Positions 1 to 62,812 of a stretch of 62,812 nt of DNA are shown here, one piece after another; the first letter of the stretch is position 1; each line of letters starts with the position of its first letter. The stretch lies in the NCBI RefSeq assembly GCF_000826685.1, contig NZ_JROO01000012.1, positions 1-62,812 of the forward strand. The letters run 5' to 3'. The notes under the pieces are model-generated. The model ran no database searches. It was not told the origin of the DNA and saw only the letters and a program-made list of their open reading frames with translations. This stretch comes from Streptomonospora alba. Lineage in GTDB: Bacteria > Actinomycetota > Actinomycetes > Streptosporangiales > Streptosporangiaceae. A program made the translations under genes and the position numbers.

Positions 1-137
1 ACGAGTGGGTGGTGGTGGGCGACGGGAGGGCCGAACGTCCGAATCCGGCCTGGACCTCCCCATCTCACCACGGACCGTCATAATTGTGGTGGGCTCGGTG
101 GAGCCGCGGCCGAGGCAAGCACAGCATCGAGGTGGAG

Positions 138-1139
138 GTGGCACGGCGGGTGGCCCAACGTACTGTAAGCACAGGCACGGCCACGGACGCGCGCGGCTCC
201 CGCAGGCGGCCCGGGACCGGCTCCTACCCGCTTCCGCCCTACGCCCACCGACCGCGCCAGCGGCTGGGCCTGGGCGTCACGCTGGTCCTGCTCACCGGCC
301 TGACCGCGATGGGCTTCGCCGCCTTCGTCAGCGTCTCCGCGCTTTCCGGCCCCGCCCACGCCGGACCGGTGCCGGACGGGCCGCGGGCGGCTCCGGTGTC
401 GGCCGGGGCCCCGGCGCCGCAGGACTCCGGCGCCGGCGCCCTCGCCGGAAACCCCCTCTACGACAGCGGCGAGATGGCCCGCGTCACCTGCCCCGCCCCC
501 GGGCTCGACCCCGGCGATCCGGCGTCGATGGAGGACTTCCTGCACGAGATCACCGACTGTCTGGACACCGCCTGGCGCAAGCAGTTGACGGAGTCCGGCG
601 TCGAGTTCGAGCCGCCCACGCGGGTCTATTGGTACACCGCGGGCCAGAGCCCGTGCGGGAGCTATCCCGCGGCCGGTACAGCCGCGTTCTACTGTCAGGC
701 TAATGAAGGGCTGTATCTGGGTATCCAGGACATTGTGGAGAACTCGGCCGAGAACGAACATCCCGAGGCGTACACGTTCCTACTCAGCCATGAATACGCC
801 CACCACGTGCAGGGCGAGGCGGGCGTCCTGGGCCGCTTCCACGCCGTGCGGGCGGCGAAGGGCGACGGCGCGGCCAAGGACGAACTCACCCGGCGCAACG
901 AGCTGCAAGCCAACTGCCTGGGCGGACTCTTCCTGGGCTCCGTGGCCGGCAGCTATCCGATCGGTTCGCAGGAGCACGCCAACATCCTCGCCGACGCCGA
1001 GCGGCGCGGCGACTTCGCGCCCGGCGACCGCACACACGGCTCGCCGGACAACGGGCGGTTGTGGACGGACCACGGGATGGATCGGAGCGATCCGGCGGCG
1101 TGCAACACCTGGGAAGCGCGAAAGGACCTGGTCGAGTGA
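138..1139 (+). CDS. Zinc metallopeptidase of the HEYxHHVQ (Zn_peptidase/YpfJ-like) family
   Basis: Likely a membrane-anchored or exported neutral zinc metallopeptidase. An N-terminal basic stretch is followed by one hydrophobic segment (LGVTLVLLTGLTAMGFAAF). The catalytic motif HEYAHHVQGE supplies two zinc-ligand histidines and the general-base glutamate, and ELQANCLGG downstream should supply the third ligand, as known for family PF04228. Four-cysteine spacing (CPAP, DCLD, SPCG, YCQ) suggests disulfides in an exported domain. The start is uncertain: I chose GTG at 138 with GAGG five bases upstream; GTG at 132 is also possible. A CATAAT box at 79-84 could be its -10. The next gene is a diverged copy. 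The substrate is unknown. Confidence 0.8.
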   Translation: MARRVAQRTVSTGTATDARGSRRRPGTGSYPLPPYAHRPRQRLGLGVTLVLLTGLTAMGFAAFVSVSALSGPAHAGPVPDGPRAAPVSAGAPAPQDSGAGALAGNPLYDSGEMARVTCPAPGLDPGDPASMEDFLHEITDCLDTAWRKQLTESGVEFEPPTRVYWYTAGQSPCGSYPAAGTAAFYCQANEGLYLGIQDIVENSAENEHPEAYTFLLSHEYAHHVQGEAGVLGRFHAVRAAKGDGAAKDELTRRNELQANCLGGLFLGSVAGSYPIGSQEHANILADAERRGDFAPGDRTHGSPDNGRLWTDHGMDRSDPAACNTWEARKDLVE

Positions 1140-1215
1140 GCATCACGACGAGCTCCGGCGCGGCGCCCGGTTCGACCGCGCCGCGACCGGACTGATCGGG
1201 TCCGGCGGGTAGCGC

Positions 1216-2169
1216 ATGCGGGCGTTCACCGGACGGCCCCCGGCCGGCCAGAGCGGCGGCGGCACCGCCGGCCGCCGTACAGCGCTGTACTCCGCCCTGG
1301 CCGCGCTGCTGCTGGGGCTGACGCTGATCACCGTGGTCGCGACCGAGGGCACCGACAGGTTCGGCGCCGAGCCCGCATCGACCTCCGGCCGTTCCGACCC
1401 CGACCTCGCGGGCACTCCCGATCCGCCGGCCGACACCCGCCGCCCCTCCGGGCGGCCGGCCCTGGTCGACAACCCCCTCTACGAGACGGGCCGGCTGATG
1501 CCGCTGCCGTGCCCGGCGCCGCAGCTGGACGTGCACGACCCCGCGTCCGTCGAGCGGTTCCTCGACACGATCACCGACTGCCTGGACGACGCCTGGAAGC
1601 GCCAGTTCGACGAGGCGGGGATCCCCTTCGAAACGCCGAAGCGCGTCTACTGGAGCGAAGGCGGCTCCAGTCCGTGCCGCGACTACCCCTCGGCCGCCGG
1701 CGCGTTCTACTGCCGAGCGGTCAAGAGCGTCTACATCGGTACCAGCGACGTGGTCGAGAAGTGGGGCGGCAACGAGGAGGGCGCGGTCTACGCCTCGCTG
1801 CTGGCCCACGAGTACGGCCACCACGTGCAGGGGGAGGCCGGACTGCTGGAGTACTACCACGACAAGCGCGCCGAGGAGTCCTCCCGCCCCGAGAGCAACG
1901 AATGGACCCGCAAGTCCGAGCTGCAGGCCAACTGCCTGGCCGGAGTCTTCCTGGGCGCGATCGAGGTCAGCTACCCGCTGGAGGAGGAGGACGTCGACGC
2001 CGTCCTCGACGACGCGGCGGCCACCGCCGACCGTGCCGACGCCCCCGACGAGGACCGCACCCACGGCACCGCCGAGAACAGCGTCCTATGGCTGGAACAC
2101 GGCTTGGAGCAGCAGTCCCCCGGCGCCTGCAACACCTGGTCGGTCGAGGACGAGTCGCTGGTCCAGTAG
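1216..2169 (+). CDS. Zinc metallopeptidase, tandem paralogue
   Basis: Second copy of the same metallopeptidase family, 76 bases after the first. It has the same plan: short basic N-terminus, one hydrophobic segment (ALYSALAALLLGLTLITVVA), a disulfide-rich linker, the zinc motif HEYGHHVQGE and the third-ligand region ELQANCLAGV. It shares blocks such as NPLYE/DxGxL/M, CPAPQLD, ITDCLD and CNTW with its neighbour, so a tandem duplication followed by divergence is the simplest reading. Close spacing and the same strand suggest cotranscription. The ATG start has no strong ribosome binding site. Whether both are active is unknown, but both keep the visible catalytic residues. Confidence 0.82.
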   Translation: MRAFTGRPPAGQSGGGTAGRRTALYSALAALLLGLTLITVVATEGTDRFGAEPASTSGRSDPDLAGTPDPPADTRRPSGRPALVDNPLYETGRLMPLPCPAPQLDVHDPASVERFLDTITDCLDDAWKRQFDEAGIPFETPKRVYWSEGGSSPCRDYPSAAGAFYCRAVKSVYIGTSDVVEKWGGNEEGAVYASLLAHEYGHHVQGEAGLLEYYHDKRAEESSRPESNEWTRKSELQANCLAGVFLGAIEVSYPLEEEDVDAVLDDAAATADRADAPDEDRTHGTAENSVLWLEHGLEQQSPGACNTWSVEDESLVQ

Positions 2170-2289
2170 CCCCTGCTCCGCTGCTCCGCTGCTCTGACAG
2201 GAGCGACGGCCCCTGCCGTACTCTGCGCCCGGTCCCGGTTCTGTGAGACCGCTCTCGCGCCCCCATGAGGGGCTGGGAGAATCGGCGGC

Positions 2290-4800
2290 ATGCCGGAGAT
2301 GCGGGCGGTCGAGCTGCGGGTGCACGGGGTCAGCGGTGGGCAGGCCGAGGAGCTGCTGGACGTCGAACCCGCGGTGCGGGTGTCCGGCGATCCGCTCGCC
2401 GGGTTCTTCCGGTGGCGGCGCAAGCGCGACACCGAAACCGTGCCCGGCGTCCCCCGCGAGATATTCGCCTGGGGCAAGCTGACGTCGGGGCGCTCCTCAC
2501 GTGCGCTGTGGCTGCTGCTCCTGCCGTTCATGCTGGCCAACATCGCCTACTGGATGCGGCCCGCCCGCAGCGCCGAGGCGCCCTCACGGGGCATGGCCGC
2601 GGCCGAGCGCCTCTACGGTGCCGCCGCCCGCCTGCTCGCCTTGAGCCTGACCGCGCTGCTGGTACTGGCGGCGGCCGGAGTGGGCATGGATCTGGTCGGC
2701 TGGCAGTGCGCCGGCTACGGCCGCTCGTGCGCCGAGCTGCGCCCGCTGCTGGGCATGCTCGCCGCGCCCGGAGCGCCCCTGGCAGAGCCGGCCCGAGCGC
2801 TGGCTGCGGGTGCGCTGCTTCCGCTGCTGGTCATCGGGCTGCTGTGGGTGCTGTCACGGCGCAGCGAGGCCACGGCCGTGGCCTCGGCCCTGCCCGAGCC
2901 TGCACCGGGACCGCATGCGCCGCTGAGCACGGCGGGATTCTGGCAGGACGGCGCCACAACGGCGCGGTTGCGCTCGGCGCACGTCGCGGTGGCGGTGTCG
3001 GTGGTCGCCTTCCTGCTGACCGCTCCGGCGCTGCACCACGACGTGGGATCGCTGCGCGGAACCGCGGCGGGGCTGCCGATCGCCGGGCTGCTCGGTGGCG
3101 TCGCCGTGCTGAGCGCCGCGGGCGCGGTGCTGCCGGGCTCCCCGTCCCGGTGGCACCGCCGGGCCGACACCGCATGCCGACTGCTGCGAAACACGGCGCT
3201 GGTGCTGCTCGGCGCCGCGCTGGTCTACGCCCTGTGGCCGCGTCCGGGCTGGAGCGCGGAGGGACAGCTGCCGTTGTACTCGACGGTGCTGAACGTGCTG
3301 CTCGCCGTCCAGTGTGTGCTGGGGGCGCTGCTGTTGGCCACCGCCTTCGCCCTGCATCGCGGGGCCGGCTCACCGCAGCGGGTGCCGCTGGCGGGGGCGG
3401 CAGGGCCGGCGACCGCGATCCTGGGCACCCTTCTCGGCGGTGCGCTTTCGGCGGCGGTGGTCTACCAGGCGGCGGGATGGCTGGGCGGCTGCTACTTTCC
3501 GGGCGCCGAGGCCGGCGGCTGCATCGTGCTGCGGCCCGCCGCCGCCTACTCCTGGCTGCAGCTCGCCTTCACCCTGGAGGCCGCGATCGCGCTGCTGTGT
3601 GCGGGCGCTGGGGCGGCGACGCTGCGGCACCGGGCACGCCGCCAGACCGAGGAGGTGGCGGCTGTGTACGGCACGCCGGCCGATGCGGGCCGCACCGGTG
3701 GCATCGCCCGGGCCCGGGCCTTCGGCGGTGTCGCCGAGTACCTGCCGCCGTCGGTGGCCGCGCTGCTGCTGCCGGTCGCGGCCCTGGTGGCACTGGTGCT
3801 GTACTCGGCGCTGACCGGGCAACTGACCGCGGTGCCCGGAGGCGACGGCGGCCCGGAGCCGCCGACCGGAGCCGCCGAGGGATGGCCGCAGGCGGTGCTG
3901 ACGGTGCTGGTGGCGGTCGGTTCGTTCCTGGGCGGCGGCTTCCTGGCGGCGCTGATGCTGCTGGGAGGCAGCGCCTACCGCGACGAGCCCACGCGCCAGG
4001 CCGTGGGGGTGCTGTGGGACGTCGGCACGTTCTGGCCGCGCCTGGCGCACCCGCTGGCCCCGCCCTCCTACGGAGAACGGGCGGTCCCTCAGCTCGTGGC
4101 GCGCGTGACCGACATGGCCGACCGCGGAACGGGCGTGGTGCTCTCCGGGCACTCGCAGGGGTCGGTGCTTGCGGCGGCGACGCTGTGGCAGGCGCCGACG
4201 CGGGTGCGTGAGCGGGTGGTGCTGATCACCCACGGCTCCCCGCTCTCGCGGCTGTACGCGCGCTACTTCCCCGCCTACCTCGGTCCGCTGGCGCTGAGCG
4301 ACCTGCGCGGTCGCGCGGCCCACTGGCGAAACCTGTGGCGCGCCACCGACCCGATCGGGGGCCCGGTGCTGGCCGACGAGGACGGCAGGGTGCGGGCCGC
4401 GGGCCATGCCGAGCCGCTGCCCGACCCGCGCCACTACGGGGTGCGCCCCGGCGAGGCGCTGTATCCGCCGATTCTCGGCCACTCCTACTACACGCGCGAT
4501 CCTCTGTACGCGGAGTCCGTGCTCCACGCCGCGACGCTGCTCACCGAAGGGATCGAGGCCGCGCAGGAGGCGCGCGGCTCCGCCGTTCCGGCCGCACGCA
4601 GCGGCGGCACCGCCCCGGGCGAGCCGAAGCAGCGGCTCACAGTCGGCGAGGCCCGCCGCCGCACCGCGTCCCCGGAGGGGCCGGGGCTACCAGGGGCCGT
4701 AGGGGCCGTCGTTCCGTCCGACGCCCCGCACAGCGGGTCGGACGTCGAGGAGGTAGATGAGGGCGGCGATCAGCGCGATGAAGACGAAGAAGCGCATTGA
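2290..4800 (+). CDS. Large polytopic membrane protein with split alpha/beta-hydrolase motifs
   Basis: An 836-residue protein with no name I can assign. The N-terminus (ELRVHGVSGG, residues about 5-14) looks like the first strand and oxyanion loop of an alpha/beta hydrolase, and LSGHSQGSV near residue 618-626 looks like a nucleophile elbow with Ser622. Between them lie roughly ten hydrophobic stretches (for example WLLLLPFMLANIAYWM and LLVLAAAGVGMDLVGW). After the elbow come HGSPLSRLYARYFPAYLG and, later, a histidine-containing HSYY that might complete a triad. Inference: a membrane-embedded esterase-like protein of actinobacteria. The last 38 codons run opposite the 3' end of the next gene. 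No signal peptide is evident. Confidence 0.6.
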   Translation: MPEMRAVELRVHGVSGGQAEELLDVEPAVRVSGDPLAGFFRWRRKRDTETVPGVPREIFAWGKLTSGRSSRALWLLLLPFMLANIAYWMRPARSAEAPSRGMAAAERLYGAAARLLALSLTALLVLAAAGVGMDLVGWQCAGYGRSCAELRPLLGMLAAPGAPLAEPARALAAGALLPLLVIGLLWVLSRRSEATAVASALPEPAPGPHAPLSTAGFWQDGATTARLRSAHVAVAVSVVAFLLTAPALHHDVGSLRGTAAGLPIAGLLGGVAVLSAAGAVLPGSPSRWHRRADTACRLLRNTALVLLGAALVYALWPRPGWSAEGQLPLYSTVLNVLLAVQCVLGALLLATAFALHRGAGSPQRVPLAGAAGPATAILGTLLGGALSAAVVYQAAGWLGGCYFPGAEAGGCIVLRPAAAYSWLQLAFTLEAAIALLCAGAGAATLRHRARRQTEEVAAVYGTPADAGRTGGIARARAFGGVAEYLPPSVAALLLPVAALVALVLYSALTGQLTAVPGGDGGPEPPTGAAEGWPQAVLTVLVAVGSFLGGGFLAALMLLGGSAYRDEPTRQAVGVLWDVGTFWPRLAHPLAPPSYGERAVPQLVARVTDMADRGTGVVLSGHSQGSVLAAATLWQAPTRVRERVVLITHGSPLSRLYARYFPAYLGPLALSDLRGRAAHWRNLWRATDPIGGPVLADEDGRVRAAGHAEPLPDPRHYGVRPGEALYPPILGHSYYTRDPLYAESVLHAATLLTEGIEAAQEARGSAVPAARSGGTAPGEPKQRLTVGEARRRTASPEGPGLPGAVGAVVPSDAPHSGSDVEEVDEGGDQRDEDEEAH

Positions 4801-4989
4801 GGTGAACACCGCGCTGAAGGAGACGAACGTCCCCACAGCCAGCAGCCCCACCCACAGCTTCTTGGTCTGCTTGTCCATGACGGGAAATGCCTGGGCAGGC
4901 GTGCGGACCGCGTCGACCAGGGCGTACAGGCTGGCGACGAAGATCGCGACGTAGATGAGCCACCAAAGCATGTCCAGGATGCCGAGCAC
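4687..4989 (-). CDS. DUF2516 family small membrane protein
   Basis: A 100-residue protein with three predicted hydrophobic segments (MLWWLIYVAIFVASLYALVD, LWVGLLAVGTFVSFSAVF, FFVFIALIAALIYLLDVRP). It ends in a polar GRNDGPYGPW tail. This layout, including AFPVMDKQTKKLW between the first two segments, matches what I know of actinobacterial DUF2516. The function is unknown. I chose GTG at 4989 rather than upstream starts because GGAG lies six bases before it and the upstream residues are Arg/Pro-rich and unlike a membrane protein. Its 3' end overlaps the convergent 836-codon gene by 114 bases. Confidence 0.75.
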   Translation of the reverse strand: MLGILDMLWWLIYVAIFVASLYALVDAVRTPAQAFPVMDKQTKKLWVGLLAVGTFVSFSAVFTSMRFFVFIALIAALIYLLDVRPAVRGVGRNDGPYGPW

Positions 4990-5142
4990 AGAACGCTCCG
5001 AACCTCGTGGCGGATGGTCTGCCGGTGGCGCTGCCTCCGGCCTTTCCCAGACTAAACGCGCGAACGCCGACGATCGTGCCCGGACGGGAACGCGGCCGCG
5101 CACCACCACACACCTGGGGCGGCCGATCCGGTCCCGGCTCTA

Positions 5143-5216
5143 CGCATCAGCGTTGATCTTGTACCTACGGTCATTGTGTGCGATCACATGTGACCGTAGG
5201 TACAAGATCAACGGGG
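5143..5216. repeat. Long palindromic element, copy 1 (23-bp arms, 17-nt loop)
   Basis: Perfect 23-bp inverted repeat with arms at 5151-5173 and 5191-5213 (left arm begins CGTTGATCTTGTACC). The 17-nt loop at 5174-5190 is TTGTGTGCGATCACATG. It is AT-richer than its surroundings. It sits between an M56 peptidase gene and the DUF2516 gene, both on the minus strand. A second copy lies at 40051-40124 with the same flanks (CGCATCAG on the left, GGG on the right). No U-tract follows on either strand, so it is not a classical terminator, though it could stop or protect minus-strand transcripts from the peptidase gene. The element class is not known to me. Confidence 0.9.
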
Positions 5217-5272
5217 GAAAGCCCGGCCGGGCCGCCCGCCGGCCGCGTTACCGACCTCCCGAGACACCACGC

Positions 5273-6214
5273 CTAGAGCGGCATGCTCCACAGCACCATG
5301 ATGGTGCCCAGCAAGGCCACCGCGGCGGAGAGCACGGCGGTGGTCTGGCGGCGGCTCAGCTGCTGGACCGGGTAGAGCAGCCGCGAGACGCGGGTGAGCA
5401 CCTCGGGTTCGTCGGTGGTCACGGCCAGGGCTCCGGCCGGGACCTGCGAGGTGCCCGAGGCGCCGAAGCGCAGCAGCGCCATCGCCAGCTCCTTGGGGGA
5501 GCGCTCGCGGCGCGCCTGGTCGTCGGCGCACATCTCGATCAGCAGGGCGACGGCGCGGTAGTAGACCTCGATCATGCGCACGTGCGGAAACGCCCGCTTG
5601 AGCGAGGAGAACGGCAGCAGCACCAGGTCGTGGCGCTGGCGCAGGTGGGCGTGCTCGTGGGCGATGACGGCGGCGAGCTCGCTGCGGTCGAGCACCTCGA
5701 GGGCGCCGGCGCTGACGACCACCTCCGAGCGCAGCACGCCGGGCAGGCAGTAGGCGGCGGCCGCGGGGTGGTCGAGGATGCGCGCGCCGGGAACCTCGGG
5801 GTCGTCGTGGGCGACCAGTCCGAGCAGGTCGTGGTGGCGGCGCCGCACGCGCAGCACCTGAACGAAGGACGCCACCAGCCCGCTGAACAGCAGCAGGGTG
5901 AGGCTGAAGGCGAGGATCACCGCCCCGACCTGCGTCGCGCCCAGTGTGGTCCCGGCGATCGTGGAGAGGTAGAGGTCGTGGGACCTCGCGTCGTCGACGA
6001 GTGCGATCAGCCCGCCCACGACGCCGCGCCCGTAGGGGGCGAGCCCGAAGGCGAGCAGGGCTCCGATGGTGGAGAAGCCCCAGGCCAGGCCGAGCACCTG
6101 CCAGACGATGACAGCCACGTAGGGGCCCCTGCGGGGCCACGAGGCTTGGCGGAACCGTGCCGCTGCCACGCAGCAGCTGACTGCGATGGCGCTGAGCAGT
6201 GCGGCACTGACCAT
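5273..6214 (-). CDS. M56 family (BlaR1-like) membrane metallopeptidase
   Basis: A 313-residue membrane protein. It has hydrophobic segments near residues 1-20, 32-60 and 92-120, then a cytosolic zinc-protease domain with HEHAH at 186-190 inside the strand LAAVIAHEHAHLRQRHD. A hydrophobic C-terminus follows (TAVLSAAVALLGTIMVLW). This is the M56 architecture. In characterised BlaR1/MecR1 systems the protease leads to cleavage of the cognate BlaI/MecI repressor. There is no extracellular penicillin-binding sensor domain, so the inducer is unknown and a beta-lactam role should not be assumed. Its start lies four bases after the BlaI-like repressor stop, which supports cotranscription and joint function. 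Confidence 0.87.
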   Translation of the reverse strand: MVSAALLSAIAVSCCVAAARFRQASWPRRGPYVAVIVWQVLGLAWGFSTIGALLAFGLAPYGRGVVGGLIALVDDARSHDLYLSTIAGTTLGATQVGAVILAFSLTLLLFSGLVASFVQVLRVRRRHHDLLGLVAHDDPEVPGARILDHPAAAAYCLPGVLRSEVVVSAGALEVLDRSELAAVIAHEHAHLRQRHDLVLLPFSSLKRAFPHVRMIEVYYRAVALLIEMCADDQARRERSPKELAMALLRFGASGTSQVPAGALAVTTDEPEVLTRVSRLLYPVQQLSRRQTTAVLSAAVALLGTIMVLWSMPL

Positions 6215-6218
6215 TCGG

Positions 6219-6581
6219 CTATGTCCTCGGCTCGTCGGTGTCCTCTAGCGCGCGCCGGAGCGCCTCGGCCTCGTTGCCGTTCATGGAACGGACGAAGGCC
6301 GCCAGCGCGGCGTCGCGGTCGCCGGTCTCGCCGAGGGCGTCGATCATGAGCTCCGAGACGTAGTTCTCACGACTCGCAGCCGGGCGGTAGCGCCATGCGC
6401 GCCCTTCACGGTCACGTGCCACGACCCCCTTCTTGGCGAGGCGGTCCAGCACGGTCATCACGGTGGTGTGGGCGAGGTCGCGGTCAGCCAGTGCACGGCC
6501 CACATCGCGGACCGTCAATGGCTCATTGCGCTGCCACAGTACATCCATCACCGCGCGTTCGAGGTCACCGAGCCGATTCAT
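6219..6581 (-). CDS. BlaI/MecI/CopY family repressor
   Basis: A 120-residue winged-helix protein. The N-terminal half (LGDLERAVMDVLWQRNEPLTV, then TTVMTVLDRLAKKGVVARDREGR) is characteristic of the family, whose members bind dyads as dimers and are inactivated by proteolysis. The C-terminal half is the dimerisation region. It is the first gene of a pair with the M56 protease, so it likely represses both. A GTAG/CTAC dyad lies 11-29 bases upstream of the start and would serve as the operator. The start ATG at 6581 is preceded by CGGAG. Confidence 0.9.
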   Translation of the reverse strand: MNRLGDLERAVMDVLWQRNEPLTVRDVGRALADRDLAHTTVMTVLDRLAKKGVVARDREGRAWRYRPAASRENYVSELMIDALGETGDRDAALAAFVRSMNGNEAEALRRALEDTDEPRT

Positions 6582-6591
6582 GACTCCGAGT

Positions 6592-6610
6592 CTACTCCCG
6601 GTAGTACTAC
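6592..6610. promoter_or_regulatory. Putative BlaI operator
   Basis: CTAC-N5-GTAG at 6592-6604 overlaps the perfect palindrome GTAGTACTAC at 6601-6610, just upstream of the BlaI-like repressor start. BlaI/MecI-type repressors are known to bind TAC/GTA-rich dyads, so this is the best candidate for autoregulation. The rest of 6611-6920 showed no gene or clear signal. Confidence 0.5.
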
Positions 6611-6920
6611 ACGCCGTCGCGACCCGGCCTCCCGGCCCGCTGCGCCACGTTTTACCCGGATTCGAGCTGTGGATACCGTCTCAGCTCAATCCGGTCACAT
6701 GGACGATCACGATCTCTCCTTGGTGATGGGCGAGCAGGAACTTGATCGACCCGGGGCTATCAGCGAACGGGAACCCACGGAGGCCGCCGCTACGTCGACC
6801 GGGCGCCCGGCATCGTCTGCGTCGGCCCCCATGAAGACGAGCTCGGCCGCAACCCGATATCCGGCAGCACGGCGGGGAAGTGGGATAGGCGTGGGCCGTA
6901 CCTCCGCTGAAGGGACCAGG

Positions 6921-7448
6921 ATGGACATCACTCTGGTGCAGGGCGACATCACCGAGCAGCCGGTGGACGCCGTCGTCAACGCCGCGAACTCCTCGCTGAT
7001 GGGCGGCGGCGGAGTCGACGGGGCCATTCACCGGGCCGGAGGGGCCGAGATCCTCCAGGAGTGCCGACGGCTGCGTGACACGTCTCATCCCGACGGTTTG
7101 CCGGCCGGCGACGCGGTGGCCACGACGGCGGGCAGAATGCCCGCTGCATGGGTGATCCACACGGTCGGGCCGGTCTACAGCACCTCCGAGGACCGCTCCG
7201 CCACCCTCGCCTCGTGCTATCGGCGCAGCCTGGAGGTCGCCGACGGGCTGAACGCCGCCGGCGTCGCGTTTCCCGCCGTTTCGACCGGCGTCTACGGCTG
7301 GCCGATGGACGATGCGGCCCGGATCGCCGTGCGGTCGGTCCAGGAATCCTCCACTACAGTGGGTGAAGTCCGGTTCGTGCTTTTCAGTCCAGACGCGTAC
7401 GAGGCCTTCGCCCGCGCGCTCGGACACAACACCGGACCGATTCCTTGA
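6921..7448 (+). CDS. Macro-domain protein (probable O-acetyl-ADP-ribose deacetylase type)
   Basis: A 175-residue single macro domain. NAANSSLMGGGGVDGAIHRA is the conserved ADP-ribose-binding motif with the catalytic Asn/Asp positions of the MacroD/YmdB class, and GVYGWP near residue 125 is the phosphate-binding loop. Members hydrolyse O-acetyl-ADP-ribose or remove ADP-ribose from Asp/Glu side chains. I chose ATG at 6921 because the frame upstream is not macro-like and AGGGACC precedes this ATG. No ADP-ribosyltransferase or toxin gene is adjacent, so this looks like a housekeeping enzyme rather than an antitoxin. Confidence 0.88.
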   Translation: MDITLVQGDITEQPVDAVVNAANSSLMGGGGVDGAIHRAGGAEILQECRRLRDTSHPDGLPAGDAVATTAGRMPAAWVIHTVGPVYSTSEDRSATLASCYRRSLEVADGLNAAGVAFPAVSTGVYGWPMDDAARIAVRSVQESSTTVGEVRFVLFSPDAYEAFARALGHNTGPIP

Positions 7449-7470
7449 CCTTGGCCTTTAGGATCTCTGT

Positions 7471-8457
7471 GTGTTCACGACACTCTCCCGCAAAACCGCG
7501 GTCCTCGTGGCATCCTCACTCGTCGTAGCTACAGCGGGCACGCTCGCAGCGATGCAGGAGGATGTCCCCGCCCCCGGCGGCGCCTCCGCACAGGCCGCCG
7601 GCGCCGCGATGCTCCCCGGAGGCGAGTCCCCGGTACACCCGCGCCCCGGCAAAGTCGCCTCGTGCGACGAGTCGGGCTCCAACGAGATCGTCGAGGTGCC
7701 CGACAAGGGAGCCCCCGACGGCAAGCGCCCCATCTGGGTGCGCCGGCCGCCCGGCCCCGACAGCGCCGACATGCCGGTGCTCTACCTGCTCCACGGCTCG
7801 ACCACCACCCACCTCGACGTCCGAGACGCCGGTGTGGGCGAGGCCCTCGACGAGCAGATGTGCCGCACCGGCGTGGAGTTCGTCGTCGCCGCCCCCTTCG
7901 GCCAGGAAGTCGGAGGCAGCGACACCGAGTGGGGCGACGCCGCCGACGGCGACTTCGAGATCGAGACGTTCGTCACAGACAAGGCCGTCGACGCCGTGGA
8001 GGGCGAGCACACCCGTCCGCGCGAGCTGCGCGCAATCGGCGGGTTCTCCATGGGCGGCTACGGCGCGGCCGCGCTGTCGCTGCGCCACCCCGGCACCTAC
8101 TCCCAGGCCGTCAGCTGGGCCGGCTACTTCAAGGTCGACGACCCCAGCGACACCTTCGGTGACAACCCCGACGCCCACGCGCCCGACCAGCTCCTCGGCG
8201 ACAAGAGCGTCCGCGACATCCGGTTCATGCTGGTCGAGGGCGAGGACGACCACACGCCGCTGCAGACCGGCAGCATCAACGGCGAGGCGGAGCGCTTCGA
8301 GAAGCTGCTGCGCAAGCGCGACATGACGGTCGAGACCATGCACCCCGAGGGCGGCCACAAGTGGGACACCTGGGTGCCCACCTTCCCCGAGTCCGTCGAC
8401 TTCCTGGTCGAGGGCTGGACCTCGCCCGGCGGATCCGCCGCCGACCGGGACGGCTGA
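7471..8457 (+). CDS. Secreted alpha/beta-hydrolase of the esterase D/antigen 85-like fold
   Basis: A 328-residue protein with a GTG start and an N-terminal signal-like segment (TAVLVASSLVVATAGTLAAM), so probably exported. The mature part has VLYLLHGSTTTHLD (oxyanion region) and the nucleophile elbow GGFSMGGYGAAAL with Ser193. GGHKWDTW near the C-terminus would supply the catalytic His296. This matches the PF00756 esterase family, which includes feruloyl esterases, S-formylglutathione hydrolases and mycolyltransferases. The substrate cannot be told. It ends 297 bases before mshA; that gap shows nothing I can identify. Confidence 0.82.
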   Translation: MFTTLSRKTAVLVASSLVVATAGTLAAMQEDVPAPGGASAQAAGAAMLPGGESPVHPRPGKVASCDESGSNEIVEVPDKGAPDGKRPIWVRRPPGPDSADMPVLYLLHGSTTTHLDVRDAGVGEALDEQMCRTGVEFVVAAPFGQEVGGSDTEWGDAADGDFEIETFVTDKAVDAVEGEHTRPRELRAIGGFSMGGYGAAALSLRHPGTYSQAVSWAGYFKVDDPSDTFGDNPDAHAPDQLLGDKSVRDIRFMLVEGEDDHTPLQTGSINGEAERFEKLLRKRDMTVETMHPEGGHKWDTWVPTFPESVDFLVEGWTSPGGSAADRDG

Positions 8458-8754
8458 GCCGGCCCCGCCGATCCGCTGTCCCGGCGGCGGCCCGGCCGCG
8501 GCGCATGCGGCACCTGAAGACCGGCGCTGTTCCCCGAACCCGACCCCGGTTGCCGGGGCGCGGACCCTGCGCGGCCATGATGGAACACTGCGCGCCCGCC
8601 CCCTGTTGAGCGGAGGAGGCGTACGGCCGTGCTGGGCGGGCGCCGGGCACGGTGCCCACGCCTGGGCCCCGTATCCGGTGCGGAGCCGACCGGGCCGATC
8701 GGTTCCGCCGGGCCCGGGGCGCACCAACGGACAGGACCGGAAGGGACTCGAGCA

Positions 8755-10125
8755 GTGGCGGACACCCCTGACGCGCCGGAGGCAGGACCCGCACAGCACA
8801 TCCCGGCCGCCGATCCGACCGAACTCGGCCGGGGCGGCGGGATCCGCGCATCCGGCGGCGCGCTTCCGCGCCGGGTCGCCTCGGTCAGCCTGCACACGTC
8901 TCCCCTGGAACAGCCCGGCAGCGGCGACGCCGGCGGGCTGAACGTCTACACGGTGGAGGTGGCCAAGCGCCTCGCCGCCCGCGGCATCGCCACCGACGTC
9001 TTCACCCGTGCCACCCACCCGGAACAGCCGCCGCTCGTGGAGATGGCGCCCGGCGTCACAGTGCGCCACGTCCCTGCCGGCCCCTACGGCTCCCTGGACA
9101 AATCCGCCCTGGCGCACTACCTGTGCCCGTTCATCTTCGGCGTCCTGCAGGCCGAGGCTCTCAACGACCCCGGCCATTACGACCTCGTGCACGGCCACTA
9201 CTGGCTTTCCGGCCGCGCCGGCCTGGCCGCCGCTCAGCGCTGGGGCGTGCCGCTGGTGCAGTCGATGCACACTCTGGCCAAGGTGAAGAACCTGGCCCTG
9301 GCCCAGGGCGACTCCGCCGAGCCCGACTACCGGGTGCGCGGCGAGGACCATCTGGTGCGCCACGCCGACCACCTGGTCGCCAACACCCCCGTCGAGTCGA
9401 GCCAGCTCGTCGAGCACTACGGCGCCGACCCCTTCCGGGTCAGCACCGTGCCGCCGGGGGTCGACCTGGACGTCTTCAGCCCCGGGTCGCGGCACGAGGC
9501 CCTGCGCCGGATCGGCTTGGCCGAGGACACCGAACTGCTGCTGTTCGTCGGCCGCGTACAGCGGCTCAAGGCGCCCGACGTGCTGCTGCGCTCGGCCGCG
9601 GCGCTGCTGGAGCGCGACCCGTCGCTGCGCGAGCGGCTGGTGGTGGCCATCGTCGGAGGACTGTCGGGCGGCGACCTGGCCCAGCCGCGCCGTCTGGCCG
9701 AGCTGGCGCGGTCGCTGGGTGTCGCCGACGTCGTGCGCTGGGAGCCGCCGCGCTCGCGCGCCGAACTCGTGTCGTTCTACCGCGCGGCCACGGCCACGGT
9801 GGTGCCTTCCTACTCCGAGTCCTTCGGACTGGTGGCCGTGGAGTCCGAGGCCTGCGGCACCCCCGTCGTCGCCGCGCGTGTGGGCGGACTGCCCACGGCG
9901 GTACGCGACAACGTCTCCGGCGTGCTCGTCGACGGCCACGACCCCGACGACTACGCGCGTGTGCTGCACCGGCTCATCCGGGAGCCGGCCCGGCGCGACG
10001 CGCTCGGCTCGGCCGCCGTCGCCCACGCGGCACGGCTGGGCTGGGAGGCGACGGTCGACGGACTGCTGGAGGTCTACCGTGGAACCCTGGTCGGCGAGCG
10101 GCTGCCGATGGCCTCGGGCCAGTAA
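8755..10125 (+). CDS. mshA: D-inositol-3-phosphate glycosyltransferase (mycothiol synthesis, first step)
   Basis: A 456-residue GT4-family enzyme that transfers GlcNAc from UDP-GlcNAc to 1L-myo-inositol 1-phosphate, the committed step of mycothiol synthesis. The N-terminal domain shows SLHTSPLEQPGSGDAGGLNVY, in which the GGLNVY loop binds phosphate. The C-terminal donor domain shows FVGRVQRLKAPDVLL and the EX7E-type segment ESFGLVAVESEACGTPVVA. I chose GTG at 8755 with AAGGGA about eight bases upstream; an in-frame GTG at 8629 would add an unconserved Gly/Pro/Arg-rich stretch. It is followed by the YbjN-like gene and gpmA, an order also known from Streptomyces. mshD lies 42 kb away in this window. 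Confidence 0.95.
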   Translation: MADTPDAPEAGPAQHIPAADPTELGRGGGIRASGGALPRRVASVSLHTSPLEQPGSGDAGGLNVYTVEVAKRLAARGIATDVFTRATHPEQPPLVEMAPGVTVRHVPAGPYGSLDKSALAHYLCPFIFGVLQAEALNDPGHYDLVHGHYWLSGRAGLAAAQRWGVPLVQSMHTLAKVKNLALAQGDSAEPDYRVRGEDHLVRHADHLVANTPVESSQLVEHYGADPFRVSTVPPGVDLDVFSPGSRHEALRRIGLAEDTELLLFVGRVQRLKAPDVLLRSAAALLERDPSLRERLVVAIVGGLSGGDLAQPRRLAELARSLGVADVVRWEPPRSRAELVSFYRAATATVVPSYSESFGLVAVESEACGTPVVAARVGGLPTAVRDNVSGVLVDGHDPDDYARVLHRLIREPARRDALGSAAVAHAARLGWEATVDGLLEVYRGTLVGERLPMASGQ

Positions 10126-10219
10126 CCCCGAGGGGCCGGAGTCCCGTCGGCCGGACGGCGGGCCCGGCGCCGCGCGCCGAATACCGCCCGGCAGTCTGAG
10201 GAGGGAAGGTCACCCGCAC

Positions 10220-10741
10220 ATGTCAACCGGAGCCAGAGCCGACGCCGTCCAGGCCGTGGAGACCGCGGTCGAGGAGGCCGGCCTTGAGGTCGAGCGCCCC
10301 GATCCCGAGTCCTTCGTCGTCGCGCTGCCCGGGCAGCGCAAGCTCAACACGATGGTGTGGCTGAGCGTGGGCGAACACAGCCTGCTGGTGAAGACGTTCT
10401 TCTGCCGCCACCCCGACGAGAACGAGGGCGGGTTCTACCGCTGGCTGCTGCAGAAGAACGACGGCATGTACGGCATGGCCTTCTCCACCGACGAGGTGGG
10501 CGACGTATACATCGTGGGCAGGCTGCCGCTGCCCGGGATCACGCCCGAGGAGGTGGACCGCCTGCTGGGGTGCGTACTGACCTACTCGGACGAGAACTTC
10601 AACGCCGCCTTGGAGCGCGGCTTCGCCTCCTCCATCCGCAAGGAGTGGGAGTGGCGTCATCGGCGGGGGTACAGCATGCGCAACCTGCAGGCGTTCCGCC
10701 ATCTGGTCGAGGAGGGGGACGGCAGCACGGCCGACGCCTGA
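10220..10741 (+). CDS. YbjN-domain (type III secretion chaperone-fold) protein
   Basis: A 173-residue acidic protein with the alternating strand-helix pattern of YbjN-like domains (FVVALPGQRKLNTMVWLSVG, FFCRHPDENEGGFYRWLLQKN, YIVGRLPLPGITPEEVDRLLG). These small proteins look like secretion chaperones but have no established biochemical role in actinomycetes. A strong ribosome binding site (GAGGAGGGAAGG) precedes the ATG at 10220. Its fixed place between mshA and gpmA is also seen in other actinomycetes (from memory). The link to mycothiol is unproven. Confidence 0.83.
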   Translation: MSTGARADAVQAVETAVEEAGLEVERPDPESFVVALPGQRKLNTMVWLSVGEHSLLVKTFFCRHPDENEGGFYRWLLQKNDGMYGMAFSTDEVGDVYIVGRLPLPGITPEEVDRLLGCVLTYSDENFNAALERGFASSIRKEWEWRHRRGYSMRNLQAFRHLVEEGDGSTADA

Positions 10742-10834
10742 ACCGCCCCGCCGCCTCCCCTTCCCGCGGATTGGTCTGGACCACTCCGCGGCCTGTGGCG
10801 GACCCGCGGGGGCGGAGTCGCTAGGCTGGCTGCC

Positions 10835-11581
10835 ATGGCGACTCTTGTTCTACTGCGACACGGCGAAAGCGTCTGGAACGCCGAAGGGCTGTTCACCGGC
10901 TGGGTGGACGTCGACCTTTCGGCTGCCGGCGAGGAGGAGGCGCGCAGGGGCGGTCGACTGCTGCGTGAAGCCGGCCTGTCCCCCACCATCGTGCACACGT
11001 CGGTCCTCAAGCGCGCGACCCGCACGGCCAACCTCGCGCTGGACGAGGCCGACCTCACCTGGCTGCCGGTACGGCGCTCCTGGCGGCTCAACGAGCGCCA
11101 CTACGGCGCGCTGCAGGGCAAGGACAAGGCCCAGACCCGCGAGAAGTACGGCGAAGAGCAGTTCATGCTCTGGCGGCGCTCCTATGACACCCCGCCGCCG
11201 CCGATCGACGACGACGACCCGTACTCGCAGGTGGGCGACCGCCGCTACAGCCGGCTCCCGTCCGAATTGATGCCGCGTACCGAGTGCCTCGCCGACGTCG
11301 TGGACCGGATGCTGCCCTACTGGTACGACACGATCGTGCCCGACCTGGCCGAGGACCGCACCGTGCTGGTCGCCGCCCACGGCAACTCGCTGCGCGCGCT
11401 GGTCAAGCACCTCGACGGCGTCGACGCCGAGACCATCGCCGGGCTGAACATCCCGACCGGCATCCCGCTCGTCTACGACCTCGACGACGACTTCGCGCCG
11501 CGCAAGACGGGCGGCGAGTACCTCGACCCCGAGGCCGCCAAGGAGGCCATCGAGGCCGTGAAGAACCAGGGCAAGAAGTAG
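10835..11581 (+). CDS. gpmA: 2,3-bisphosphoglycerate-dependent phosphoglycerate mutase
   Basis: A glycolytic enzyme interconverting 3- and 2-phosphoglycerate. Its 248 residues are the normal family length. [20 protein letters not shown] contains the phospho-accepting histidine and the arginine of the RHG motif. [15 protein letters not shown] is the second signature, and [17 protein letters not shown] carries the second catalytic histidine. The C-terminus is Lys-rich. It is followed by a strong intrinsic terminator, so it probably ends the transcript that starts at or before mshA. Confidence 0.96.
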
Positions 11582-11608
11582 CCCCACCGGCTCCGGCCCC
11601 CGGCACAC

Positions 11609-11640
11609 GGCCCCTGCCCGCACCCGCGGCGGGGGCCTTT
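11609..11640 (+). terminator. Intrinsic terminator after gpmA
   Basis: A 10-bp GC stem (11609-11618 with 11628-11637, including one G-T pair) with a 9-nt loop is followed by TTTGCCTTT. It lies 28 bases after the gpmA stop and matches a rho-independent terminator. Confidence 0.75.
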
Positions 11641-11756
11641 GCCTTTGGGGGCGTGTCCTTGCAGGCGCAGGCGTCTACGGTGCCGAGAGGCAAGCGAGTA
11701 CACGCTCCCGGGGCGCGGGTCAGGCGCGAGAACGTTCTCAGACGATGGGCCGACGC

Positions 11757-12584
11757 TCATCCCAGCAGTTCTTCGGAGCGGTCCCAGAGCCGGCGGGCCA
11801 GGTCGGCGTCGAGGGCCTGGGGGTTGACGCGCTTCGCCGGCTTGCGCCTCTCGTAGTAGGCGCCGGAGGACCAGTCGATGCCGGGCCGGCCCTGAGCGAG
11901 CCAGACGAGCTGGTCGGCGCCCTTCTCCGGGGTGATCAGGAGGGACCGGCCGATGCGGTTGCCGGTGATGTACTTCAGGATGCTGTCGGACTCGGTGGCG
12001 AAGCTCGTCGCGACGTTGCCCGGATGGAAGGCGGCGGTGGAGACGCCCTGCGCGTGGTAGCGGCGGTGCAGTTCCCTGGTGAAGAGGATGTTCTCCAGTT
12101 TGGCGGCGTTGTAGGCCCGCACCGCGCCGAATCTCCTGTCCTGGTCGAGGTCGTCGAGGTCGACGGGACCGCTCATGCGCGCGCCGACACTCGAGGTCTG
12201 GACCACCGTCGCCTTGCCGGCGATGAGCGTGTCCATCAGCAGCCGAGTGAGCAGGAACGGCGCCAGGTGGTTGATCTGGAAGGTCTTCTCGAAGCCGTCG
12301 ACCGTCTTGGTGCGGTCGCCGAAGACGCCGCCGGCGTTGTTGGCGAGTACGTCGATGCGTGGGTACGCGGTGTTCAGTTCGGCGGCGAGCCCGCGGACCT
12401 CGTCGAGGCTCGCGAAGTCGGCGAGGTGGTGATCGGCGCCGATCTCGCGGGCGACGGCCCGGGTCTTCTGCGGAGAGCGACCGACGATGACGACGCGGTG
12501 GCCGTCCCGATGGAGTCGGCGGGCCGCCGCAGCGCCGATGCCGTCGCTGGCGCCGGTGATGACGATGGTCTTGCCCTGATTCAT
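11757..12584 (-). CDS. Short-chain dehydrogenase/reductase (retinol-dehydrogenase-like)
   Basis: A 275-residue classical SDR. ITGASDGIG near residues 9-17 is the Rossmann cofactor loop, LANNAGG is the NNAG motif, TSSVGA holds the catalytic serine, and YNAAK holds the catalytic Tyr and Lys. An Arg after the glycine loop (GRSPQKTRAVA) favours NADP(H). The substrate is unknown. It is divergent from a TetR regulator with only 100 bases between the starts, so it is probably the regulator's target. The ATG at 12584 is preceded by GGGGGAAG. Confidence 0.88.
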   Translation of the reverse strand: MNQGKTIVITGASDGIGAAAARRLHRDGHRVVIVGRSPQKTRAVAREIGADHHLADFASLDEVRGLAAELNTAYPRIDVLANNAGGVFGDRTKTVDGFEKTFQINHLAPFLLTRLLMDTLIAGKATVVQTSSVGARMSGPVDLDDLDQDRRFGAVRAYNAAKLENILFTRELHRRYHAQGVSTAAFHPGNVATSFATESDSILKYITGNRIGRSLLITPEKGADQLVWLAQGRPGIDWSSGAYYERRKPAKRVNPQALDADLARRLWDRSEELLG

Positions 12585-12636
12585 GTTCTTCCCCCGGTAC
12601 CGAAGCGACCCTGAACGATGTCAGCGTACGCCCAAT

Positions 12637-12675
12637 CTGTCAGCTACTGTCAATATAGGCGTTTCCTGCTAGGAT
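12637..12675. promoter_or_regulatory. Overlapping divergent promoters with direct repeats (SDR/TetR)
   Basis: For the TetR gene, CTGTCA (12647-12652) and TAGGAT (12670-12675) are spaced 17. On the other strand TTGACA (12648-12653) overlaps this -35 and could serve the SDR gene. CTGTCA occurs twice, at 12637 and 12647, exactly 10 bases apart. The arrangement is well placed for one regulator to control both directions. Confidence 0.5.
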
Positions 12676-12684
12676 CGGTGCACC

Positions 12685-13296
12685 ATGAGCGAGAGAACGC
12701 CCGGTCTGCGGGAGCGCACCCGCCTGGCGGTGCAGAAGGAGATCGCCGAGGCCGCCGATGCGCTGTTCGTCGAGCGCGGCTTCGAAGCCACGACCGTCGA
12801 CGACATCGCGGCGGCCGTAGGCATGTCCCAGCGCAGCGTCTTCCGCTACTTCGCCACGAAAGAGGAGATCGTTCTCGGCAAGTTCGACCTCGTCGTGGAC
12901 GACATGCTCGCCGCCCTGCGCGCGCGCCCGGCCGACGAGGCGGTCTGGACGTCACTGCACCGCGTGTTCGACGTGCTGGTATCCCTTGCGGAGAAGCCGG
13001 GCCACGAGGAGATGGTGGAGCCGATCCATCGGGTGGTCTTCGAGACTCCCGCGCTGCTCGCCGGCTACCTGCAGAAGCTGCAGCACATGCAGGACGCCGT
13101 CGTCACCGAACTGCGCGACCGCGCCGATGCCGCCGGCACCCCCTACGCGGTCGACGATCCGACGCCCCGCGCGCTGACCGCTGCGGCGTTCGGATGCCTC
13201 GTGGCCGCGCAGCACTCCTGGCTCGCCTCCGGCGCGAAGGGGTCCTTCGCCGACGCCGTCGACCGCGCCATGGCCACGGTCGGCCCCCGTCCCTGA
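12685..13296 (+). CDS. TetR family transcriptional regulator
   Basis: A 203-residue regulator. The N-terminal helix-turn-helix reads IAEAADALFVERGFEATTVDDIAAAVGMSQRSVFRYFATKEEIV, the most conserved part of the TetR family. The C-terminal ligand domain is all-helical and not recognisable. It is divergently transcribed from the SDR gene across a 100-bp gap with paired CTGTCA repeats, so local repression of the SDR and of itself is the likely job. The ligand is unknown. Confidence 0.9.
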   Translation: MSERTPGLRERTRLAVQKEIAEAADALFVERGFEATTVDDIAAAVGMSQRSVFRYFATKEEIVLGKFDLVVDDMLAALRARPADEAVWTSLHRVFDVLVSLAEKPGHEEMVEPIHRVVFETPALLAGYLQKLQHMQDAVVTELRDRADAAGTPYAVDDPTPRALTAAAFGCLVAAQHSWLASGAKGSFADAVDRAMATVGPRP

Positions 13297-13492
13297 CAGC
13301 GAAACCCGGATTACTCCAGGCACGTCCCTACCGCTCGATCGCGCTGCCAGCCGGTTGCCGCGTGCAACCGCCGCCCCCGAGGCGGTCCTCCGCCCGCGGA
13401 GCCGCGGCGGCGGCGTACCGGTCGCTCCGCCGGCCGGTGATCGACACACAGAGCTGTTCACCGAGGGCCGCAGCGGCCGCTTCGAACAGGTT

Positions 13493-13855
13493 CTAGTAGA
13501 CCAGCGCCTGGGCGCCGTCTTGAAGGGTCTCCTCGACGAAGACGGGGGCGCCGGCGATGCGGACTCCGGTGATCAGGTCGTCGCCTGCGAGGTCCCGCCG
13601 GGCGGCGCATTGGGTGCAGACCGTTACCCGGCCGACGGCCAGTACGCCTTCCAGCAGGTCCGAGAGCGGAGCCGCGTGGGGGAGGCTGAAGGCCTCGGCC
13701 CGTCCGGGGACGGCGTACCAGGCCGCCTCGCCGGTGAGCCACAGCGAGACCTCGACTCCGCTGGCCGCCGCGGCCGCGGCTACGGTGAACGCCTGGTTGC
13801 AGCGCTCGGGGTCCTCCTCGCCGGCAGTGGCCTTGATCACCAGTGTGCGGTTCAT
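13493..13855 (-). CDS. DsrE family protein
   Basis: A 120-residue protein with the DsrE/DsrF-like fold: LVIKATAGEEDPERCNQAFTVA, GVEVSLWLTGEAAWYAV and VTVCTQCAARRDL. The Cys pair in CTQCA is at the position where the family often has a reactive sulfur-carrying cysteine. A role in intracellular sulfur relay is plausible but not shown. The ATG at 13855 was chosen because the frame upstream is low-complexity. It follows the GIDE protein gene by 53 bases on the same strand. Confidence 0.8.
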   Translation of the reverse strand: MNRTLVIKATAGEEDPERCNQAFTVAAAAAASGVEVSLWLTGEAAWYAVPGRAEAFSLPHAAPLSDLLEGVLAVGRVTVCTQCAARRDLAGDDLITGVRIAGAPVFVEETLQDGAQALVY

Positions 13856-13908
13856 GCGGGCCAGCGTAGCGGTCTCGCGCAGCGGGACGGTCGGGCCGCC
13901 CGTGCGGC

Positions 13909-14697
13909 TCAGACGGCCCCGGCGACGACCAGAAGGACCCCGGTGCACGCCGAGACCACGGTCGATCCGCTCAGGAGCAGCGCGTCGACGGCGCCGCGGG
14001 AGCCCCCTCCCTCCTGCTCGACGCCGTCGCGGCGGCGCTCGATGCGCAGCCGCCCGTCCGGCGGCGCGGTGAGGACGGGGTGGCCGTCGCGCAGCTCCAC
14101 GCGGCCGTGCACGGTGATCGGGTCGCCCGGCCGGAGCACCCACTCGCGGTACTCGAATTCGATGGTCTCCCCGCGGAACAGGCCGGAAATCCGCCCCTTG
14201 ACCCGCGGCAGCAGGTCGTCGGCGGGTGCCGGTACGCCGCGCTGGGGCCGACCCACGACCCGCTGCAGGCACAGATCGGCGCCGGAGAGCGCCGCGTCCG
14301 CGGGATCGACCAGTACGGGACTCCGGGTGCGCTGGGCCGCGCCGGCGCTGCCGGCGATACCGAAGGCGTCGGCGGCCCCGTAGTCGGCGATGGAGTCGCA
14401 GGCGCGCACCCGCACGCGCTCGCCGCTGCCGGAGTCCTCGGTCAGCGACCAGTAGTGGCGCAGCACCTCGTGGCCGTGCCAGACACACTCGCTGCGGGCC
14501 AGCCGCGACTCGACGGCGCCTTGGGGGCCCGCCACCGCGACCCCGGAGACCGCGACCTCGCCGCCGGCCTGTTCGGCCAGGGAACGGGGGCGCACCTCGT
14601 CGGCGGCGCGCCGGCCCCGCCAGCGGCGCAGGGAGCGGACGGCCAGCGGCGCGAGGATCGCCGCAGCGAGCAGGAGGGCCACCCCGATGACCAGCAT
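13909..14697 (-). CDS. GIDE-domain membrane protein (copy A)
   Basis: A 262-residue protein with an N-terminal membrane segment (MLVIGVALLLAAAILAPLAV) and a C-terminal one (STVVSACTGVLLVVAGAV). The intervening domain shows SLAEQAGGEVAVSGVAVA, SRLARSECVWHGHEVLRHY and FEYREWVLRPGDPITVHGRV. This is the pattern of the GIDE domain, first described in the mitochondrial E3 ligase MUL1/MAPL and also found in bacteria. There is no RING domain, so ubiquitin-ligase activity is not implied. The function in bacteria is unknown. A related protein, copy B, lies at 17261-18037 in the opposite orientation. Confidence 0.7.
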   Translation of the reverse strand: MLVIGVALLLAAAILAPLAVRSLRRWRGRRAADEVRPRSLAEQAGGEVAVSGVAVAGPQGAVESRLARSECVWHGHEVLRHYWSLTEDSGSGERVRVRACDSIADYGAADAFGIAGSAGAAQRTRSPVLVDPADAALSGADLCLQRVVGRPQRGVPAPADDLLPRVKGRISGLFRGETIEFEYREWVLRPGDPITVHGRVELRDGHPVLTAPPDGRLRIERRRDGVEQEGGGSRGAVDALLLSGSTVVSACTGVLLVVAGAV

Positions 14698-14976
14698 GCC
14701 AGGCCGCCTCTCTTCGCTTCGTCGGTGTTGCAGGCCGCGTCGGCTGCCGTCGCCTTACGGCGCCGCGGCACTGGCATCTTCTTTACCAGGTTCGGAGGGG
14801 AGGGCGGGCACTCTCGACCGCCGCACACGACCGCACGCGTCCCCGCGACTCGTGCGGGTGAACACCGTAATACCTGACGGGGGAGGCCGGGCCGTTAACG
14901 GCGGCTGGATCCGGCGGCATCCGGAGCGAATACACGGTGTCACTCCGGCGTCCGTGAGCGGCTACGCTCGGAGACC

Positions 14977-15504
14977 ATGCAGTCAGAGGTGCACCGCGAT
15001 CTTGAGAAGCTGTCCTTCCTGATAGGCCGCTGGGAGGGGGTAGGCGTCGCCGGATACGCCGAGCTGGACGAGTTCCAGTTCGGCCAGGAGGTCGAGTTCA
15101 GCAACGAGGGCGGACCCTACCTCGGTTACCGCAGCCGAGTGTGGAAGCTCACCGCCGACGGTTCGTTGGACGAGCTGTGGACGTCGGAGTCCGGTTACTG
15201 GCGCTGCCTTCCTGCGTCGGCCGGGGAGTCCGCCGAGGACACGCCTCCGGTCCACGTCGAGGCGCTGATCAGCCATCCCGAGGGCTACAGCGAGATCTAC
15301 CTCGGCACCGTATTCGCCAGCCGCGTGGAGCTGACCACCGACGCGGTGGTGCGTACCGAGAGCGGCCAGCAGGTGACGGCCGGAAAGCGCCTCTACGGCC
15401 TCTTCGGCGAGGAGCGCGAGACTCTGGGCTATGCCTGGGACATGGCGGCGCGCGGCCACGACCTGCGGTCGTTCATGTCGGCACAGCTCAAACAAGTCGA
15501 CTGA
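14977..15504 (+). CDS. FABP/nitrobindin-like beta-barrel heme-binding protein
   Basis: A 175-residue protein of the family annotated as FABP-like or nitrobindin (DUF1794/THAP4 C-terminal domain). LSFLIGRWEGVGVAGYAEL contains the GxWxGxG signature near the N-terminus, and QEVEFSNEGGPYLGYRSRVW is the second conserved strand pair. The penultimate block RGHDLRSFMSAQLKQ includes a histidine near where nitrobindins hold heme iron. Known members bind ferric heme and act on peroxynitrite. It sits directly before ygfZ, as in other actinomycetes. Confidence 0.85.
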   Translation: MQSEVHRDLEKLSFLIGRWEGVGVAGYAELDEFQFGQEVEFSNEGGPYLGYRSRVWKLTADGSLDELWTSESGYWRCLPASAGESAEDTPPVHVEALISHPEGYSEIYLGTVFASRVELTTDAVVRTESGQQVTAGKRLYGLFGEERETLGYAWDMAARGHDLRSFMSAQLKQVD

Positions 15505-15715
15505 GCCGCCGAGCGGGGCGCGCCGCGGACGTGCAGCGTCCGGCGGCGGGCGCGCGGGGGGAGTAGGGCGCGATCGGCGCCCGGAAAAAGGACAGATCCC
15601 CGGGGTGGCTCCGCCGCGTGCGGCGCAATCGCGCCGGGTGGACAAGTCCCGGCGACCCGGGGATCCGGGTGTCCGAAGTGGATTCGCCAGAGCGAACCGC
15701 TATCAGCGTGTCGCC

Positions 15716-15754
15716 CTAGCGGACGGACACCTCGCAAGTCCCAAACGTCTTCAC
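15716..15754 (-). CDS. Putative 12-codon leader ORF with extended Shine-Dalgarno
   Basis: GTG at 15754 opens a 12-codon frame (MKTFGTCEVSVR) ending in TAG. AAAGGAGGTGGTCC lies just upstream and matches almost the whole 16S anti-Shine-Dalgarno tail. A plausible promoter sits 34-63 bases upstream of the start codon. No gene follows on the minus strand, since the FABP gene converges from the other side. Either this is a translated small peptide, a regulatory RNA with a ribosome-loading site, or the remnant of a lost gene's leader. I do not recognise the peptide. Confidence 0.4.
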   Translation of the reverse strand: MKTFGTCEVSVR

Positions 15755-15787
15755 TGTTCGGACCACCTCCTTTCCTGCGTGACTTCG

Positions 15788-15817
15788 ACACTACGGCGCC
15801 CGCGAAGTGCGGGGCAA
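15788..15817 (-). promoter_or_regulatory. Putative promoter for the 12-codon ORF
   Basis: On the minus strand TTGCCC (15812-15817) and TAGTGT (15788-15793) are separated by 18 bases, giving a 5' untranslated region of about 27-28 bases that contains the strong ribosome binding site. The rest of the 15505-15949 gap is GC-rich with small hairpins such as ACCCGG-ATCC-CCGGGT and shows no other gene. Confidence 0.4.
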
Positions 15818-15949
15818 ACGTTTTTTCTGCGCCGTCTGCCCCCTTTGCCGTGTTTCCGGTGACGCGCGGCACGGAACGTCCGGCGGGCGCGGCGACTCCG
15901 GCCGGTGCCACACGGCCACCGGGCCGCCGGGGCGCATACCATCGGAGGC

Positions 15950-16978
15950 ATGACTTCGCCGTTGCTGACGCGTCCCGGTGCCGTCGCCGCCGCCCCGCCC
16001 GACTCCGATGTCGCCGCCCACTACGGCGAACCGGTGCAGGAGGGCCGTGCGATGGACCGCAGCGCCGCCTGGATCGACCGCTGGAACCGCAGTGTCGTAC
16101 GGGTGAGCGGGCCCGACCGGCTCGGTTGGCTGAACGACCTCACCAGCCAGGACGTCGCCGCTGCCGAGCCCGGCACCGCCACCGAGGCGCTGATCCTCGA
16201 CACCAAGGGCCACATCCGCTTCCACCTGTCCCTGCTGGAGGACGGCGAGGCCGTGTGGATCCACACCGAGCCGGGCGCCGGCGCCGATCTCGCCGCCTTC
16301 CTCGACTCGATGCGGTTCATGCTCCGGGTGGAGATCGAGGACCTCAGCGATGCGCGCGCCGTGCTGACTCTGGCCGGCCCCGACCGCGAGGCCGCGCTGT
16401 CCCTGGTGCCCGATCTCGGTGCCGAGATCCCGGTGCGGCGCACCGACTCCGGAGCCGACCTCTTCCTGCCCGCCGAATCCCTGGCCGAGGCCGCCTCCGC
16501 GCTCGCCGACGCCGGCATCCGGGCAGCGGGCATGCAGGCGCACGAGGCCGCGCGCATCGCCGACCACCGCCCCCGTCTGGGCCTCGACACCGACCACCGC
16601 GCCATCCCGCACGAGATGGGCTGGGTGGGTCCGGCGGTCCATCTGGAGAAGGGCTGCTACCCCGGCCAGGAGACCGTCGCGCGGGTCCACAACCTGGGCC
16701 GCCCGCCGCGCCGCCTGGTGATGCTGCACCTCGACGGCAGCGTCGAGCGCCTCCCCGAGCGGGGCGCCGCGATCGAGCTGGAAGGCCGGTCCGTGGGGAC
16801 GGTGGGATCCTCGGCCCGCCACCACGAACTGGGCCCCATCGCGCTCGGCCTGGTCAAGCGGAACGTCCCCGTCGAGACTCAGTTCACCGTCGACGGCATC
16901 GCCGCCGGCCAGGAGGTCATCGTGTCGCCCGACACCGGCGCGAACGCCAACATCCAGCTGCGCCGCCGCCCGGCTTAG
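15950..16978 (+). CDS. ygfZ: Folate-binding tRNA-modifying/iron-sulfur protein YgfZ (IBA57-like)
   Basis: A 342-residue protein of the GcvT-like folate-binding fold, known to help maintain [4Fe-4S] enzymes such as radical SAM tRNA methylthiotransferases. The diagnostic motif KGCYPGQE is present with its functional cysteine, followed by TVARVHNLGRPPRRL. The N-terminal part (VVRVSGPDRLGWLNDLTSQ) is the typical first beta unit. I chose ATG at 15950, which has CGGAGG six bases before it, over upstream in-frame starts. Its 5' neighbour is the short minus-strand ORF and its 3' neighbour is GIDE copy B. Confidence 0.93.
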   Translation: MTSPLLTRPGAVAAAPPDSDVAAHYGEPVQEGRAMDRSAAWIDRWNRSVVRVSGPDRLGWLNDLTSQDVAAAEPGTATEALILDTKGHIRFHLSLLEDGEAVWIHTEPGAGADLAAFLDSMRFMLRVEIEDLSDARAVLTLAGPDREAALSLVPDLGAEIPVRRTDSGADLFLPAESLAEAASALADAGIRAAGMQAHEAARIADHRPRLGLDTDHRAIPHEMGWVGPAVHLEKGCYPGQETVARVHNLGRPPRRLVMLHLDGSVERLPERGAAIELEGRSVGTVGSSARHHELGPIALGLVKRNVPVETQFTVDGIAAGQEVIVSPDTGANANIQLRRRPA

Positions 16979-17260
16979 GCCGGGGCCGACCGATGCGGCC
17001 GGGGCCGCATCGCCTGCGGATACGCTCCCGGCCGGCCTCCTGCGGCGCCGAGGTGATCACGCGGCACCCGATCCATTAGTCTGCTGCTGCGGATCCATCA
17101 GCGGAGCCCCGCGGTGCACCCCCCGTGGGCGGATTCGAGGACGAGCATGGTCCCATCGGGAGGCCCACCGAGCGCCGCGGGCGCCGATCCGATGTGCGGC
17201 GCCCTCGGCCGTCGGTGATCCGGCCGCTCCCTCACCACCGACGCGTATCGGACACCTTCA

Positions 17261-18037
17261 ATGGACGAAGTGGCAGAGACTCTCCAACTCATCACGCTGA
17301 TCCTGGTCGGCGTCGGCGCCTTCCTGTGGTGGCGCGCCATGCAGGCGCGCTCCCACCGGCTCAAGCTGCAGACGACGCCGAACTACCCGCTGGGCAGGCT
17401 GGCCGATATGGAGGAGCTCCCGGCCAGGGCCGAGGTGCTGGCCGAGGCCGCCGCCGGCCCGGAGGGGCTGCTGACCTCCCCTTACTCCCAGACCGAGTGC
17501 GTGTGGTTCCGAGTCGAGGTGGTGCACCACCACTACTCGGACGAGACCGGCGATCGGCTGGAGCTGAGCCCGGTCTTCGATCTGCACTCCCACCAGCCGT
17601 TCACGCTCACCGACGTCACCGGCTCCGCCCTGTGCCGACCGCACTGGGTCGAGGTGGAGCACGCCGACCTGGTGCACGACCGCTTCGACGAGGGCGTGGT
17701 GCCGCCCACCGACGCGCTTTCCCCGCCCCACTTGGAGGACGCCGAACGGGGCGTGGTCACCGCCAGCACGAAGGTGGCCGGCCCGGCGGCGCTGACGCCC
17801 GGTTGCTCCTTCCGCGAATGGGTGATCCCTCCCGGCGAGCGCATCTTCCTGCGCGCCTTCCCGCACCGCGATGACGACGGCGGCGTCGTGCTCATGGGCG
17901 GCGAGGACGAGCCGATGACGATCTCCACCCACACCGAGCAGGAGCTGATCCGCGAGGACCGCGGCAAGGAGGTCCTGGGCTTCACGGCGCTGCCGGTGAC
18001 GCTGGTCCTGCTGGTGTTCGCGCTCCTGCTGGGGTAA
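17261..18037 (+). CDS. GIDE-domain membrane protein (copy B)
   Basis: A 258-residue protein with an N-terminal membrane helix (TLQLITLILVGVGAFLWW) and a C-terminal one (VLGFTALPVTLVLLVFALLLG). Between them is YSQTECVWFRVEVVHHHYSDE, then CSFREWVIPPGERIFLRAFPH, which parallel the ECVWHGHEVLRHY and FEYREWVLRPGDPI blocks of copy A. It is therefore another GIDE-like protein, without RING. The two differ greatly outside these blocks. The function is unknown. The ATG at 17261 has only a weak ribosome binding site. The 282-bp gap before it shows nothing clear. Confidence 0.68.
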   Translation: MDEVAETLQLITLILVGVGAFLWWRAMQARSHRLKLQTTPNYPLGRLADMEELPARAEVLAEAAAGPEGLLTSPYSQTECVWFRVEVVHHHYSDETGDRLELSPVFDLHSHQPFTLTDVTGSALCRPHWVEVEHADLVHDRFDEGVVPPTDALSPPHLEDAERGVVTASTKVAGPAALTPGCSFREWVIPPGERIFLRAFPHRDDDGGVVLMGGEDEPMTISTHTEQELIREDRGKEVLGFTALPVTLVLLVFALLLG

Positions 18038-18067
18038 GGCTTCCCGGAGCCGCGGCCCCGGGAAGCC
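18038..18067. terminator. Hairpin between convergent GIDE copy B and gatD
   Basis: A 10-bp perfect stem (GGCTTCCCGG at 18038-18047 with CCGGGAAGCC at 18058-18067) starts right after the stop codon. A second GGCGCC-CTTC-GGCGCC hairpin follows before gatD ends. Neither has a clear T-tract, so bidirectional stopping is inferred from position and strength. Confidence 0.55.
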
Positions 18068-18116
18068 CGCCGGTCGGCCGGTACGGCGCCCTTCGGCGCC
18101 GGCACCGTGGGCCGCA

Positions 18117-18827
18117 CTACAGCGCGGCCGCCAGCCGCTCCTCGTGGAGGGCCTCGCCCCAGGACGGGGGCAGCGGGGGCAGTTCGCCCACGCGCATGCG
18201 CAGCAGCAGGTCGGCCAGCTGCGGATTGCGCGGCAGGGCGGGGCCGTGCAGGTAGGTGCCCAGCACCTGGCCCTGGTAGGCGCCCTCGGTGCTCCCGTCG
18301 TTGCCGATGCCGGCCACGGTGCGGGAAAGCGGTGTGGCGGTCGGCCCCAGGGTGGTGCGGCCCTGGTGGTTCTCGAAGCCGGTGATGCGGCCCCCGCCCA
18401 GCTCGGGAGCGACGTCGGCGACGATCTCGCCGACCGCGCGGGTCTCGCCGCGCCCGCTGTGGATGTCCAGGATCCCCACACCGGGCAGCGGATTGTCGTC
18501 GTCGTCGCCGTAGCTCTGGCCGACGATCTGGTAGCCCGCGCAGACCGCCAGCACCGCCGCGCCGCGCTCGGCGGCGCGCTTGAGCCCGCCGTCGGCGCGC
18601 AGCCGGTTGGCCGCGAGAATCTGCGGCCGGTCCTCGCCGCCGCCGAGCAGGTAGACGTCGCCCTCGGCCGGAACCGGGTCGCTGGAGTGGACGTGCAGGA
18701 TCTCGGTCCTGATGCCGCGCTGCTCGGCACGGCGGCGCAGGATCAGCGCGTTGCCCTGGTCGCCGTAGGTGCTGAGCAGGTCAGGGTAGATCCACACGAT
18801 GCGCAGAACGCTGCTTGTGTCGCTCAT
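18117..18827 (-). CDS. gatD: Lipid II isoglutaminyl synthase, glutaminase subunit GatD
   Basis: A 236-residue class I glutamine amidotransferase that feeds ammonia to MurT for amidating the alpha-carboxyl of D-Glu in lipid II. LLGGGEDRPQ is near the N-terminus, AVLAVCAGYQIVGQ holds the nucleophile cysteine, GFENHQGRTTLGP is the conserved GFENH block, and YLHGPALPRNPQLAD holds the catalytic histidine. It is translated 18 bases after murT, consistent with a two-gene unit making a heterodimer. It is probably essential for wall crosslinking, as in other Gram-positive bacteria. Confidence 0.93.
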   Translation of the reverse strand: MSDTSSVLRIVWIYPDLLSTYGDQGNALILRRRAEQRGIRTEILHVHSSDPVPAEGDVYLLGGGEDRPQILAANRLRADGGLKRAAERGAAVLAVCAGYQIVGQSYGDDDDNPLPGVGILDIHSGRGETRAVGEIVADVAPELGGGRITGFENHQGRTTLGPTATPLSRTVAGIGNDGSTEGAYQGQVLGTYLHGPALPRNPQLADLLLRMRVGELPPLPPSWGEALHEERLAAAL

Positions 18828-18845
18828 CAGATGCCCTTCTGTGTC

Positions 18846-20102
18846 CTACTCGACGCGGCCGTAGTCGGCGCGGATCTGCTGGAAGGCCGTGTAGTTGGCG
18901 ATGACGTCCAGCTTGGTGATGTCGGGGCTCTCGGCCTTGACCTTGGCGACCACATCGCTGACGCGGTCGGCGACCTCGAAGGGGACTTCGTCGGTCTCCA
19001 GCCGCAGTGCCAGGTCGGTGCGCCGCTCGCCCATCACGAACACCCGCCGGCCGCGCAGCACCGAGTAGTCGACGTCCCACAGCCAGGAGGTGTCCTTGCC
19101 GTCGGGGATCTGCGCGTTGACCGAGAGGATCACCGGCACCCGCGGCGGGTCCAGCACGGAGAAGGACTCCAGCCAGCCGGCGGGGTTCTTGGCCAGCAGC
19201 AGGCGGACCTCGACGCCGTCGGTGACGACCGAGGTGTAGCGCCCGGCGACCGAGCGGATCTCCTGCAGGCGCGGCAGGGACTGGGCGGCCGGGATCCCGT
19301 AGGCCGCCGCGGTGGCCATCGCGATCGCCGCGTTGGCGCGGTTGGCGTCACCGGGCAGGCTCATCCGCAGTGGCCAGCGCTGCTCGCCGGGGTCGACCAC
19401 GCTGTCGTTCTCGTTGTCGACCGACCAGGTGGCGTCGGGGCGGCGCATGCCGCACTCCGGGCACTCCCAGTGCGGGTCGGGATCGCGCTTGAGGTGGCCT
19501 CCGCACTCCGGGCAGCACCAGGAGTCCTCCTTCCAGCGCTGGCCGGCCGAGACCCATGTGGCGTAGTTGGCGCCCAGCCCGGCCCAGGCCACCAGGGGGT
19601 CGTCGGCGTTGGCGACGACGTGGGCCTGGGTGCGGCCCAGCGCATCGCGCCACTTCTTCGCCAGCAGGTTGATCTCCGAGGCGCGGTCCATCTGGTCGCG
19701 ACTCAGGTTCATCAGCACGACCACCGCCGCGTTCGTGGCCTCCAGCACCCGCGGCAGGTACTTCTCGTCGACCTCCAGCACGGCCTCGCGGGCGTCGGGC
19801 TGGTTGGCCAGGGCGGTGATGTGGCCGGTGGGCATGTTGGCGCCGTGCTCGTTGGTGGCGACGGGGCCGAGCTCCTGCAGCGCCGACGCGATCAGGCGCG
19901 TCGTCGTGGTTTTGCCGTTGGTCGCGCTGACCAGGGCGATCCGTCGGCCGCGTGACAGCTGGGCGAGCAGGTCGGGTTCGACCTTGAGCGCGACCTTTCC
20001 GCCGATGACGGAGCCGTCGCCGCGCCCGGTCGCCCGGGAGAGCGAGGCCGCGCCCTTACCCACGACCGCGGCCAGTTGGGCACGCAAGGGAAGTTCGCTC
20101 AT
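18846..20102 (-). CDS. murT: Lipid II isoglutaminyl synthase, Mur-ligase subunit MurT
   Basis: A 418-residue Mur-ligase-like ATPase that activates the D-Glu carboxylate of lipid II before amidation with ammonia from GatD. VSATNGKTTTTRLIASAL is the Walker-type P-loop of Mur ligases. CCPECGGHLKRDPDPHWECPECG is a four-cysteine zinc ribbon inserted in the central domain, a hallmark of MurT. MNLSRDQMDRASEI and the C-terminal DUF1727 region complete the family pattern. I preferred ATG at 20102, with GGGG just upstream, over GTG at 20111; both are possible. gatD follows. Confidence 0.93.
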   Translation of the reverse strand: MSELPLRAQLAAVVGKGAASLSRATGRGDGSVIGGKVALKVEPDLLAQLSRGRRIALVSATNGKTTTTRLIASALQELGPVATNEHGANMPTGHITALANQPDAREAVLEVDEKYLPRVLEATNAAVVVLMNLSRDQMDRASEINLLAKKWRDALGRTQAHVVANADDPLVAWAGLGANYATWVSAGQRWKEDSWCCPECGGHLKRDPDPHWECPECGMRRPDATWSVDNENDSVVDPGEQRWPLRMSLPGDANRANAAIAMATAAAYGIPAAQSLPRLQEIRSVAGRYTSVVTDGVEVRLLLAKNPAGWLESFSVLDPPRVPVILSVNAQIPDGKDTSWLWDVDYSVLRGRRVFVMGERRTDLALRLETDEVPFEVADRVSDVVAKVKAESPDITKLDVIANYTAFQQIRADYGRVE

Positions 20103-20266
20103 GATCCCCACAACGTTCGAATGAGAGAGAGTGCGATGCGCCTGGGCGCCAGGCGGTGCAACCCAGACTATTGCCCTGTCCGGACCGCGCGGATCCGCCG
20201 GAGCGCGCCGGACGGGGGTGAGGCGGCCAGGCTACCGGAGCGGCTCCCCCGCGCCGCGACCGCAGC

Positions 20267-20297
20267 GCGCGCGTCCGGCGGCCCGTCGGACGCGCGC
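20267..20297 (-). terminator. Hairpin after the 667-codon gene
   Basis: A perfect 11-bp stem (20267-20277 with 20287-20297) with a 9-nt loop begins at the stop codon of the upstream minus-strand gene. It lacks a U-tract but separates that gene from murT. Confidence 0.5.
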
Positions 20298-22300
20298 TAC
20301 CCCTTGTCGGCCGTGCGCCAGTCGAGCCGTTCGGGAGGCGGGCCCAGGTTGGGCGGAGGCTCCTCCTGCGCCGCCGCGCCGCGCGGTTGGGCGGGCGCCT
20401 CGGCGGCGGACGCCGCCTCGGGGACGTCGTCGACGGTGCTGAGCGTGGCCGTGGGCAGGGTAAGGATGCCGGGGTTGGCGTCGGCGAGCACGGGACCTTC
20501 GGCGCCGGGCAGCACCATGGCGGTCGGCGGCAGCGTGCGCAGCCCGTGCACGTCGGCGCGGTGGTCGCTGAGCACGTCCTCGGCACGCTCCTGCTCGCCG
20601 GACGCCTCGCCGCCGATCCCCGCCGCCTGAGCGGTGGTGCGCCCCCATGTGGTGGCGGTGCGGATGTGGCGGGCCAGATCCAGCGGGGCCAGGGACGCCG
20701 CCGCGTTGCGCATGGACACCGGCGCAGTGACGTCCTCGGCGGTGTCGCCGACGTAGCCGTCGGCCACGGATTCGCGCAGCGCTTCGCCGATGACCTCGGT
20801 CAGCCGGTGCATCCGCAACACCGGCGCTCCCCGCGGACCGGCCTGCGCCTCCTGCGCGCCGCCGGGCCCCAGCAGCACCGGCAGCATCCGCGCCGCCGCC
20901 GCCGCGGTGGGCTGGCGCATGATCACGGGAAGGCGCCCCGCGCCGCGCAGCCAGTGTTCGGCGTCCTCGGGGACCTCGCGGAACAGCAGCACCATCCCTG
21001 CGCCGGCGGCCGAGGCCGTCTCGCCGAGGCGGTCCAGATCGTGTGGGGGCAGCGCCTCGGCGCCCGCCACCACGATCGTGTGCTGCCAGGGGCGTGCGGG
21101 CGCCTGCGCGCGGGCGGCGCGCAGCTCCAGCAGCTCACTCAGCGCCGCCACGGTGTAGGTGCCGTAGGCCCGTGCGGAAACCTCGCCCAGCGTGCGGTCG
21201 GTGGCGATGACCTTGACCTGGGCGTAGGGCTCCTCCCCGGCGCGGCGGCCGACGCCCTCGAAGGGGGCCAGGTGCCGCTCCAGCTCCCACGCGCGCTCGC
21301 GCACACCCCGATCGCTCCCGCAGCGGGCGCGCAGCTCGGCCCGCCGGTCGGCCGGAACCAGGCCCAGCGCGGGATCGGCGTCGCCTCCGGGGTCGTCGGG
21401 CGGCGTGCTCAGCACCCGCAGCCCGCCGAGCAGCGTGGCGACGCCGCTCTGCGGCCCCAGCACCTCCAGCAGCCGCAGAAGCAGGGTCTCGTCTGCGTCG
21501 ATGTCGGCGTCGGCGTCGGCTGCGGAGGCCAGCGAGGCGAGGATGCGGGCGCGCTGGTCGGCGCCGAGGTTGGTGCCCAGGTTCATCCGCTGCAGGTCGG
21601 CCGGCAGCACCCATACGCGGGGGACCACGGCCGAACGCTTGACCAGCGCGCACAGCTCGGCGGCGGTGCCGCGGCCGGACAGGTCGAGGACGGTGAGGTC
21701 TCCGCCGACGCGCAGCACCGAGGCCCCCACGGTGGTCACCAGCGCCGACCACCCGGCGTCCTCGCCGCCGACCACGGCGACGGCCTGTGCGCCCTCGGGC
21801 GGGCGCACGCCGTACCAGCGTGGCTGGGCCTCGTAGGCGCGTTTGCGGGTCTGCCACTCGTCGTAAGCGCGGGCGTGCTCCTCCTGACGCTCGCGGAGGT
21901 CGCGTTCGCGGGCGGACCGCTCGGACTCCAGGCGGCGTTCCTCGGCGCGCAGCCGCTCGCGCGTGACGCGGCGGCCCTGGAGCAGGGCGACGGCTATGGG
22001 CAGGGCCACGGCCGCGCACGCCATCCAGGAACCGAAGACGACGGGTCCGGGCAGCACACGCAGCGGCCACAGCGGCACGCACAGCAGCGCGAGGGCGCCC
22101 AGGACCGCCAATGCGACATAGAGCGGACGGTGGGTGCGGGCTTCGTTCTCCCGCTGCGCAGAGATCCACTCGGGGCTGAGGGCGATCCGGTCGCCGGGCG
22201 AGGGGCGCTGCGGCGGCGGCCCGGGATCGGGAGCCGGCACCTCGTAGCGCCACCCGAGATACGTCGGACTCGGATGGACTCCCGATGGGGGATCGGCCAC
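20297..22300 (-). CDS. Unrecognised membrane protein with two N-terminal helices and a coiled coil
   Basis: A 667-residue protein I cannot name. It has a Pro-rich N-terminus, then two membrane helices at about 59-80 and 85-107, then a charged coiled coil at about 111-155 (RRVTRERLRAEERRLESERS). A long soluble region has Rossmann-like segments (AVAVVGGEDAGWSALVTTVG, QHTIVVAGAEALPPHDLDRL, AGMVLLFREVPEDAEHW). The C-terminal tail is Pro/Ala-rich. The two helices followed by a basic coiled coil recall the N-terminus of FtsK/EccC-type ATPases, but I see no Walker A motif, so that is only a resemblance. GTG at 22300 was chosen for GGAGG nine bases upstream. It lies upstream of murT-gatD on the same strand. 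Confidence 0.6.
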   Translation of the reverse strand: MADPPSGVHPSPTYLGWRYEVPAPDPGPPPQRPSPGDRIALSPEWISAQRENEARTHRPLYVALAVLGALALLCVPLWPLRVLPGPVVFGSWMACAAVALPIAVALLQGRRVTRERLRAEERRLESERSARERDLRERQEEHARAYDEWQTRKRAYEAQPRWYGVRPPEGAQAVAVVGGEDAGWSALVTTVGASVLRVGGDLTVLDLSGRGTAAELCALVKRSAVVPRVWVLPADLQRMNLGTNLGADQRARILASLASAADADADIDADETLLLRLLEVLGPQSGVATLLGGLRVLSTPPDDPGGDADPALGLVPADRRAELRARCGSDRGVRERAWELERHLAPFEGVGRRAGEEPYAQVKVIATDRTLGEVSARAYGTYTVAALSELLELRAARAQAPARPWQHTIVVAGAEALPPHDLDRLGETASAAGAGMVLLFREVPEDAEHWLRGAGRLPVIMRQPTAAAAARMLPVLLGPGGAQEAQAGPRGAPVLRMHRLTEVIGEALRESVADGYVGDTAEDVTAPVSMRNAAASLAPLDLARHIRTATTWGRTTAQAAGIGGEASGEQERAEDVLSDHRADVHGLRTLPPTAMVLPGAEGPVLADANPGILTLPTATLSTVDDVPEAASAAEAPAQPRGAAAQEEPPPNLGPPPERLDWRTADKG

Positions 22301-22483
22301 CTCGAAGCACCTCCTGCCCGGCGTCGGGGCGGCCGGGTCGGCATCGCGCGGTATGCGGAGATCGTGCGGAGAATACCGCAGATGTTGGCAGCAGGTCTCC
22401 GTGTTGTCACGACCCGGCCGCGAAACGCGACGGCGGTGCACGGCAGTACTGCGCCGGCGCCGGCACGGAAAGGCCCCGAACGC

Positions 22484-22534
22484 AAAAGCCGGACGCCGGT
22501 GCCGGCGGGGTGTGCCCCCGCCCGCACCGGCGTC
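22484..22534 (-). terminator. Intrinsic terminator after the sulfur operon
   Basis: On the minus strand an approximately 19-bp stem with one mismatch (22515-22534 with 22492-22510; loop of four) is followed by TTTT at 22487-22484. It lies 28 bases after the DUF1416 stop and probably ends the leader-DUF4395-sulfurtransferase-DUF1416 transcript. Confidence 0.75.
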
Positions 22535-22561
22535 CGCGCGGCTGTCCTGTCGCGACCGTGC

Positions 22562-22870
22562 TCAGGCGTCGACCTGGAGGTCGATCACCTTGCCCGTCTC
22601 GGCGTCGACCGCGTACTCGGCGCTGAAGCCCTTGGAGGCCAGCACCTTGACCTTCCAGGCGCCGTCCGCGGCGAAGAAGCGGAACGTGCCCTCCTCGCCG
22701 GTCGCCACCTCGCCGACGAAGTCGTCGGAGCTGTTCAGCAGGCGTGCGTAGGCGCCGCTGAGCGGCACGCCGTCGCGCCGCACGACGCCCTGGATCACCG
22801 CCTGGTCACCGGCGTCGGCATCGGCCAGGGCGACGCCCCCGACCGGCGCGCCGCATCCGTTGTCGCTCAC
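22562..22870 (-). CDS. DUF1416 (SseC-like) protein
   Basis: A 102-residue protein resembling mycobacterial SseC. It opens with CGAPVGGVALADADAGDQAVIQGVV and continues with a beta-rich carboxypeptidase-regulatory-like fold (GAYARLLNSSDDFVGEV, GTFRFFAADGAWKVKVL). It is known only as the constant downstream partner of thiosulfate sulfurtransferases in actinobacteria; its biochemical role is unknown. It starts with GTG 60 bases after the sulfurtransferase stop and is followed by a strong terminator, so it is the last gene of the sulfur operon. Confidence 0.88.
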   Translation of the reverse strand: MSDNGCGAPVGGVALADADAGDQAVIQGVVRRDGVPLSGAYARLLNSSDDFVGEVATGEEGTFRFFAADGAWKVKVLASKGFSAEYAVDAETGKVIDLQVDA

Positions 22871-22930
22871 TGCGTGTCCTCCTCGCTCAGTGCCCTTCGG
22901 GCCGCCGCACGGCCGCGGACGGGACGTCGG

Positions 22931-23770
22931 TCACTTGGCCTCGCCCAGCTCCACCGGAACGCCGACCAGCGAGCCGTACTCGGTCCAGGAGCCGTCGTAG
23001 TTCTTCACGTTCTCCAGGCCCAGCAGCTCGTGCAGCGCGAACCAGGTGTGCGACGAACGCTCGCCGATTCGGCAGTAGGCGATGATGTCCTTGTCCAGGT
23101 CCACGCCGGCCTCGGTGTAGAGCCGGCGCAGCTCCTCGTCGCTCTTGAAGGTGCCGTCGTCGTTGGCGGTCTTGGACCAGGGAATGTTGCGCGCGGTGGG
23201 AATGTGCCCGGCCCGCTGCGCGGTCTCCTGCGGCAGGTGCGCCGGCGCCAGCAGCTTGCCGACGAACTCGTCGGGCGAGCGCACGTCGACCAGGTCCTTC
23301 TTGCCGATGGAGTCGACGACCTCCTCGCGGAAGGCGCGGATCGAGGTGTCCTGCTCCTTGGCGCTGTAGGAGGTCTTGGCGCGCTCGGGCACCTCCTCGA
23401 CCAGCTCGCGGGAGTCCAGCTCCCACTTCTTGCGGCCGCCGTCGAGCAGCTTGACGCTCTGGTGACCGTAGAGGCGGAAGTACCAGTAGGCGTAGGCCGC
23501 GAACCAGTTGTTGTTGCCGCCGTAGAGGATGACGGTGTCGTCGTTGGAGATGCCCTTCTCCGAGAGGAGCTTCTCGAAGCCGGTGCGGTCCACGAAGTCC
23601 CGGCGGACCGGGTCCTGCAGTTCGGTCTTCCAGTCGAGCTTGACGGCGTTGCGGATGTGGCCCTTGTCGTAGGCCGACGTGTCCTCGTCCACTTCGACGA
23701 GGACGACGTTCGGGTCGTCGAGGTGAGCCTCCACCCAGTCGGCGTCCACGAGGACGTCGGAGCGGCTCAT
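22931..23770 (-). CDS. Thiosulfate sulfurtransferase (two-domain rhodanese)
   Basis: A 279-residue tandem rhodanese that transfers sulfane sulfur from thiosulfate to cyanide or thiol acceptors. The first, inactive domain has VLVEVDEDTSAYDKGHIRNAVKL and DDTVILYGGNNNWFAAYAYW, with no Cys in the loop. The second has VDVRSPDEFVGK and the active loop YCRIGERSSHTW, where the Cys carries the persulfide. Length and order match actinobacterial CysA/SseA-type enzymes. AAGGAGG precedes the ATG. The position between DUF4395 and DUF1416, after a sulfur-type leader peptide, suggests control by cysteine or sulfur supply. Confidence 0.93.
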   Translation of the reverse strand: MSRSDVLVDADWVEAHLDDPNVVLVEVDEDTSAYDKGHIRNAVKLDWKTELQDPVRRDFVDRTGFEKLLSEKGISNDDTVILYGGNNNWFAAYAYWYFRLYGHQSVKLLDGGRKKWELDSRELVEEVPERAKTSYSAKEQDTSIRAFREEVVDSIGKKDLVDVRSPDEFVGKLLAPAHLPQETAQRAGHIPTARNIPWSKTANDDGTFKSDEELRRLYTEAGVDLDKDIIAYCRIGERSSHTWFALHELLGLENVKNYDGSWTEYGSLVGVPVELGEAK

Positions 23771-23842
23771 GGGGAACCTCCTTGATTCATCGGTCGATCG
23801 TGCATGTCGCCGCGAAGGCGGTCGGCGGGGTGCCGAGCGCCC

Positions 23843-24265
23843 TCACGGGGTGCGGCCCACCGGGGTCAGCCGGCGCATCATCAGATACATCTCACAGCCC
23901 AGGCACAAGCCGAAGGCGGCGTTGAGGAAAGCGGCCAGAAGCGCGAACGCGGTGGCGGCGACTCCCAGCCAGGTGCCTACCGCGAGGTAGCCGACCAGGC
24001 CGAGCAGGGCGAACGCCAGCCCGACCGCCTGAGCGAAGCGCGGCGGGGCGGATTCCTCGGTCTCCTGCGGCGGTCCCAGGCGAGGGCGGATCAACCAGGC
24101 GAAGAGCAGGCCGTAGGGCGAGCGCCGCACACCGGCGGCGACAGCGACGGCGAAGACCAGCGCCTGGAAGGCGAGGAGCCATGCGCTGCCGGTGACCAGC
24201 ACGATCGCGAGGACCGCGGTGGTGATGACGGCGGCGAAGCGTTGACCTCGCGGGTCGACCTGCAT
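23843..24265 (-). CDS. DUF4395 membrane protein
   Basis: A 140-residue protein with about four hydrophobic segments (AAVITTAVLAIVLVTGSAWL, AFQALVFAVAVAAGV, GLAFALLGLVGYLAVG, AATAFALLAAFLNAAFG). The opening VDPRGQRFAA and the ending GLCLGCEMYL are characteristic of DUF4395. The C-terminal Cys pair (CLGC) could be redox- or sulfur-reactive. It is the first full gene after the leader peptide and precedes the sulfurtransferase by 72 bases, so a role in sulfur or thiol transport is a fair guess but unproven. Confidence 0.85.
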   Translation of the reverse strand: MQVDPRGQRFAAVITTAVLAIVLVTGSAWLLAFQALVFAVAVAAGVRRSPYGLLFAWLIRPRLGPPQETEESAPPRFAQAVGLAFALLGLVGYLAVGTWLGVAATAFALLAAFLNAAFGLCLGCEMYLMMRRLTPVGRTP

Positions 24266-24373
24266 CGTGGAGTTCCCACCCGGGTGAGTGCTGCTTGCGG
24301 AGACGAGGGGCGGCCGAGGGCCGGATCGCGCAGCCGAACGGCGGGCCGGGATCAGTCCCCGGGGCGGTCGGCT

Positions 24374-24463
24374 CTAGCTGACAGCACGACAGAGCGCGGT
24401 GGCGACGTGGCAGAAGTCCACGGCGCGGCGCTTGGTCAGAAACGGCTCTGTCGGAGAACTCAC
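24374..24463 (-). CDS. Putative leader peptide of the sulfur operon (29 residues)
   Basis: A 29-codon frame from GTG at 24463 to TAG at 24374. It begins MSSPTEPFLTKRRAVDF, continues CHVATALCRAVS, and so holds two cysteines. The LTKRRAVDFCxVATALCR pattern matches the actinobacterial leader peptides I know from upstream of sulfur-assimilation genes. It ends 108 bases before DUF4395, a GC-rich stretch able to form hairpins. The promoter places the transcription start on the G of the GTG, so translation would be leaderless. Inference: ribosome stalling at Cys codons when cysteine is low alters downstream expression. Confidence 0.75.
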   Translation of the reverse strand: MSSPTEPFLTKRRAVDFCHVATALCRAVS

Positions 24464-24470
24464 GCCTTCG

Positions 24471-24499
24471 ATGATACGGGGTGCGCAGGCCGATGTCAC
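24471..24499 (-). promoter_or_regulatory. Promoter of the sulfur operon leader
   Basis: On the minus strand GTGACA (24494-24499) and TATCAT (24471-24476) are spaced exactly 17. Seven bases separate the -10 from the GTG at 24463, which would make the mRNA start at the start codon. Leaderless mRNAs are common in actinobacteria. Confidence 0.65.
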
Positions 24500-24546
24500 G
24501 GTGGGCCCGTTCACAGGGCCGCCCAGGAGGAACGGGACGTGCCCGG

Positions 24547-25095
24547 CTAGGCGACGGCCGCGCCCAGGGCGGCGATGACGTCGGCCTTGCGGGGCTGGCC
24601 CGCTGCCCGCCGGGTGATGCGCCCGGCGGAGTCGAGCACCAGGACGGTGGGCGTACGCATGACATCGAGTCGGCGCACCAGTTCCAGATGCGACTCCGCG
24701 TCGATCTCGACATGGTTCACACCGTCGACCATGCCGCTCACCTCGGCGAGGATGCGCCGGGTCGCGCGGCAGGGCTGGCAGAAGGCGGTGGAGAACTGCA
24801 CCAGCGTCGCGCGCTCGCCCAGTCCGGTGCCCAGGTCCTGGCCTGTGATCTCCTGCGGGCGCCCGTGTGCGGCGGCCGCGGCGGCGCCGTCGTGCTGTGC
24901 GTCCATGCCGGCTGCCTCCTCCCCTGGCGACTGCTGCGCCGTCGGCAGCGGGCGCCTGCGGCGGGCACCGCCGACCGCGCGGAAACGGCCGTCGAGGCGG
25001 CGCCGCAGGAGTCCGAACACCGTTCCCGCGACCAGCACCGCCACCAGGGCGGCGACGCCGGCGAGCGTCTCGGTGCCCACTGCGCCCGCGTCCAC
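24547..25095 (-). CDS. Membrane-anchored thioredoxin-like protein
   Basis: A 182-residue protein. An N-terminal membrane helix (ETLAGVAALVAVLVAGTVFGLL) and basic stretch are followed by a linker and a thioredoxin fold. VQFSTAFCQPCRATRRIL contains the CxxC redox site (Cys-Gln-Pro-Cys), VEIDAESHLELVRRLDVMRTPTVLVLD contains the conserved cis-proline, and GRITRRAAGQP is the last strand. The orientation of the domain is unclear. It starts with GTG four bases after the DUF2993 stop, so the two are cotranscribed. The sulfur-operon leader promoter begins in its 3' flank. Confidence 0.85.
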   Translation of the reverse strand: MDAGAVGTETLAGVAALVAVLVAGTVFGLLRRRLDGRFRAVGGARRRRPLPTAQQSPGEEAAGMDAQHDGAAAAAAHGRPQEITGQDLGTGLGERATLVQFSTAFCQPCRATRRILAEVSGMVDGVNHVEIDAESHLELVRRLDVMRTPTVLVLDSAGRITRRAAGQPRKADVIAALGAAVA

Positions 25096-25099
25096 GAGG

Positions 25100-25798
25100 C
25101 TACCCCTGTGCCGGGGAGGAGCCGCCGACGAGCTGGACGTCGCTCGCCTCGGCGTTGACCTCGACCCCGTTGGGCAGCGCCTCGATGCCCTGGACCTCCA
25201 GGCCGAAGGGCATCTCGGGAACGGGCACCTGCAGGGTCAGCAGGCCCTCGGCCAGATCCGCGCCGCCGAGCTGGCTCTGGCCGACCTCGATGTCGGCGGG
25301 GGTGACCACGATCGAACCCTCGTCGACCGCGACCTTGAGATCGGCCGTGACCGGCGTGCTGTACTGGCCCAGGGCCAGGTCCCCCGACATGCGCGGCTGG
25401 CCGTCCTCGTTCTCGATCACGATGCCCTCGGGCAGGCGCTTCTGCAGCTCGCTGTACGGCAGCAGGACCTTGGCCTCGGCCGTGTCCGCGACCACGCTGG
25501 GCTGGGTCATCAGATCCGACAGGGGCGCCTGGACGTCGCGCGCGGTGACGTCGACGCGGTCGAGCTGGACGTCGTCGACGACGACGGCGCCGGTGACGAT
25601 CCGGATCTGGCCGTACTCACCGCTGATGGCCTGGTTGAGGAAGGGGAAGCCGCCGATGGTGACCTCCGGTTCGGACGTCATCTCGTACTGCTGCTCGACA
25701 CGCGAGGCGATCTCGCTCTCGGCCGCATAGTGCAGTCCGCGGTCCGCCACGGCGACCACGATCAGCACGAAGATCACAAAAACGAGGAACTTACGCAT
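25100..25798 (-). CDS. DUF2993 lipid-binding-type protein
   Basis: A 232-residue protein with an N-terminal signal/anchor (MRKFLVFVIFVLIVVAVAD). The exported region has ESEIASRVEQQYEMTSEPEVTIGGFPFLNQAISGEY, the conserved start of DUF2993, and then alternating strands. The family is thought to adopt a lipid-binding tubular fold and is common in actinomycete envelopes; its ligand is unknown. I chose ATG at 25798 because the residues before it are Arg/Gly-rich and precede the signal peptide. It leads a two-gene unit with the thioredoxin-like protein. Confidence 0.85.
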   Translation of the reverse strand: MRKFLVFVIFVLIVVAVADRGLHYAAESEIASRVEQQYEMTSEPEVTIGGFPFLNQAISGEYGQIRIVTGAVVVDDVQLDRVDVTARDVQAPLSDLMTQPSVVADTAEAKVLLPYSELQKRLPEGIVIENEDGQPRMSGDLALGQYSTPVTADLKVAVDEGSIVVTPADIEVGQSQLGGADLAEGLLTLQVPVPEMPFGLEVQGIEALPNGVEVNAEASDVQLVGGSSPAQG

Positions 25799-26048
25799 CG
25801 GGCTACCAGCACGCTCCTGTTGGGTCCGGCGCCCCGCCCGGCTCCGACTTCCGGCCGGCGGGCACGCCACGGCGGCGGCGTCGGAGGGCGCCCAAAGCTC
25901 AGTACTTGCACGAAGGGTACTTCACACGTTCCGTCACTTCGGGGTCCAGGGGGATCTCCCAGCGAACTCTGACAAAGCACCCAGGGGCGCGGACCGGACC
26001 CTCGCGGGGGGGAGCGATCGGCGGAACCGGCGCGCACCGACGACGAGG

Positions 26049-27305
26049 TTAGCGCGACATGAGCATGCTGGCTAGGTTGTCGGTGGCCGACGCCCCCGAG
26101 AGGGAAAGCTCGATCACGTTGGTGGCGACGACCGCCGCGGAGCTGCGCCTGCCGAACTCCAGCACATGCGGCTGCTGCTCGTGCTCCTCCATCGCCAGCT
26201 CGTCGCGGTAGATGGCGTAGACGATGCGCTGCAGGGGTGCGCTGGACACAGTGTGGCAGGCGAAGAGCAGTGTGTCGGGCTCGTTGCGGGCCACCTCGTC
26301 GACGACGTCGTCGGCGGCGTCGTCGAAGGCGTCGGCGCGCCCTTCGGCGAGCGTGTAGATGGTGATGACGCCCAGCAAGGGCTGCTGGCGCGCCGCCGAC
26401 GGCCCCGTCGCCGCAGCGCCGCCACCGGGGCCGGCCTCGTCGTAGCCGTAGTCGTCGTAATCGCCGTAATCGTCGTAGTCGCCGCGGTCGAGGTCGCGGT
26501 CGCGCCGTCGGCGCCTGCCCCACACAGCGTCCTCCTCATCGTCGTCGGCGAAGTCGCCGCTCTCGCCGCTCTCGTCGCCGCGGTCGGTGCGGGCCGCCCG
26601 GGAGCGGCCGCGGGCACGGCGGTTCGGGCGCTCGCGCGGGGGGTCGTCGGCCCGTAGGAAACCCACCCACAGAGCCGCGATCGCGCCCGGCATCAGCAGC
26701 TGGCCGAGAATACCCAGCCCGAAGCGGCTTACGAGGATCTCCAGCAGCACCGCGAGCGCGATCAGCCCCAGGACCGACAACTCGTGCCGGGAGATCCGGG
26801 GGCGAGCACCCGTCCGACGCGCCACGGCGACCGCGCAAGCGATGAGGGCCGCCGCAGCGAAGATGTGCACCATCGCCAGAGCGATCGCGGGGATGGTGTC
26901 GTAGTGCTCGCGCATGACGGGGTAGGTGTTGTCGAAACTGCCGCGCAGCCGGTCCATCGTGAGTACGACGAACGGCACGACGCCCAGGGTGGTCACCACC
27001 AGGCGGACGCCGAAGCGTGCGCGCGGCGACTCGATCGCGTACTCCACGGCGCCCCAGGCGGCCAGCAGCGGCCCCAGAAGCCCGAGCCCGATCTGCAGCG
27101 TGCGGAACGTCGCCCCGGAGAAGCCGAGCAGCGCTCCGGGGAAGGCTGCGCTGAGCGCGATCGCGACCACCATCACCGAAGCGCCCCAGGCAGCACTGTG
27201 GAGGCCCGGGCTCCTGATACCGCGAGCGATCAGCGCCGCGGTGGCGCTCCATGCCACCAAGGCGCAGACGAATGCCAGTCCAACCTCGACCATCCCGCCA
27301 ATCAT
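26049..27305 (-). CDS. Seven-helix membrane protein fused to an ABM-like domain
   Basis: A 418-residue protein in three parts. Residues about 1-215 hold six or seven membrane helices (VGLAFVCALVAWSATAALIA through LGILGQLLMPGAIAALWVGFL). A charged linker of about 80 residues is Arg-rich, then Asp/Glu-rich, then carries DYDDYG repeats. The last 105 residues (LLGVITIYTLAEGRADAF, TLLFACHTVSSAPLQRIVYAIYRDELAMEEHEQQPHVLEF) resemble the antibiotic-biosynthesis-monooxygenase (ABM/YgiN) fold. Soluble ABM domains are usually stand-alone, so the fusion is unusual. An alternative start is ATG at 27293. Function unknown. Confidence 0.65.
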   Translation of the reverse strand: MIGGMVEVGLAFVCALVAWSATAALIARGIRSPGLHSAAWGASVMVVAIALSAAFPGALLGFSGATFRTLQIGLGLLGPLLAAWGAVEYAIESPRARFGVRLVVTTLGVVPFVVLTMDRLRGSFDNTYPVMREHYDTIPAIALAMVHIFAAAALIACAVAVARRTGARPRISRHELSVLGLIALAVLLEILVSRFGLGILGQLLMPGAIAALWVGFLRADDPPRERPNRRARGRSRAARTDRGDESGESGDFADDDEEDAVWGRRRRRDRDLDRGDYDDYGDYDDYGYDEAGPGGGAAATGPSAARQQPLLGVITIYTLAEGRADAFDDAADDVVDEVARNEPDTLLFACHTVSSAPLQRIVYAIYRDELAMEEHEQQPHVLEFGRRSSAAVVATNVIELSLSGASATDNLASMLMSR

Positions 27306-27479
27306 GGTGCACGCACGGGGCCGGTGGTGAATCCGGATGAGCGATTCTCTGCCCGTTTTGCCCTACTCACCAGTATTTGAACGGAATCAGTCGTTTGACT
27401 TGTGAGTTACCTCACCGGACAGAGCGCGGTCCCCGCCACGTCGCCCGGCGGTGCGTGCGGAAGCCGTAGGCTCGAAGAC

Positions 27480-28394
27480 ATGTGGCGCAATCTCCGTCGA
27501 TCCGACCGCGGCCGCGCCGCCCTGGCAGGGGAAGCGTCGGCGGCCAGTGCCGAATCGCGACGCGACGCCGGCGACGGCGCGCCGAGCGTGCCGCTACCGG
27601 CGGGCGCACCCACCGACGCCGAACGCACCGGCGCTCCCATCGCGTTCTTCGACGTCGACAACACCCTCATGCGCGGCGCGTCCATCTACCACTTCGCGCG
27701 CGGCCTGGCCTCGCGCGACCTGTTCACCACCCGCGACCTGCTCCGCTTCGCCTGGGGACAGATGCTCTTCCGCGTCAGCGGAACCGAGCAGCCCCAGCAG
27801 ATCAACGCCGCACGCGAGGCCGCGCTCGCCTTCGTCGCCGGTCACGGCGTCGACGACCTCGTCGACCTGTGCGAGGGGATCTACGACGACACGATGTCCG
27901 ACCGCATCTGGGAAGGCGCCCGGCGGCTCGTCGAACGCCACCTCATGGCGGGTGAACGCGTCTGGCTCGTCACCGCCACGCCCGTGGAACTGGCCGACAT
28001 CATCAAGCGCCGGCTCGGGCTCGACGGCGCCCTGGGCACGGTGGCCGAGACCGTCGACGGCGTCTACACCGGCCGCCTGGTCGGCGACCTGCTGCACGGC
28101 CCGGCCAAGGCCGCGGCCGTGGAGGCGCTGACCCGCCGCGAAGGTGTGGACCTGGCCGACTGCACCGCCTACAGCGACTCCAGCAACGACCTTCCGCTGC
28201 TGCACGCCGTAGGGCGTCCCAACGCCGTCAACCCCGACGACGCGCTGCGCGATCACGCCCTCGCCCGCGGCTGGCCGCTGCACGAGTTCCGCACCCACCG
28301 CACCGCGCTCCGGGTCGGCGTACCCGCGGCCGTGGCAGGGGCTGTCGCGGGCGGTGTGACGGTAGGCGTGCTGCGCCGCCGCACACACCGCTGA
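27480..28394 (+). CDS. HAD-IB family phosphatase (SerB-like)
   Basis: A 304-residue HAD hydrolase. An approximately 50-residue disordered N-terminus precedes the core. AFFDVDNTLMRGASIYHFARG holds the DxDxT nucleophile motif, WLVTATPVELADIIKRRLG is motif II, GPAKAAAVEAL provides the motif III lysine, and AYSDSSNDLPLLHAVG is motif IV. A C-terminal hydrophobic stretch (VPAAVAGAVAGGVTVGVLRRR) may tether it to the membrane. This subclass includes phosphoserine phosphatases and lysophosphatidate-type phosphatases; the substrate is unknown. It converges on the epimerase gene. Confidence 0.88.
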   Translation: MWRNLRRSDRGRAALAGEASAASAESRRDAGDGAPSVPLPAGAPTDAERTGAPIAFFDVDNTLMRGASIYHFARGLASRDLFTTRDLLRFAWGQMLFRVSGTEQPQQINAAREAALAFVAGHGVDDLVDLCEGIYDDTMSDRIWEGARRLVERHLMAGERVWLVTATPVELADIIKRRLGLDGALGTVAETVDGVYTGRLVGDLLHGPAKAAAVEALTRREGVDLADCTAYSDSSNDLPLLHAVGRPNAVNPDDALRDHALARGWPLHEFRTHRTALRVGVPAAVAGAVAGGVTVGVLRRRTHR

Positions 28395-28456
28395 GTCGGT
28401 CGTGAGCCGCGTGGATCGGTGCGACGGGCCGTGCGGGCGGCGGAAACCGGCTGCGC

Positions 28457-29473
28457 TCAGGCGCCCAGCGCCGCCCGGGGCCGGTGCGGACGGCCGCGCG
28501 GCGGTGCCGCGCGGTGCTCGCGGTGCCCGTCGAAGCGCTCGTTCAGGTAGGCCTCGAACGCCTCCTGCGAACTGTAGGCGGGCGACCAGCCCAGTTCGCG
28601 CTCCAGCTTGCTGAAGTCCACGACACGGTCCGAGCAGAGCAGCCGCAACTGGTCGGGCGAGTAGTCGAGCTTGCCGCGCCGGGCGATCCCGCCGAGCATG
28701 CGCAGCCCTCGCTCGGGCATCGCGAAACGTCGGCGGCCCACGCGCCGCAGGCACTGCGACAGCGGCAGAGAGCCCGATCCGGCCACGTTGAACACGCCGT
28801 CGCTGCCGCTCAGGGCCATCCGGCGCACCGCCTCCACGCCGTCGTCCTCGTGGATGAACTGCATGTTCGGGTCGTAGCCGCGCACCGTCGGCACCAGACG
28901 CAGCCCGAAGTAGCGGGTCAGCGGGGTATCGATCGACGGACCGATGAAGCTGGCGAAGCGCAGAACGGCCACCGAGACCTCGGGGCGGCGACGCGCCAGG
29001 GCCCCGGTGTGCTCCTCGACCTCGGCGGCGTTGTGCGCATAGGCCGAGCGCGGCAGGCTGCGCGCCTCGCGCTCTTCGGTGCACAGCGCCTGCTCGCGGC
29101 CCGACTCGCCGTAGACAGCGGCGCTGGAGCGCACCACCAGGCGCGATACGGCGGCGGAGCGCTGGCATCCGTCCAGCAGCTGCATGGTGCCCAGGATGTT
29201 GCCGTTGTCCGCCGCGGCCCGCCCGCCGGAGGAGCCTCCGGACGGGGTCAGGCCCAGGTGCAGCACGGTGTCGGCACCGGAATCGGCGACGGTCTGCGCC
29301 AGACTGCCGCCGTGCAGGTCCGCGGACACGTACTCGGCCCCGCCGAGCGGGTGGCGCGGGGGTGCGGCGTCGACGCCGACCACCCGGTCGACGCCGGGCT
29401 CGGCCGCCACGGCCTCGGCTACGCGGCCCCCCAGATCGCGGGAGACTCCGGTTACGAGTACAACGCGGCCCAT
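28457..29473 (-). CDS. NAD-dependent epimerase/dehydratase family protein
   Basis: A 338-residue extended-SDR protein. VLVTGVSRDLGGRVAEAVAA is a slightly altered glycine-rich NAD loop, and VVGVDAAPPRHPLGGAEYVSADLHG carries the acidic residue that selects NAD. LHLGL and VRSSAAVYG (catalytic Ser), then RSAYAHNAAEVEEH (a Y-x3-like block, with the Lys not obvious), suggest the usual YxxxK is degenerate. The substrate is unknown. I chose ATG at 29473 with GGAGG seven bases upstream. It lies downstream of the bS22 gene, a neighbourhood conserved in actinomycetes. Confidence 0.8.
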   Translation of the reverse strand: MGRVVLVTGVSRDLGGRVAEAVAAEPGVDRVVGVDAAPPRHPLGGAEYVSADLHGGSLAQTVADSGADTVLHLGLTPSGGSSGGRAAADNGNILGTMQLLDGCQRSAAVSRLVVRSSAAVYGESGREQALCTEEREARSLPRSAYAHNAAEVEEHTGALARRRPEVSVAVLRFASFIGPSIDTPLTRYFGLRLVPTVRGYDPNMQFIHEDDGVEAVRRMALSGSDGVFNVAGSGSLPLSQCLRRVGRRRFAMPERGLRMLGGIARRGKLDYSPDQLRLLCSDRVVDFSKLERELGWSPAYSSQEAFEAYLNERFDGHREHRAAPPRGRPHRPRAALGA

Positions 29474-29608
29474 CAACACGCCTCCACGAATCGGGGGGTG
29501 AAACCTGCTAGAGGGAGGCCTCCGCGGCTACCGCGCCGCAGCGGGGCCGTGGCGGCCGCCGCGGCGTCCGGTGCCCGCGGAGAGGCCGACCTCTGCCGGG
29601 GGTGCCGG

Positions 29609-29707
29609 CTACTTCTTGTTGCGGCGCGCGACCCGGGTCCTCTTCAGCAGCTTGCGGTGCTTCTTCTTCGCCATGCGCTTACGGCGCTTCTTGATGACGG
29701 AACCCAT
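29609..29707 (-). CDS. Small ribosomal subunit protein bS22 (AURKAIP1/COX24-like)
   Basis: A 32-residue, extremely basic protein ([20 protein letters not shown] followed by [12 protein letters not shown]). It matches the AURKAIP1/COX24-domain protein now called bS22, found in actinobacterial ribosomes. The ribosome binding site GAGGTGATCC just before the ATG is close to perfect, fitting a highly expressed ribosomal component. The 297-bp gap upstream of it, to the phosphatase gene, holds its promoter region but no further gene. Confidence 0.93.
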
Positions 29708-30004
29708 AGGGATCACCTCTCGCCAGCGGACCTGATGACACGACGGCCCGCCTCGCCCGCTGCCCGAACTGGCAGCGCGCGTGCGGTACCGGCGGAAGAA
29801 TGCGGCGGGATCCGTCACTCGGACGGGCGCGCGAGATCGCGCGCCGATGAAATACGCCGCACCCGAACACCCAGCCTACCGCGTGACTCACCGCGTTCGG
29901 CGCAGCGGCCGCCTTCGTCCGTCGTCCGCCCCCGCCAACACGGGAACCGGCGGAGGGAATTCCCCGCCCTCGGTCAGGCCGTGCAGCCCGCAGGCGATGC
30001 GGTC

Positions 30005-30643
30005 TCAGGCACCGGGAACCAGCGGGCCCTGCTTGCGGTAGAGAACGGCCGCCGGCTCCGCATAGCCCACGCTGACCAGCTTCTGGTCCTCGAAGGTCAG
30101 CGACGTCACGCTGGCGAGGTTGCACTGCCGCCGGTCGGGGCGGTGCCACAGCCGCTTCTTCTCGGCCACGCGGCGCGCCATCCAGATCGGCAACTGGTGG
30201 CTGACGCACACCGCCTCGCGCCCCCACGCCTCCTTGCGCACCACCTTGATGATGTCGACCATGCGGGCGACGACCTGCGAGTAGGGCTCGCCCCACGAGG
30301 GGCGGAAGGGGTTGTAGACCCGACGCAGCACACGCGGGTCGCGCACGGAGCGCCGGGACAGGGTCATGCCCTGGAAGGTGTTGCCCGCCTCGATGAGCCG
30401 GTCGTCCAGCCGTATGGCCACACCGAACTCGTCGGCGACCGCCTGGGCGGTCTCCTCGGCACGGTCCAGCGGCGACGAGTACAACGCGGCGATGTCGCGT
30501 CCGGAGAACCACTCGGCGGCGAGGCCGGCCATCTCCGATCCGTTGTCGCTCAGGTGGAACTCCGGCAGCCGGCCGTAGAGGATCCCGTCCGGGTTGTGGA
30601 CTTCGCCGTGCCTGAGGAGATGGACAACGGTGGTCGTACTCAT
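30005..30643 (-). CDS. Histidine phosphatase (phosphoglycerate-mutase-like) family protein
   Basis: A 212-residue enzyme of the histidine phosphatase superfamily. VVHLLRHGEVHNPDGILYGR contains the RHG catalytic motif, LYSSPLDRAEETAQAVA contains the conserved Arg, and AVCVSHQLPIWMARRVA contains the second histidine. It is a phosphatase or mutase of unknown substrate. ATG at 30643 was chosen because it directly precedes the first strand. It is downstream of hemL on the same strand, as in mycobacteria (Rv0524/Rv0525, from memory), with a 260-bp gap holding a strong hairpin. Confidence 0.87.
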   Translation of the reverse strand: MSTTTVVHLLRHGEVHNPDGILYGRLPEFHLSDNGSEMAGLAAEWFSGRDIAALYSSPLDRAEETAQAVADEFGVAIRLDDRLIEAGNTFQGMTLSRRSVRDPRVLRRVYNPFRPSWGEPYSQVVARMVDIIKVVRKEAWGREAVCVSHQLPIWMARRVAEKKRLWHRPDRRQCNLASVTSLTFEDQKLVSVGYAEPAAVLYRKQGPLVPGA

Positions 30644-30840
30644 GTGCGGGCGACCGGTTCCCTTCCGTCGGTTGCGGGGCGGAGTCGCAGCGGTCGGCAC
30701 TCGGCCCGGTCGGGCGGGAGCGCGGTGGAGCCCGCCGACCGGGAACGCACGCCGACGCCGCCGTGCGGGTGTGAGCTGCTGCGCGTTTCGATACCCAATC
30801 TATCGACAGTCGCCTGCCGGATCGCACCGCTCCGCGGTTG

Positions 30841-30887
30841 CAGGGCCGGGCCGGGAGGCGGGCGGCCGCCGTCCCGGCCCGGCCCTG
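30841..30887 (-). terminator. Strong hairpin after hemL
   Basis: A perfect 16-bp stem (30841-30856 with 30872-30887) with a 15-nt loop lies 17 bases after the hemL stop on the minus strand. It lacks a U-tract but is very stable. It probably limits read-through to the phosphatase gene. Confidence 0.55.
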
Positions 30888-30903
30888 TGCCGCACCGGGC
30901 CGC

Positions 30904-32193
30904 TCAGACCTCGGCGGCGGCGCGGGCGGCGCGGGGCAGCGCGCTGACGATGCGGTCGATCGCGGCGTCGTCGTGGGCGGCCGAGAGGAACCACGCCTCG
31001 AAGGCGGCCGGCGGCAGGAAGACGCCCTGGTCGAGCATCGCGTGGAAGAAGGCGGCGAACCGGTCGAGGTGCTGAGCGCGTGCGCCCTCGAAGTCGGTGA
31101 CCTCCGCGCCGGTGAAGAACACGGTGAACAGGCTGCCGCCCCGTTGGACGCGGTGCTCGACTCCGGCGGCGGTCAGCTCGCGTTCCGCGGCCGAGGCGAC
31201 GTGGTCGGCGGCCGCGTCGATGCGCGCATAGACGTCGTCGGTGGCGTTGCGCAGCGTCGCCAACCCGGCCGCAGTGGCCAGGGGGTTCCCCGACAGGGTG
31301 CCGGCCTGGTACACGGGCCCGGCCGGCGCGAGCAGCTCCATCAGCTCCGCGCGGCCGCCGAAGGCCGCCGCGGGCAGTCCGCCGCCCATGACCTTACCGT
31401 AGGTCACCAGGTCGGGCGCCACGCCCTCCAGGCCGTACCAGCCCGAGCGGCTGACGCGGAAGCCGGTCAGCACCTCGTCCAGCACCAGCAGGGAGCCGTT
31501 GGCCGCGGCGATCTCCTTCAGCCGCGCGTTGAAGCCTTCCTCGGGCGGCACCACGCCCATGTTGGCCGGGCACGCCTCGGCGATCACGCAGGCGATGTCC
31601 TCGCCCTGCTCGGCGAACACGCGCTGGACGGCCTCGACGTCGTTGTAGGGGAGCACGATGGTGTCGGCCGCGCCGGCCCCGGTCACCCCCGGGGAGTCCG
31701 GCAGCGCGAAGGTGGCCACGCCCGATCCCGCCGACGCCAGCAGGGCGTCGACGTGGCCGTGGTAGTTGCCGGCGAACTTGACCACCTTGCCGCGGCCGGT
31801 CGCGGCGCGGGCCAGGCGGATCGCCGACATGGTCGCCTCGGTGCCGGAGTTGACGAGGCGGACCTGCTCGACCGGGGTGCGGGCGACGATCTCCTCGGCC
31901 AGCTCGACCTCGCCGGCGGTGGCGGTGCCGTACGAGGTGCCCTTGGCGGCGGCCTCGGTCAGCGCCTCGACCACCGCGGGGTGGGCGTGGCCGAGGATCA
32001 TCGGCCCCCACGAGCAGATCAGGTCGACGTAGGTGTTGCCGTCGACGTCGGTGAGGTAGGGGCCCTTGCCCGAGGCCATGAACGGCGGGGTGCCCCCGAC
32101 CGCTCCGAACGCCCGGACAGGGGAGTTCACCGCACCGGGGACGACGGCGCTTGCTCGCTGGAACAGCTCGGCGGAAGTCTCTCGATTACCCAC
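30904..32193 (-). CDS. hemL: Glutamate-1-semialdehyde 2,1-aminomutase
   Basis: Converts glutamate-1-semialdehyde to 5-aminolevulinate, the second step of the C5 tetrapyrrole route. Its 429 residues are the normal length. [19 protein letters not shown] is the conserved N-terminus, [19 protein letters not shown] and [10 protein letters not shown] bind [15 protein letters not shown] and [12 protein letters not shown] hold the Asp, and [19 protein letters not shown] holds the PLP lysine. I chose GTG at 32193; upstream in-frame sequence is Arg/Ala-rich and not HemL-like. It lies 10 kb from the other hem genes, which supply substrate (HemA) and use product (HemB). Confidence 0.96.
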
Positions 32194-32280
32194 GTCCCCA
32201 AGTGTGGCAGGAGGCGCCCGCCGTTGCGCCCTCGCCCGGACGGCGCCCGGCACGGCGCTCCGCGTCCCGCCCGGCGCCGT

Positions 32281-32321
32281 GTGCGCGGGCCGCGGAGCGC
32301 CGGGCTCCGCGGCCCGCGCAC
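32281..32321 (-). terminator. Hairpin at the end of the sugar ABC operon
   Basis: A perfect 18-bp stem (32281-32298 with 32304-32321) with a 5-nt loop begins at the stop codon of the last permease gene. It has no U-tract. It shares a 16-base block with another hairpin at 49051. Confidence 0.6.
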
Positions 32322-33283
32322 TACTTCAGGCCGGTCGTGGCGATACCCCGCACCAGGTACCGCTGGCCGAACAGGAAGATCAGGAAGATCGGTATCAGCG
32401 AGACCACCGACATCGCCATCAGCGAGCCCCATGAGCTGTCGGAGGTGGAGTCGACGAAGGTCCGCAGGGCGACGGGAACCGTGTACATGTTCGGGTCGGT
32501 GAGGAAGATGAGCTGGCTGAAGAAGTCGTTCCAGGTCCAGATGAACGTGAAGATCGCCGTGGTGGCCAGCGCCGGCATGGACAGCGGCAGCATGACCTGC
32601 AGGAAGATCCGCGCGTGCCCGGCGCCGTCGATGTGGGCCGCCTCGGTGAGATCGCGCGGGACGCCCCGGAAGAACTGCACCATCAGGAAGATGAAGAACG
32701 CGTCGGTGGCCAGCAGCTTGGGCACCACCAGCGGCAGATAGGTGTTGATCCAGTCCAGCTGCGAGAACAGGACGTACTGCGGCACGATCACCACGTGGAT
32801 CGGCAGCATGATCGACATCAGCATGACGGCGAACCACAGCTTGCGGCCGCGGAAGTTCAGCCGGGCGAACGCGTAGGCGGCCATCGAGCACGACACGAGG
32901 TTGCCCAGCACGGCGCCGGCCACGACCACCAGCGAGTTCATCAGGTAGTGGGTAAACGGGTGCGCCAGCGCGTTCCACCCGGCCGTGTAGTTGCCGAGGT
33001 CGAGCTGACTGGGGATCAGCGAGGGATCGCGGAAGATGAGGGCGGTGGGCTTGAAGGAGCTCGCGACCATCCACAGCAGCGGGTAGATCATGACGAGCCC
33101 GGCGGTGATCAGCAAGGCGTGCTTGCCGAGGCGCCGAAGCAGATGGGGCCAGTCGGCGCGGAGCCGGGCGGCGGCCGGCGCGCCTGCCGCGGTCCCGGCC
33201 GGGCCGCGGTGTGCGGCCGGATCGTGTTCCCGCCCGCGGCGCGTGGCCCGGTCGTCCGCTCCCGGCAGGTCGTGTTCAGTCAT
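32321..33283 (-). CDS. Sugar ABC transporter permease (MalG type)
   Basis: A 320-residue inner-membrane permease with six predicted helices ([21 protein letters not shown] is the first). [27 protein letters not shown] is the EAA loop that contacts the ATPase. It belongs to the carbohydrate uptake-1 (CUT1) class, which imports oligosaccharides. Its start overlaps the preceding permease stop by eight bases, typical of translational coupling. No ATP-binding subunit is encoded here; actinomycetes often share one such as MsiK across many CUT1 systems. Confidence 0.93.
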
Positions 33284-34217
33284 CGTAGAAGACCCAGTAC
33301 TTCGAGGCGAAGAAGTTGACCGCGGTGAGCGCCGCGATGATCACCAGTAGCAGCCAGGCCATCGCCGAGGCGTAGCCCATGTGCAGGTTCGCGAAGCCTT
33401 CCTCGTAGAGGTAGAGCGTGTAGAACAGCGTCGAGTCGATCGGCCCGCCGGTGCCTCCGCTCACGACGAAGGCCTGCGTGAACGCCTGGAAGGCGAAGAT
33501 GGTCTGCAGGACCAGGTTGAAGAAGATGATGGGGGTCAGCAGCGGGATCGTGACGCTGCGGAACTGCCGCGCCTTCCCGGCGCCGTCGATGGCGGAGGCC
33601 TCGTAGAGGTGCCGCGGGATCTGCCGCAGCCCCGCCAGGAAGATCACCATCGGCGAGCCGAAGGTCCACACGTTGAACACGATGAGCGTGCCCAGCGCGT
33701 AGTCGGGGTGGGCGATCCACCCCGGCCCCTCGACGCCGAACAGCGCCAGGATCTGGTTGATCAGTCCCGCGTTGCCGAAGATCCGCCGCCACAGGATCGC
33801 GACCGCCACGCTGGCGCCCATGAGTGAGGGCAGGTAGAACACCGAGCGGTAGATCGGCAGCCCTCGCAGGCCGCGGTCGAGGAACAGTGCCAGGCCCAGC
33901 GCCGCGGCCAGCTGCAGCGGTACCGAGACGAACACATAGGTGAAGGTCACCCGCAGCGACGTGAACAGGCGCGGGTCGCCGGCCATCGCGATGTAGTTGT
34001 CCAGCCCGGTCCACTCGGGTGCGTCCAGCAGGCTGTAGTCGGTGAACGAGAGGTAGAGCGAGGCCGTGATCGGCCCGACGGTGATCAGCGCCAGGCCCGC
34101 GAACCACGGTGCGAGGAACACCAGCGCGGCCTTGTTGTCCCCCTGCTCGGCCGGGCTGGGCTTGGGACGTTCCGCCTTCGTCCGCCGCAGGGCGGCGAGC
34201 TCACCGATCGCGGACAT
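33276..34217 (-). CDS. Sugar ABC transporter permease (MalF type)
   Basis: A 313-residue permease and partner of the MalG-type subunit. Predicted helices start at ALVFLAPWFAGLALITVGPI. YEASAIDGAGKARQFRSVTIPLLTPI is its EAA loop. The C-terminal helix region ([32 protein letters not shown]) ends with a coupled overlap into the next permease gene. Its own start overlaps the oxidoreductase gene by 17 bases, so the operon is tightly packed. Confidence 0.93.
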   Translation of the reverse strand: MSAIGELAALRRTKAERPKPSPAEQGDNKAALVFLAPWFAGLALITVGPITASLYLSFTDYSLLDAPEWTGLDNYIAMAGDPRLFTSLRVTFTYVFVSVPLQLAAALGLALFLDRGLRGLPIYRSVFYLPSLMGASVAVAILWRRIFGNAGLINQILALFGVEGPGWIAHPDYALGTLIVFNVWTFGSPMVIFLAGLRQIPRHLYEASAIDGAGKARQFRSVTIPLLTPIIFFNLVLQTIFAFQAFTQAFVVSGGTGGPIDSTLFYTLYLYEEGFANLHMGYASAMAWLLLVIIAALTAVNFFASKYWVFYDD

Positions 34218-35607
34218 GGTGCCTCCCCGCGCCGCCGGCGTGCGTGGCGGTGTCCGGGTCGCCGGCGCCCGCGGCCGGCTCGGGCAGACCGAGGTCGCCG
34301 ACGGCGACCGGCATGCCGGAGTCCATCGAGGCGTTGGCGGCCAGGCCCACGGAGACCGAGGCGAGGCCGTCGCGGAACCCGGCCCGCCGGCCGAGGGGAT
34401 CGGGCTGCGGCCGACCGAAGACGTCCTGCAGCAGGAGGGCGTCGCCGCCGCCGTGGCCGCCGCGGTCCTCGGCGATGGGCACCGACTCCGCCTTCTCCCA
34501 GTGCCGCTGCACCGTGAGCCGCGCCCCCCGGCGGCGGGCCTCGCCGTCGGCGGTGTCGGCCACCGAGCTGGCGTCCAGCACGAACCGCCCGTCGGGGCCG
34601 GGCAGGACCGCGCTGCGCTCCACGACCTCGAGCTCGGCCCGACCGGCGGTGCCGTTGACGGTGACGCGGTAGCCCTCCCAAGGGCTGTGGGCGTTGAGCG
34701 AGTAGGTCAGCACCGCACCGCGGCCGTAACAGACCATGGCGGACACGTTGTCCTCGATGGTGATGCCCGGGGCGAAGACGTCGCGGTCGCGCAGGTAGCC
34801 GTCGTGGACCTCGGCGTCGAGGTAGAGGGAGCGCAGCGCCGGGTCGGCGCGCAGGTCGAGGGCGAAGGGGTCGGTGCTGGGCGGGTCGGTTGTTCCGCGC
34901 TCGGGGCGCTCTCCCAGCCCGCGGGAGCGGGCGTTGGCGTCGCCGTAGAACCGCAGGCCGCCGCTGGCGAACACCCATGCCGGAGTGTCGGCCAGCCACC
35001 AGTTCACCAGGTCGAAGTGGTGACCGGCCTTGTGCACGGCGAGCCCGCCGGAGTTGCCCTTCTCCCGGTGCCAGCGGCGGAAGTAGTCGGCGCCGTGCAT
35101 GGTGTCCAGGGCCCATTCGAAATGGACGGAGGTGACCTCACCGATGCGGCCCGAGCCGACCGCCTCCTTGAGCGCCGCGTTGCGCGGCGAGTACCGGTAG
35201 TTGAACGTCAGCACCAGGGACCGGCCGGTCTCCTCGATCGCCGCGGCGATCGCCCGGCAGCCCTCGGCCGAGGTGGTCAGCGGCTTCTCCAGCACGACGT
35301 CGGCGCCGGCCCGCATGGCGCGATCGACGACCTCGGCGTGGGTTCCGTCCGGGGTGGTCACCACGACGGTGTCCACCCGCTCGCCGGCGACCATGCGCTC
35401 CAGGTCGCCGGGGGTGTAGCGGGCGGGCGGCGGGGCGCCGGGCAGGTGCTCGGCGACGATACGGTCCGCGTGGTCCATCCGCGCCGGGTTGGGCTCGCAC
35501 CAGGCGGCCAACTCGGCGGTGTCGGCGTGCTCGCCGACCAGCGCGGCGATGTAGAACTGCGCACGCGCGCCCGTGCCGACCACGGCGTACCGGCGGGTCC
35601 GGGTCAT
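34201..35607 (-). CDS. Gfo/Idh/MocA family oxidoreductase
   Basis: A 468-residue NAD(P)-dependent sugar oxidoreductase. YAVVGTGARAQFYIAALVGEH is the Rossmann loop, VVVTTPDGTHAEVVDRAMRAGADVVLEKPL contains the diagnostic EKP lysine, and HKAGHHFDLVNWWLADTP carries the conserved histidines of the second domain. It probably oxidises or epimerises the imported sugar or a glycoside, a known role for family members next to sugar ABC transporters. It sits between the binding protein and permease genes in one operon. Confidence 0.9.
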   Translation of the reverse strand: MTRTRRYAVVGTGARAQFYIAALVGEHADTAELAAWCEPNPARMDHADRIVAEHLPGAPPPARYTPGDLERMVAGERVDTVVVTTPDGTHAEVVDRAMRAGADVVLEKPLTTSAEGCRAIAAAIEETGRSLVLTFNYRYSPRNAALKEAVGSGRIGEVTSVHFEWALDTMHGADYFRRWHREKGNSGGLAVHKAGHHFDLVNWWLADTPAWVFASGGLRFYGDANARSRGLGERPERGTTDPPSTDPFALDLRADPALRSLYLDAEVHDGYLRDRDVFAPGITIEDNVSAMVCYGRGAVLTYSLNAHSPWEGYRVTVNGTAGRAELEVVERSAVLPGPDGRFVLDASSVADTADGEARRRGARLTVQRHWEKAESVPIAEDRGGHGGGDALLLQDVFGRPQPDPLGRRAGFRDGLASVSVGLAANASMDSGMPVAVGDLGLPEPAAGAGDPDTATHAGGAGRHHVRDR

Positions 35608-35691
35608 GCCTCTCCTCGCGTCCTGGGGTACTGGGAGTCCTGTCGTCGAAGGCCGCGCACATGGGCGCGGTGCGGCGGGGCGGGTGCCGGC

Positions 35692-35722
35692 CCGGCTCGG
35701 GCCGGAGCCCGCCCCGAGCCGG
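35692..35722 (-). other. Intercistronic stem-loop after the binding-protein gene
   Basis: A 10-bp perfect stem (CCGGCTCGGG at 35692-35701 with CCCGAGCCGG at 35713-35722) lies in the 139-bp gap between the solute-binding protein and oxidoreductase genes. Such hairpins are known to stabilise or part-terminate mRNA so that the binding protein is made in excess. Confidence 0.5.
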
Positions 35723-35746
35723 TCGCCGGCCCCGTCCGCGACCGGG

Positions 35747-37063
35747 TCAGGAGACGGCTTCGGTGAGGTCGGTGACGAACTGCTCGGCGCCCTGCTCCGA
35801 GGACTTCCGGCCGAAGAGCACCGCCTCGTTGGTCCGCTGCAGCAGGTCGACGGACTCGGTGGAGCCGGTCGGGCCGATGACGAAATCGCCGTCGACGAGA
35901 CCGCTCATGCTGTCGACGAAGGCGAACTCGGCCTCCTGGCTTTCGGTGAGGTCGCCCTCCAGGTGGGCGCGGATGTCGGGGTTGGCCGGGATGCCCCGGT
36001 CGGACTTGATGAAGTCGGCCGCACGCGGATCGTTGACGAGGAAGTCGACGAGCTTGGCTGCGGCTTCGGGGTGCTCGCTGCGCTGGCTGATGGTGTAGAG
36101 CTGCGAGGCCTGCAGCCACATGCCGGTGCCTTGGGCCGTGGTCTCGCCGGGTGCGCGCAGCATGATCAGGTCGTCGCCGGATCCCTCGCGGAACGCGGCG
36201 AGCTGGTTGGACCAGGCGAGCTTCATCCCGGCTCGGCCCTGGCCGAGCAGCGTCTGCTCGGGTGCCGCCTGGGCGGCCAGTTCGGCGGTCATGCTCGCCG
36301 AGGGGGTCGCCCCCGCCTCCTCCAGGGCGGTGGTCATCTCGAACCACTCGCTCACGGTCTCCTGCTCGATCGCGATGCCGCCCTGCGGGGAGTAGAGGCC
36401 CTGGCCGGTGCGCTGGTTGGCGTAGAGGTCGAGCGTGTCGGGCTGGGTGGGGTCCTCCGAGCCGAACGTGTCGTCGGGGGTGCCGGCCGAGATCTCCTCG
36501 GCTATGTCGGCGTAGTCCTGCCAGCTCCAGGAGTCGTCGTCGGGCGGCTCCACACCGGCGTCCTCGAAAACGGCGGGGTTGGCGATGACCGAGAAGGTGT
36601 TCACGCCGGTCGGCACCCCGTAGTCGCTGCCGTCGAACCGGCCGTTGGATAGCGCTTTCTCGTCGAGTGCGCCGATATCCAGGTGGTCGGAGACTTCGGC
36701 GAGGTCGAGCAGCACGCCGCGGTCGGCGTACTCGCGGGGGTAGGCGCCGCCCATGGTGATCACGTCGGGCTCGTCGCCTGCCGCGACCGAGGTGGACAGC
36801 CGGTCGAAGTAGGACTCGAAGTCGATCGACTCCGTCTCGACGGTGATCTGCGGGTTGGCCTCTTCGAAAGCCGCGACCGCCTGGTTGGTGATCTGCGCGC
36901 GCTCCTCGTTGCCCCACCAGGAGAACCGGATCGTGGTCTGCTCGTCGCCCGAGCCGCCGCCGCACGCCGTAGCGAGCAGCGCGGTGCCGGTCAGGACCGC
37001 CGCCAGGCGGAAGGTCGTCCGGCCGCGGGCAGGTCCCCGGCCGGTGGGTGGTAGTTGCCGCAT
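35747..37063 (-). CDS. Sugar ABC transporter solute-binding lipoprotein
   Basis: A 438-residue extracellular binding protein. The N-terminus has a basic stretch, a hydrophobic core and the lipobox LLATACGG, so it is lipid-anchored at Cys. TTIRFSWWGNEERAQITNQAVAAFEEANPQITV and DVITMGGAYPREYADRGVLLDL are typical of the CUT1 family-1 binding proteins. It is the first gene of the uptake operon. ATG at 37063 was chosen because GAGGGAG lies eight bases before it. The ligand is likely a beta-linked oligosaccharide, given the divergent GH5 gene, but this is inference. Confidence 0.93.
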   Translation of the reverse strand: MRQLPPTGRGPARGRTTFRLAAVLTGTALLATACGGGSGDEQTTIRFSWWGNEERAQITNQAVAAFEEANPQITVETESIDFESYFDRLSTSVAAGDEPDVITMGGAYPREYADRGVLLDLAEVSDHLDIGALDEKALSNGRFDGSDYGVPTGVNTFSVIANPAVFEDAGVEPPDDDSWSWQDYADIAEEISAGTPDDTFGSEDPTQPDTLDLYANQRTGQGLYSPQGGIAIEQETVSEWFEMTTALEEAGATPSASMTAELAAQAAPEQTLLGQGRAGMKLAWSNQLAAFREGSGDDLIMLRAPGETTAQGTGMWLQASQLYTISQRSEHPEAAAKLVDFLVNDPRAADFIKSDRGIPANPDIRAHLEGDLTESQEAEFAFVDSMSGLVDGDFVIGPTGSTESVDLLQRTNEAVLFGRKSSEQGAEQFVTDLTEAVS

Positions 37064-37175
37064 GAGCTGTACTCCCTCGTCACGCCGTCGCGGTCGCCGC
37101 GAGTGCCACGTGTGCCGCACCCCGGCCGCTCGCGGCGCCTGTGCCGGACCCGAGCGCTGTGGCGTGAAACACACA

Positions 37176-37218
37176 TTTACACCGGTGAAATTTGAGCACG
37201 GCGTCCGCCCGCGGTCAA
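37176..37218 (-). promoter_or_regulatory. Promoter and LacI-type operator of the sugar uptake operon
   Basis: On the minus strand TTGACC (37213-37218) and TCAAAT (37191-37196) are 16 apart. The imperfect palindrome ATTTACACCGGTGAAATTT (37176-37194), with perfect core CACCGGTG, overlaps the -10 and start site. The ACCGGT centre is shared with the operator before the GH5 gene. Confidence 0.6.
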
Positions 37219-37248
37219 TCCCCCCTTCATCCGTCGGATTCGGGCGCT

Positions 37249-38277
37249 TCAGGCGCTCTCCACGGCTCCGCCCGTCGACTCACGCGTGATGATCTGAGGT
37301 CCCACGACAAGCTCGCGGCCGCCCGCCACGGCGGGCTCGCCCCGGGCGATCCGGTCCACCAGCAGCCACACGGCGGTGCGCGCGATCTCGGTCCGGCCGG
37401 GCTGCACCGTCGTCAGGCTCGGGCAGGAGAAGCGGCCTTCCTCGATGTCGTCGAAGCCGGCCACCGCGACGTCCTCGGGCACCCGCAGGCCCCGCTCGAA
37501 CAGCACCCGCATCGCGCCGAGCGCGAGCACGTCGTTGAGCCCGTAGACGGCGTCGACGCCGATCCCGCGGTCGAGCACCCGGCGCATGGCCTCGGCACCC
37601 GTGGCGCGCGTCCACTCGATCGCCTCGCCGGTGCGCCGGGGGTCGTGCTCGATTCCGGCCTCGGCGAGCGCCTCGGTGAAGCCCTGCGTGCGCAGCGAAC
37701 CGGCACCGGCGCCGCGCGCGTCGTAGGAGCCGATCACCGCGACGCGCCGCCGTCCGCGCTCCAGCAGGTGCTCGGTCACCGCCCGCGCACCCGCCACGTT
37801 GCCCATCGCCACGTGGTGGACGCTGCCGTGCAGGGAGCGCTCCCCCAGCAGCACCAGCGGATAGTCCACCTCCAGCCGGTGCGCGTCGGCAGGGCGCAGC
37901 CCCAGCGGGGAGAAGATCAGCCCGTCGGTCATCCGGCGGCGGTCGCTGGTCAGCACCTCCAGCTCGCGCTCGCGCAGCCCGCCGGTCCGTTCGACGAGCA
38001 CGGTGTAGCCGCGTTCGGCCGCGGCGACGATGACCTCGTCGGAGAGCTCGGCGAAGTAGGGCAGCCGCATCTCCGGCACCGCGAGCGTGATCATCCCGGT
38101 CCGGCCCAGGCTCAGGTTCCGCGCCGAGAAGTTCATCCGATAGCCCAGCTCGGAGATCGCCGCGAGCACCCGCGACTTGGTAGCGGTGCTGACGTGCGGG
38201 AAGTCGTTGACCACGTTGGACACGGTCTTGACCGACACCCCTGCGCGCCGCGCCACGTCGCGCATCGTCACAGGCAC
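37249..38277 (-). CDS. LacI family transcriptional regulator
   Basis: A 342-residue regulator. TMRDVARRAGVSVKTVSNVVNDFPHVSTATKSRV is the LacI helix-turn-helix and hinge (YRMNFSARNLS), followed by a periplasmic-binding-protein-like sugar domain (ITLAVPEMRLPYFAELSDEV, AVAGFDDIEEGRFSCPSLTTV). It lies between the uptake operon and the divergent GH5 gene, each preceded by an ACCGGT-centred dyad, so it most likely represses both until the sugar is present. An alternative start is ATG at 38265. Confidence 0.93.
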   Translation of the reverse strand: MPVTMRDVARRAGVSVKTVSNVVNDFPHVSTATKSRVLAAISELGYRMNFSARNLSLGRTGMITLAVPEMRLPYFAELSDEVIVAAAERGYTVLVERTGGLRERELEVLTSDRRRMTDGLIFSPLGLRPADAHRLEVDYPLVLLGERSLHGSVHHVAMGNVAGARAVTEHLLERGRRRVAVIGSYDARGAGAGSLRTQGFTEALAEAGIEHDPRRTGEAIEWTRATGAEAMRRVLDRGIGVDAVYGLNDVLALGAMRVLFERGLRVPEDVAVAGFDDIEEGRFSCPSLTTVQPGRTEIARTAVWLLVDRIARGEPAVAGGRELVVGPQIITRESTGGAVESA

Positions 38278-38376
38278 CGCACGCCACCTCCGGAGTCGGC
38301 AGGTCCCAATCGGATTCCCACAGTGCCTCCCCCTCCCGCGGCCGTGGACGCCGGACCCCGTCCCGGCCTAGGTTAG

Positions 38377-38390
38377 GGTAACCGGTTACC
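38377..38390. promoter_or_regulatory. LacI-type operator before the GH5 gene
   Basis: A perfect 14-bp palindrome, GGTAACCGGTTACC, lies 15 bases before the GH5 start. It has the central CpG and even symmetry typical of LacI-family operators. TAGGTT just upstream could be the -10, placing the operator at the transcription start. Confidence 0.7.
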
Positions 38391-38405
38391 GAAGAGGAGG
38401 GTGTT

Positions 38406-39791
38406 ATGGCGGCACTGCCCTGGCTGCGGGTCGACGGCCCCCGCATCGTCGACGAGCACGGAACGGCGGTGACACTGCACGGTGTGGGTCTCGGCGGCTG
38501 GTTGAACATGGAGAACTTCATCGCCGGCTATCCGGGCGCCGAGCAGCAACTGCGCGCCGCGCTGCGCTCGGCGCTGGGCGAGGAAGGCTACGCCCGCTTC
38601 TTCGACGCGTTCCTCAGCGGATTCTTCGCCGAGGCCGACGCCGCCCACCTGGCCTCACTCGGGATCGACTCTGTGCGCATCCCGGTGAACTACCGGCACT
38701 TCGAGGACGACCAGCGTCCGTTCGAACTTCGGGAAAGCGGTTTCACTCACCTGGACCGGGTGATCGGCGAACTGGCGCGGCACGGGATCTACTCCATCAT
38801 CGACCTGCATGCGCTGCCCGGCTGCCAGAACCACCACTGGCACAGCGACAACCCGACCCACGTCGCGTCGTTCTGGCAGCACCGGCACTTCCAGGACCGC
38901 GCGGTATGGCTGTGGGAGGCGATCGCCGACCGCTACCGCGACCGCCCGGAGGTCGCCGGCTACAACCCGATGAACGAGCCCGCCGACCCCACCGGCGAGC
39001 TCATCGGGCCGTTCTACGCCCGGCTGGAGCGCGCGATCCGCGCCGTCGACGCCAGGCACATCCTGTTCCTGGACGGCAACCGCTACGCCACCGACTTCAG
39101 CGCCTTCGCCGAGCCGCTGCCCAACACGGTCTACTCCACGCACGACTACGCCCTGCCCGGCATCGCGGGCGGCACCGGCTATCCGGGCACCACCCGCGGG
39201 GAGTATTTCGACCGCGCGGTGCTGGAGGAGACCTTCCTGCGGCGCACCGAATACATGCGGCGCACCCGGACCCCGGTGTGGATCGGGGAGTTCGGCCCGG
39301 TCTATCCCACCGACCGGCCGCTGGAGGAGTGGCGGCTCGCGCTGCTGGCCGACCAGCTCGACATCTACCGTGAGCACGGGGCGAGCTGGGCGCTGTGGAC
39401 CTACAAGGACATCGGGCTGCAAGGCCTGGTCCACGCGCACCCGGAGAGCCCGTACCTGCAGCGGATCGCCCCCGTCCTGGAGGCCAAGCACCGCCTCGGC
39501 ACCGACTCCTGGGGCGGCTCCGACGCGGGCGTGCGCGCGATCCTGGATCCGATCGACGCGGTGTTCGACCGCGAGTTCCCCGGATTCGATCCCTACCCGT
39601 GGGGACGCAGGCAGTTCGTCGCCGGGTTGGTACGCCACATCCTGCTGGCGGAACCGCTGGTCGAGCGGTTCGGCGACGCCTTCGCCGGCGTCTCGCCCGA
39701 GGAAGCCGAGCAGCTCGCGGCGTCGTTCCGGTTCGCCCACTGCGTCGAACGCACCCCGCTCTCCGAAGTACTGCGCGCACATCTCCTCTAG
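38406..39791 (+). CDS. Intracellular glycoside hydrolase family 5 enzyme
   Basis: A 461-residue (beta/alpha)8 glycosidase. LGIDSVRIPVNYRHF carries the conserved Arg, SIIDLHALPGCQNHHWHS the substrate His, YNPMNEPAD the acid/base Glu191 and PVWIGEFGPVY the nucleophile Glu295. There is no signal peptide, so it probably acts in the cytoplasm on sugars brought in by the adjacent ABC system, as an exo-glucosidase/mannosidase or oligosaccharide hydrolase. GAGGAGGG precedes the ATG. Specificity within GH5 cannot be told from the sequence alone. Confidence 0.9.
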   Translation: MAALPWLRVDGPRIVDEHGTAVTLHGVGLGGWLNMENFIAGYPGAEQQLRAALRSALGEEGYARFFDAFLSGFFAEADAAHLASLGIDSVRIPVNYRHFEDDQRPFELRESGFTHLDRVIGELARHGIYSIIDLHALPGCQNHHWHSDNPTHVASFWQHRHFQDRAVWLWEAIADRYRDRPEVAGYNPMNEPADPTGELIGPFYARLERAIRAVDARHILFLDGNRYATDFSAFAEPLPNTVYSTHDYALPGIAGGTGYPGTTRGEYFDRAVLEETFLRRTEYMRRTRTPVWIGEFGPVYPTDRPLEEWRLALLADQLDIYREHGASWALWTYKDIGLQGLVHAHPESPYLQRIAPVLEAKHRLGTDSWGGSDAGVRAILDPIDAVFDREFPGFDPYPWGRRQFVAGLVRHILLAEPLVERFGDAFAGVSPEEAEQLAASFRFAHCVERTPLSEVLRAHLL

Positions 39792-40050
39792 GTGTTCTGT
39801 CCCGGGGGTTGGTAACGCGGCCGGTGGATGGTTCGGGTCGGCGTCCGCCGGTTGCGGTGGGCGGATGGCCGGGCGCCTCACGGGGCGGCGAGGGCGGTGG
39901 GCGGTTCGGGGCCGATGCTGGGAGCGGTACTGGTGCCGGGCCGTGCACGCCCGATGCCGCGCCGGGGCGCGCCGGGGGAACCCGCCGCCCTTCTTCCGAG
40001 ATACGGGCTCCGGCGGGGCCGATTCGCCCGGTTCGCACCGCTCCCTCGCC

Positions 40051-40124
40051 CGCATCAGCGTTGATCTTGTACCTACGGGCACATGTGATCGCTCACAGTG
40101 ACCGTAGGTACAAGATCAACGGGG
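40051..40124. repeat. Long palindromic element, copy 2 (23-bp arms, 17-nt loop)
   Basis: Arms at 40059-40081 and 40099-40121 match copy 1 at 5143-5216, with a single arm mismatch (40079 against 40101). The loop at 40082-40098 is CATGTGATCGCTCACAG, which equals the reverse complement of the copy 1 loop at 15 of 17 positions. The flanks CGCATCAG and GGG are in the same orientation as in copy 1. It lies in the 459-bp gap between the GH5 gene and rraA; the rest of that gap shows no gene. Confidence 0.9.
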
Positions 40125-40250
40125 TGGCGCGCGCCGACCGCCGTTCGATCCCTCGGCCGATTCGGCTGCGGTCAGCCCCGGGTTCGGATGGCCGGAGATG
40201 TGTCAGTAGGTTATGACGGCACGGCACACAATCTGCGAAGGAAGCTCCCC

Positions 40251-40745
40251 ATGACCGAGGTCTTCGCCACAGCCGATCTGATCGACGCGCACGGCGACGC
40301 GCTCGCCAGCTGCGAGACGCAGTTCGTCCGGTTCGGCGCACGCCGGGCCTTTCACGGACCGATCGCCACGATCAAGTGCCACGAGGACAACGCACTGGTC
40401 AAGGAGCAGCTCGGCCAGCCCGGCGAAGGCTGGGTACTGGTGGTCGACGGCGGCGGATCGCTGCGGACGGCGCTGATGGGCGACCTGATCGCCAAGTCCG
40501 CACAGGAGAACGGCTGGGCCGGCGTCGTGATCAACGGCGCGGTACGCGACGTCGCCGAGCTGGCCGAACTGGACCTGGGCATCAAGGCGCTGGGGTCCAA
40601 CCCGCGCAAGTCGGCCAAGACCGGCGCAGGGGTGCTGGACTCCCCCGTCGCGTTCGGCAACGTGGTCTTCGCTCCCGAGACCTGGCTCTACAGCGACGAC
40701 GACGGCATCGTCATCAGCGAGGAGAAGCTGGACGTGCCGGGGTAG
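40251..40745 (+). CDS. rraA: RraA family protein (RNase E regulator / HMG aldolase fold)
   Basis: A 164-residue Rra[24 protein letters not shown] is the N-terminal block, [47 protein letters not shown] is the conserved core, and [14 protein letters not shown] is the signature near the C-terminus. Family members bind and inhibit RNase E in E. coli; related folds are 4-hydroxy-4-methyl-2-oxoglutarate aldolases needing the R and D of GAVRD. Which role holds here is unclear. ATG at 40251 has AAGGAAG upstream. Confidence 0.92.
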
Positions 40746-40789
40746 GTCCCTGGGAGCGACAGGTACCGCAGGCGAGCGGGGGGGAGCGG

Positions 40790-41347
40790 GTGACCACGCA
40801 CGAACAGCGGCCGGACCGGGCGGGCGGTGCCGCCCGGCCGCCGGTGCTGGGCGTCGACATCGGCGGCGTGATCATCCACCGGCTGGACGACAGGGACACC
40901 TCGTTCTTCGGCGATACGCCCATGCGCACCCCTGCCGTCGACGGAGCGTTCGAGGCGCTCGCCGAGCTGGCACAGCACCCGTTCCAGGGCCGGGTGTACC
41001 TGGTCTCCAAGGCCAAGCCGGCCACGGCCGACCGCACGCGGCGCTGGCTGGCCCTGCACGCCTTCGCCGGCCGCACCGGCATCCCCGGCGACCACCTGCA
41101 CTTCGTCCCCGAGCGCGCCGACAAGGCTCCGATCTGCGAGCGCCTGGGGATCACCCACTTCGTCGACGACAGGATCGACGTCCTGCGCCATCTGGGCACG
41201 GTCCCCCACCGCTACCTCTTCACCGGCGGAGGCGGCGCCGACGACGCCCCGGACGAGCTCCCCGACTGGGCGACGCCGTCCACCGCCTGGCCCGAACTGG
41301 CCGAGGTCATCCGCCGCTCGGTTCCCGCGGCCAGGGAAGGCCGATAG
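40790..41347 (+). CDS. HAD-like protein with an atypical motif I
   Basis: A 185-residue protein. VLGVDIGGVIIHRLDD resembles HAD motif I with the nucleophile Asp but Gly where the second Asp usually lies. GRVYLVSKAKPATADRTRRWL resembles motif II, and THFVDDRIDVLRHLG resembles the acidic motif IV. Enzymes with a DxGG/DxGN motif I do exist, so it may be a phosphatase or a non-catalytic relative. GTG at 40790 was chosen because GGGGGGAG precedes it. It starts 44 bases after rraA, so it may share that transcript. The 305-bp gap after it holds only a G9 tract (41611-41619). Confidence 0.65.
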   Translation: MTTHEQRPDRAGGAARPPVLGVDIGGVIIHRLDDRDTSFFGDTPMRTPAVDGAFEALAELAQHPFQGRVYLVSKAKPATADRTRRWLALHAFAGRTGIPGDHLHFVPERADKAPICERLGITHFVDDRIDVLRHLGTVPHRYLFTGGGGADDAPDELPDWATPSTAWPELAEVIRRSVPAAREGR

Positions 41348-41652
41348 GCCGGCGCGACCCGGCGCGGCCTCGTACACGACCACGTGCCGGCCCGCCGACG
41401 CGGGCCGGCGTCGGCGTGGATCGACCGGCGCCACGGCTGGGGCGCCGCCCCGAGCCGTCGAAGGAGCGGAGCCACGGCGCCGAGTTCCCGTCCACGTCCG
41501 CCTGCGCCGACGAGGCGGGCCGGCAGAACGCGTAGCGCCCCGCCGCGGGGGCGGTGGTCCGACCCCGGCATGCCACCGCCCGCGTGGGTGGGGATCGGTC
41601 GGCGAACGGCGGGGGGGGGAGAGATGCCCGACGACGAGGACGGCCGGAGGAC

Positions 41653-42306
41653 CTACGGGGCGAACTCCTCGCAGGCGTCGGAGACGATGTCCAGGACCGT
41701 TACGGGGTCCGGCAGGGACTGGGGCGGCTGCTCCGGAGAGCGGATCCAGGCGACGGGGTTTCCGGAGGGGAGCATCGAGGGGGCGGCCAGGACGTAGCTG
41801 TCGCGGCAGTGCCAGCGCAGTCCGGGGCTCTCCTCGACGCTCTCCGGTACGCAGTCGAGGTGGCAGGACCACCACTCGTCCTCGTCGGCGGGCGATCGGG
41901 TGGCCACGAAGAACAGGTAGCGCTGGGCTTCGACCGCGGCGACGGGGCCGGCCTGCACGCCGGAGCGTCCCATCCGGGCCAGCGCCATGACTCCCGCCCC
42001 CGCAGGCACGTCGAACACGTCGAAGACCCGTCCGGTGGGCAGGATGACGTTGGCGTCGGGGGTGGCGCCCCACCAGCGGGCGATGGTCGCGGGGTCGGTG
42101 GTGGCCTCCCGGCCCCAGGCGGCCGAGACCGGGTGGGCGCCGGGATCGGGACATCCCACGCGGTCGCACCCGCAGGCCCGCCCGGCCGCTCCCGAAGGGG
42201 GCGCGCCGCGGCACACCGGCCACCCCAGCTCCGCATAACTCAGTGCCGCGCTCAGCATGCCTTCCGCCGGACGGCGGCGTCTCCGCCGCTGCAGGACCTG
42301 GGCCAC
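41653..42306 (-). CDS. Stand-alone prim-pol (bifunctional DNA primase/polymerase) domain protein
   Basis: A 217-residue protein resembling the N-terminal prim-pol domain family PF09250. AALSYAELGWPVCRGAPP, CGCDRVGCPDPGAHPVSAAWGREATTDPATIARWWGATPDANVILPTGR is the typical opening with a CxC-x4-C cluster. VFDVFDVPAGAGVMALARMG lies where catalytic acidic residues sit (LDVD in active enzymes), but reads F-D-V-F-D here. No helicase domain follows. Many actinomycetes carry such chromosomal proteins; activity is not established. GTG at 42306 has GGGGGAAG upstream. It is not near any replicon or phage gene. Confidence 0.72.
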   Translation of the reverse strand: MAQVLQRRRRRRPAEGMLSAALSYAELGWPVCRGAPPSGAAGRACGCDRVGCPDPGAHPVSAAWGREATTDPATIARWWGATPDANVILPTGRVFDVFDVPAGAGVMALARMGRSGVQAGPVAAVEAQRYLFFVATRSPADEDEWWSCHLDCVPESVEESPGLRWHCRDSYVLAAPSMLPSGNPVAWIRSPEQPPQSLPDPVTVLDIVSDACEEFAP

Positions 42307-42406
42307 GTCAGCTTCCCCCTTCGCCTGTCGCCGGTCGATGCCAGTGGTGGGTTCCGCATCCCCCGACCTCGACCGCGATCCGGCGGGGAAACGGTGGCTC
42401 CCCCGC

Positions 42407-43390
<984 letters not shown>

Positions 43391-43404
43391 CCAAGGCTCC
43401 CTGG

Positions 43405-45090
43405 TTACACGGTCTTCCGGCGCCGCCCGCGGCGCTTCTGGCTGGGCTTGAGAGCCGGCTTGCCGGCGGCGACCGCCTCGGCGCGCTGTGCCGCACCGTA
43501 CTCCGCGAGGGCCTCCGCCAGCGCGGAAACCGAGGTTTTCGGTGCCGTGACATCCACGCGCAGCCCGAACTCCTGGGCGGTCTTGGCCGTTTCGGGGCCG
43601 ATGACCCCGATCACCGTGGTGTTGTGCGGCTTGCCGGCGATCCCCACGAGATTGCGCACCGTGGAGGAGGACGTGAACAGCACCGCGTCGAAGCCGCCGC
43701 CCTTGATCGCCTCGCGGACCGGGGCGGGCGGGGGCGCGGCCCGCACCGTCCGGTAGGCCGTGACGTCGTCGACCTCCCAGCCGAGACCGCTCAGACCCGC
43801 TGACAGCGTTTCGGTGGCGATGTCGGCGCGCGGGAGCAGCACCCGCTCGATCGGGTCCAGCTCGGCGTCGTAGGGCGGCCACACCTCGACCAGCCCGGCG
43901 CCGGACTGCTGCTCCGGCGGCGGCGTGAGGTCGGGCTGGATACCGAACTCGCGCAGTGCCGCCGCGGTCTGGTCGCCGACGGCGGCGACCTTGACCCCGG
44001 CGAAGGCCCGGGCGTCCAGGCCGTACTCCTCGAAGCGCTCCCGAATGGCCTTGACGGCGTTGACGGAGGTGAAGGCCACCCACTGGTAGCGGCCGGTGAC
44101 CAGGCCGCGCACCGCTCGCTCCATCTGCTGGGGCGTGCGCGGCGGCTCCACCGAGATGGTCGGCACCGACTCGGGCACCGCGCCGTAGCCGTACAGCTGA
44201 TCCGACAGCCCGGCCGCCTGCTCCTTGGTGCGCGGCACCAGCACCCGCCACCCGAACAGGGGGCGGCCCTCGAACCACGAGGGCTCCTTCTCGCCGGTCA
44301 CTCCCTTGCCCATGAGGAACAGCGCGGGGGTGGTGACGTTGTGCCCCTTGGCGTCGGCGGCCTTGAGGTCGGCGGGCAGCCGCTGCAGCGTCGAGGCGAC
44401 CGTGGTCTGCTCGGTGGTGGATCCCATGCGCACGACGGCGACCGGGGTGCTCGCGGGCTTGCCTGCGGCGATGAGCGTCTTGCACAGGCGGTCGAAGCCG
44501 GGACCGCTGTGGCGGGCGTCGACGCCTTCGGGGGAGTCGGGGAACATCACGACCAGGCTGGCGTCTCCGTGGGCCAGCCGCTCCCAGTCCAGGTCGGAGT
44601 CGGATCCGTCGACGATGCGGGCTTCGCCGACGTCCTCGGGAAGCAGCGGGACTCCGGCGAAGGCGGGCACGGCGGTCGCCGCGGAGAGCCCGGGCACGAT
44701 CTCGTACTCGATACCCGACTGGCGGCAGGCCGCGGCCAGCTCCGCGCCGCGGCAGCCCAGCAGCGGGTCTCCGCTGTAGAGGCGCACGACGCGCTTGCCC
44801 TCGCGGGCATGGCCCACGGCCACGTCGTCGATCTCGCCGCCGCACTCGGCCGGGTCGATGACGGCGACGTCCTCGGGGCAGTGCCGCAGCAGCGGCTCGC
44901 GGTATTTGGCCAGCTCGGGTCCGGGCTCGCGGAGGTTGATGACGACGTCGGCCTTGGCGAGCGCCGCTGCGCCCCGCAGAGTCAGCAGCTCGGCATCGCC
45001 CGGGCCCGCTCCGACGAGGGCCACGTGCCCGCGCTGGGACGCGCCCGCTGCGTTCGGCGGCGGCTCCTGGTTGGCACTCTGCGGATTCAC
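43405..45090 (-). CDS. hemD: Uroporphyrinogen-III C-methyltransferase / uroporphyrinogen-III synthase fusion
   Basis: A 561-residue bifunctional protein. Residues about 20-260 are a SUMT (CobA) methyltransferase: VALVGAGPGDAELLTLRGAAAL is the SAM loop and VVRLYSGDPLLGCRGAEL is a second signature. From about residue 275, WRVLVPRTKEQAAGLSDQL, WVAFTSVNAVKAI and DAVLFTSSSTVRNLVG form the two-lobed HemD. HemD closes the tetrapyrrole ring to uroporphyrinogen III; SUMT diverts it to siroheme or corrinoids. The order of domains matches actinobacterial fusions. A basic tail (KPSQKRRGRRRKT) ends it. GTG at 45090 was chosen for AAGGAG upstream. Confidence 0.94.
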   Translation of the reverse strand: MNPQSANQEPPPNAAGASQRGHVALVGAGPGDAELLTLRGAAALAKADVVINLREPGPELAKYREPLLRHCPEDVAVIDPAECGGEIDDVAVGHAREGKRVVRLYSGDPLLGCRGAELAAACRQSGIEYEIVPGLSAATAVPAFAGVPLLPEDVGEARIVDGSDSDLDWERLAHGDASLVVMFPDSPEGVDARHSGPGFDRLCKTLIAAGKPASTPVAVVRMGSTTEQTTVASTLQRLPADLKAADAKGHNVTTPALFLMGKGVTGEKEPSWFEGRPLFGWRVLVPRTKEQAAGLSDQLYGYGAVPESVPTISVEPPRTPQQMERAVRGLVTGRYQWVAFTSVNAVKAIRERFEEYGLDARAFAGVKVAAVGDQTAAALREFGIQPDLTPPPEQQSGAGLVEVWPPYDAELDPIERVLLPRADIATETLSAGLSGLGWEVDDVTAYRTVRAAPPPAPVREAIKGGGFDAVLFTSSSTVRNLVGIAGKPHNTTVIGVIGPETAKTAQEFGLRVDVTAPKTSVSALAEALAEYGAAQRAEAVAAGKPALKPSQKRRGRRRKTV

Positions 45091-45237
45091 TGTGCGATCG
45101 CTCCTTGCTCTTGCGCTCGGGCGCCCGCGTGGAGCGCCGCGGCCGCAGTGCGCACGCCCCGGTTCCGGCGGCGCGGCCGGGCGGTGCCGTCCGCCGCGCT
45201 GCGGCGGCACGGCCCGCGCAATGGTCTGCGGCCTCCT

Positions 45238-46206
45238 TCAGTCTTCGGATGACGTTGTGGAGTCCTCCGCCGCCTCGGCGACGATGCGGTCGGCCCCTTC
45301 GCCGATCATCTCGCGTGCGAGCTCGCGTCCCAGCGAGGACGCGGCCCCGGCCGCGCCTCCGTCGATGGGAACGGAGCGCTCGCGCCGCACCGCCTGGGTT
45401 CCGTCGGGTGCCACGACGGCGGCGCGCAGGCGCAGCCGGCCGTCGAGGACCTCGGCGTAGGCGCCGACCGGTGCCGCGCAGCCGGCCTCCAGTTCGGCCA
45501 GCACCGTGCGTTCGGCCGTGACCTCAGCGCGGGTGGCCGCGTGGTCGACGGCGGACAGGTAAGCCAGGTCGCCTTCGGCGCGGGAGGTCAGGCACTCCAC
45601 GGCCAGCGCTCCCTGGCCGGGCGCCGGCAGCATCCGCTCGGGCTCGAAGACCTCGGTCACGTCGTCGAGGCGGCCCACCCGCGCCAGGCCGGCATAGGCC
45701 AGCACGACGGCGTCGACCTCTCCCTGGGCGACCTTGCCCAAGCGGGTGCCCGCGTTGCCGCGGATGGGCACGAAGCGCAGATCGGGGCGCAGCGCGGCGA
45801 GCTGGGCGACGCGGCGCGGAGAGCCGGTGCCGAGGACGGAGCCGGAGGGCAGGTCGGCGAACGTGCGGCCGTCGCGGGCGCAGAGGGCGTCACGGGGGTC
45901 GTCGCGCTCGTAGACGGCGACGACGGTGAGCCCTTCGGCCGGTGCGGTGGGCAGGTCCTTGAGCGAGTGCACCGCGAAGTCGATTCCGCCCGACGCCAGT
46001 TGCTCGCGCAGGCTGTTGACGAACACCCCGGTGCCGCCCAGTTGGGTCAGCTGGGCCTGGGTGACGTCGCCGTAGCTGGTGATGAGCTCCAGCTCCACCT
46101 TGGTGCCGGTGCGGGCGGTGACGGCGTCGGCCACATGCTGCGACTGGGAGGTGGCCATGGGGCTGCGGCGGGTGCCGAGCCTGGCCGGGCGGTCGGTCAC
46201 GCTCAC
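45238..46206 (-). CDS. hemC: Porphobilinogen deaminase (hydroxymethylbilane synthase)
   Basis: Polymerises four porphobilinogens to hydroxymethylbilane. Its 322 residues fit the family. LGTRRSPMATSQSQHVADAV, GIDFAVHSLKDLPT and GTGSPRRVAQL are the conserved arginine-rich binding blocks. ELEAGCAAPVGAY holds the cysteine that carries the dipyrromethane cofactor. Its GTG start overlaps the hemA stop by four bases (GTGA), indicating translational coupling. Confidence 0.96.
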   Translation of the reverse strand: MSVTDRPARLGTRRSPMATSQSQHVADAVTARTGTKVELELITSYGDVTQAQLTQLGGTGVFVNSLREQLASGGIDFAVHSLKDLPTAPAEGLTVVAVYERDDPRDALCARDGRTFADLPSGSVLGTGSPRRVAQLAALRPDLRFVPIRGNAGTRLGKVAQGEVDAVVLAYAGLARVGRLDDVTEVFEPERMLPAPGQGALAVECLTSRAEGDLAYLSAVDHAATRAEVTAERTVLAELEAGCAAPVGAYAEVLDGRLRLRAAVVAPDGTQAVRRERSVPIDGGAAGAASSLGRELAREMIGEGADRIVAEAAEDSTTSSED

Positions 46207-47681
46207 CCCTCCTCTGGCGTGCGCTCGACGCGGCTGACGGCGTCCGCGGCGGCGGGGTCGAGATCGAACAGTTCCCGCAGCGCGGCCTCGTAGGAGTGGC
46301 CGTCGGGCTCGGCGGCGAGTTCCTTGACGCGCACGGTGGGCTGGTGCAGCAGCTTGTCCACGACGCGGCGCATGGCGTATGTGACCTCGCCGCGGGTCTT
46401 GTCGTCGAGCTCGGGCAGGCGCCCCTCCAACCGGTCCAGCTCGGACTCGACGAGGGTGCGGGCCTTGTCGCGCAGCGCGACCACGGTGGGAGCGACGAGC
46501 TGGGCGCGGCGCACGCTCTGGTACTCGGCGACCTCCTCGTCGACGATGCCGCGCACGAGCGAGATCGCGCTGGAGCGCTCGGCGGACTCGCCGTCGCCCT
46601 CGGCGACCGCCTGGCGCAGGTCTTCGATGTCGACGAGTTCGACGCCGGTCAGCTCGCGCACGCCCGGGTCGATGTCGTGGGGCAGCGCGAGGTCCAGGAA
46701 CACCAGCGGACGTCCGCCGGAGCGGGCCGCGTGCTCGACCTGGTCCCTGCTGAGGACCAGGCCCTGGGCGCCGGTGCAGGAGACGACCAGGTCGACCTCG
46801 GGCAGCACCTCGGCGGCGGCGTCGAAGGGCACAGCACGGCTGCGGATGGGCTCGTAGGCCTCGGTGAGGCACTCGGCCAGGCGCTCGGCACGCTGGTCGG
46901 TGCGGTTGGCCACGGTGACCCGGCCGGCCCCTTGGCGAGCCACGGTGTTGGCGGCGAGCGCGCTCATCGATCCGGCGCCCAGGACGAGCACCCGCAGACC
47001 GGTGAGCGGCTGGGGTTCGGGCAGCGCGGCGGCGACCTCGGCCGCGCCTGCGGCAGCGGCCATGCCGGCTTCGCCGGGACCGGCCACGGGGCAGCCCGCG
47101 GCGTCGGCGGCGGAGAGCTCGGCCGCGCCCGCCACGGGGGCGGCGGCGCCGAGCCGGCGCAGCGCGACGTCGAGCCCGAAGCCGACCATGTCGGCGCCGG
47201 CGTGGTCGAGGTGGGTGTCGGTGTGGGCGCGCTTGCCCACGCGCAGGGCCCGCTGACCCAGGTCGTTGAGCACCCGGCCCAGGGTCCCGGCCTGCTGCGC
47301 GTCCTTGATCGCGTCGCGCACCTGGCCGAGGATCTGGCCCTCGCCCACGACCATGGAGTCCAGTCCGCAGGTGACGGAGAAGAGGTGCTGGACCGCGCGT
47401 TCCTCGTAGTGCACATAGGCGTGCTGGGAGAGCTCGCTGAGGGCGACGCCGGTGTGCCAGGACAGCAGCTCGGTGACGGCTGCGACGGCGGGGTGGAACT
47501 TGTCGACGTCGGCGTAGACCTCGGTGCGGTTGCACGTCGAGACCATCAGCGCCTCGTTGACCGAAGGCGCGGCCGCGATCTCGGACATGACCTTCAGCCG
47601 CGTCTGCCCCTCCAAGGCGACGCGCTCCAGTAGCGCCACGGGCGAGCTGCGATGGCTCACCCCTACGGCGAGGACACTCAT
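46203..47681 (-). CDS. hemA: Glutamyl-tRNA reductase
   Basis: First committed tetrapyrrole enzyme: reduces Glu-tRNA(Glu) with NADPH to glutamate-1-semialdehyde. GVSHRSSPVALLERVA and ALMVSTCNRTEVYADV hold the catalytic Cys50. VVGEGQILGQVRDAI is the signature, and VLVLGAGSMSALAANTVARQG is the NADPH loop. A 50-residue Ala/Gly-rich insertion before the NADPH domain makes it long (492 residues). ATG at 47681 has GGAG five bases upstream. It follows rex by 106 bases. Confidence 0.96.
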   Translation of the reverse strand: MSVLAVGVSHRSSPVALLERVALEGQTRLKVMSEIAAAPSVNEALMVSTCNRTEVYADVDKFHPAVAAVTELLSWHTGVALSELSQHAYVHYEERAVQHLFSVTCGLDSMVVGEGQILGQVRDAIKDAQQAGTLGRVLNDLGQRALRVGKRAHTDTHLDHAGADMVGFGLDVALRRLGAAAPVAGAAELSAADAAGCPVAGPGEAGMAAAAGAAEVAAALPEPQPLTGLRVLVLGAGSMSALAANTVARQGAGRVTVANRTDQRAERLAECLTEAYEPIRSRAVPFDAAAEVLPEVDLVVSCTGAQGLVLSRDQVEHAARSGGRPLVFLDLALPHDIDPGVRELTGVELVDIEDLRQAVAEGDGESAERSSAISLVRGIVDEEVAEYQSVRRAQLVAPTVVALRDKARTLVESELDRLEGRLPELDDKTRGEVTYAMRRVVDKLLHQPTVRVKELAAEPDGHSYEAALRELFDLDPAAADAVSRVERTPEEG

Positions 47682-47787
47682 GTGCACTCCAATGCGGGCT
47701 GCATTGCGCTGCTCCGTACCTGCTGCGCCTCCCGCGTCCGCGGGCGCGCCCCCTACTGCGGCCGTGCTGCCCCCGGCACGGCCGTTC

Positions 47788-48480
47788 TCACACCGGCCCC
47801 TTCCCGAACGGGTCCAGGCCGGCGTAGCCGTCGGCCTTGCGCTGTTCGTGGAAGGCCAGGATCTGCAGCTCGATGGACAAGTCGACCTTACGCACATCGA
47901 CGCCCGGAGGCACATTGAGCACCACCGGGGCGAAGTTCAGCACACTGGTGACACCGGCCTCGACGAACCGGTCGCAGACCTCCTGCGCAGCCACCGCGGG
48001 CGTGGCGATGACGCCGATCGACACGTTCTCCCTGTCGACAACGTCCTCCAGCGCGTCGATATGCCCGACCGAGAGCCCGGCCACGGTGTCGCCGAGTACA
48101 GCGGTGTCGGCGTCCAGCAGGGCCGCGATGCGGAAGCCGCGGGTGCCGAAACCGCCGTAGTTGGCCAAGGCGCGGCCCAGGTTTCCGGCCCCGACGATGG
48201 CCACGGACCAGTCCTGCGTGAGACCAAGCTCACGCGAGATCTGGTAGATGAGGTACTCGACCTCGTAGCCGACACCGCGGGTGCCGTAGGAGCCCAGGTG
48301 GGAGAGGTCCTTGCGCAGCTTCGCCGAGTTGACGCCGGTGGTCTCCGCCAGGTGCTCGGAGGAGACCGTGAGGATGCCGCGATCGTCGAGCGCCTGCAGC
48401 GCACGCAGATACACGGGGAGGCGGGCGACGGTCGCCTCCGGGATTCCCCGATCTCGGGGCCGTGGTTCAGGGGGGGTCAC
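47788..48480 (-). CDS. rex: Redox-sensing transcriptional repressor Rex
   Basis: A 230-residue NAD(H)-sensing repressor. TVARLPVYLRALQALDDRGILTVSSEHLAETTGVNSAKLRKDLSHLGSYG is the winged-helix DNA-binding domain with the diagnostic RKDLS and GxxG. VAIVGAGNLGRALANYGGF is the Rossmann loop that binds NADH. GTG at 48480 has AGGAG upstream; a further upstream GTG lacks one. It is known in Streptomyces to repress its own rex-hem operon and cydABCD when NADH is high. A matching operator lies upstream. Confidence 0.96.
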   Translation of the reverse strand: MTPPEPRPRDRGIPEATVARLPVYLRALQALDDRGILTVSSEHLAETTGVNSAKLRKDLSHLGSYGTRGVGYEVEYLIYQISRELGLTQDWSVAIVGAGNLGRALANYGGFGTRGFRIAALLDADTAVLGDTVAGLSVGHIDALEDVVDRENVSIGVIATPAVAAQEVCDRFVEAGVTSVLNFAPVVLNVPPGVDVRKVDLSIELQILAFHEQRKADGYAGLDPFGKGPV

Positions 48481-48596
48481 TAGCGTGCGCTCCTGGACGG
48501 CGATCGTCACTGACCGGTGCCGACGCGGACCGTGGCCCCCCGCGAGCGCGGTTTCCACCCCCGGCCGGACTGGATTTGCGCACTCAGGTTACGCCC

Positions 48597-48614
48597 TTGT
48601 GAACACGCGCACAA
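48597..48614. promoter_or_regulatory. Putative Rex operator (ROP) upstream of rex
   Basis: TTGTGAACACGCGCACAA is an imperfect dyad matching the Streptomyces Rex site TGTGAAC-N3-TTCACA at 11 of 13 defined positions. It is 116 bases upstream of the rex start and fits autoregulation of rex-hemACDB. Confidence 0.7.
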
Positions 48615-48754
48615 AGTGGGTCGCCCCGTTCCCGGAGGCGCCGGTGCCGATGCCCCGAGCGCCTGCGGCGTGCGCGATCGGCGGGATCAGGACCCGTGTC
48701 CGCACACCGCTGCGAGCGCCGCCTCGCCCGTCCCGGGTGTGCGGCCGGAGTCGG

Positions 48755-49027
48755 TCAGCCGCCGTCGGCGAGCGCGGCCCGCAGCCGCCGCTCGTCCACC
48801 CGCCAGAAGTCGTGTTGCACACCGTCGACGAACGTCACAGGGATCTTGTCCCAGTAGTCGTCGCGCTCGGCCTGCGGAGCCGCGTCGAGGTCGCGCACCT
48901 CCACCCGCGCACCCGTATCGGCGCAGACCCGCCGGACGACCTCCAGGGCCTCCTCGCACAGGTGGCAGCCGGACCTGCTCAGCAGCGTCACGGTGCGGCC
49001 CGCGGCGGCGCCGGCGTCCTCGGCCAT
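48755..49027 (-). CDS. Glutaredoxin-like thiol-disulfide protein
   Basis: A 90-residue small thioredoxin-fold protein. VTLLSRSGCHLCEEALEVVRRV contains the CxxC site (Cys-His-Leu-Cys), EVRDLDAAPQAERDDYWDKIPVTFVDG contains the cis-proline (IPVTF), and HDFWRVDERRLRAAL is the last helix. It is probably a mycoredoxin or glutaredoxin relative; the partner thiol in this organism should be mycothiol. ATG at 49027 follows AGCAAGCC; the frame upstream is Arg/Gly-rich and not part of the fold. Confidence 0.87.
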   Translation of the reverse strand: MAEDAGAAAGRTVTLLSRSGCHLCEEALEVVRRVCADTGARVEVRDLDAAPQAERDDYWDKIPVTFVDGVQHDFWRVDERRLRAALADGG

Positions 49028-49050
49028 GGCTTGCTCCCCCTTCTTCGCAC

Positions 49051-49095
49051 CGGGCCGCGGAGCGCCCCGCCGACAGCGCGGCGCTCCGCGGCCCG
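49051..49095 (-). terminator. Hairpin between the MoaD-like and glutaredoxin-like genes
   Basis: A perfect 16-bp stem (49051-49066 with 49080-49095) with a 13-nt loop begins nine bases after the MoaD-like stop and ends 23 bases before the glutaredoxin start. It shares its 16-base left arm with the hairpin at 32281. Confidence 0.55.
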
Positions 49096-49103
49096 GACGG
49101 CGC

Positions 49104-49364
49104 TCATCCGCCGGCGAACGGCGGCAGCACCTCGATGACATATCCCTCGTTCAGCCGTACGGCGGCGTGCGGGCGACCGCCCACGGGGTACTCGTCGACG
49201 ACGAACGAGGAGCGGTCCAGCACCCGCAGCATGCGGTCGTCGCCGCTGTAGGCGCTGCGTACCGACTCCAGCACGTCGGCCAGCGTGGCACCGCTCACCG
49301 GCTCTTCGGACTTTCCCGCGGCTTCTTTGGCCGCGGCCCAGTACCGGATGGTTCCGTTCACCAT
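49104..49364 (-). CDS. MoaD/ThiS-like sulfur-carrier protein
   Basis: An 86-residue ubiquitin-fold protein. It starts TIRYWAAAKEAAGKSEEPV and ends IEVLPPFAGG, with the C-terminal Gly-Gly needed for adenylation and thiocarboxylation. Possible roles are molybdopterin or another sulfur-transfer pathway; no partner enzyme is adjacent. ATG at 49364 is only six bases after a GATAAT box (49371-49376 on the plus strand), so the mRNA could be leaderless. Confidence 0.85.
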   Translation of the reverse strand: MVNGTIRYWAAAKEAAGKSEEPVSGATLADVLESVRSAYSGDDRMLRVLDRSSFVVDEYPVGGRPHAAVRLNEGYVIEVLPPFAGG

Positions 49365-49470
49365 CGGTCGATTATCCTCGTTGGTCTCGGAGGCAAGCAC
49401 GTCATCAATTCTCCGCCGGGGGCAATGAGGCCTTCGACACCGCCGCGCGCGGGTTGACGGGAAGAGACCT

Positions 49471-50241
49471 ATGAGTCATCTGCTCCTACTCACGAACTCC
49501 AACGAACCGTCGGACCATGTTCTGCCCGCCCTCGGACTCCTCCTGCACTCGGTGCGGGTCTCCCCCGCCGAAGCCGGAGCGCTGCTGACCACCGGCCCGG
49601 ACCGCCCGTCGAACGCGCCCGTCGACGCCATTCTCGTCGACGCCCGCAGCGACCTCGCCTCGGCGCGCAACCTCTGCCGCCTGCTCGACACGACGGGACT
49701 GGACTGCCCGCTCATCGTGCTCCTCACCGAGGGCGGCGTGGCGGCCCTCACTACGGACTGGCAGGCCGACGACTTCCTGCTGACCTCGGCGGGCCCCGCC
49801 GAGGTCGAGGCCCGGCTGCGGCTGGCCATCGGCCAGGCCGACACCGGCCCCGACGATCCCGACGAGATCCGCCGCGGCGACCTGGTCATCGACGAGGCCA
49901 CCTACATCGCCCGCCTGCGCGGCCGCATCCTCGACCTCACGTTCAAGGAGTTCGAGCTGCTGAAGTTCCTCGCTCAGCATCCGGGCCGCGTCTTCACCCG
50001 CGCGCAACTGCTCCAGGAGGTGTGGGGATACGACTACTTCGGGGGCACCCGCACGATCGACGTGCACGTGCGACGGCTGCGCGCCAAGCTCGGAAGCGAG
50101 CACGAGTCGATGATCGGCACCGTGCGCAACGTCGGCTACCGCTTCGTCCCCGACACCTCGAGCAAGTCGGGCGGCGACTCGGCCGCGCGCGCCCAGGACG
50201 CCGAGGAGGACCTCCCCGCGCCCGCGTCGCACCGGCGCTGA
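49471..50241 (+). CDS. glnR: Nitrogen regulator GlnR (orphan OmpR-type response regulator)
   Basis: A 256-residue regulator. The receiver-like domain ([31 protein letters not shown]) strongly resembles Streptomyces GlnR. A winged-helix C-terminal domain ([55 protein letters not shown]) is of the OmpR/PhoB type. GlnR is the global nitrogen regulator of actinomycetes, acts as a dimer without classical phosphorylation, and controls glnA, amtB and nitrate genes. There is no sensor kinase next to it, as expected. It lies in the same neighbourhood as mshD and pst genes, as in Streptomyces. Confidence 0.92.
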
Positions 50242-50517
50242 GCCCGGGTGGTCGTGCCGTCGTCCGTCCGCGGGACGGGGCCGCCCCCGCCTGCGGTACC
50301 GCTCGCGGCGAAGGGGGCGTCGTCGCGGCGGGTGCGCGAAGCTGCGCTGGAGGCCCGCGGACGCGAACGGAAACGCCTCGATGCCGGGGCTCGTCCGCAG
50401 GCGCTCGATTGTTTAGGATGCAGGACGAGTCGGCGTGTTGTGACCGATCCCGTGCTCCCCGTGGTCGCCGTAGCGCCCGCCCGATCGGCGGCGCCCTGAA
50501 CAAGGAGGCCAACGTAC

Positions 50518-51768
50518 ATGTCCAGTGGAAAGCGGCTCCCGCCCTCCCGCTTCCCCCTGCCGATGCGTCTGGCCGCCGCGATCCCCCTTGGCACCCTTTT
50601 CGCCGGCTCCGGCCTAGTGGGCCTGCCCGCCCCGGCGGCGGCCTCGCCCGATCCGGCGGCGCCCGTGCTCGCCTTCACCCCGGCGGCCGGCGAGGTCGAG
50701 CCGGGGGAGACCGTCACGACGACACTGAACATCGCTTCGGGGCAGGCCGAGGGCACGGTCTGCCTGTACGACCTGAGCGTGGACGGCCCGTTCGAGCCGG
50801 GCGCGATCCGGGCCACGCCGCCCACGGCCGTCGAGGTCAGCTGGAAGCCGGAGGTGTCGGCCGACATCCACGCCTCGGTCGCCTACGCCGAGGTCGAGGG
50901 GGACGAGTGCCCGGAGACGACCGAGGAACTCACCACGGCCCGCACCACCACCCCGTTCACGGTGAAGGTCCACGACCCCGAGCCGTCGCCGTCCCCGGAT
51001 CCGAGCGAGACGCCCACCCCGTCTCCGGATCCGAGCGAGACCCCGACCCCCTCCCCGGATCCGAGCGAGACGCCCACCCCGTCTCCGGATCCCAGCGAGA
51101 CACCTGATCCCTCCCCGGACCCCACCACCTCGCCCACCGCCACGCCCGATCCCACCGACTCGCAGAGCACCGACCCCTCGGCCACGAAGAGTCCGCCCGA
51201 AGAGGGCGGCCAGGAGTCCGAAGGCGACGGCGGAGACGGCGGCGGCTCTGAAGGCGGATCCGGCGACGGCGGCGGATCCGGGGGCGAGAAGTCCGGCGGC
51301 GGTGGCGACGGCGGTTCCGGAGGCGGTTCCGACGGCGGCTCCGGAGGCGGCTCCGGAGGCGGCTCCGGCAACGGAAGCGGATCGGGCGACGGCGGCGGTC
51401 CCCGCGGGGCCACGGCGCCCCCGCACAGCCCGGTGACCACCGACGACGGCCCCGGCCTAGGGGCGGACGGCCTCGCCGACATCCCCGGCCTGCCCTCGGG
51501 AGGGGACGAGCCGGACGCGCTGGAACCGGACTCCCCCTCCTCCGAAGACGGAGGGCTGGCCGATCTGCCCTCCGTGGAGCCGGGCGAGGACGAGGCCTCG
51601 CGCACCACCCAGGTCGCGGCGCGCCAGGACGCCCCCACGTCCATGGTCACGCCCGCCGTGCTGGTGCTCTTCCTGATGCTCCTGCTGCTGTTCTCGATGC
51701 CGCTCGCCCCCTCGCGGCGGGTGCGCATCGGCCCCACCTCCTACAAGGGCCGCCGCCGCAGGCACTGA
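50518..51768 (+). CDS. Repeat-rich surface protein with C-terminal membrane anchor
   Basis: A 416-residue protein. An N-terminal signal sequence ([27 protein letters not shown]) leads to a beta-rich domain of about 110 residues, with Cys pair in VCLYD and DECPE. Then come repeats of [10 protein letters not shown], then a Gly/Ser-rich stretch of about 90 residues, then an acidic part. A single helix ([20 protein letters not shown]) and a basic tail ([17 protein letters not shown]) end it. It is probably anchored by that helix with the rest outside; there is no LPXTG motif. Pro/Thr repeats suggest a wall-spanning stalk. Function unknown. Confidence 0.7.
50989..51108 (+). repeat. Four 30-bp tandem repeats in the surface-protein gene
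   Basis: Units at 50989-51018, 51019-51048, 51049-51078 and 51079-51108 encode [10 protein letters not shown] with few changes, and a degenerate fifth unit follows. The in-frame 30-bp length allows copy-number change without frameshift. Confidence 0.9.
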
Positions 51769-51864
51769 GTCGGCTCCTCGCCCGCTCGCCCGCACCGGGT
51801 GGGCGGGCACACGCGGGGCGGCGAGCGATCGGCCGGTTCGCCGCATGCGCCGTAGGCTCGTGCC

Positions 51865-52839
51865 ATGACCCACGTGCGCACCACCGAGACCCTGACATCC
51901 GACGAGGCCGCGGCCGTGCTCGCGCTGGCCGAGGCCGCCGGCGACCATGACGGCCTCCCACCGCTGTCGGAGCAGACGCTGCTCCGCGTCCGCCACGGCG
52001 TGCGCCCGGGTGCCGCCCGTTTCCATCTCGCCACCGAGCAGCCACCAGGCGGCGAGGACTCCGGCGAACTGGTCGGTTTCGCCTTCGCCGCGCGTACCCC
52101 CGACGAGCCCGACTCGGCCGAACTCGTGGTCGCGCCCGGTCGGCGCCGGAAGGGCCACGGAGCCGCGCTGCTGCGTTCGCTGACCGAGGACGCGCCGAGC
52201 GCCGGGCTGCGCGTGTGGGCGCACGGCCGCACCGAAGGCGCTGTGGCGCTGGCCGGATCGGCGGGCTGGACCCAGGTGCGAGGGCTGCTGAAGATGCGGA
52301 TGCGGCTGCGCGGCGACGCGCACCAGCCCGGCGCGGGTGCCGCGCTGCCCGAACCGGTGCTGTCCGACGCCGCCGGCGAGCGGGCGGTGATCCGCACGTT
52401 CCGCCCGGGCGCCGACGAGCAGGCGTGGGTCGCGGCGAACGCGGCCGCGTTCGCCGAGCACCCCGAGCAGGGCGGACTGACGCTTGAGGACCTGCACGAA
52501 CGCGAGAACGAGGACTGGTTCGACCCCGACGGCTTCTTCGTCGCCGAGGACACCGCGACCGGCGCGATCGCCGGGTTCCACTGGACCAAGGTGCACGCCG
52601 ACGGCGCGGGGCTGGCCGACGAACCGGTGGGCGAGGTCTACGCGGTCGGCGTCGACCCGGCGTGGCGGCGCACCGGGTTGGGGCGCGCACTCACGCTGGT
52701 GGGCCTGCGTCATCTGCACGAGCGCGGGCTCCCGTGGGCGCTGCTCTACGTCGACGAGGAGAACCGGGCCGCGGTGCGGTTGTACGAGTCGCTGGGATTC
52801 TCGGTGTGGGACGCCGATGTGATGTACGCCGCACGGTAG
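51865..52839 (+). CDS. mshD: Mycothiol synthase
   Basis: A 324-residue enzyme with two GNAT acetyltransferase domains, the last step of mycothiol synthesis (acetylates Cys-GlcN-Ins). The N-terminal domain has LVVAPGRRRKGHGAALLRSL, and the C-terminal, active domain has EVYAVGVDPAWRRTGLGRALTLVGLRHLHERG with the acetyl-CoA loop (R-R-T-G-L-G). LYVDEENRAAVRLYESLGFSVW is the usual GNAT ending. ATG at 51865. Neighbours are glnR and the pst genes, as in Streptomyces. Confidence 0.95.
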   Translation: MTHVRTTETLTSDEAAAVLALAEAAGDHDGLPPLSEQTLLRVRHGVRPGAARFHLATEQPPGGEDSGELVGFAFAARTPDEPDSAELVVAPGRRRKGHGAALLRSLTEDAPSAGLRVWAHGRTEGAVALAGSAGWTQVRGLLKMRMRLRGDAHQPGAGAALPEPVLSDAAGERAVIRTFRPGADEQAWVAANAAAFAEHPEQGGLTLEDLHERENEDWFDPDGFFVAEDTATGAIAGFHWTKVHADGAGLADEPVGEVYAVGVDPAWRRTGLGRALTLVGLRHLHERGLPWALLYVDEENRAAVRLYESLGFSVWDADVMYAAR

Positions 52840-52962
52840 TCCGCCTTCCGCCGCGTCACCGCGCCCACCTGCGAGTTCGCACACGCGCGGTGACCGGACA
52901 CCCATCGGCGGTCATGGCCCCTGGTGGCGGTCGGCGTGTCGGCGTGACACGGGGGCCTCCTC

Positions 52963-52982
52963 GATGTGGTTAACCGCACATC
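52963..52982. other. Imperfect palindrome in the mshD-pstS gap
   Basis: GATGTGGTTAACCGCACATC has a perfect GGTTAACC core (52968-52975) flanked by ATGTG and CACAT with a one-base offset. It sits 42 bases before the PHO-box-like repeat. It could be a second regulator's site. Nothing else was seen in this 308-bp gap apart from the PHO box and promoter. Confidence 0.35.
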
Positions 52983-53023
52983 CATCGAAGAGCCGACCTG
53001 TCTTCGCGTAGTTTCACGCCCCG

Positions 53024-53045
53024 GTTCACCCTGCGTTCACCCTGC
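53024..53045 (+). promoter_or_regulatory. PHO-box-like tandem repeat before pstS
   Basis: The 11-mer GTTCACCCTGC is repeated twice with no gap, fitting the Streptomyces PHO box, which consists of 11-bp direct repeats of GTTCACC-like units bound by PhoP. A TACCTT box (53073-53078) would be the -10, placing the repeats just upstream of the -35. This is the expected layout for phosphate-starvation activation of pst. Confidence 0.8.
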
Positions 53046-53147
53046 TTGGGAGATCTGGTCACTTCGTCTGCCTACCTTCGCATTCGGCGAGGTCATCGAC
53101 CGGGCTCGCCCAAAGGTGACGAAGTCCAGGGAAAGGACGTCGGGGCT

Positions 53148-54260
53148 GTGAAGCTCTCTAAGTACAGCCAGTTCGCGGGGATCGCCCTCGCCGGGACTCT
53201 TGCCCTCACCGCCTGTGGCAGCGACCAGGCGGTCGACCCCGAAAACCAGCAGGCCGCCGGCGACGTGAACTGCGTCGACGGCGGCGGCACGCTCGACGGT
53301 GCCGGCGCCAGCTCGCAGGAGAACGCCATGGCGGCCTGGAAGGCCTCCTGGGAAGGCGCCTGCGAGGGTTCCGTCGTCCAGTACGACTCGGTCGGCTCCG
53401 GCGCCGGCCGCGAGCAGTTCATCAGCGGCGGCGTAGCCTTCGCCGGCTCCGACGCCGCCCTCAGCGAGGCCGAGACGGAGTCCGCCACCGAGCGCTGCAA
53501 CGGCTCGGAGGTCGCCAACCTGCCGGCCTACATCTCCCCGATCGCGGTGGCCTTCAACCTCGACGGCATCGACTCCCTCGACCTGACCCCCGAGGTCATC
53601 GGGCAGATCTTCAACCAGGAGATCACCAACTGGAACGACGAGGCGATCGCCGACCTCAACCCCGACGCCGACCTGCCCGACCAGGAGATCGTTCCGGTCA
53701 ACCGCGCCGACGAGTCCGGCACGACCGAGAACTTCGTCGCCTACCTCTCCGAGGCCGCCGGCGACGCCTGGCCGCACGAGGTCAGCGGCAACTGGCCGAT
53801 CGAGCCGGTCGAGGCAGCGCAGGGCTCCTCCGGCGTGGTCCAGGCCGTCGAGGGCGGTCAGGGCACGATCACCTACGTCGACGCCTCGCACGTGGGCGAA
53901 CTGGGCACCGCCGCCGTGGGCGGGGGCGACGAATTCGTGGAGTACAGCCCCGAGGCCGCCGCCGCGATCGTCGACGCCTCCGACCCGCGCGAGAGCAACA
54001 CCGAGAACGACCACGCGATCGACCTCAACTACACGACGGACGAGGCCGGCGTCTACCCGATCGTGCTGATCTCCTACGAGATCGCCTGCATGCAGTACCA
54101 GGACCAGCAGGACGCCGACCTGGTCAAGAGCTTCCTGAACTACGTGGTCAGTGAGGAGGGCCAGCAGGCCGCGGCTGAAGAGGCCGGCTCCGCTCCGATC
54201 AGCCAGGCGACCCGGGACAAGCTGCTGAACACCATCGAGCAGATCTCCGCGGGCGCCTGA
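53148..54260 (+). CDS. pstS: Phosphate ABC transporter substrate-binding lipoprotein
   Basis: A 370-residue high-affinity phosphate-binding protein. The lipobox ALTACGS lies after a short signal sequence. LDGAGASSQENAMAAWKASW and YDSVGSGAGREQFISGGVAFAGSDA hold the phosphate-ligand Ser/Thr/Gly loops, and DESGTTENFVAYL holds the Arg/Asp loop. It is the first gene of pstSCAB. GTG at 53148 has GAAAGGA upstream. Confidence 0.96.
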   Translation: MKLSKYSQFAGIALAGTLALTACGSDQAVDPENQQAAGDVNCVDGGGTLDGAGASSQENAMAAWKASWEGACEGSVVQYDSVGSGAGREQFISGGVAFAGSDAALSEAETESATERCNGSEVANLPAYISPIAVAFNLDGIDSLDLTPEVIGQIFNQEITNWNDEAIADLNPDADLPDQEIVPVNRADESGTTENFVAYLSEAAGDAWPHEVSGNWPIEPVEAAQGSSGVVQAVEGGQGTITYVDASHVGELGTAAVGGGDEFVEYSPEAAAAIVDASDPRESNTENDHAIDLNYTTDEAGVYPIVLISYEIACMQYQDQQDADLVKSFLNYVVSEEGQQAAAEEAGSAPISQATRDKLLNTIEQISAGA

Positions 54261-54513
54261 TCGCCCCTTCGCAGACCTCCTCCGCCGAGGCGGGGCGCGC
54301 ACCCGGTGCGGGTCCCGCCGTCGGCGGTTTCGGCATGTCCGCCAGGCACCGTGCCCGGTGGCCGAGTACACCCGACCGTGTGCCGGACCACCACCTGACA
54401 ACCAGCACAATGTCTTCCGACAGCGCGCACCGGCCGGCACCCCATGCCGGCCGCCCGCCGCCCGCTTCATCCGCCCGGTGGCGATCCACGACCGAATTCG
54501 ACCGGAGCCTTAC

Positions 54514-55485
54514 ATGACAACCACGGACTCGTCTGAGACGGCCGTAGCCCCGAGGGGCAAACGCCGGCTGGGCGATCTCGTCTTCGCCAACTCCGCTCGG
54601 GGAGCGGGCCTGCTGATCCTGGCGATCCTGGCGGGCGTCGCCCTCTTCCTGATCGTCCAGTCCCTCAGCTCGCTGACGGCCAACGAGGGAAACTTCTTCA
54701 CCAGCAGTGAATGGAGCCCCGAGGCCGGTCCGGGCGAGGAGGTGCGGTTCGGCGTCGCCGCGCTTGCGTTCGGAACCGTGCTCGGCGCCGCCATCGCCCT
54801 TGTGCTGGCCACCCCGGTCGCCGTCGGGATCGCGCTGTTCATCGTCTACTACGCCCCGCGGCGCCTCGCCGCGCTGCTCGGTTACCTCGTGGACCTGCTG
54901 GCCGCCATCCCCAGCGTGGTCTACGGCCTGTGGGGCCTGGTCTACCTCGTCGACCAGCTCCAGCCCCTCTACCGGTTCATGGCCGAGTACCTGGGATGGA
55001 TTCCGCTGTTCGCCGGCCCGGTCTCCTCCACCGGCAGGACCATGCTCAGCGCCGGGATCGTGCTCGCGGTGATGATCCTGCCGATCATCACCGCGATGGC
55101 GCGCGACGTGTTCACCCAGGTGCCCCAGACCCACCGCGAGGCGGCGCTGGCGCTGGGCGCCACCCGCTGGGAGATGATCCGCACCGCGGTGCTGCCGTTC
55201 GGGCGGCCCGGCGTCATCGGCGGCGCGATGCTCGGCATGGGCCGGGCGCTGGGCGAGACGATGGCCGTCGCGATGATCCTCTCCCCCTCGCTGGTCATCT
55301 CCCCCAACGTGCTGCAGAGCGGAAACCAGACCATCGCCGCGCACATCGCGCTGCAGTACCCGGAGGCGACGGGCACCGGCGTCTCCGCCCTGATCGCCGC
55401 CGGCCTGGTCCTGTTCGGGATCACCCTGGCCGTGAACATGGCCGCCCGCTTCGTCGTCTCGCGGCGCAAGGAGTTCACCGAATGA
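54514..55485 (+). CDS. pstC: Phosphate ABC transporter permease PstC
   Basis: A 323-residue inner-membrane permease with six helices. VPQTHREAALALGATRWEMIRTAVLPFGRPGVIGG is the EAA loop that docks the ATPase PstB. It forms the channel with PstA. ATG at 54514 has GGAG six bases upstream; the frame before it is not conserved. It lies 253 bases after pstS and overlaps pstA by four bases (ATGA). Confidence 0.95.
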   Translation: MTTTDSSETAVAPRGKRRLGDLVFANSARGAGLLILAILAGVALFLIVQSLSSLTANEGNFFTSSEWSPEAGPGEEVRFGVAALAFGTVLGAAIALVLATPVAVGIALFIVYYAPRRLAALLGYLVDLLAAIPSVVYGLWGLVYLVDQLQPLYRFMAEYLGWIPLFAGPVSSTGRTMLSAGIVLAVMILPIITAMARDVFTQVPQTHREAALALGATRWEMIRTAVLPFGRPGVIGGAMLGMGRALGETMAVAMILSPSLVISPNVLQSGNQTIAAHIALQYPEATGTGVSALIAAGLVLFGITLAVNMAARFVVSRRKEFTE

Positions 55486-56591
55486 CCACCGCAACCCAGC
55501 CGACCGCCACGGGCAGCTCCGGCGAGGGGCCCGACATCCAGAGCTCGGGGCTCTACTCCCGCCAGCTTCCGACATACTTCCCGGCCGCGCTGCTTGTGGT
55601 CTGCGCGGCCGTCGCCTCGGGCGCCTTCTTCCTGCTCGGCGCCTTCCACCCGGTACCGGTGGCGGCGGTGACCGCCATCGGCTACCTGGTGGCGGTCACG
55701 ACGTCCTCGGCCGTGGTCGAGAACAACCGCCGTGCCAAGGACCGACTGGTCACCGGCGTCGTCTACTGCTGCTTCGCCATCGCCGTCGTGCCGCTGATCT
55801 CGCTGCTGTCGACAGTGGTGGTCTTCGGCATCGAGCGGTTCGACCTGTACTTCCTGAGCGTGTCCATGAACGGCGTCATCCCGAGCATGGACGCCGGCGG
55901 CGTCTACCACGCCATCGTGGGGACCCTGGTGATCACCGGCCTGGCGACGGTGATCTCGGTGCCCATCGGCCTGATGACCGCCGTCTACGTCGTGGAGTAC
56001 GGGCGCGGCCGCCTCAAGCAGGCCATCACCTTCTTCGTCGACGTCATGACGGGCATCCCCTCGATCGTCGCGGGCCTGTTCGTGGTCGCCTTGTGGATCA
56101 TGGTCTTCGGCCCCGGCCAGACCAACGGCCTGGCCGGGGCGATCGCGCTGTCGGTGCTGATGATCCCCGTCGTGGTGCGCTCCAGCGAGGAGATGCTGCG
56201 GCTCGTGCCCAACGAGCTCCGCGAGGCCGCTTACGCGCTGGGCGTGCCCAAGTGGCTGACCATCGTGAAGGTGGTGCTGCCCACCGCCGTGGCCGGGCTG
56301 ACCACGGGAATCATCCTCGCGCTGGCCCGTGTTATCGGGGAGACGGCACCGCTGATCCTCACCGCGGGCATGGCTTCGACGCGGATCAACGCAAACCCGG
56401 TGGAAGGCGACATGATGAGCCTGCCGGTCTACATCTACAAGGCGGTTCGCGACATGGGCCTCTCCGGCGAGGCCGGAGTCTACGCCGAGGAGCGCGCGTG
56501 GGCCGCTGCGCTGACGCTGATCCTGGTGGTCATGCTGCTGTTCCTCACCGCCCGCCTGGTGTCGCGCTTCCTCTCGCCCGGCAAGGGATGA
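55482..56591 (+). CDS. pstA: Phosphate ABC transporter permease PstA
   Basis: A 369-residue permease, partner of PstC. Two extra hydrophobic segments near the N-terminus (YFPAALLVVCAAVASGAFFLLG, VPVAAVTAIGYLVAVTTSSAV) precede the core six helices. PNELREAAYALGVPKWLTIVKVVLPTAVAGL is its EAA loop. The four-base overlap with pstC (ATGA) suggests coupled translation. Confidence 0.95.
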   Translation: MTTATQPTATGSSGEGPDIQSSGLYSRQLPTYFPAALLVVCAAVASGAFFLLGAFHPVPVAAVTAIGYLVAVTTSSAVVENNRRAKDRLVTGVVYCCFAIAVVPLISLLSTVVVFGIERFDLYFLSVSMNGVIPSMDAGGVYHAIVGTLVITGLATVISVPIGLMTAVYVVEYGRGRLKQAITFFVDVMTGIPSIVAGLFVVALWIMVFGPGQTNGLAGAIALSVLMIPVVVRSSEEMLRLVPNELREAAYALGVPKWLTIVKVVLPTAVAGLTTGIILALARVIGETAPLILTAGMASTRINANPVEGDMMSLPVYIYKAVRDMGLSGEAGVYAEERAWAAALTLILVVMLLFLTARLVSRFLSPGKG

Positions 56592-56648
56592 CGGCCGCAC
56601 CCGCCCGACCAGCCCGTTCAACCCGACTCACCTGACTGAGGACATCCA

Positions 56649-57428
56649 GTGGCCAAGCGAATCGACGTCTCCGACCTGAACGTCTACTACGGCGACTTCA
56701 AGGCGGTCGAGGACGTGACCATGACCGTCGAGCCGCGCTCGGTGACCGCCTTCATCGGATCCTCGGGCTGCGGCAAGTCGACGTTTCTGCGCACGCTCAA
56801 CCGCATGCACGAGGTCACCCCCGGCGCCCGTGTCCAGGGCAAAGTCATGCTCGACAACCTGGACGTCTACGACCACTCCGTCGACCCGGTGTCCGTCCGG
56901 CGCGAGATCGGGATGGTCTTCCAGCGCGCCAACCCGTTCCCGACCATGTCGATCTACGACAACGTGATCGCCGGGGCCAAGCTGAACAACCAGCGGATGA
57001 GCAAGAGCCGCTCCGACGAGATCGTCGAGCGCTCGCTGCGTGACGCCAACCTGTGGGAAGAGGTCAAGGACCGGCTGAACAAGCCGGGGGCGGGCCTCTC
57101 CGGCGGGCAGCAGCAGCGCCTGTGCATCGCCCGCGCCACGGCCGTGGAGCCGGCGGTGCTGCTGATGGACGAGCCCTGCTCGGCACTGGACCCGATCTCC
57201 ACGCTGGCGATCGAGGACCTGATCGCCAAGCTCAAGGAGAACTACACCATCGTCATCGTGACGCACAACATGCAGCAGGCGGCCCGGGTCAGCGACCGCA
57301 CGGCCTTCTTCAACCTGGCCGGCACCGGCCAGCCGGGGCGGCTGATCGAGATGGGCGACACCAACAAGATCTTCACCAAGCCCGACAAGAAGGAGACCGA
57401 GAACTACATCACCGGCCGGTTCGGGTAA
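56649..57428 (+). CDS. pstB: Phosphate ABC transporter ATP-binding protein PstB
   Basis: A 259-residue ATPase that powers phosphate import. [17 protein letters not shown] is the Walker A loop, [14 protein letters not shown] is the ABC signature, [15 protein letters not shown] is Walker B with the catalytic Glu, and [12 protein letters not shown] holds the switch histidine. GAGGAC precedes the GTG start. It ends the pst operon, at a strong terminator; no phoU gene follows directly. Confidence 0.97.
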
Positions 57429-57446
57429 CCCGGTCGTGTCGAAGCC

Positions 57447-57493
57447 GGCGGGCGCCGGCGGAGCGGGGGCTCCGCCGGCGCCCGCCTTCGTTT
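57447..57493. terminator. Terminator between convergent pstB and the Pit gene
   Basis: A perfect 18-bp GC stem (57447-57464 with 57469-57486) with a GGGG loop is followed by TTCGTTT on the plus strand. It lies between convergent transcription units and likely stops pst transcription. Confidence 0.8.
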
Positions 57494-57530
57494 CCGGACC
57501 CGCCGCTGCCTCCGAGGGGGTGTGCGGAGG

Positions 57531-58535
57531 TCAGGTGGGCAGCGCCGTGCCCAGCACCAAGTAGGCCAGGATGGCCACGGCGGCGGCTCCGGGCACCGTG
57601 GCCAGCCAGACGGCCACGATGTCGCCCGCCACGCCCCAGCGCACCGCGGACAGCCGGCGGGTGGCGCCCACGCCGACGATCGCCGAGGTGATCATGTGGG
57701 TGTTGGAGATGGGCACCTGCCAGATGAACGAGGTGGCGTACGAAACCGCGGCCACGGTGCTCTCCGCGGCGAAGCCCCGCGGCGCGTCCAGCTTGATCAC
57801 CCGCCGCCCCAGGGTGCGCATGATCCGCCAGCCGCCGGTGAGCGTGCCCAGCGCCATCGCGCCCGCGGCCGCGCACACGGTCCACAGCGGAACGTCGTAG
57901 GAGTCCTGATAGCCGGTGGCGACCAGGGCCAGGACCACCACGCCCATGGTCTTCTGGGCGTCCTGCAGCCCGTGGCCCAGCGCCATCGCCGCCGCCGACG
58001 CGCTCTGGGCGATCTTGAAGCCGCGGGTCATGCGCTGCACGTTGGTGCGGCGGAACACCCACATGATCGCCACCATGGCGAAGAACCCCAGCAGCAGGCC
58101 GATCATCGGCGACAGCACCATCGGCAGGGCGAAGTTGGCGGCCGCACCGCTCCAGCGCACCGCGGTCGTCGAGGCCAGCGCCGCGCCGATCATCCCGCCG
58201 ACCAGGGCGTGGGAGGACGACGAAGGCATCCCCTTGTACCAGGTGACCACGTTCCAGGTGATGGCGCCGATCAGCGCCGCCAGCAGCACGACGGGACCGG
58301 CCGGGCCCTCGGGCGGGGTGATGATGTCGCGGCTGATGGTGCGGGCGACCCCCTCACCGAGGAACGCACCGATCACGTTCATACACGCCGCCATGGTCAC
58401 AGCGGCGCGTGGCCCCAGGGTCCGGGTCGATACGGCCGTGGCCAGGGAGTTGGGGGCGTCGTGGAAGCCGTTGGTGAATGCGAACACGAGCGCGGCGAAC
58501 AGCACCGCGCTCAGCATCGCGGTTTCGAGGGGCAC
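57531..58535 (-). CDS. Inorganic phosphate transporter, PiT family
   Basis: A 334-residue low-affinity, cation-coupled phosphate transporter. FAFTNGFHDAPNSLATAVSTRTL and SYATSFIWQVPISNTHMITSAIVGVG are the two inverted PiT signatures (GANDVANA-like, here N-G-F-H-D-A-P-N). About ten membrane helices are predicted. It is translated 29 bases after the DUF47 gene, a pairing usual for Pit systems. It converges on the Pst operon. Confidence 0.94.
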   Translation of the reverse strand: MPLETAMLSAVLFAALVFAFTNGFHDAPNSLATAVSTRTLGPRAAVTMAACMNVIGAFLGEGVARTISRDIITPPEGPAGPVVLLAALIGAITWNVVTWYKGMPSSSSHALVGGMIGAALASTTAVRWSGAAANFALPMVLSPMIGLLLGFFAMVAIMWVFRRTNVQRMTRGFKIAQSASAAAMALGHGLQDAQKTMGVVVLALVATGYQDSYDVPLWTVCAAAGAMALGTLTGGWRIMRTLGRRVIKLDAPRGFAAESTVAAVSYATSFIWQVPISNTHMITSAIVGVGATRRLSAVRWGVAGDIVAVWLATVPGAAAVAILAYLVLGTALPT

Positions 58536-58564
58536 GTCGGAGCCAAGCGTTGCGATCGGCGGGG

Positions 58565-59182
58565 TCAGGATTCCTTGACGGCGATGCTCTCGACCGTATT
58601 GGCGACGTGTTCGAAGGCGTCGGCCGCGGTCTCCAGCTCCTCGATGACGTCCTTCAACTTGAGCACGGTCAGGGCGTCGTACTCACCGCTGAACAGTTTG
58701 GCCAGCAGGCGGCGGTAGATCTGGTCGGCCTGGTTCTCCAGTTGGTTGATCTCGATCCAGTAGCGGGTGAGGTCCTTCATCGTGCGCAGCCGGGGCATCG
58801 CCTCGGCGGTCAGCTCCGCGGCGCGCTCCAGCACCTCGATCTGATCGATGATGCCCTTGGGGAGGCGGTCCAGGCCGTAGAGGCCGACCAGGTCGACCGC
58901 CGCCTCCATGGAGTCCATGACGTCGTCGAGCGACGAGGCCAGCCGGTAGATGTCCTCGCGGTCGAAGGGCGTGACGAAGCTCTCGTTGAGCCTCCGCATG
59001 ATCGCGTGGGTCCGATCGTCGCCGGCGTGCTCGCAGGCGCGCATCTTCTCGGCGATGGCATCGCGGTCGGCGCCCTCGCTGATGAGTTCCACCAGCAGGC
59101 GCGAAGCGATGACGAGATTGTTCGCGGAGTCGGCGAACATCTCGAAGTAGCTGTCATCACGCGGGGTCAGGCGCAGACGCAC
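58565..59182 (-). CDS. DUF47 (PhoU-like) phosphate transport accessory protein
   Basis: A 205-residue all-helical protein related to PhoU. FEMFADSANNLVIASRLLVELI, EHAGDDRTHAIMRRLNESFVTPFDREDIYRLASSLDDVMDSMEAAVD and NQADQIYRRLLAKLF show the ExxxD metal-binding helices. It probably regulates the adjacent Pit transporter. GTG at 59182 was chosen with GGGAG six bases upstream. The 481-bp gap beyond it, shared with the divergent SCP gene, holds no other gene or clear site. Confidence 0.9.
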   Translation of the reverse strand: MRLRLTPRDDSYFEMFADSANNLVIASRLLVELISEGADRDAIAEKMRACEHAGDDRTHAIMRRLNESFVTPFDREDIYRLASSLDDVMDSMEAAVDLVGLYGLDRLPKGIIDQIEVLERAAELTAEAMPRLRTMKDLTRYWIEINQLENQADQIYRRLLAKLFSGEYDALTVLKLKDVIEELETAADAFEHVANTVESIAVKES

Positions 59183-59663
59183 ATCAATCTCCCGAAGTGC
59201 GGTGATCGTCCTCAGGGATGCTACGGGCACTAATCCGACAAAATGGTCACAACTGGGCTTCAGACGCGACCGCGCGGCACCCCCGTACCGCCACCCGGGG
59301 GCGTTGGATCCCTTGTTCAGTTGGACCGAGTCAGCGGCTGCGAATGCCGACGTCGTGGAGCGTTCATCCTATCCTCGCCGCCTCGGCGCGGTACCGGCCG
59401 CCGCGGGCGGCCACTGTCGCGGACACGTCAAGAGGCGATGCGCGGACGCGACGCGAATCACATGACGTGCTGCGGCCACGCCCCACCGCGTCCCTGCGGC
59501 GGCACGGCGCGTTCACGCACAAGTCCGCGCGCCTTCCCCCGCCCGACAGTTTCCCCTGGGCCGGGGCATTCGGCAAGCTTTCGCGAACAATGCCCGGCCT
59601 TCCGCCCCACGGCGCCGATTCGGGTCGGATACGGACGCGGCGGGAGTGCCTATCCTCAAGGGC

Positions 59664-60170
59664 ATGCCGGCCAAGACCACCGCTGCCCAGCGGCGCCAAG
59701 CCGCACTGCGCGAGGCCCTCGACACCCAGCTCGCGGCGCTGGGCGAGGCGCCCTACTCCGGCCCCGACCGGCCCTCCCCCGTGCTCAGCGCCTGCGTCGG
59801 CGCCGTCCTGCGCGCCCGCTCCGAGGGCGCCCAGCCCGTGCGCTCGGCGGTCAAGGCCGCCGTCCGCGGCACCCTGGCCGAGCTCGCCGAGCGCGCCCCC
59901 GGCCACAGCCTGGAGGTGCGCGTGCCGCCCTACGGCGCGGTGCAGGTCGTCGAAGGCCCTCGGCACACCCGCGGGACTCCGCCGGGCGTAGTCGAGACCG
60001 AGCCGCTGACCTGGCTCGCCTTGGCCGCGGGCACGACCTCCTGGCAGGAGGCGGTGGACGCCCACGCCGTAAGCGCCAGCGGCACCCGCGCCGACCTGGC
60101 CGGACTGCTGCCGCTGTGGCCGAGCGGCGGGGCCGGTGGATACAGCGCCGACGGCCAGCGACTAAGCTGA
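59664..60170 (+). CDS. Sterol-carrier (SCP2-like) family protein
   Basis: A 168-residue protein annotated elsewhere as sterol carrier family. The N-terminal half is a helical region (QRRQAALREALDTQLAALGE), and the rest is an alpha/beta SCP-like fold (SLEVRVPPYGAVQVVEGPRHTRGTPPGVVETEPLTWLALAAGTTSW). The ligand is unknown. ATG at 59664 has only a close AAGG and a TATCCT box seven bases before it, so the message may be leaderless. It lies five bases before purF, as in other actinomycetes. Confidence 0.85.
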   Translation: MPAKTTAAQRRQAALREALDTQLAALGEAPYSGPDRPSPVLSACVGAVLRARSEGAQPVRSAVKAAVRGTLAELAERAPGHSLEVRVPPYGAVQVVEGPRHTRGTPPGVVETEPLTWLALAAGTTSWQEAVDAHAVSASGTRADLAGLLPLWPSGGAGGYSADGQRLS

Positions 60171-60175
60171 GGGGC

Positions 60176-61651
60176 GTGGCGCAACCCGACGGCCGGCTCA
60201 CGACAGACCTCGACCCGCACGAACGCGCACCTCAGGACGCCTGCGGGGTGTTCGGAGTCTGGGCTCCCGGCGAAGAAGTCAGCAAGCTCACCTACTTCGG
60301 CCTCTACGCATTGCAGCACCGCGGCCAAGAGTCCGCGGGGATCGCGCTCAGCGACGGCGAGCGCATCGTCGTCTACAAGGACATGGGACTGGTCTCCCAG
60401 GTCTTCAACGAGGCCACTCTCGACTCCCTCCACGGGCACCTGGCGATCGGCCACTGCCGCTACTCCACGACCGGCTCGCCCGTGTGGGAGAACGCGCAGC
60501 CGACGTTCTACACCGCACGCGAGGGCGGCCTGGCGCTGGGGCACAACGGCAACCTCATCAACACGCCCGAGCTCGCCGCGATGCTGCCCAACGAGCGGCG
60601 CGCGGCCACCACCGACACCGAGGTGCTCACCGGCCTGCTGGCCGCCAACCCCGACCGCAGCACCGAGGAATCGGCCATGGAGCTGCTGCCCCAGGTGCGC
60701 GGCGCCTTCTCGCTCGCGTTCATGGACGAGGGCACCCTCTACGCCGCCCGCGACCCCCAGGGCGTCCGCCCGTTCGTGCTGGGACGGCTGGAGAACGGCT
60801 GGGCCGTGGCCAGCGAGACCGCGGCTCTGGACATCGTCGGCGCCGCCTACGAGCGCGAGATCGAGCCCGGCGAGCTGATCACCGTCGACGAGCGCGGCGT
60901 GCGCTCGCGCCGGTTCGCCCCCGCCCAGCCCAAGGGCTGCCTGTTCGAGTACGTCTATCTGGCCCGGCCCGACACCACCATCGCCGGCCGCAACGTCAAC
61001 TCCAGCCGCGTCGAGGTGGGTCGCCGCCTGGCCGAAGGGCACCCGGCGGAGGCCGATCTGGTCATCCCGGTCCCGGAATCGGGCACGCCCGCCGCGGTGG
61101 GCTACGCCGACGCCAGCGGAATCCCCTTCGCCCAAGGGCTGGTGAAGAACTCCTATGTGGGCCGGACGTTCATCCAGCCCAGCCAGACCCTGCGCGAGCT
61201 CGGCATCCGGCTCAAGCTCAACCCGCTGCGCGAGGTGATCGCGGGCCGGCGGCTGGTCGTGGTCGACGACTCCATCGTGCGCGGCAACACCCAGCGGGCG
61301 CTGGTACGCATGCTGCGCGAGGCCGGCGCCGCCGAGGTGCACGTGCGCATCTCCAGTCCGCCGGTGATGTGGCCGTGCTACTACGGCGTCGACTTCGCCA
61401 CCAAGACCGAGCTGCTCGCGGGCAATCTCTCCACCGAGGAGATCCGCGCCTCGATCGGCGCCGACTCGCTGGCCTTCGTCGAGCTGGACGCGCTCGTCGA
61501 GGCCACCGAGGTGCCCAAGGACCGGCTGTGCCGTGCCTGCTTCGACGGCGTCTACCCCATCGAGGTCGACGAGGGCTCCCGGGGCAAGTACCTGCTGGAG
61601 AAGCCCTGCGGCGGCACCGCCGAGCGGCCGCTGGCCGGCGGCAGGCGCTGA
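60176..61651 (+). CDS. purF: Amidophosphoribosyltransferase
   Basis: First enzyme of de novo purine synthesis: makes 5-phosphoribosylamine from PRPP and glutamine. A 22-residue propeptide precedes Cys23 (ACGVFGVWA), the N-terminal nucleophile. YALQHRGQESAGIA and GHCRYSTTGS are glutaminase signatures, and LVVVDDSIVRGNT is the PRPP-binding loop. Cysteines in KGCLFEY, WPCYYG and LCRACFDG match the four [4Fe-4S] ligands of the Bacillus-type enzyme. GTG at 60176 has GAGG upstream. It is followed by purM. Confidence 0.97.
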   Translation: MAQPDGRLTTDLDPHERAPQDACGVFGVWAPGEEVSKLTYFGLYALQHRGQESAGIALSDGERIVVYKDMGLVSQVFNEATLDSLHGHLAIGHCRYSTTGSPVWENAQPTFYTAREGGLALGHNGNLINTPELAAMLPNERRAATTDTEVLTGLLAANPDRSTEESAMELLPQVRGAFSLAFMDEGTLYAARDPQGVRPFVLGRLENGWAVASETAALDIVGAAYEREIEPGELITVDERGVRSRRFAPAQPKGCLFEYVYLARPDTTIAGRNVNSSRVEVGRRLAEGHPAEADLVIPVPESGTPAAVGYADASGIPFAQGLVKNSYVGRTFIQPSQTLRELGIRLKLNPLREVIAGRRLVVVDDSIVRGNTQRALVRMLREAGAAEVHVRISSPPVMWPCYYGVDFATKTELLAGNLSTEEIRASIGADSLAFVELDALVEATEVPKDRLCRACFDGVYPIEVDEGSRGKYLLEKPCGGTAERPLAGGRR

Positions 61652-61743
61652 GCTCCGCGTCCCCGCGGGGCGGGAGCCGCCCGCCGGCGGGGTCCGCGCG
61701 CGCAAGCGCCGCCCCACGATCGCAACGAGTTGAGAGGTTTCGC

Positions 61744-62802
61744 GTGGCACAGGGTGCAGAGACGACGTCGGCGTATGCGTCCGCCGGCGTGGACATCGCG
61801 GCCGGCGATCGCGCTGTCGCTCTGATGAAGGAGCACCTCGCGCGCGCCGGGCGCCCCGAGGTCGTCGCCGACTCCAGCGGTTTCGCCGGACTGTTCCGGC
61901 TCGACGCCGCCAAGAGGTACCGCTCGCCGCTGCTGGCCACCTCCACCGACGGCGTCGGCACCAAGGCGACGATCGCCCAGCGCTGCGACCGCCACGACAC
62001 CCTCGGCCGGGACCTGGTCGGCATGGTCGTCGACGACCTGGTGGTCTGCGGGGCCGAGCCGCTGTTCATGACCGACTACATCGCCTGCGGCAAGGTGGTG
62101 CCCGAGCGCATCGCCGATCTGGTGGCCGGGATCGCCGAGGGCTGCCGCCAGGCCGGGTGCGCGCTCGTGGGCGGTGAGACCGCCGAGCACCCCGGCACGA
62201 TGCGCGCCGACGAGTACGACCTGGCCGGAGCCGGCACCGGGATCGTCGAGGAGGACGCGGTTCTGGGCCCGCACCGGGTCCGCGAGGGCGACGCCGTCAT
62301 CGCGATGGCCTCTTCGGGCCTGCACTCCAACGGCTACTCGCTGGTGCGCCGCGTCATCGACGAGGCGGGAATGCGGCTGGACGCTTACGTGCCCGAACTG
62401 AGCGCCGAGTTGGGCGAGGAGCTGCTGAGGCCCACCCGGATCTACGCCGCGGACTGCCTGGCGCTGGTGGAGGAGACCGAGGTGCACGCCTTCGCCCACA
62501 TCACCGGGGGCGGCCTGGCCGCCAACCTGGCGCGCTCGCTGCCCGAGGGCCACGACGCGGTGGTGAACCGCTCGACGTGGACGCCGCCGGCGGTGTTCTC
62601 CTTCGTCGCCGAGCGCGGATCGGTGTCGCAGTCCGACATGGAGGCGGCGTTCAACATGGGCGTGGGAATGGCCGCCGTCGTTCCCGTGGCCTCGGTGGAG
62701 CGCACGCTGGCGGTGCTGAGCGAGCGGGGGCTGCCTGCGTGGCAGGCGGGCTCGATCGTGGCCGGAAGCGGAGAGACGCGGCTCGAAGGCGCTTATGCGT
62801 GA
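61744..62802 (+). CDS. purM: Phosphoribosylformylglycinamidine cyclo-ligase
   Basis: Fifth purine step: closes FGAM to AIR using ATP. Its 352 residues are the normal length. YASAGVDIAAGDRAVALMK is the conserved start, LLATSTDGVGTKATIA and VVDDLVVCGAEPLFMTDYIACG bind ATP, GGETAEHPG and SSGLHSNGYSLVRRV are further signatures, and HITGGGLAANL is near the end. GTG at 61744 has GAGAGG upstream. It lies 92 bases after purF on the same strand; the window ends 10 bases after its stop. Confidence 0.97.
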   Translation: MAQGAETTSAYASAGVDIAAGDRAVALMKEHLARAGRPEVVADSSGFAGLFRLDAAKRYRSPLLATSTDGVGTKATIAQRCDRHDTLGRDLVGMVVDDLVVCGAEPLFMTDYIACGKVVPERIADLVAGIAEGCRQAGCALVGGETAEHPGTMRADEYDLAGAGTGIVEEDAVLGPHRVREGDAVIAMASSGLHSNGYSLVRRVIDEAGMRLDAYVPELSAELGEELLRPTRIYAADCLALVEETEVHAFAHITGGGLAANLARSLPEGHDAVVNRSTWTPPAVFSFVAERGSVSQSDMEAAFNMGVGMAAVVPVASVERTLAVLSERGLPAWQAGSIVAGSGETRLEGAYA

Positions 62803-62812
62803 GACGGACCGG

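Follow-up and report, generated by a model that had tools for sequence, protein, structure and literature searches.

Some copies of a dispersed 63-bp palindrome in three Streptomonospora species carry a centre whose orientation is opposite to that of otherwise matching flanks. Two copies lie in the window, the whole 62,812-nt stretch of contig C16 of the Streptomonospora alba genome (G000) that was analysed here (Table 1), and in both the arms consist of CGTTGATCTTGTACCTACGG and its complement, enclosing a 23-nt centre. According to the first-pass annotation of the window, the loop of copy 2 matches the reverse complement of the copy 1 loop at 15 of 17 positions and matches it directly at only one, whilst the outer flanks CGCATCAG and GGG keep the same orientation in both copies. 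A hand count confirmed the loop values, the flanks were located at exactly the coordinates given (5143-5216 for copy 1 with the same flanks as copy 2), and over the full centre 20 of 23 positions, also counted by hand, agree with the reverse complement. Alignment of further copies, scored as centre against flank, recovered both orientations in three species, and neither a fixed orientation nor a chance flank match was found.

Table 1. Coordinates of the repeat copies and adjoining features in the window
Feature	Position	Strand	Description
Copy 1	5151..5213	none	A-subfamily 63-bp palindrome; arms 5151-5170 and 5194-5213; centre 5171-5193
Copy 1 left flank CGCATCAG	5143..5150	+	conserved
Copy 1 right flank GGGGAAAGC	5214..5222	+	conserved
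ORF with HExxH motif	5273..6214	-	motif by eye; 3' end 59 bp from copy 1
GH5 cellulase-family gene	38406..39791	+	PF00150; ends 267 bp before copy 2
Longer repeated unit containing copy 2	39788..40124	+	shared with L085, L073 and partly L095
Copy 2 left flank CGCATCAG	40051..40058	+	conserved
Copy 2	40059..40121	none	B-subfamily 63-bp palindrome; arms 40059-40078 and 40102-40121; centre 40079-40101
Copy 2 right flank GGG	40122..40124	+	conserved
RraA-like gene	40251..40745	+	PF03737; starts 129 bp after copy 2

Anatomy and copy number of the repeat family

The repeat unit comprises 20-bp arms around the 23-nt centre, and the two window 63-mers are inverted repeats that are 95% complementary. 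The region of copy 2 was predicted to fold at -56.2 kcal/mol (z -6.8), better than 200 of 200 shuffles; two sub-threshold Rfam matches to microRNA hairpins in the same region were dismissed as mere hairpin-likeness. Across the S. alba genome, the arm pattern matched 59 times per strand at up to 3 mismatches, compared to 0 matches for a reversed-pattern control. A chance origin of the repeats and their orientation pattern was rejected on the basis of this control and of the flank-anchored pair scores described below. We retrieved 61 places, of which 57 intact 63-mers were left for scoring once L072 (one arm missing), L112 and the pair L118/L097 (split by inserted DNA) had been dropped. Every S. 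alba copy with both arms has a centre of exactly 23 nt, highly variable in sequence, and CGCATCAG and GGG(G) were found again beside many of them. Within an alignment of 50 rows chosen out of 221, 23 of 29 stem pairs were altered on both sides, with a covariation score of 0.346 against 0.066-0.135 when the same alignment was slid.

Copy 2 forms part of a longer repeated unit, which matched L085 (93.8% over 341 columns), L073 (92.8% over 334 columns) and, in part, L095 (90.8% over 239 columns). Two further S. alba copies, L066 and L067 (C13:93818 and C13:94512), are identical 63-mers with an older centre type, 694 bp apart and with similar near flanks. The same inserted DNA splits the hairpin centres of L118/L097 (C100) and L112 (C63) at about the same point, and its L118 version contains ORFs for HTH_38 and rve, IS30-like as read from those domains. 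Elsewhere in the window, a 30-bp tandem repeat at 50983-51407 was seen by eye to adjoin apparent Gly/Ser-rich coding repeats.

Distribution in relatives

Relatives were searched with a covariance model built from the repeats, scoring up to 150 candidates per genome. Among the candidates scored, two-strand matches numbered at least 116 in S. alba and at least 92, 74 and 65 in the Streptomonospora genomes G001, G004 and G005, respectively, whilst the congeners G002 and G003 returned no match. Counted once each, 39 places were found in G004 and about 80 in G001, a few of them not exactly 63 nt long. A looser pattern matched 17 of 297 genomes of the family (control matches, 0), and the exact inner arm also occurs in relatives from Nocardiopsis and others. 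At L194, L199, L205 and L207 of G001, a second family of near-perfect palindromes (CGAGTCTGTCTG...CAGACAGACTCG) directly adjoins the hairpin unit. Among the open-licence papers listed on actinobacterial palindromic repeats or Streptomonospora repeats, none described the repeat family, and the matches listed from the literature on template switching in bacterial hairpins included no repeat family of the sort.

Orientation of the centre relative to the flanks

Centre orientation could be scored because copies of a subfamily have common outer flanks. S. alba A copies read GCATCAG-arm-TCATTGTGAGCGATCACATGTGA-arm-GGGGAAAGC, and the B copies, copy 2 included, mostly keep GCATCAG and GGGG around a centre that is reversed with two base changes. 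Scored against consensus flanks, 12 of 27 orientable centres were inverted in S. alba (n = 57; 15 forward, 30 not orientable), 3 of 15 in G004 (n = 39; 12 forward, 23 not orientable, 1 not 63 nt) and 4 of 48, comprising two strong and two weak calls, in G001 (n = 60; 44 forward, 8 not orientable, 1 ambiguous, 3 not 63 nt). The weak G001 calls are L194 and L208, and the inverted centres of this genome include L195 and L196 plus two shorter copies, L301 and L329. The 32 flank-oriented S. alba copies comprised 16 A forward, 3 A inverted (L071, L077 and L108, whose centres once reversed are 23/23 identical to A) and 13 B inverted. All 13 B copies were thus inverted, making up 13 of the 16 inverted S. 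alba copies; since these belong to one amplified subfamily, we infer that copy 2 probably inherited its orientation.

Comparison of individual pairs gave the same picture. The cleanest is L160/L161 in G004, where 48 of 50 positions in the flanks are the same and the centre matches at 8 of 23 positions directly and 21 of 23 inverted, followed by L167/L173 of the same genome (flanks 48/50; centre 6/23 direct, 20/23 inverted). In S. alba, L103 and L108 (flanks 39/50; centre 5/23 direct, 22/23 inverted) can be aligned on both sides of the hairpin, at 78% over 364 columns, with opposite centres, and in G001 the pair L195/L203 (flanks 41/50) matches at 10 of 23 positions directly and 19 of 23 inverted. 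A unit of at least 243 bases in G004 carries both states, inverted in L161, L167 and L168 and forward in L157, L160, L163, L164 and L173. Pair counts, which cover the copy set before some later-retrieved copies joined, gave 102 concordant, 34 discordant and 6 ambiguous orientable flank pairs in S. alba (n = 142), 35, 26 and 0 in G004 (n = 61) and 87, 29 and 12 in G001 (n = 128). Pairs that were few or had near-symmetrical centres yielded 2, 3 and 2 in G005, 3, 4 and 32 in Nocardiopsis alborubida and 1, 0 and 23 in Glycomyces fuscus. An assembly artefact is unlikely, as inversions are also present in G001, a two-contig assembly. Since the flanks differ between species, each species is likely to have had at least one inversion event of its own.

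Flank trees lend weak support to repeated changes of orientation. The G004 tree (13 rows) needs 3 changes, with 7 of 10 inner branches open, and its starred branches force only 1. In S. alba (32 rows) 4 changes are needed, with 17 of 29 inner branches open and the bootstrap unsettled; here the starred branches force 2 for A-forward, 2 for A-inverted and 1 for B. We also compared five between-species loci with conserved genes on both sides, using one genome per species. At L091/L166 the centre matched at 7 positions directly and 19 inverted of 23; as the L091 flanks are B-type, replacement of the whole unit may account for this. The L070/L175 centres do not look inverted (19 direct, 12 inverted of 23), and the remaining loci gave direct and inverted matches of 11 and 6 (L293/L282), 12 and 15 (L106/L186) and 11 and 14 (L084/L187).

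Extent of the inverted segment

In S. alba, near-perfect inverted arms enclose the inverted segment and are too alike to show how much of the palindrome turned; as the arms of copy 2 are identical, a flipped centre alone and a flipped 63-bp palindrome look the same. The outer-arm variant TCTA of G001 is more informative, occupying the left arm in 44 of 47 forward copies and the right arm in 10 of 47, and in inverted copies the right arm in 4 of 4 and the left in 2 of 4 (9 of 60 copies, not orientable or ambiguous, were left out). As TCTA tends to move with the centre, the palindrome may be able to turn as a whole, although the four inverted copies are all of left flank type TTCTCC, so the comparison is confounded by descent and may reflect one lineage. 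The proposal that the interior flipped between its arms thus stands for the centre, which is inverted against the flanks, whilst the arms staying put is unproven. Arm homogenisation, which template switching would also be expected to leave behind, was apparent in S. alba, where 12 arm variants were shared against a shuffled mean of 4.1 (maximum 11), was not seen in G001 (22 against 23.2) and was not clearly raised in G004 (15 against 9.1) or G005 (11 against 6.3).

Origin of the inversions

The flips were read from sequence comparison, no inversion having been seen in progress. We lean, with somewhat better than even confidence, towards rare inversion in cis by replication template switching, followed by duplication and exchange between copies. 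On this reading, inversion would arise as a replication fork runs into the palindrome: by way of the complementary arm, the growing strand would cross to the opposite parental strand, copy the centre backwards there and then switch back, an inter-strand template switch whose product could alternatively come from arm-arm recombination in a cruciform. Both orientations would then be carried along with duplication of the unit and spread by exchange between copies. The shift of TCTA to the right arm in inverted G001 copies is not predicted by switching inside the arms.

Exchange between copies probably acts too and has spread some of the flips. In G004, one and the same centre is found in all three inverted copies, with 2-5 bases distinguishing it from those of the ten forward rows, and the 63-mers of L167 and L168 do not differ although their flanks do; a single flip combined with exchange accounts for this no worse than three separate flips would. 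The main rival takes this further, proposing that gene conversion between oppositely oriented copies swaps in an inverted hairpin without any inversion in cis, which could work because symmetrical arms pair either way. Besides L167/L168, it draws on the large number of copies per genome, on L081, whose B centre stands between A-type flanks (branch support weak), and on a G004 left flank motif that leads either into the family palindrome or into other palindromes. Set against this, in a flipped alignment the arms give no more than about 20 bp of homology per side, and the inverted L195 centre has CCGTG in common with L204-L206, which are of the same left-flank type, as expected in cis, although this is a weak point. 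Exchange alone appears a possible but doubtful source of the flips.

Other palindromes (one being GTCGAGGGTGTC...GACACCCTCGAC) follow the G004 left flank motif CCCGATTTAATCTAACTC, or one closely resembling it, at L344, L349, L350, L353, L355, L359, L360, L362, L364, L365 and L367, so that flank and palindrome there behave as exchangeable modules. If the palindrome were itself a mobile module, inserted and re-inserted both ways at a preferred site, flank and hairpin would have separate histories. Compatible with this, the flanks of 30 of 57 S. alba copies could not be oriented by the A consensus, and 17 of 30 places with the G004 left-flank motif (up to 3 mismatches) are without the hairpin; a different palindrome or a remnant occupies most of these 17, with no clear palindrome at L361, L363 and L366. 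Nevertheless, the hairpin was present at 30 of 30 G001 flank loci read (76 found), no Y1 transposase was found in S. alba, and site specificity would have to be exact to give the same junctions in either orientation, making such mobility improbable.

The first-pass annotation also offered a phase-like switch, a suggestion that found no support. Because what turns is 23-63 bp of a near-palindrome, the hairpin and its fold are left almost unchanged. Minority orientations in three species might be expected if a site-specific recombinase flipped the element as a regulated switch, but copy 2 adjoins no recombinase gene, its neighbours being the GH5 cellulase-family (PF00150) and RraA-like (PF03737) genes, and the B copies are uniformly inverted (13/13). 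A 23-nt spacer is also too short for the usual invertase synapse, and we regard a switch of this kind as very improbable. An IS110-family transposase gene (L073 1810-2868; PF01548, PF02371) does follow a broken arm: at L073:1560-2868 (contig C22 of S. alba), the right arm of a B-type copy breaks off after CAAGATC, as if the element had inserted there, and the junction CAAGATCTATTGGTTCA recurs near locus ends in Nocardiopsaceae bacterium YIM 96095 (L253 and L276; reversed in L243 and L261). The IS110 family includes the Piv invertase, as described in PMC1525189. Were an RNA-guided, Piv-like IS110-type recombinase to recognise the arms as targets and invert the DNA between them, which we consider equally far-fetched, the repeats would be many small invertible elements spread genome-wide.

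Genomic context and putative function

Repeat sites in S. alba lie preferentially between convergent genes. Among 52 sites classified with a codon-based caller, which miscalls short genes, 28 were between convergent genes, 17 tandem and 7 divergent; by these heuristic calls, the convergent share exceeded that of other gene pairs (28/52 vs 14/108, p 1.8e-7) and 61 of 73 facing 3' ends fell within 200 bp of the repeat. This set leaves out both window copies, L027, L066, four broken places and one site uncalled on one side. The caller placed copy 1 as convergent, yet a minus-strand ORF, judged by eye, starts on its left, and both window copies sit between same-strand genes. With an older caller, convergent, tandem, divergent and uncalled contexts numbered 10, 7, 0 and 43 in G001, 14, 6, 0 and 15 in G004 and 11, 6, 1 and 6 in G005. 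This placement fits bidirectional 3'-end hairpins or REP-like elements that may be kept out of promoters. The hairpin probably either acts as a bidirectional 3'-end or terminator-like element or is tolerated selfish DNA; in both cases the orientation of its centre would hardly matter. A stable hairpin, as predicted for the copy 2 region, is shared with intrinsic terminators, whereas no T-tract was seen by eye after the stem beside either window copy.

Comparison with known systems

REP and BIME elements, as described in PMC3733652 and PMC1525189, are dispersed intergenic palindromes at 3' ends and between convergent genes and are targets of IS110 elements. The Streptomonospora palindromes are likewise dispersed and intergenic, at 3' ends and convergent pairs, but the unit is 63 bp rather than the 20-40 bp given for REP in those accounts, and it lacks a GTAG/GGAG tag at the stem foot, GTAG lying inside the stem and the flanks being CATCAG and GGGG, or variable. 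PF01797, the Y1 (RAYT) transposase domain, had 0 matches in the S. alba draft (97.5% complete) and was detected in 5 of 14 control genomes. A GTAG REP mobilised by RAYT was therefore rejected on length, tag and transposase, the location alone agreeing.

Inversion of a spacer with the stem kept has been described in rRNA hairpins, where loop inversions by template switching include bacterial cases and one actinobacterial example (PMC8794818), and in yeast inverted repeats (PMC8604942). In these accounts a typical RNA-hairpin loop has 4 nt (7-8 in some), and 2-5 bases change in the yeast inversions, whereas the Streptomonospora centre is 23 nt with 15-17 positions changed, and its inversion recurs within a repeat family. 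The parallel drawn in the first-pass annotation with hairpin flip-flop in chloroplast genomes is apt: small inversions there span 5-50 bp between inverted repeats of 11-24 bp (Kim and Lee 2005, cited in PMC12928735), a range that takes in the arms and centre described here (20 and 23), and in both a segment flips relative to its flanks. The Streptomonospora case differs in that the repeat is bacterial, dispersed and multi-copy, and many of its copies carry one and the same inverted form. By analogy with these systems, the geometry fits spacer inversion between short inverted repeats, which may proceed by inter-strand template switching or arm recombination. Our analysis documents an actinobacterial palindromic repeat family and, inversion at short inverted repeats being usually seen as isolated cases, its dozens of copies per genome with scorable flanks in several species constitute a natural assay of the rate and route of such inversion in bacteria.
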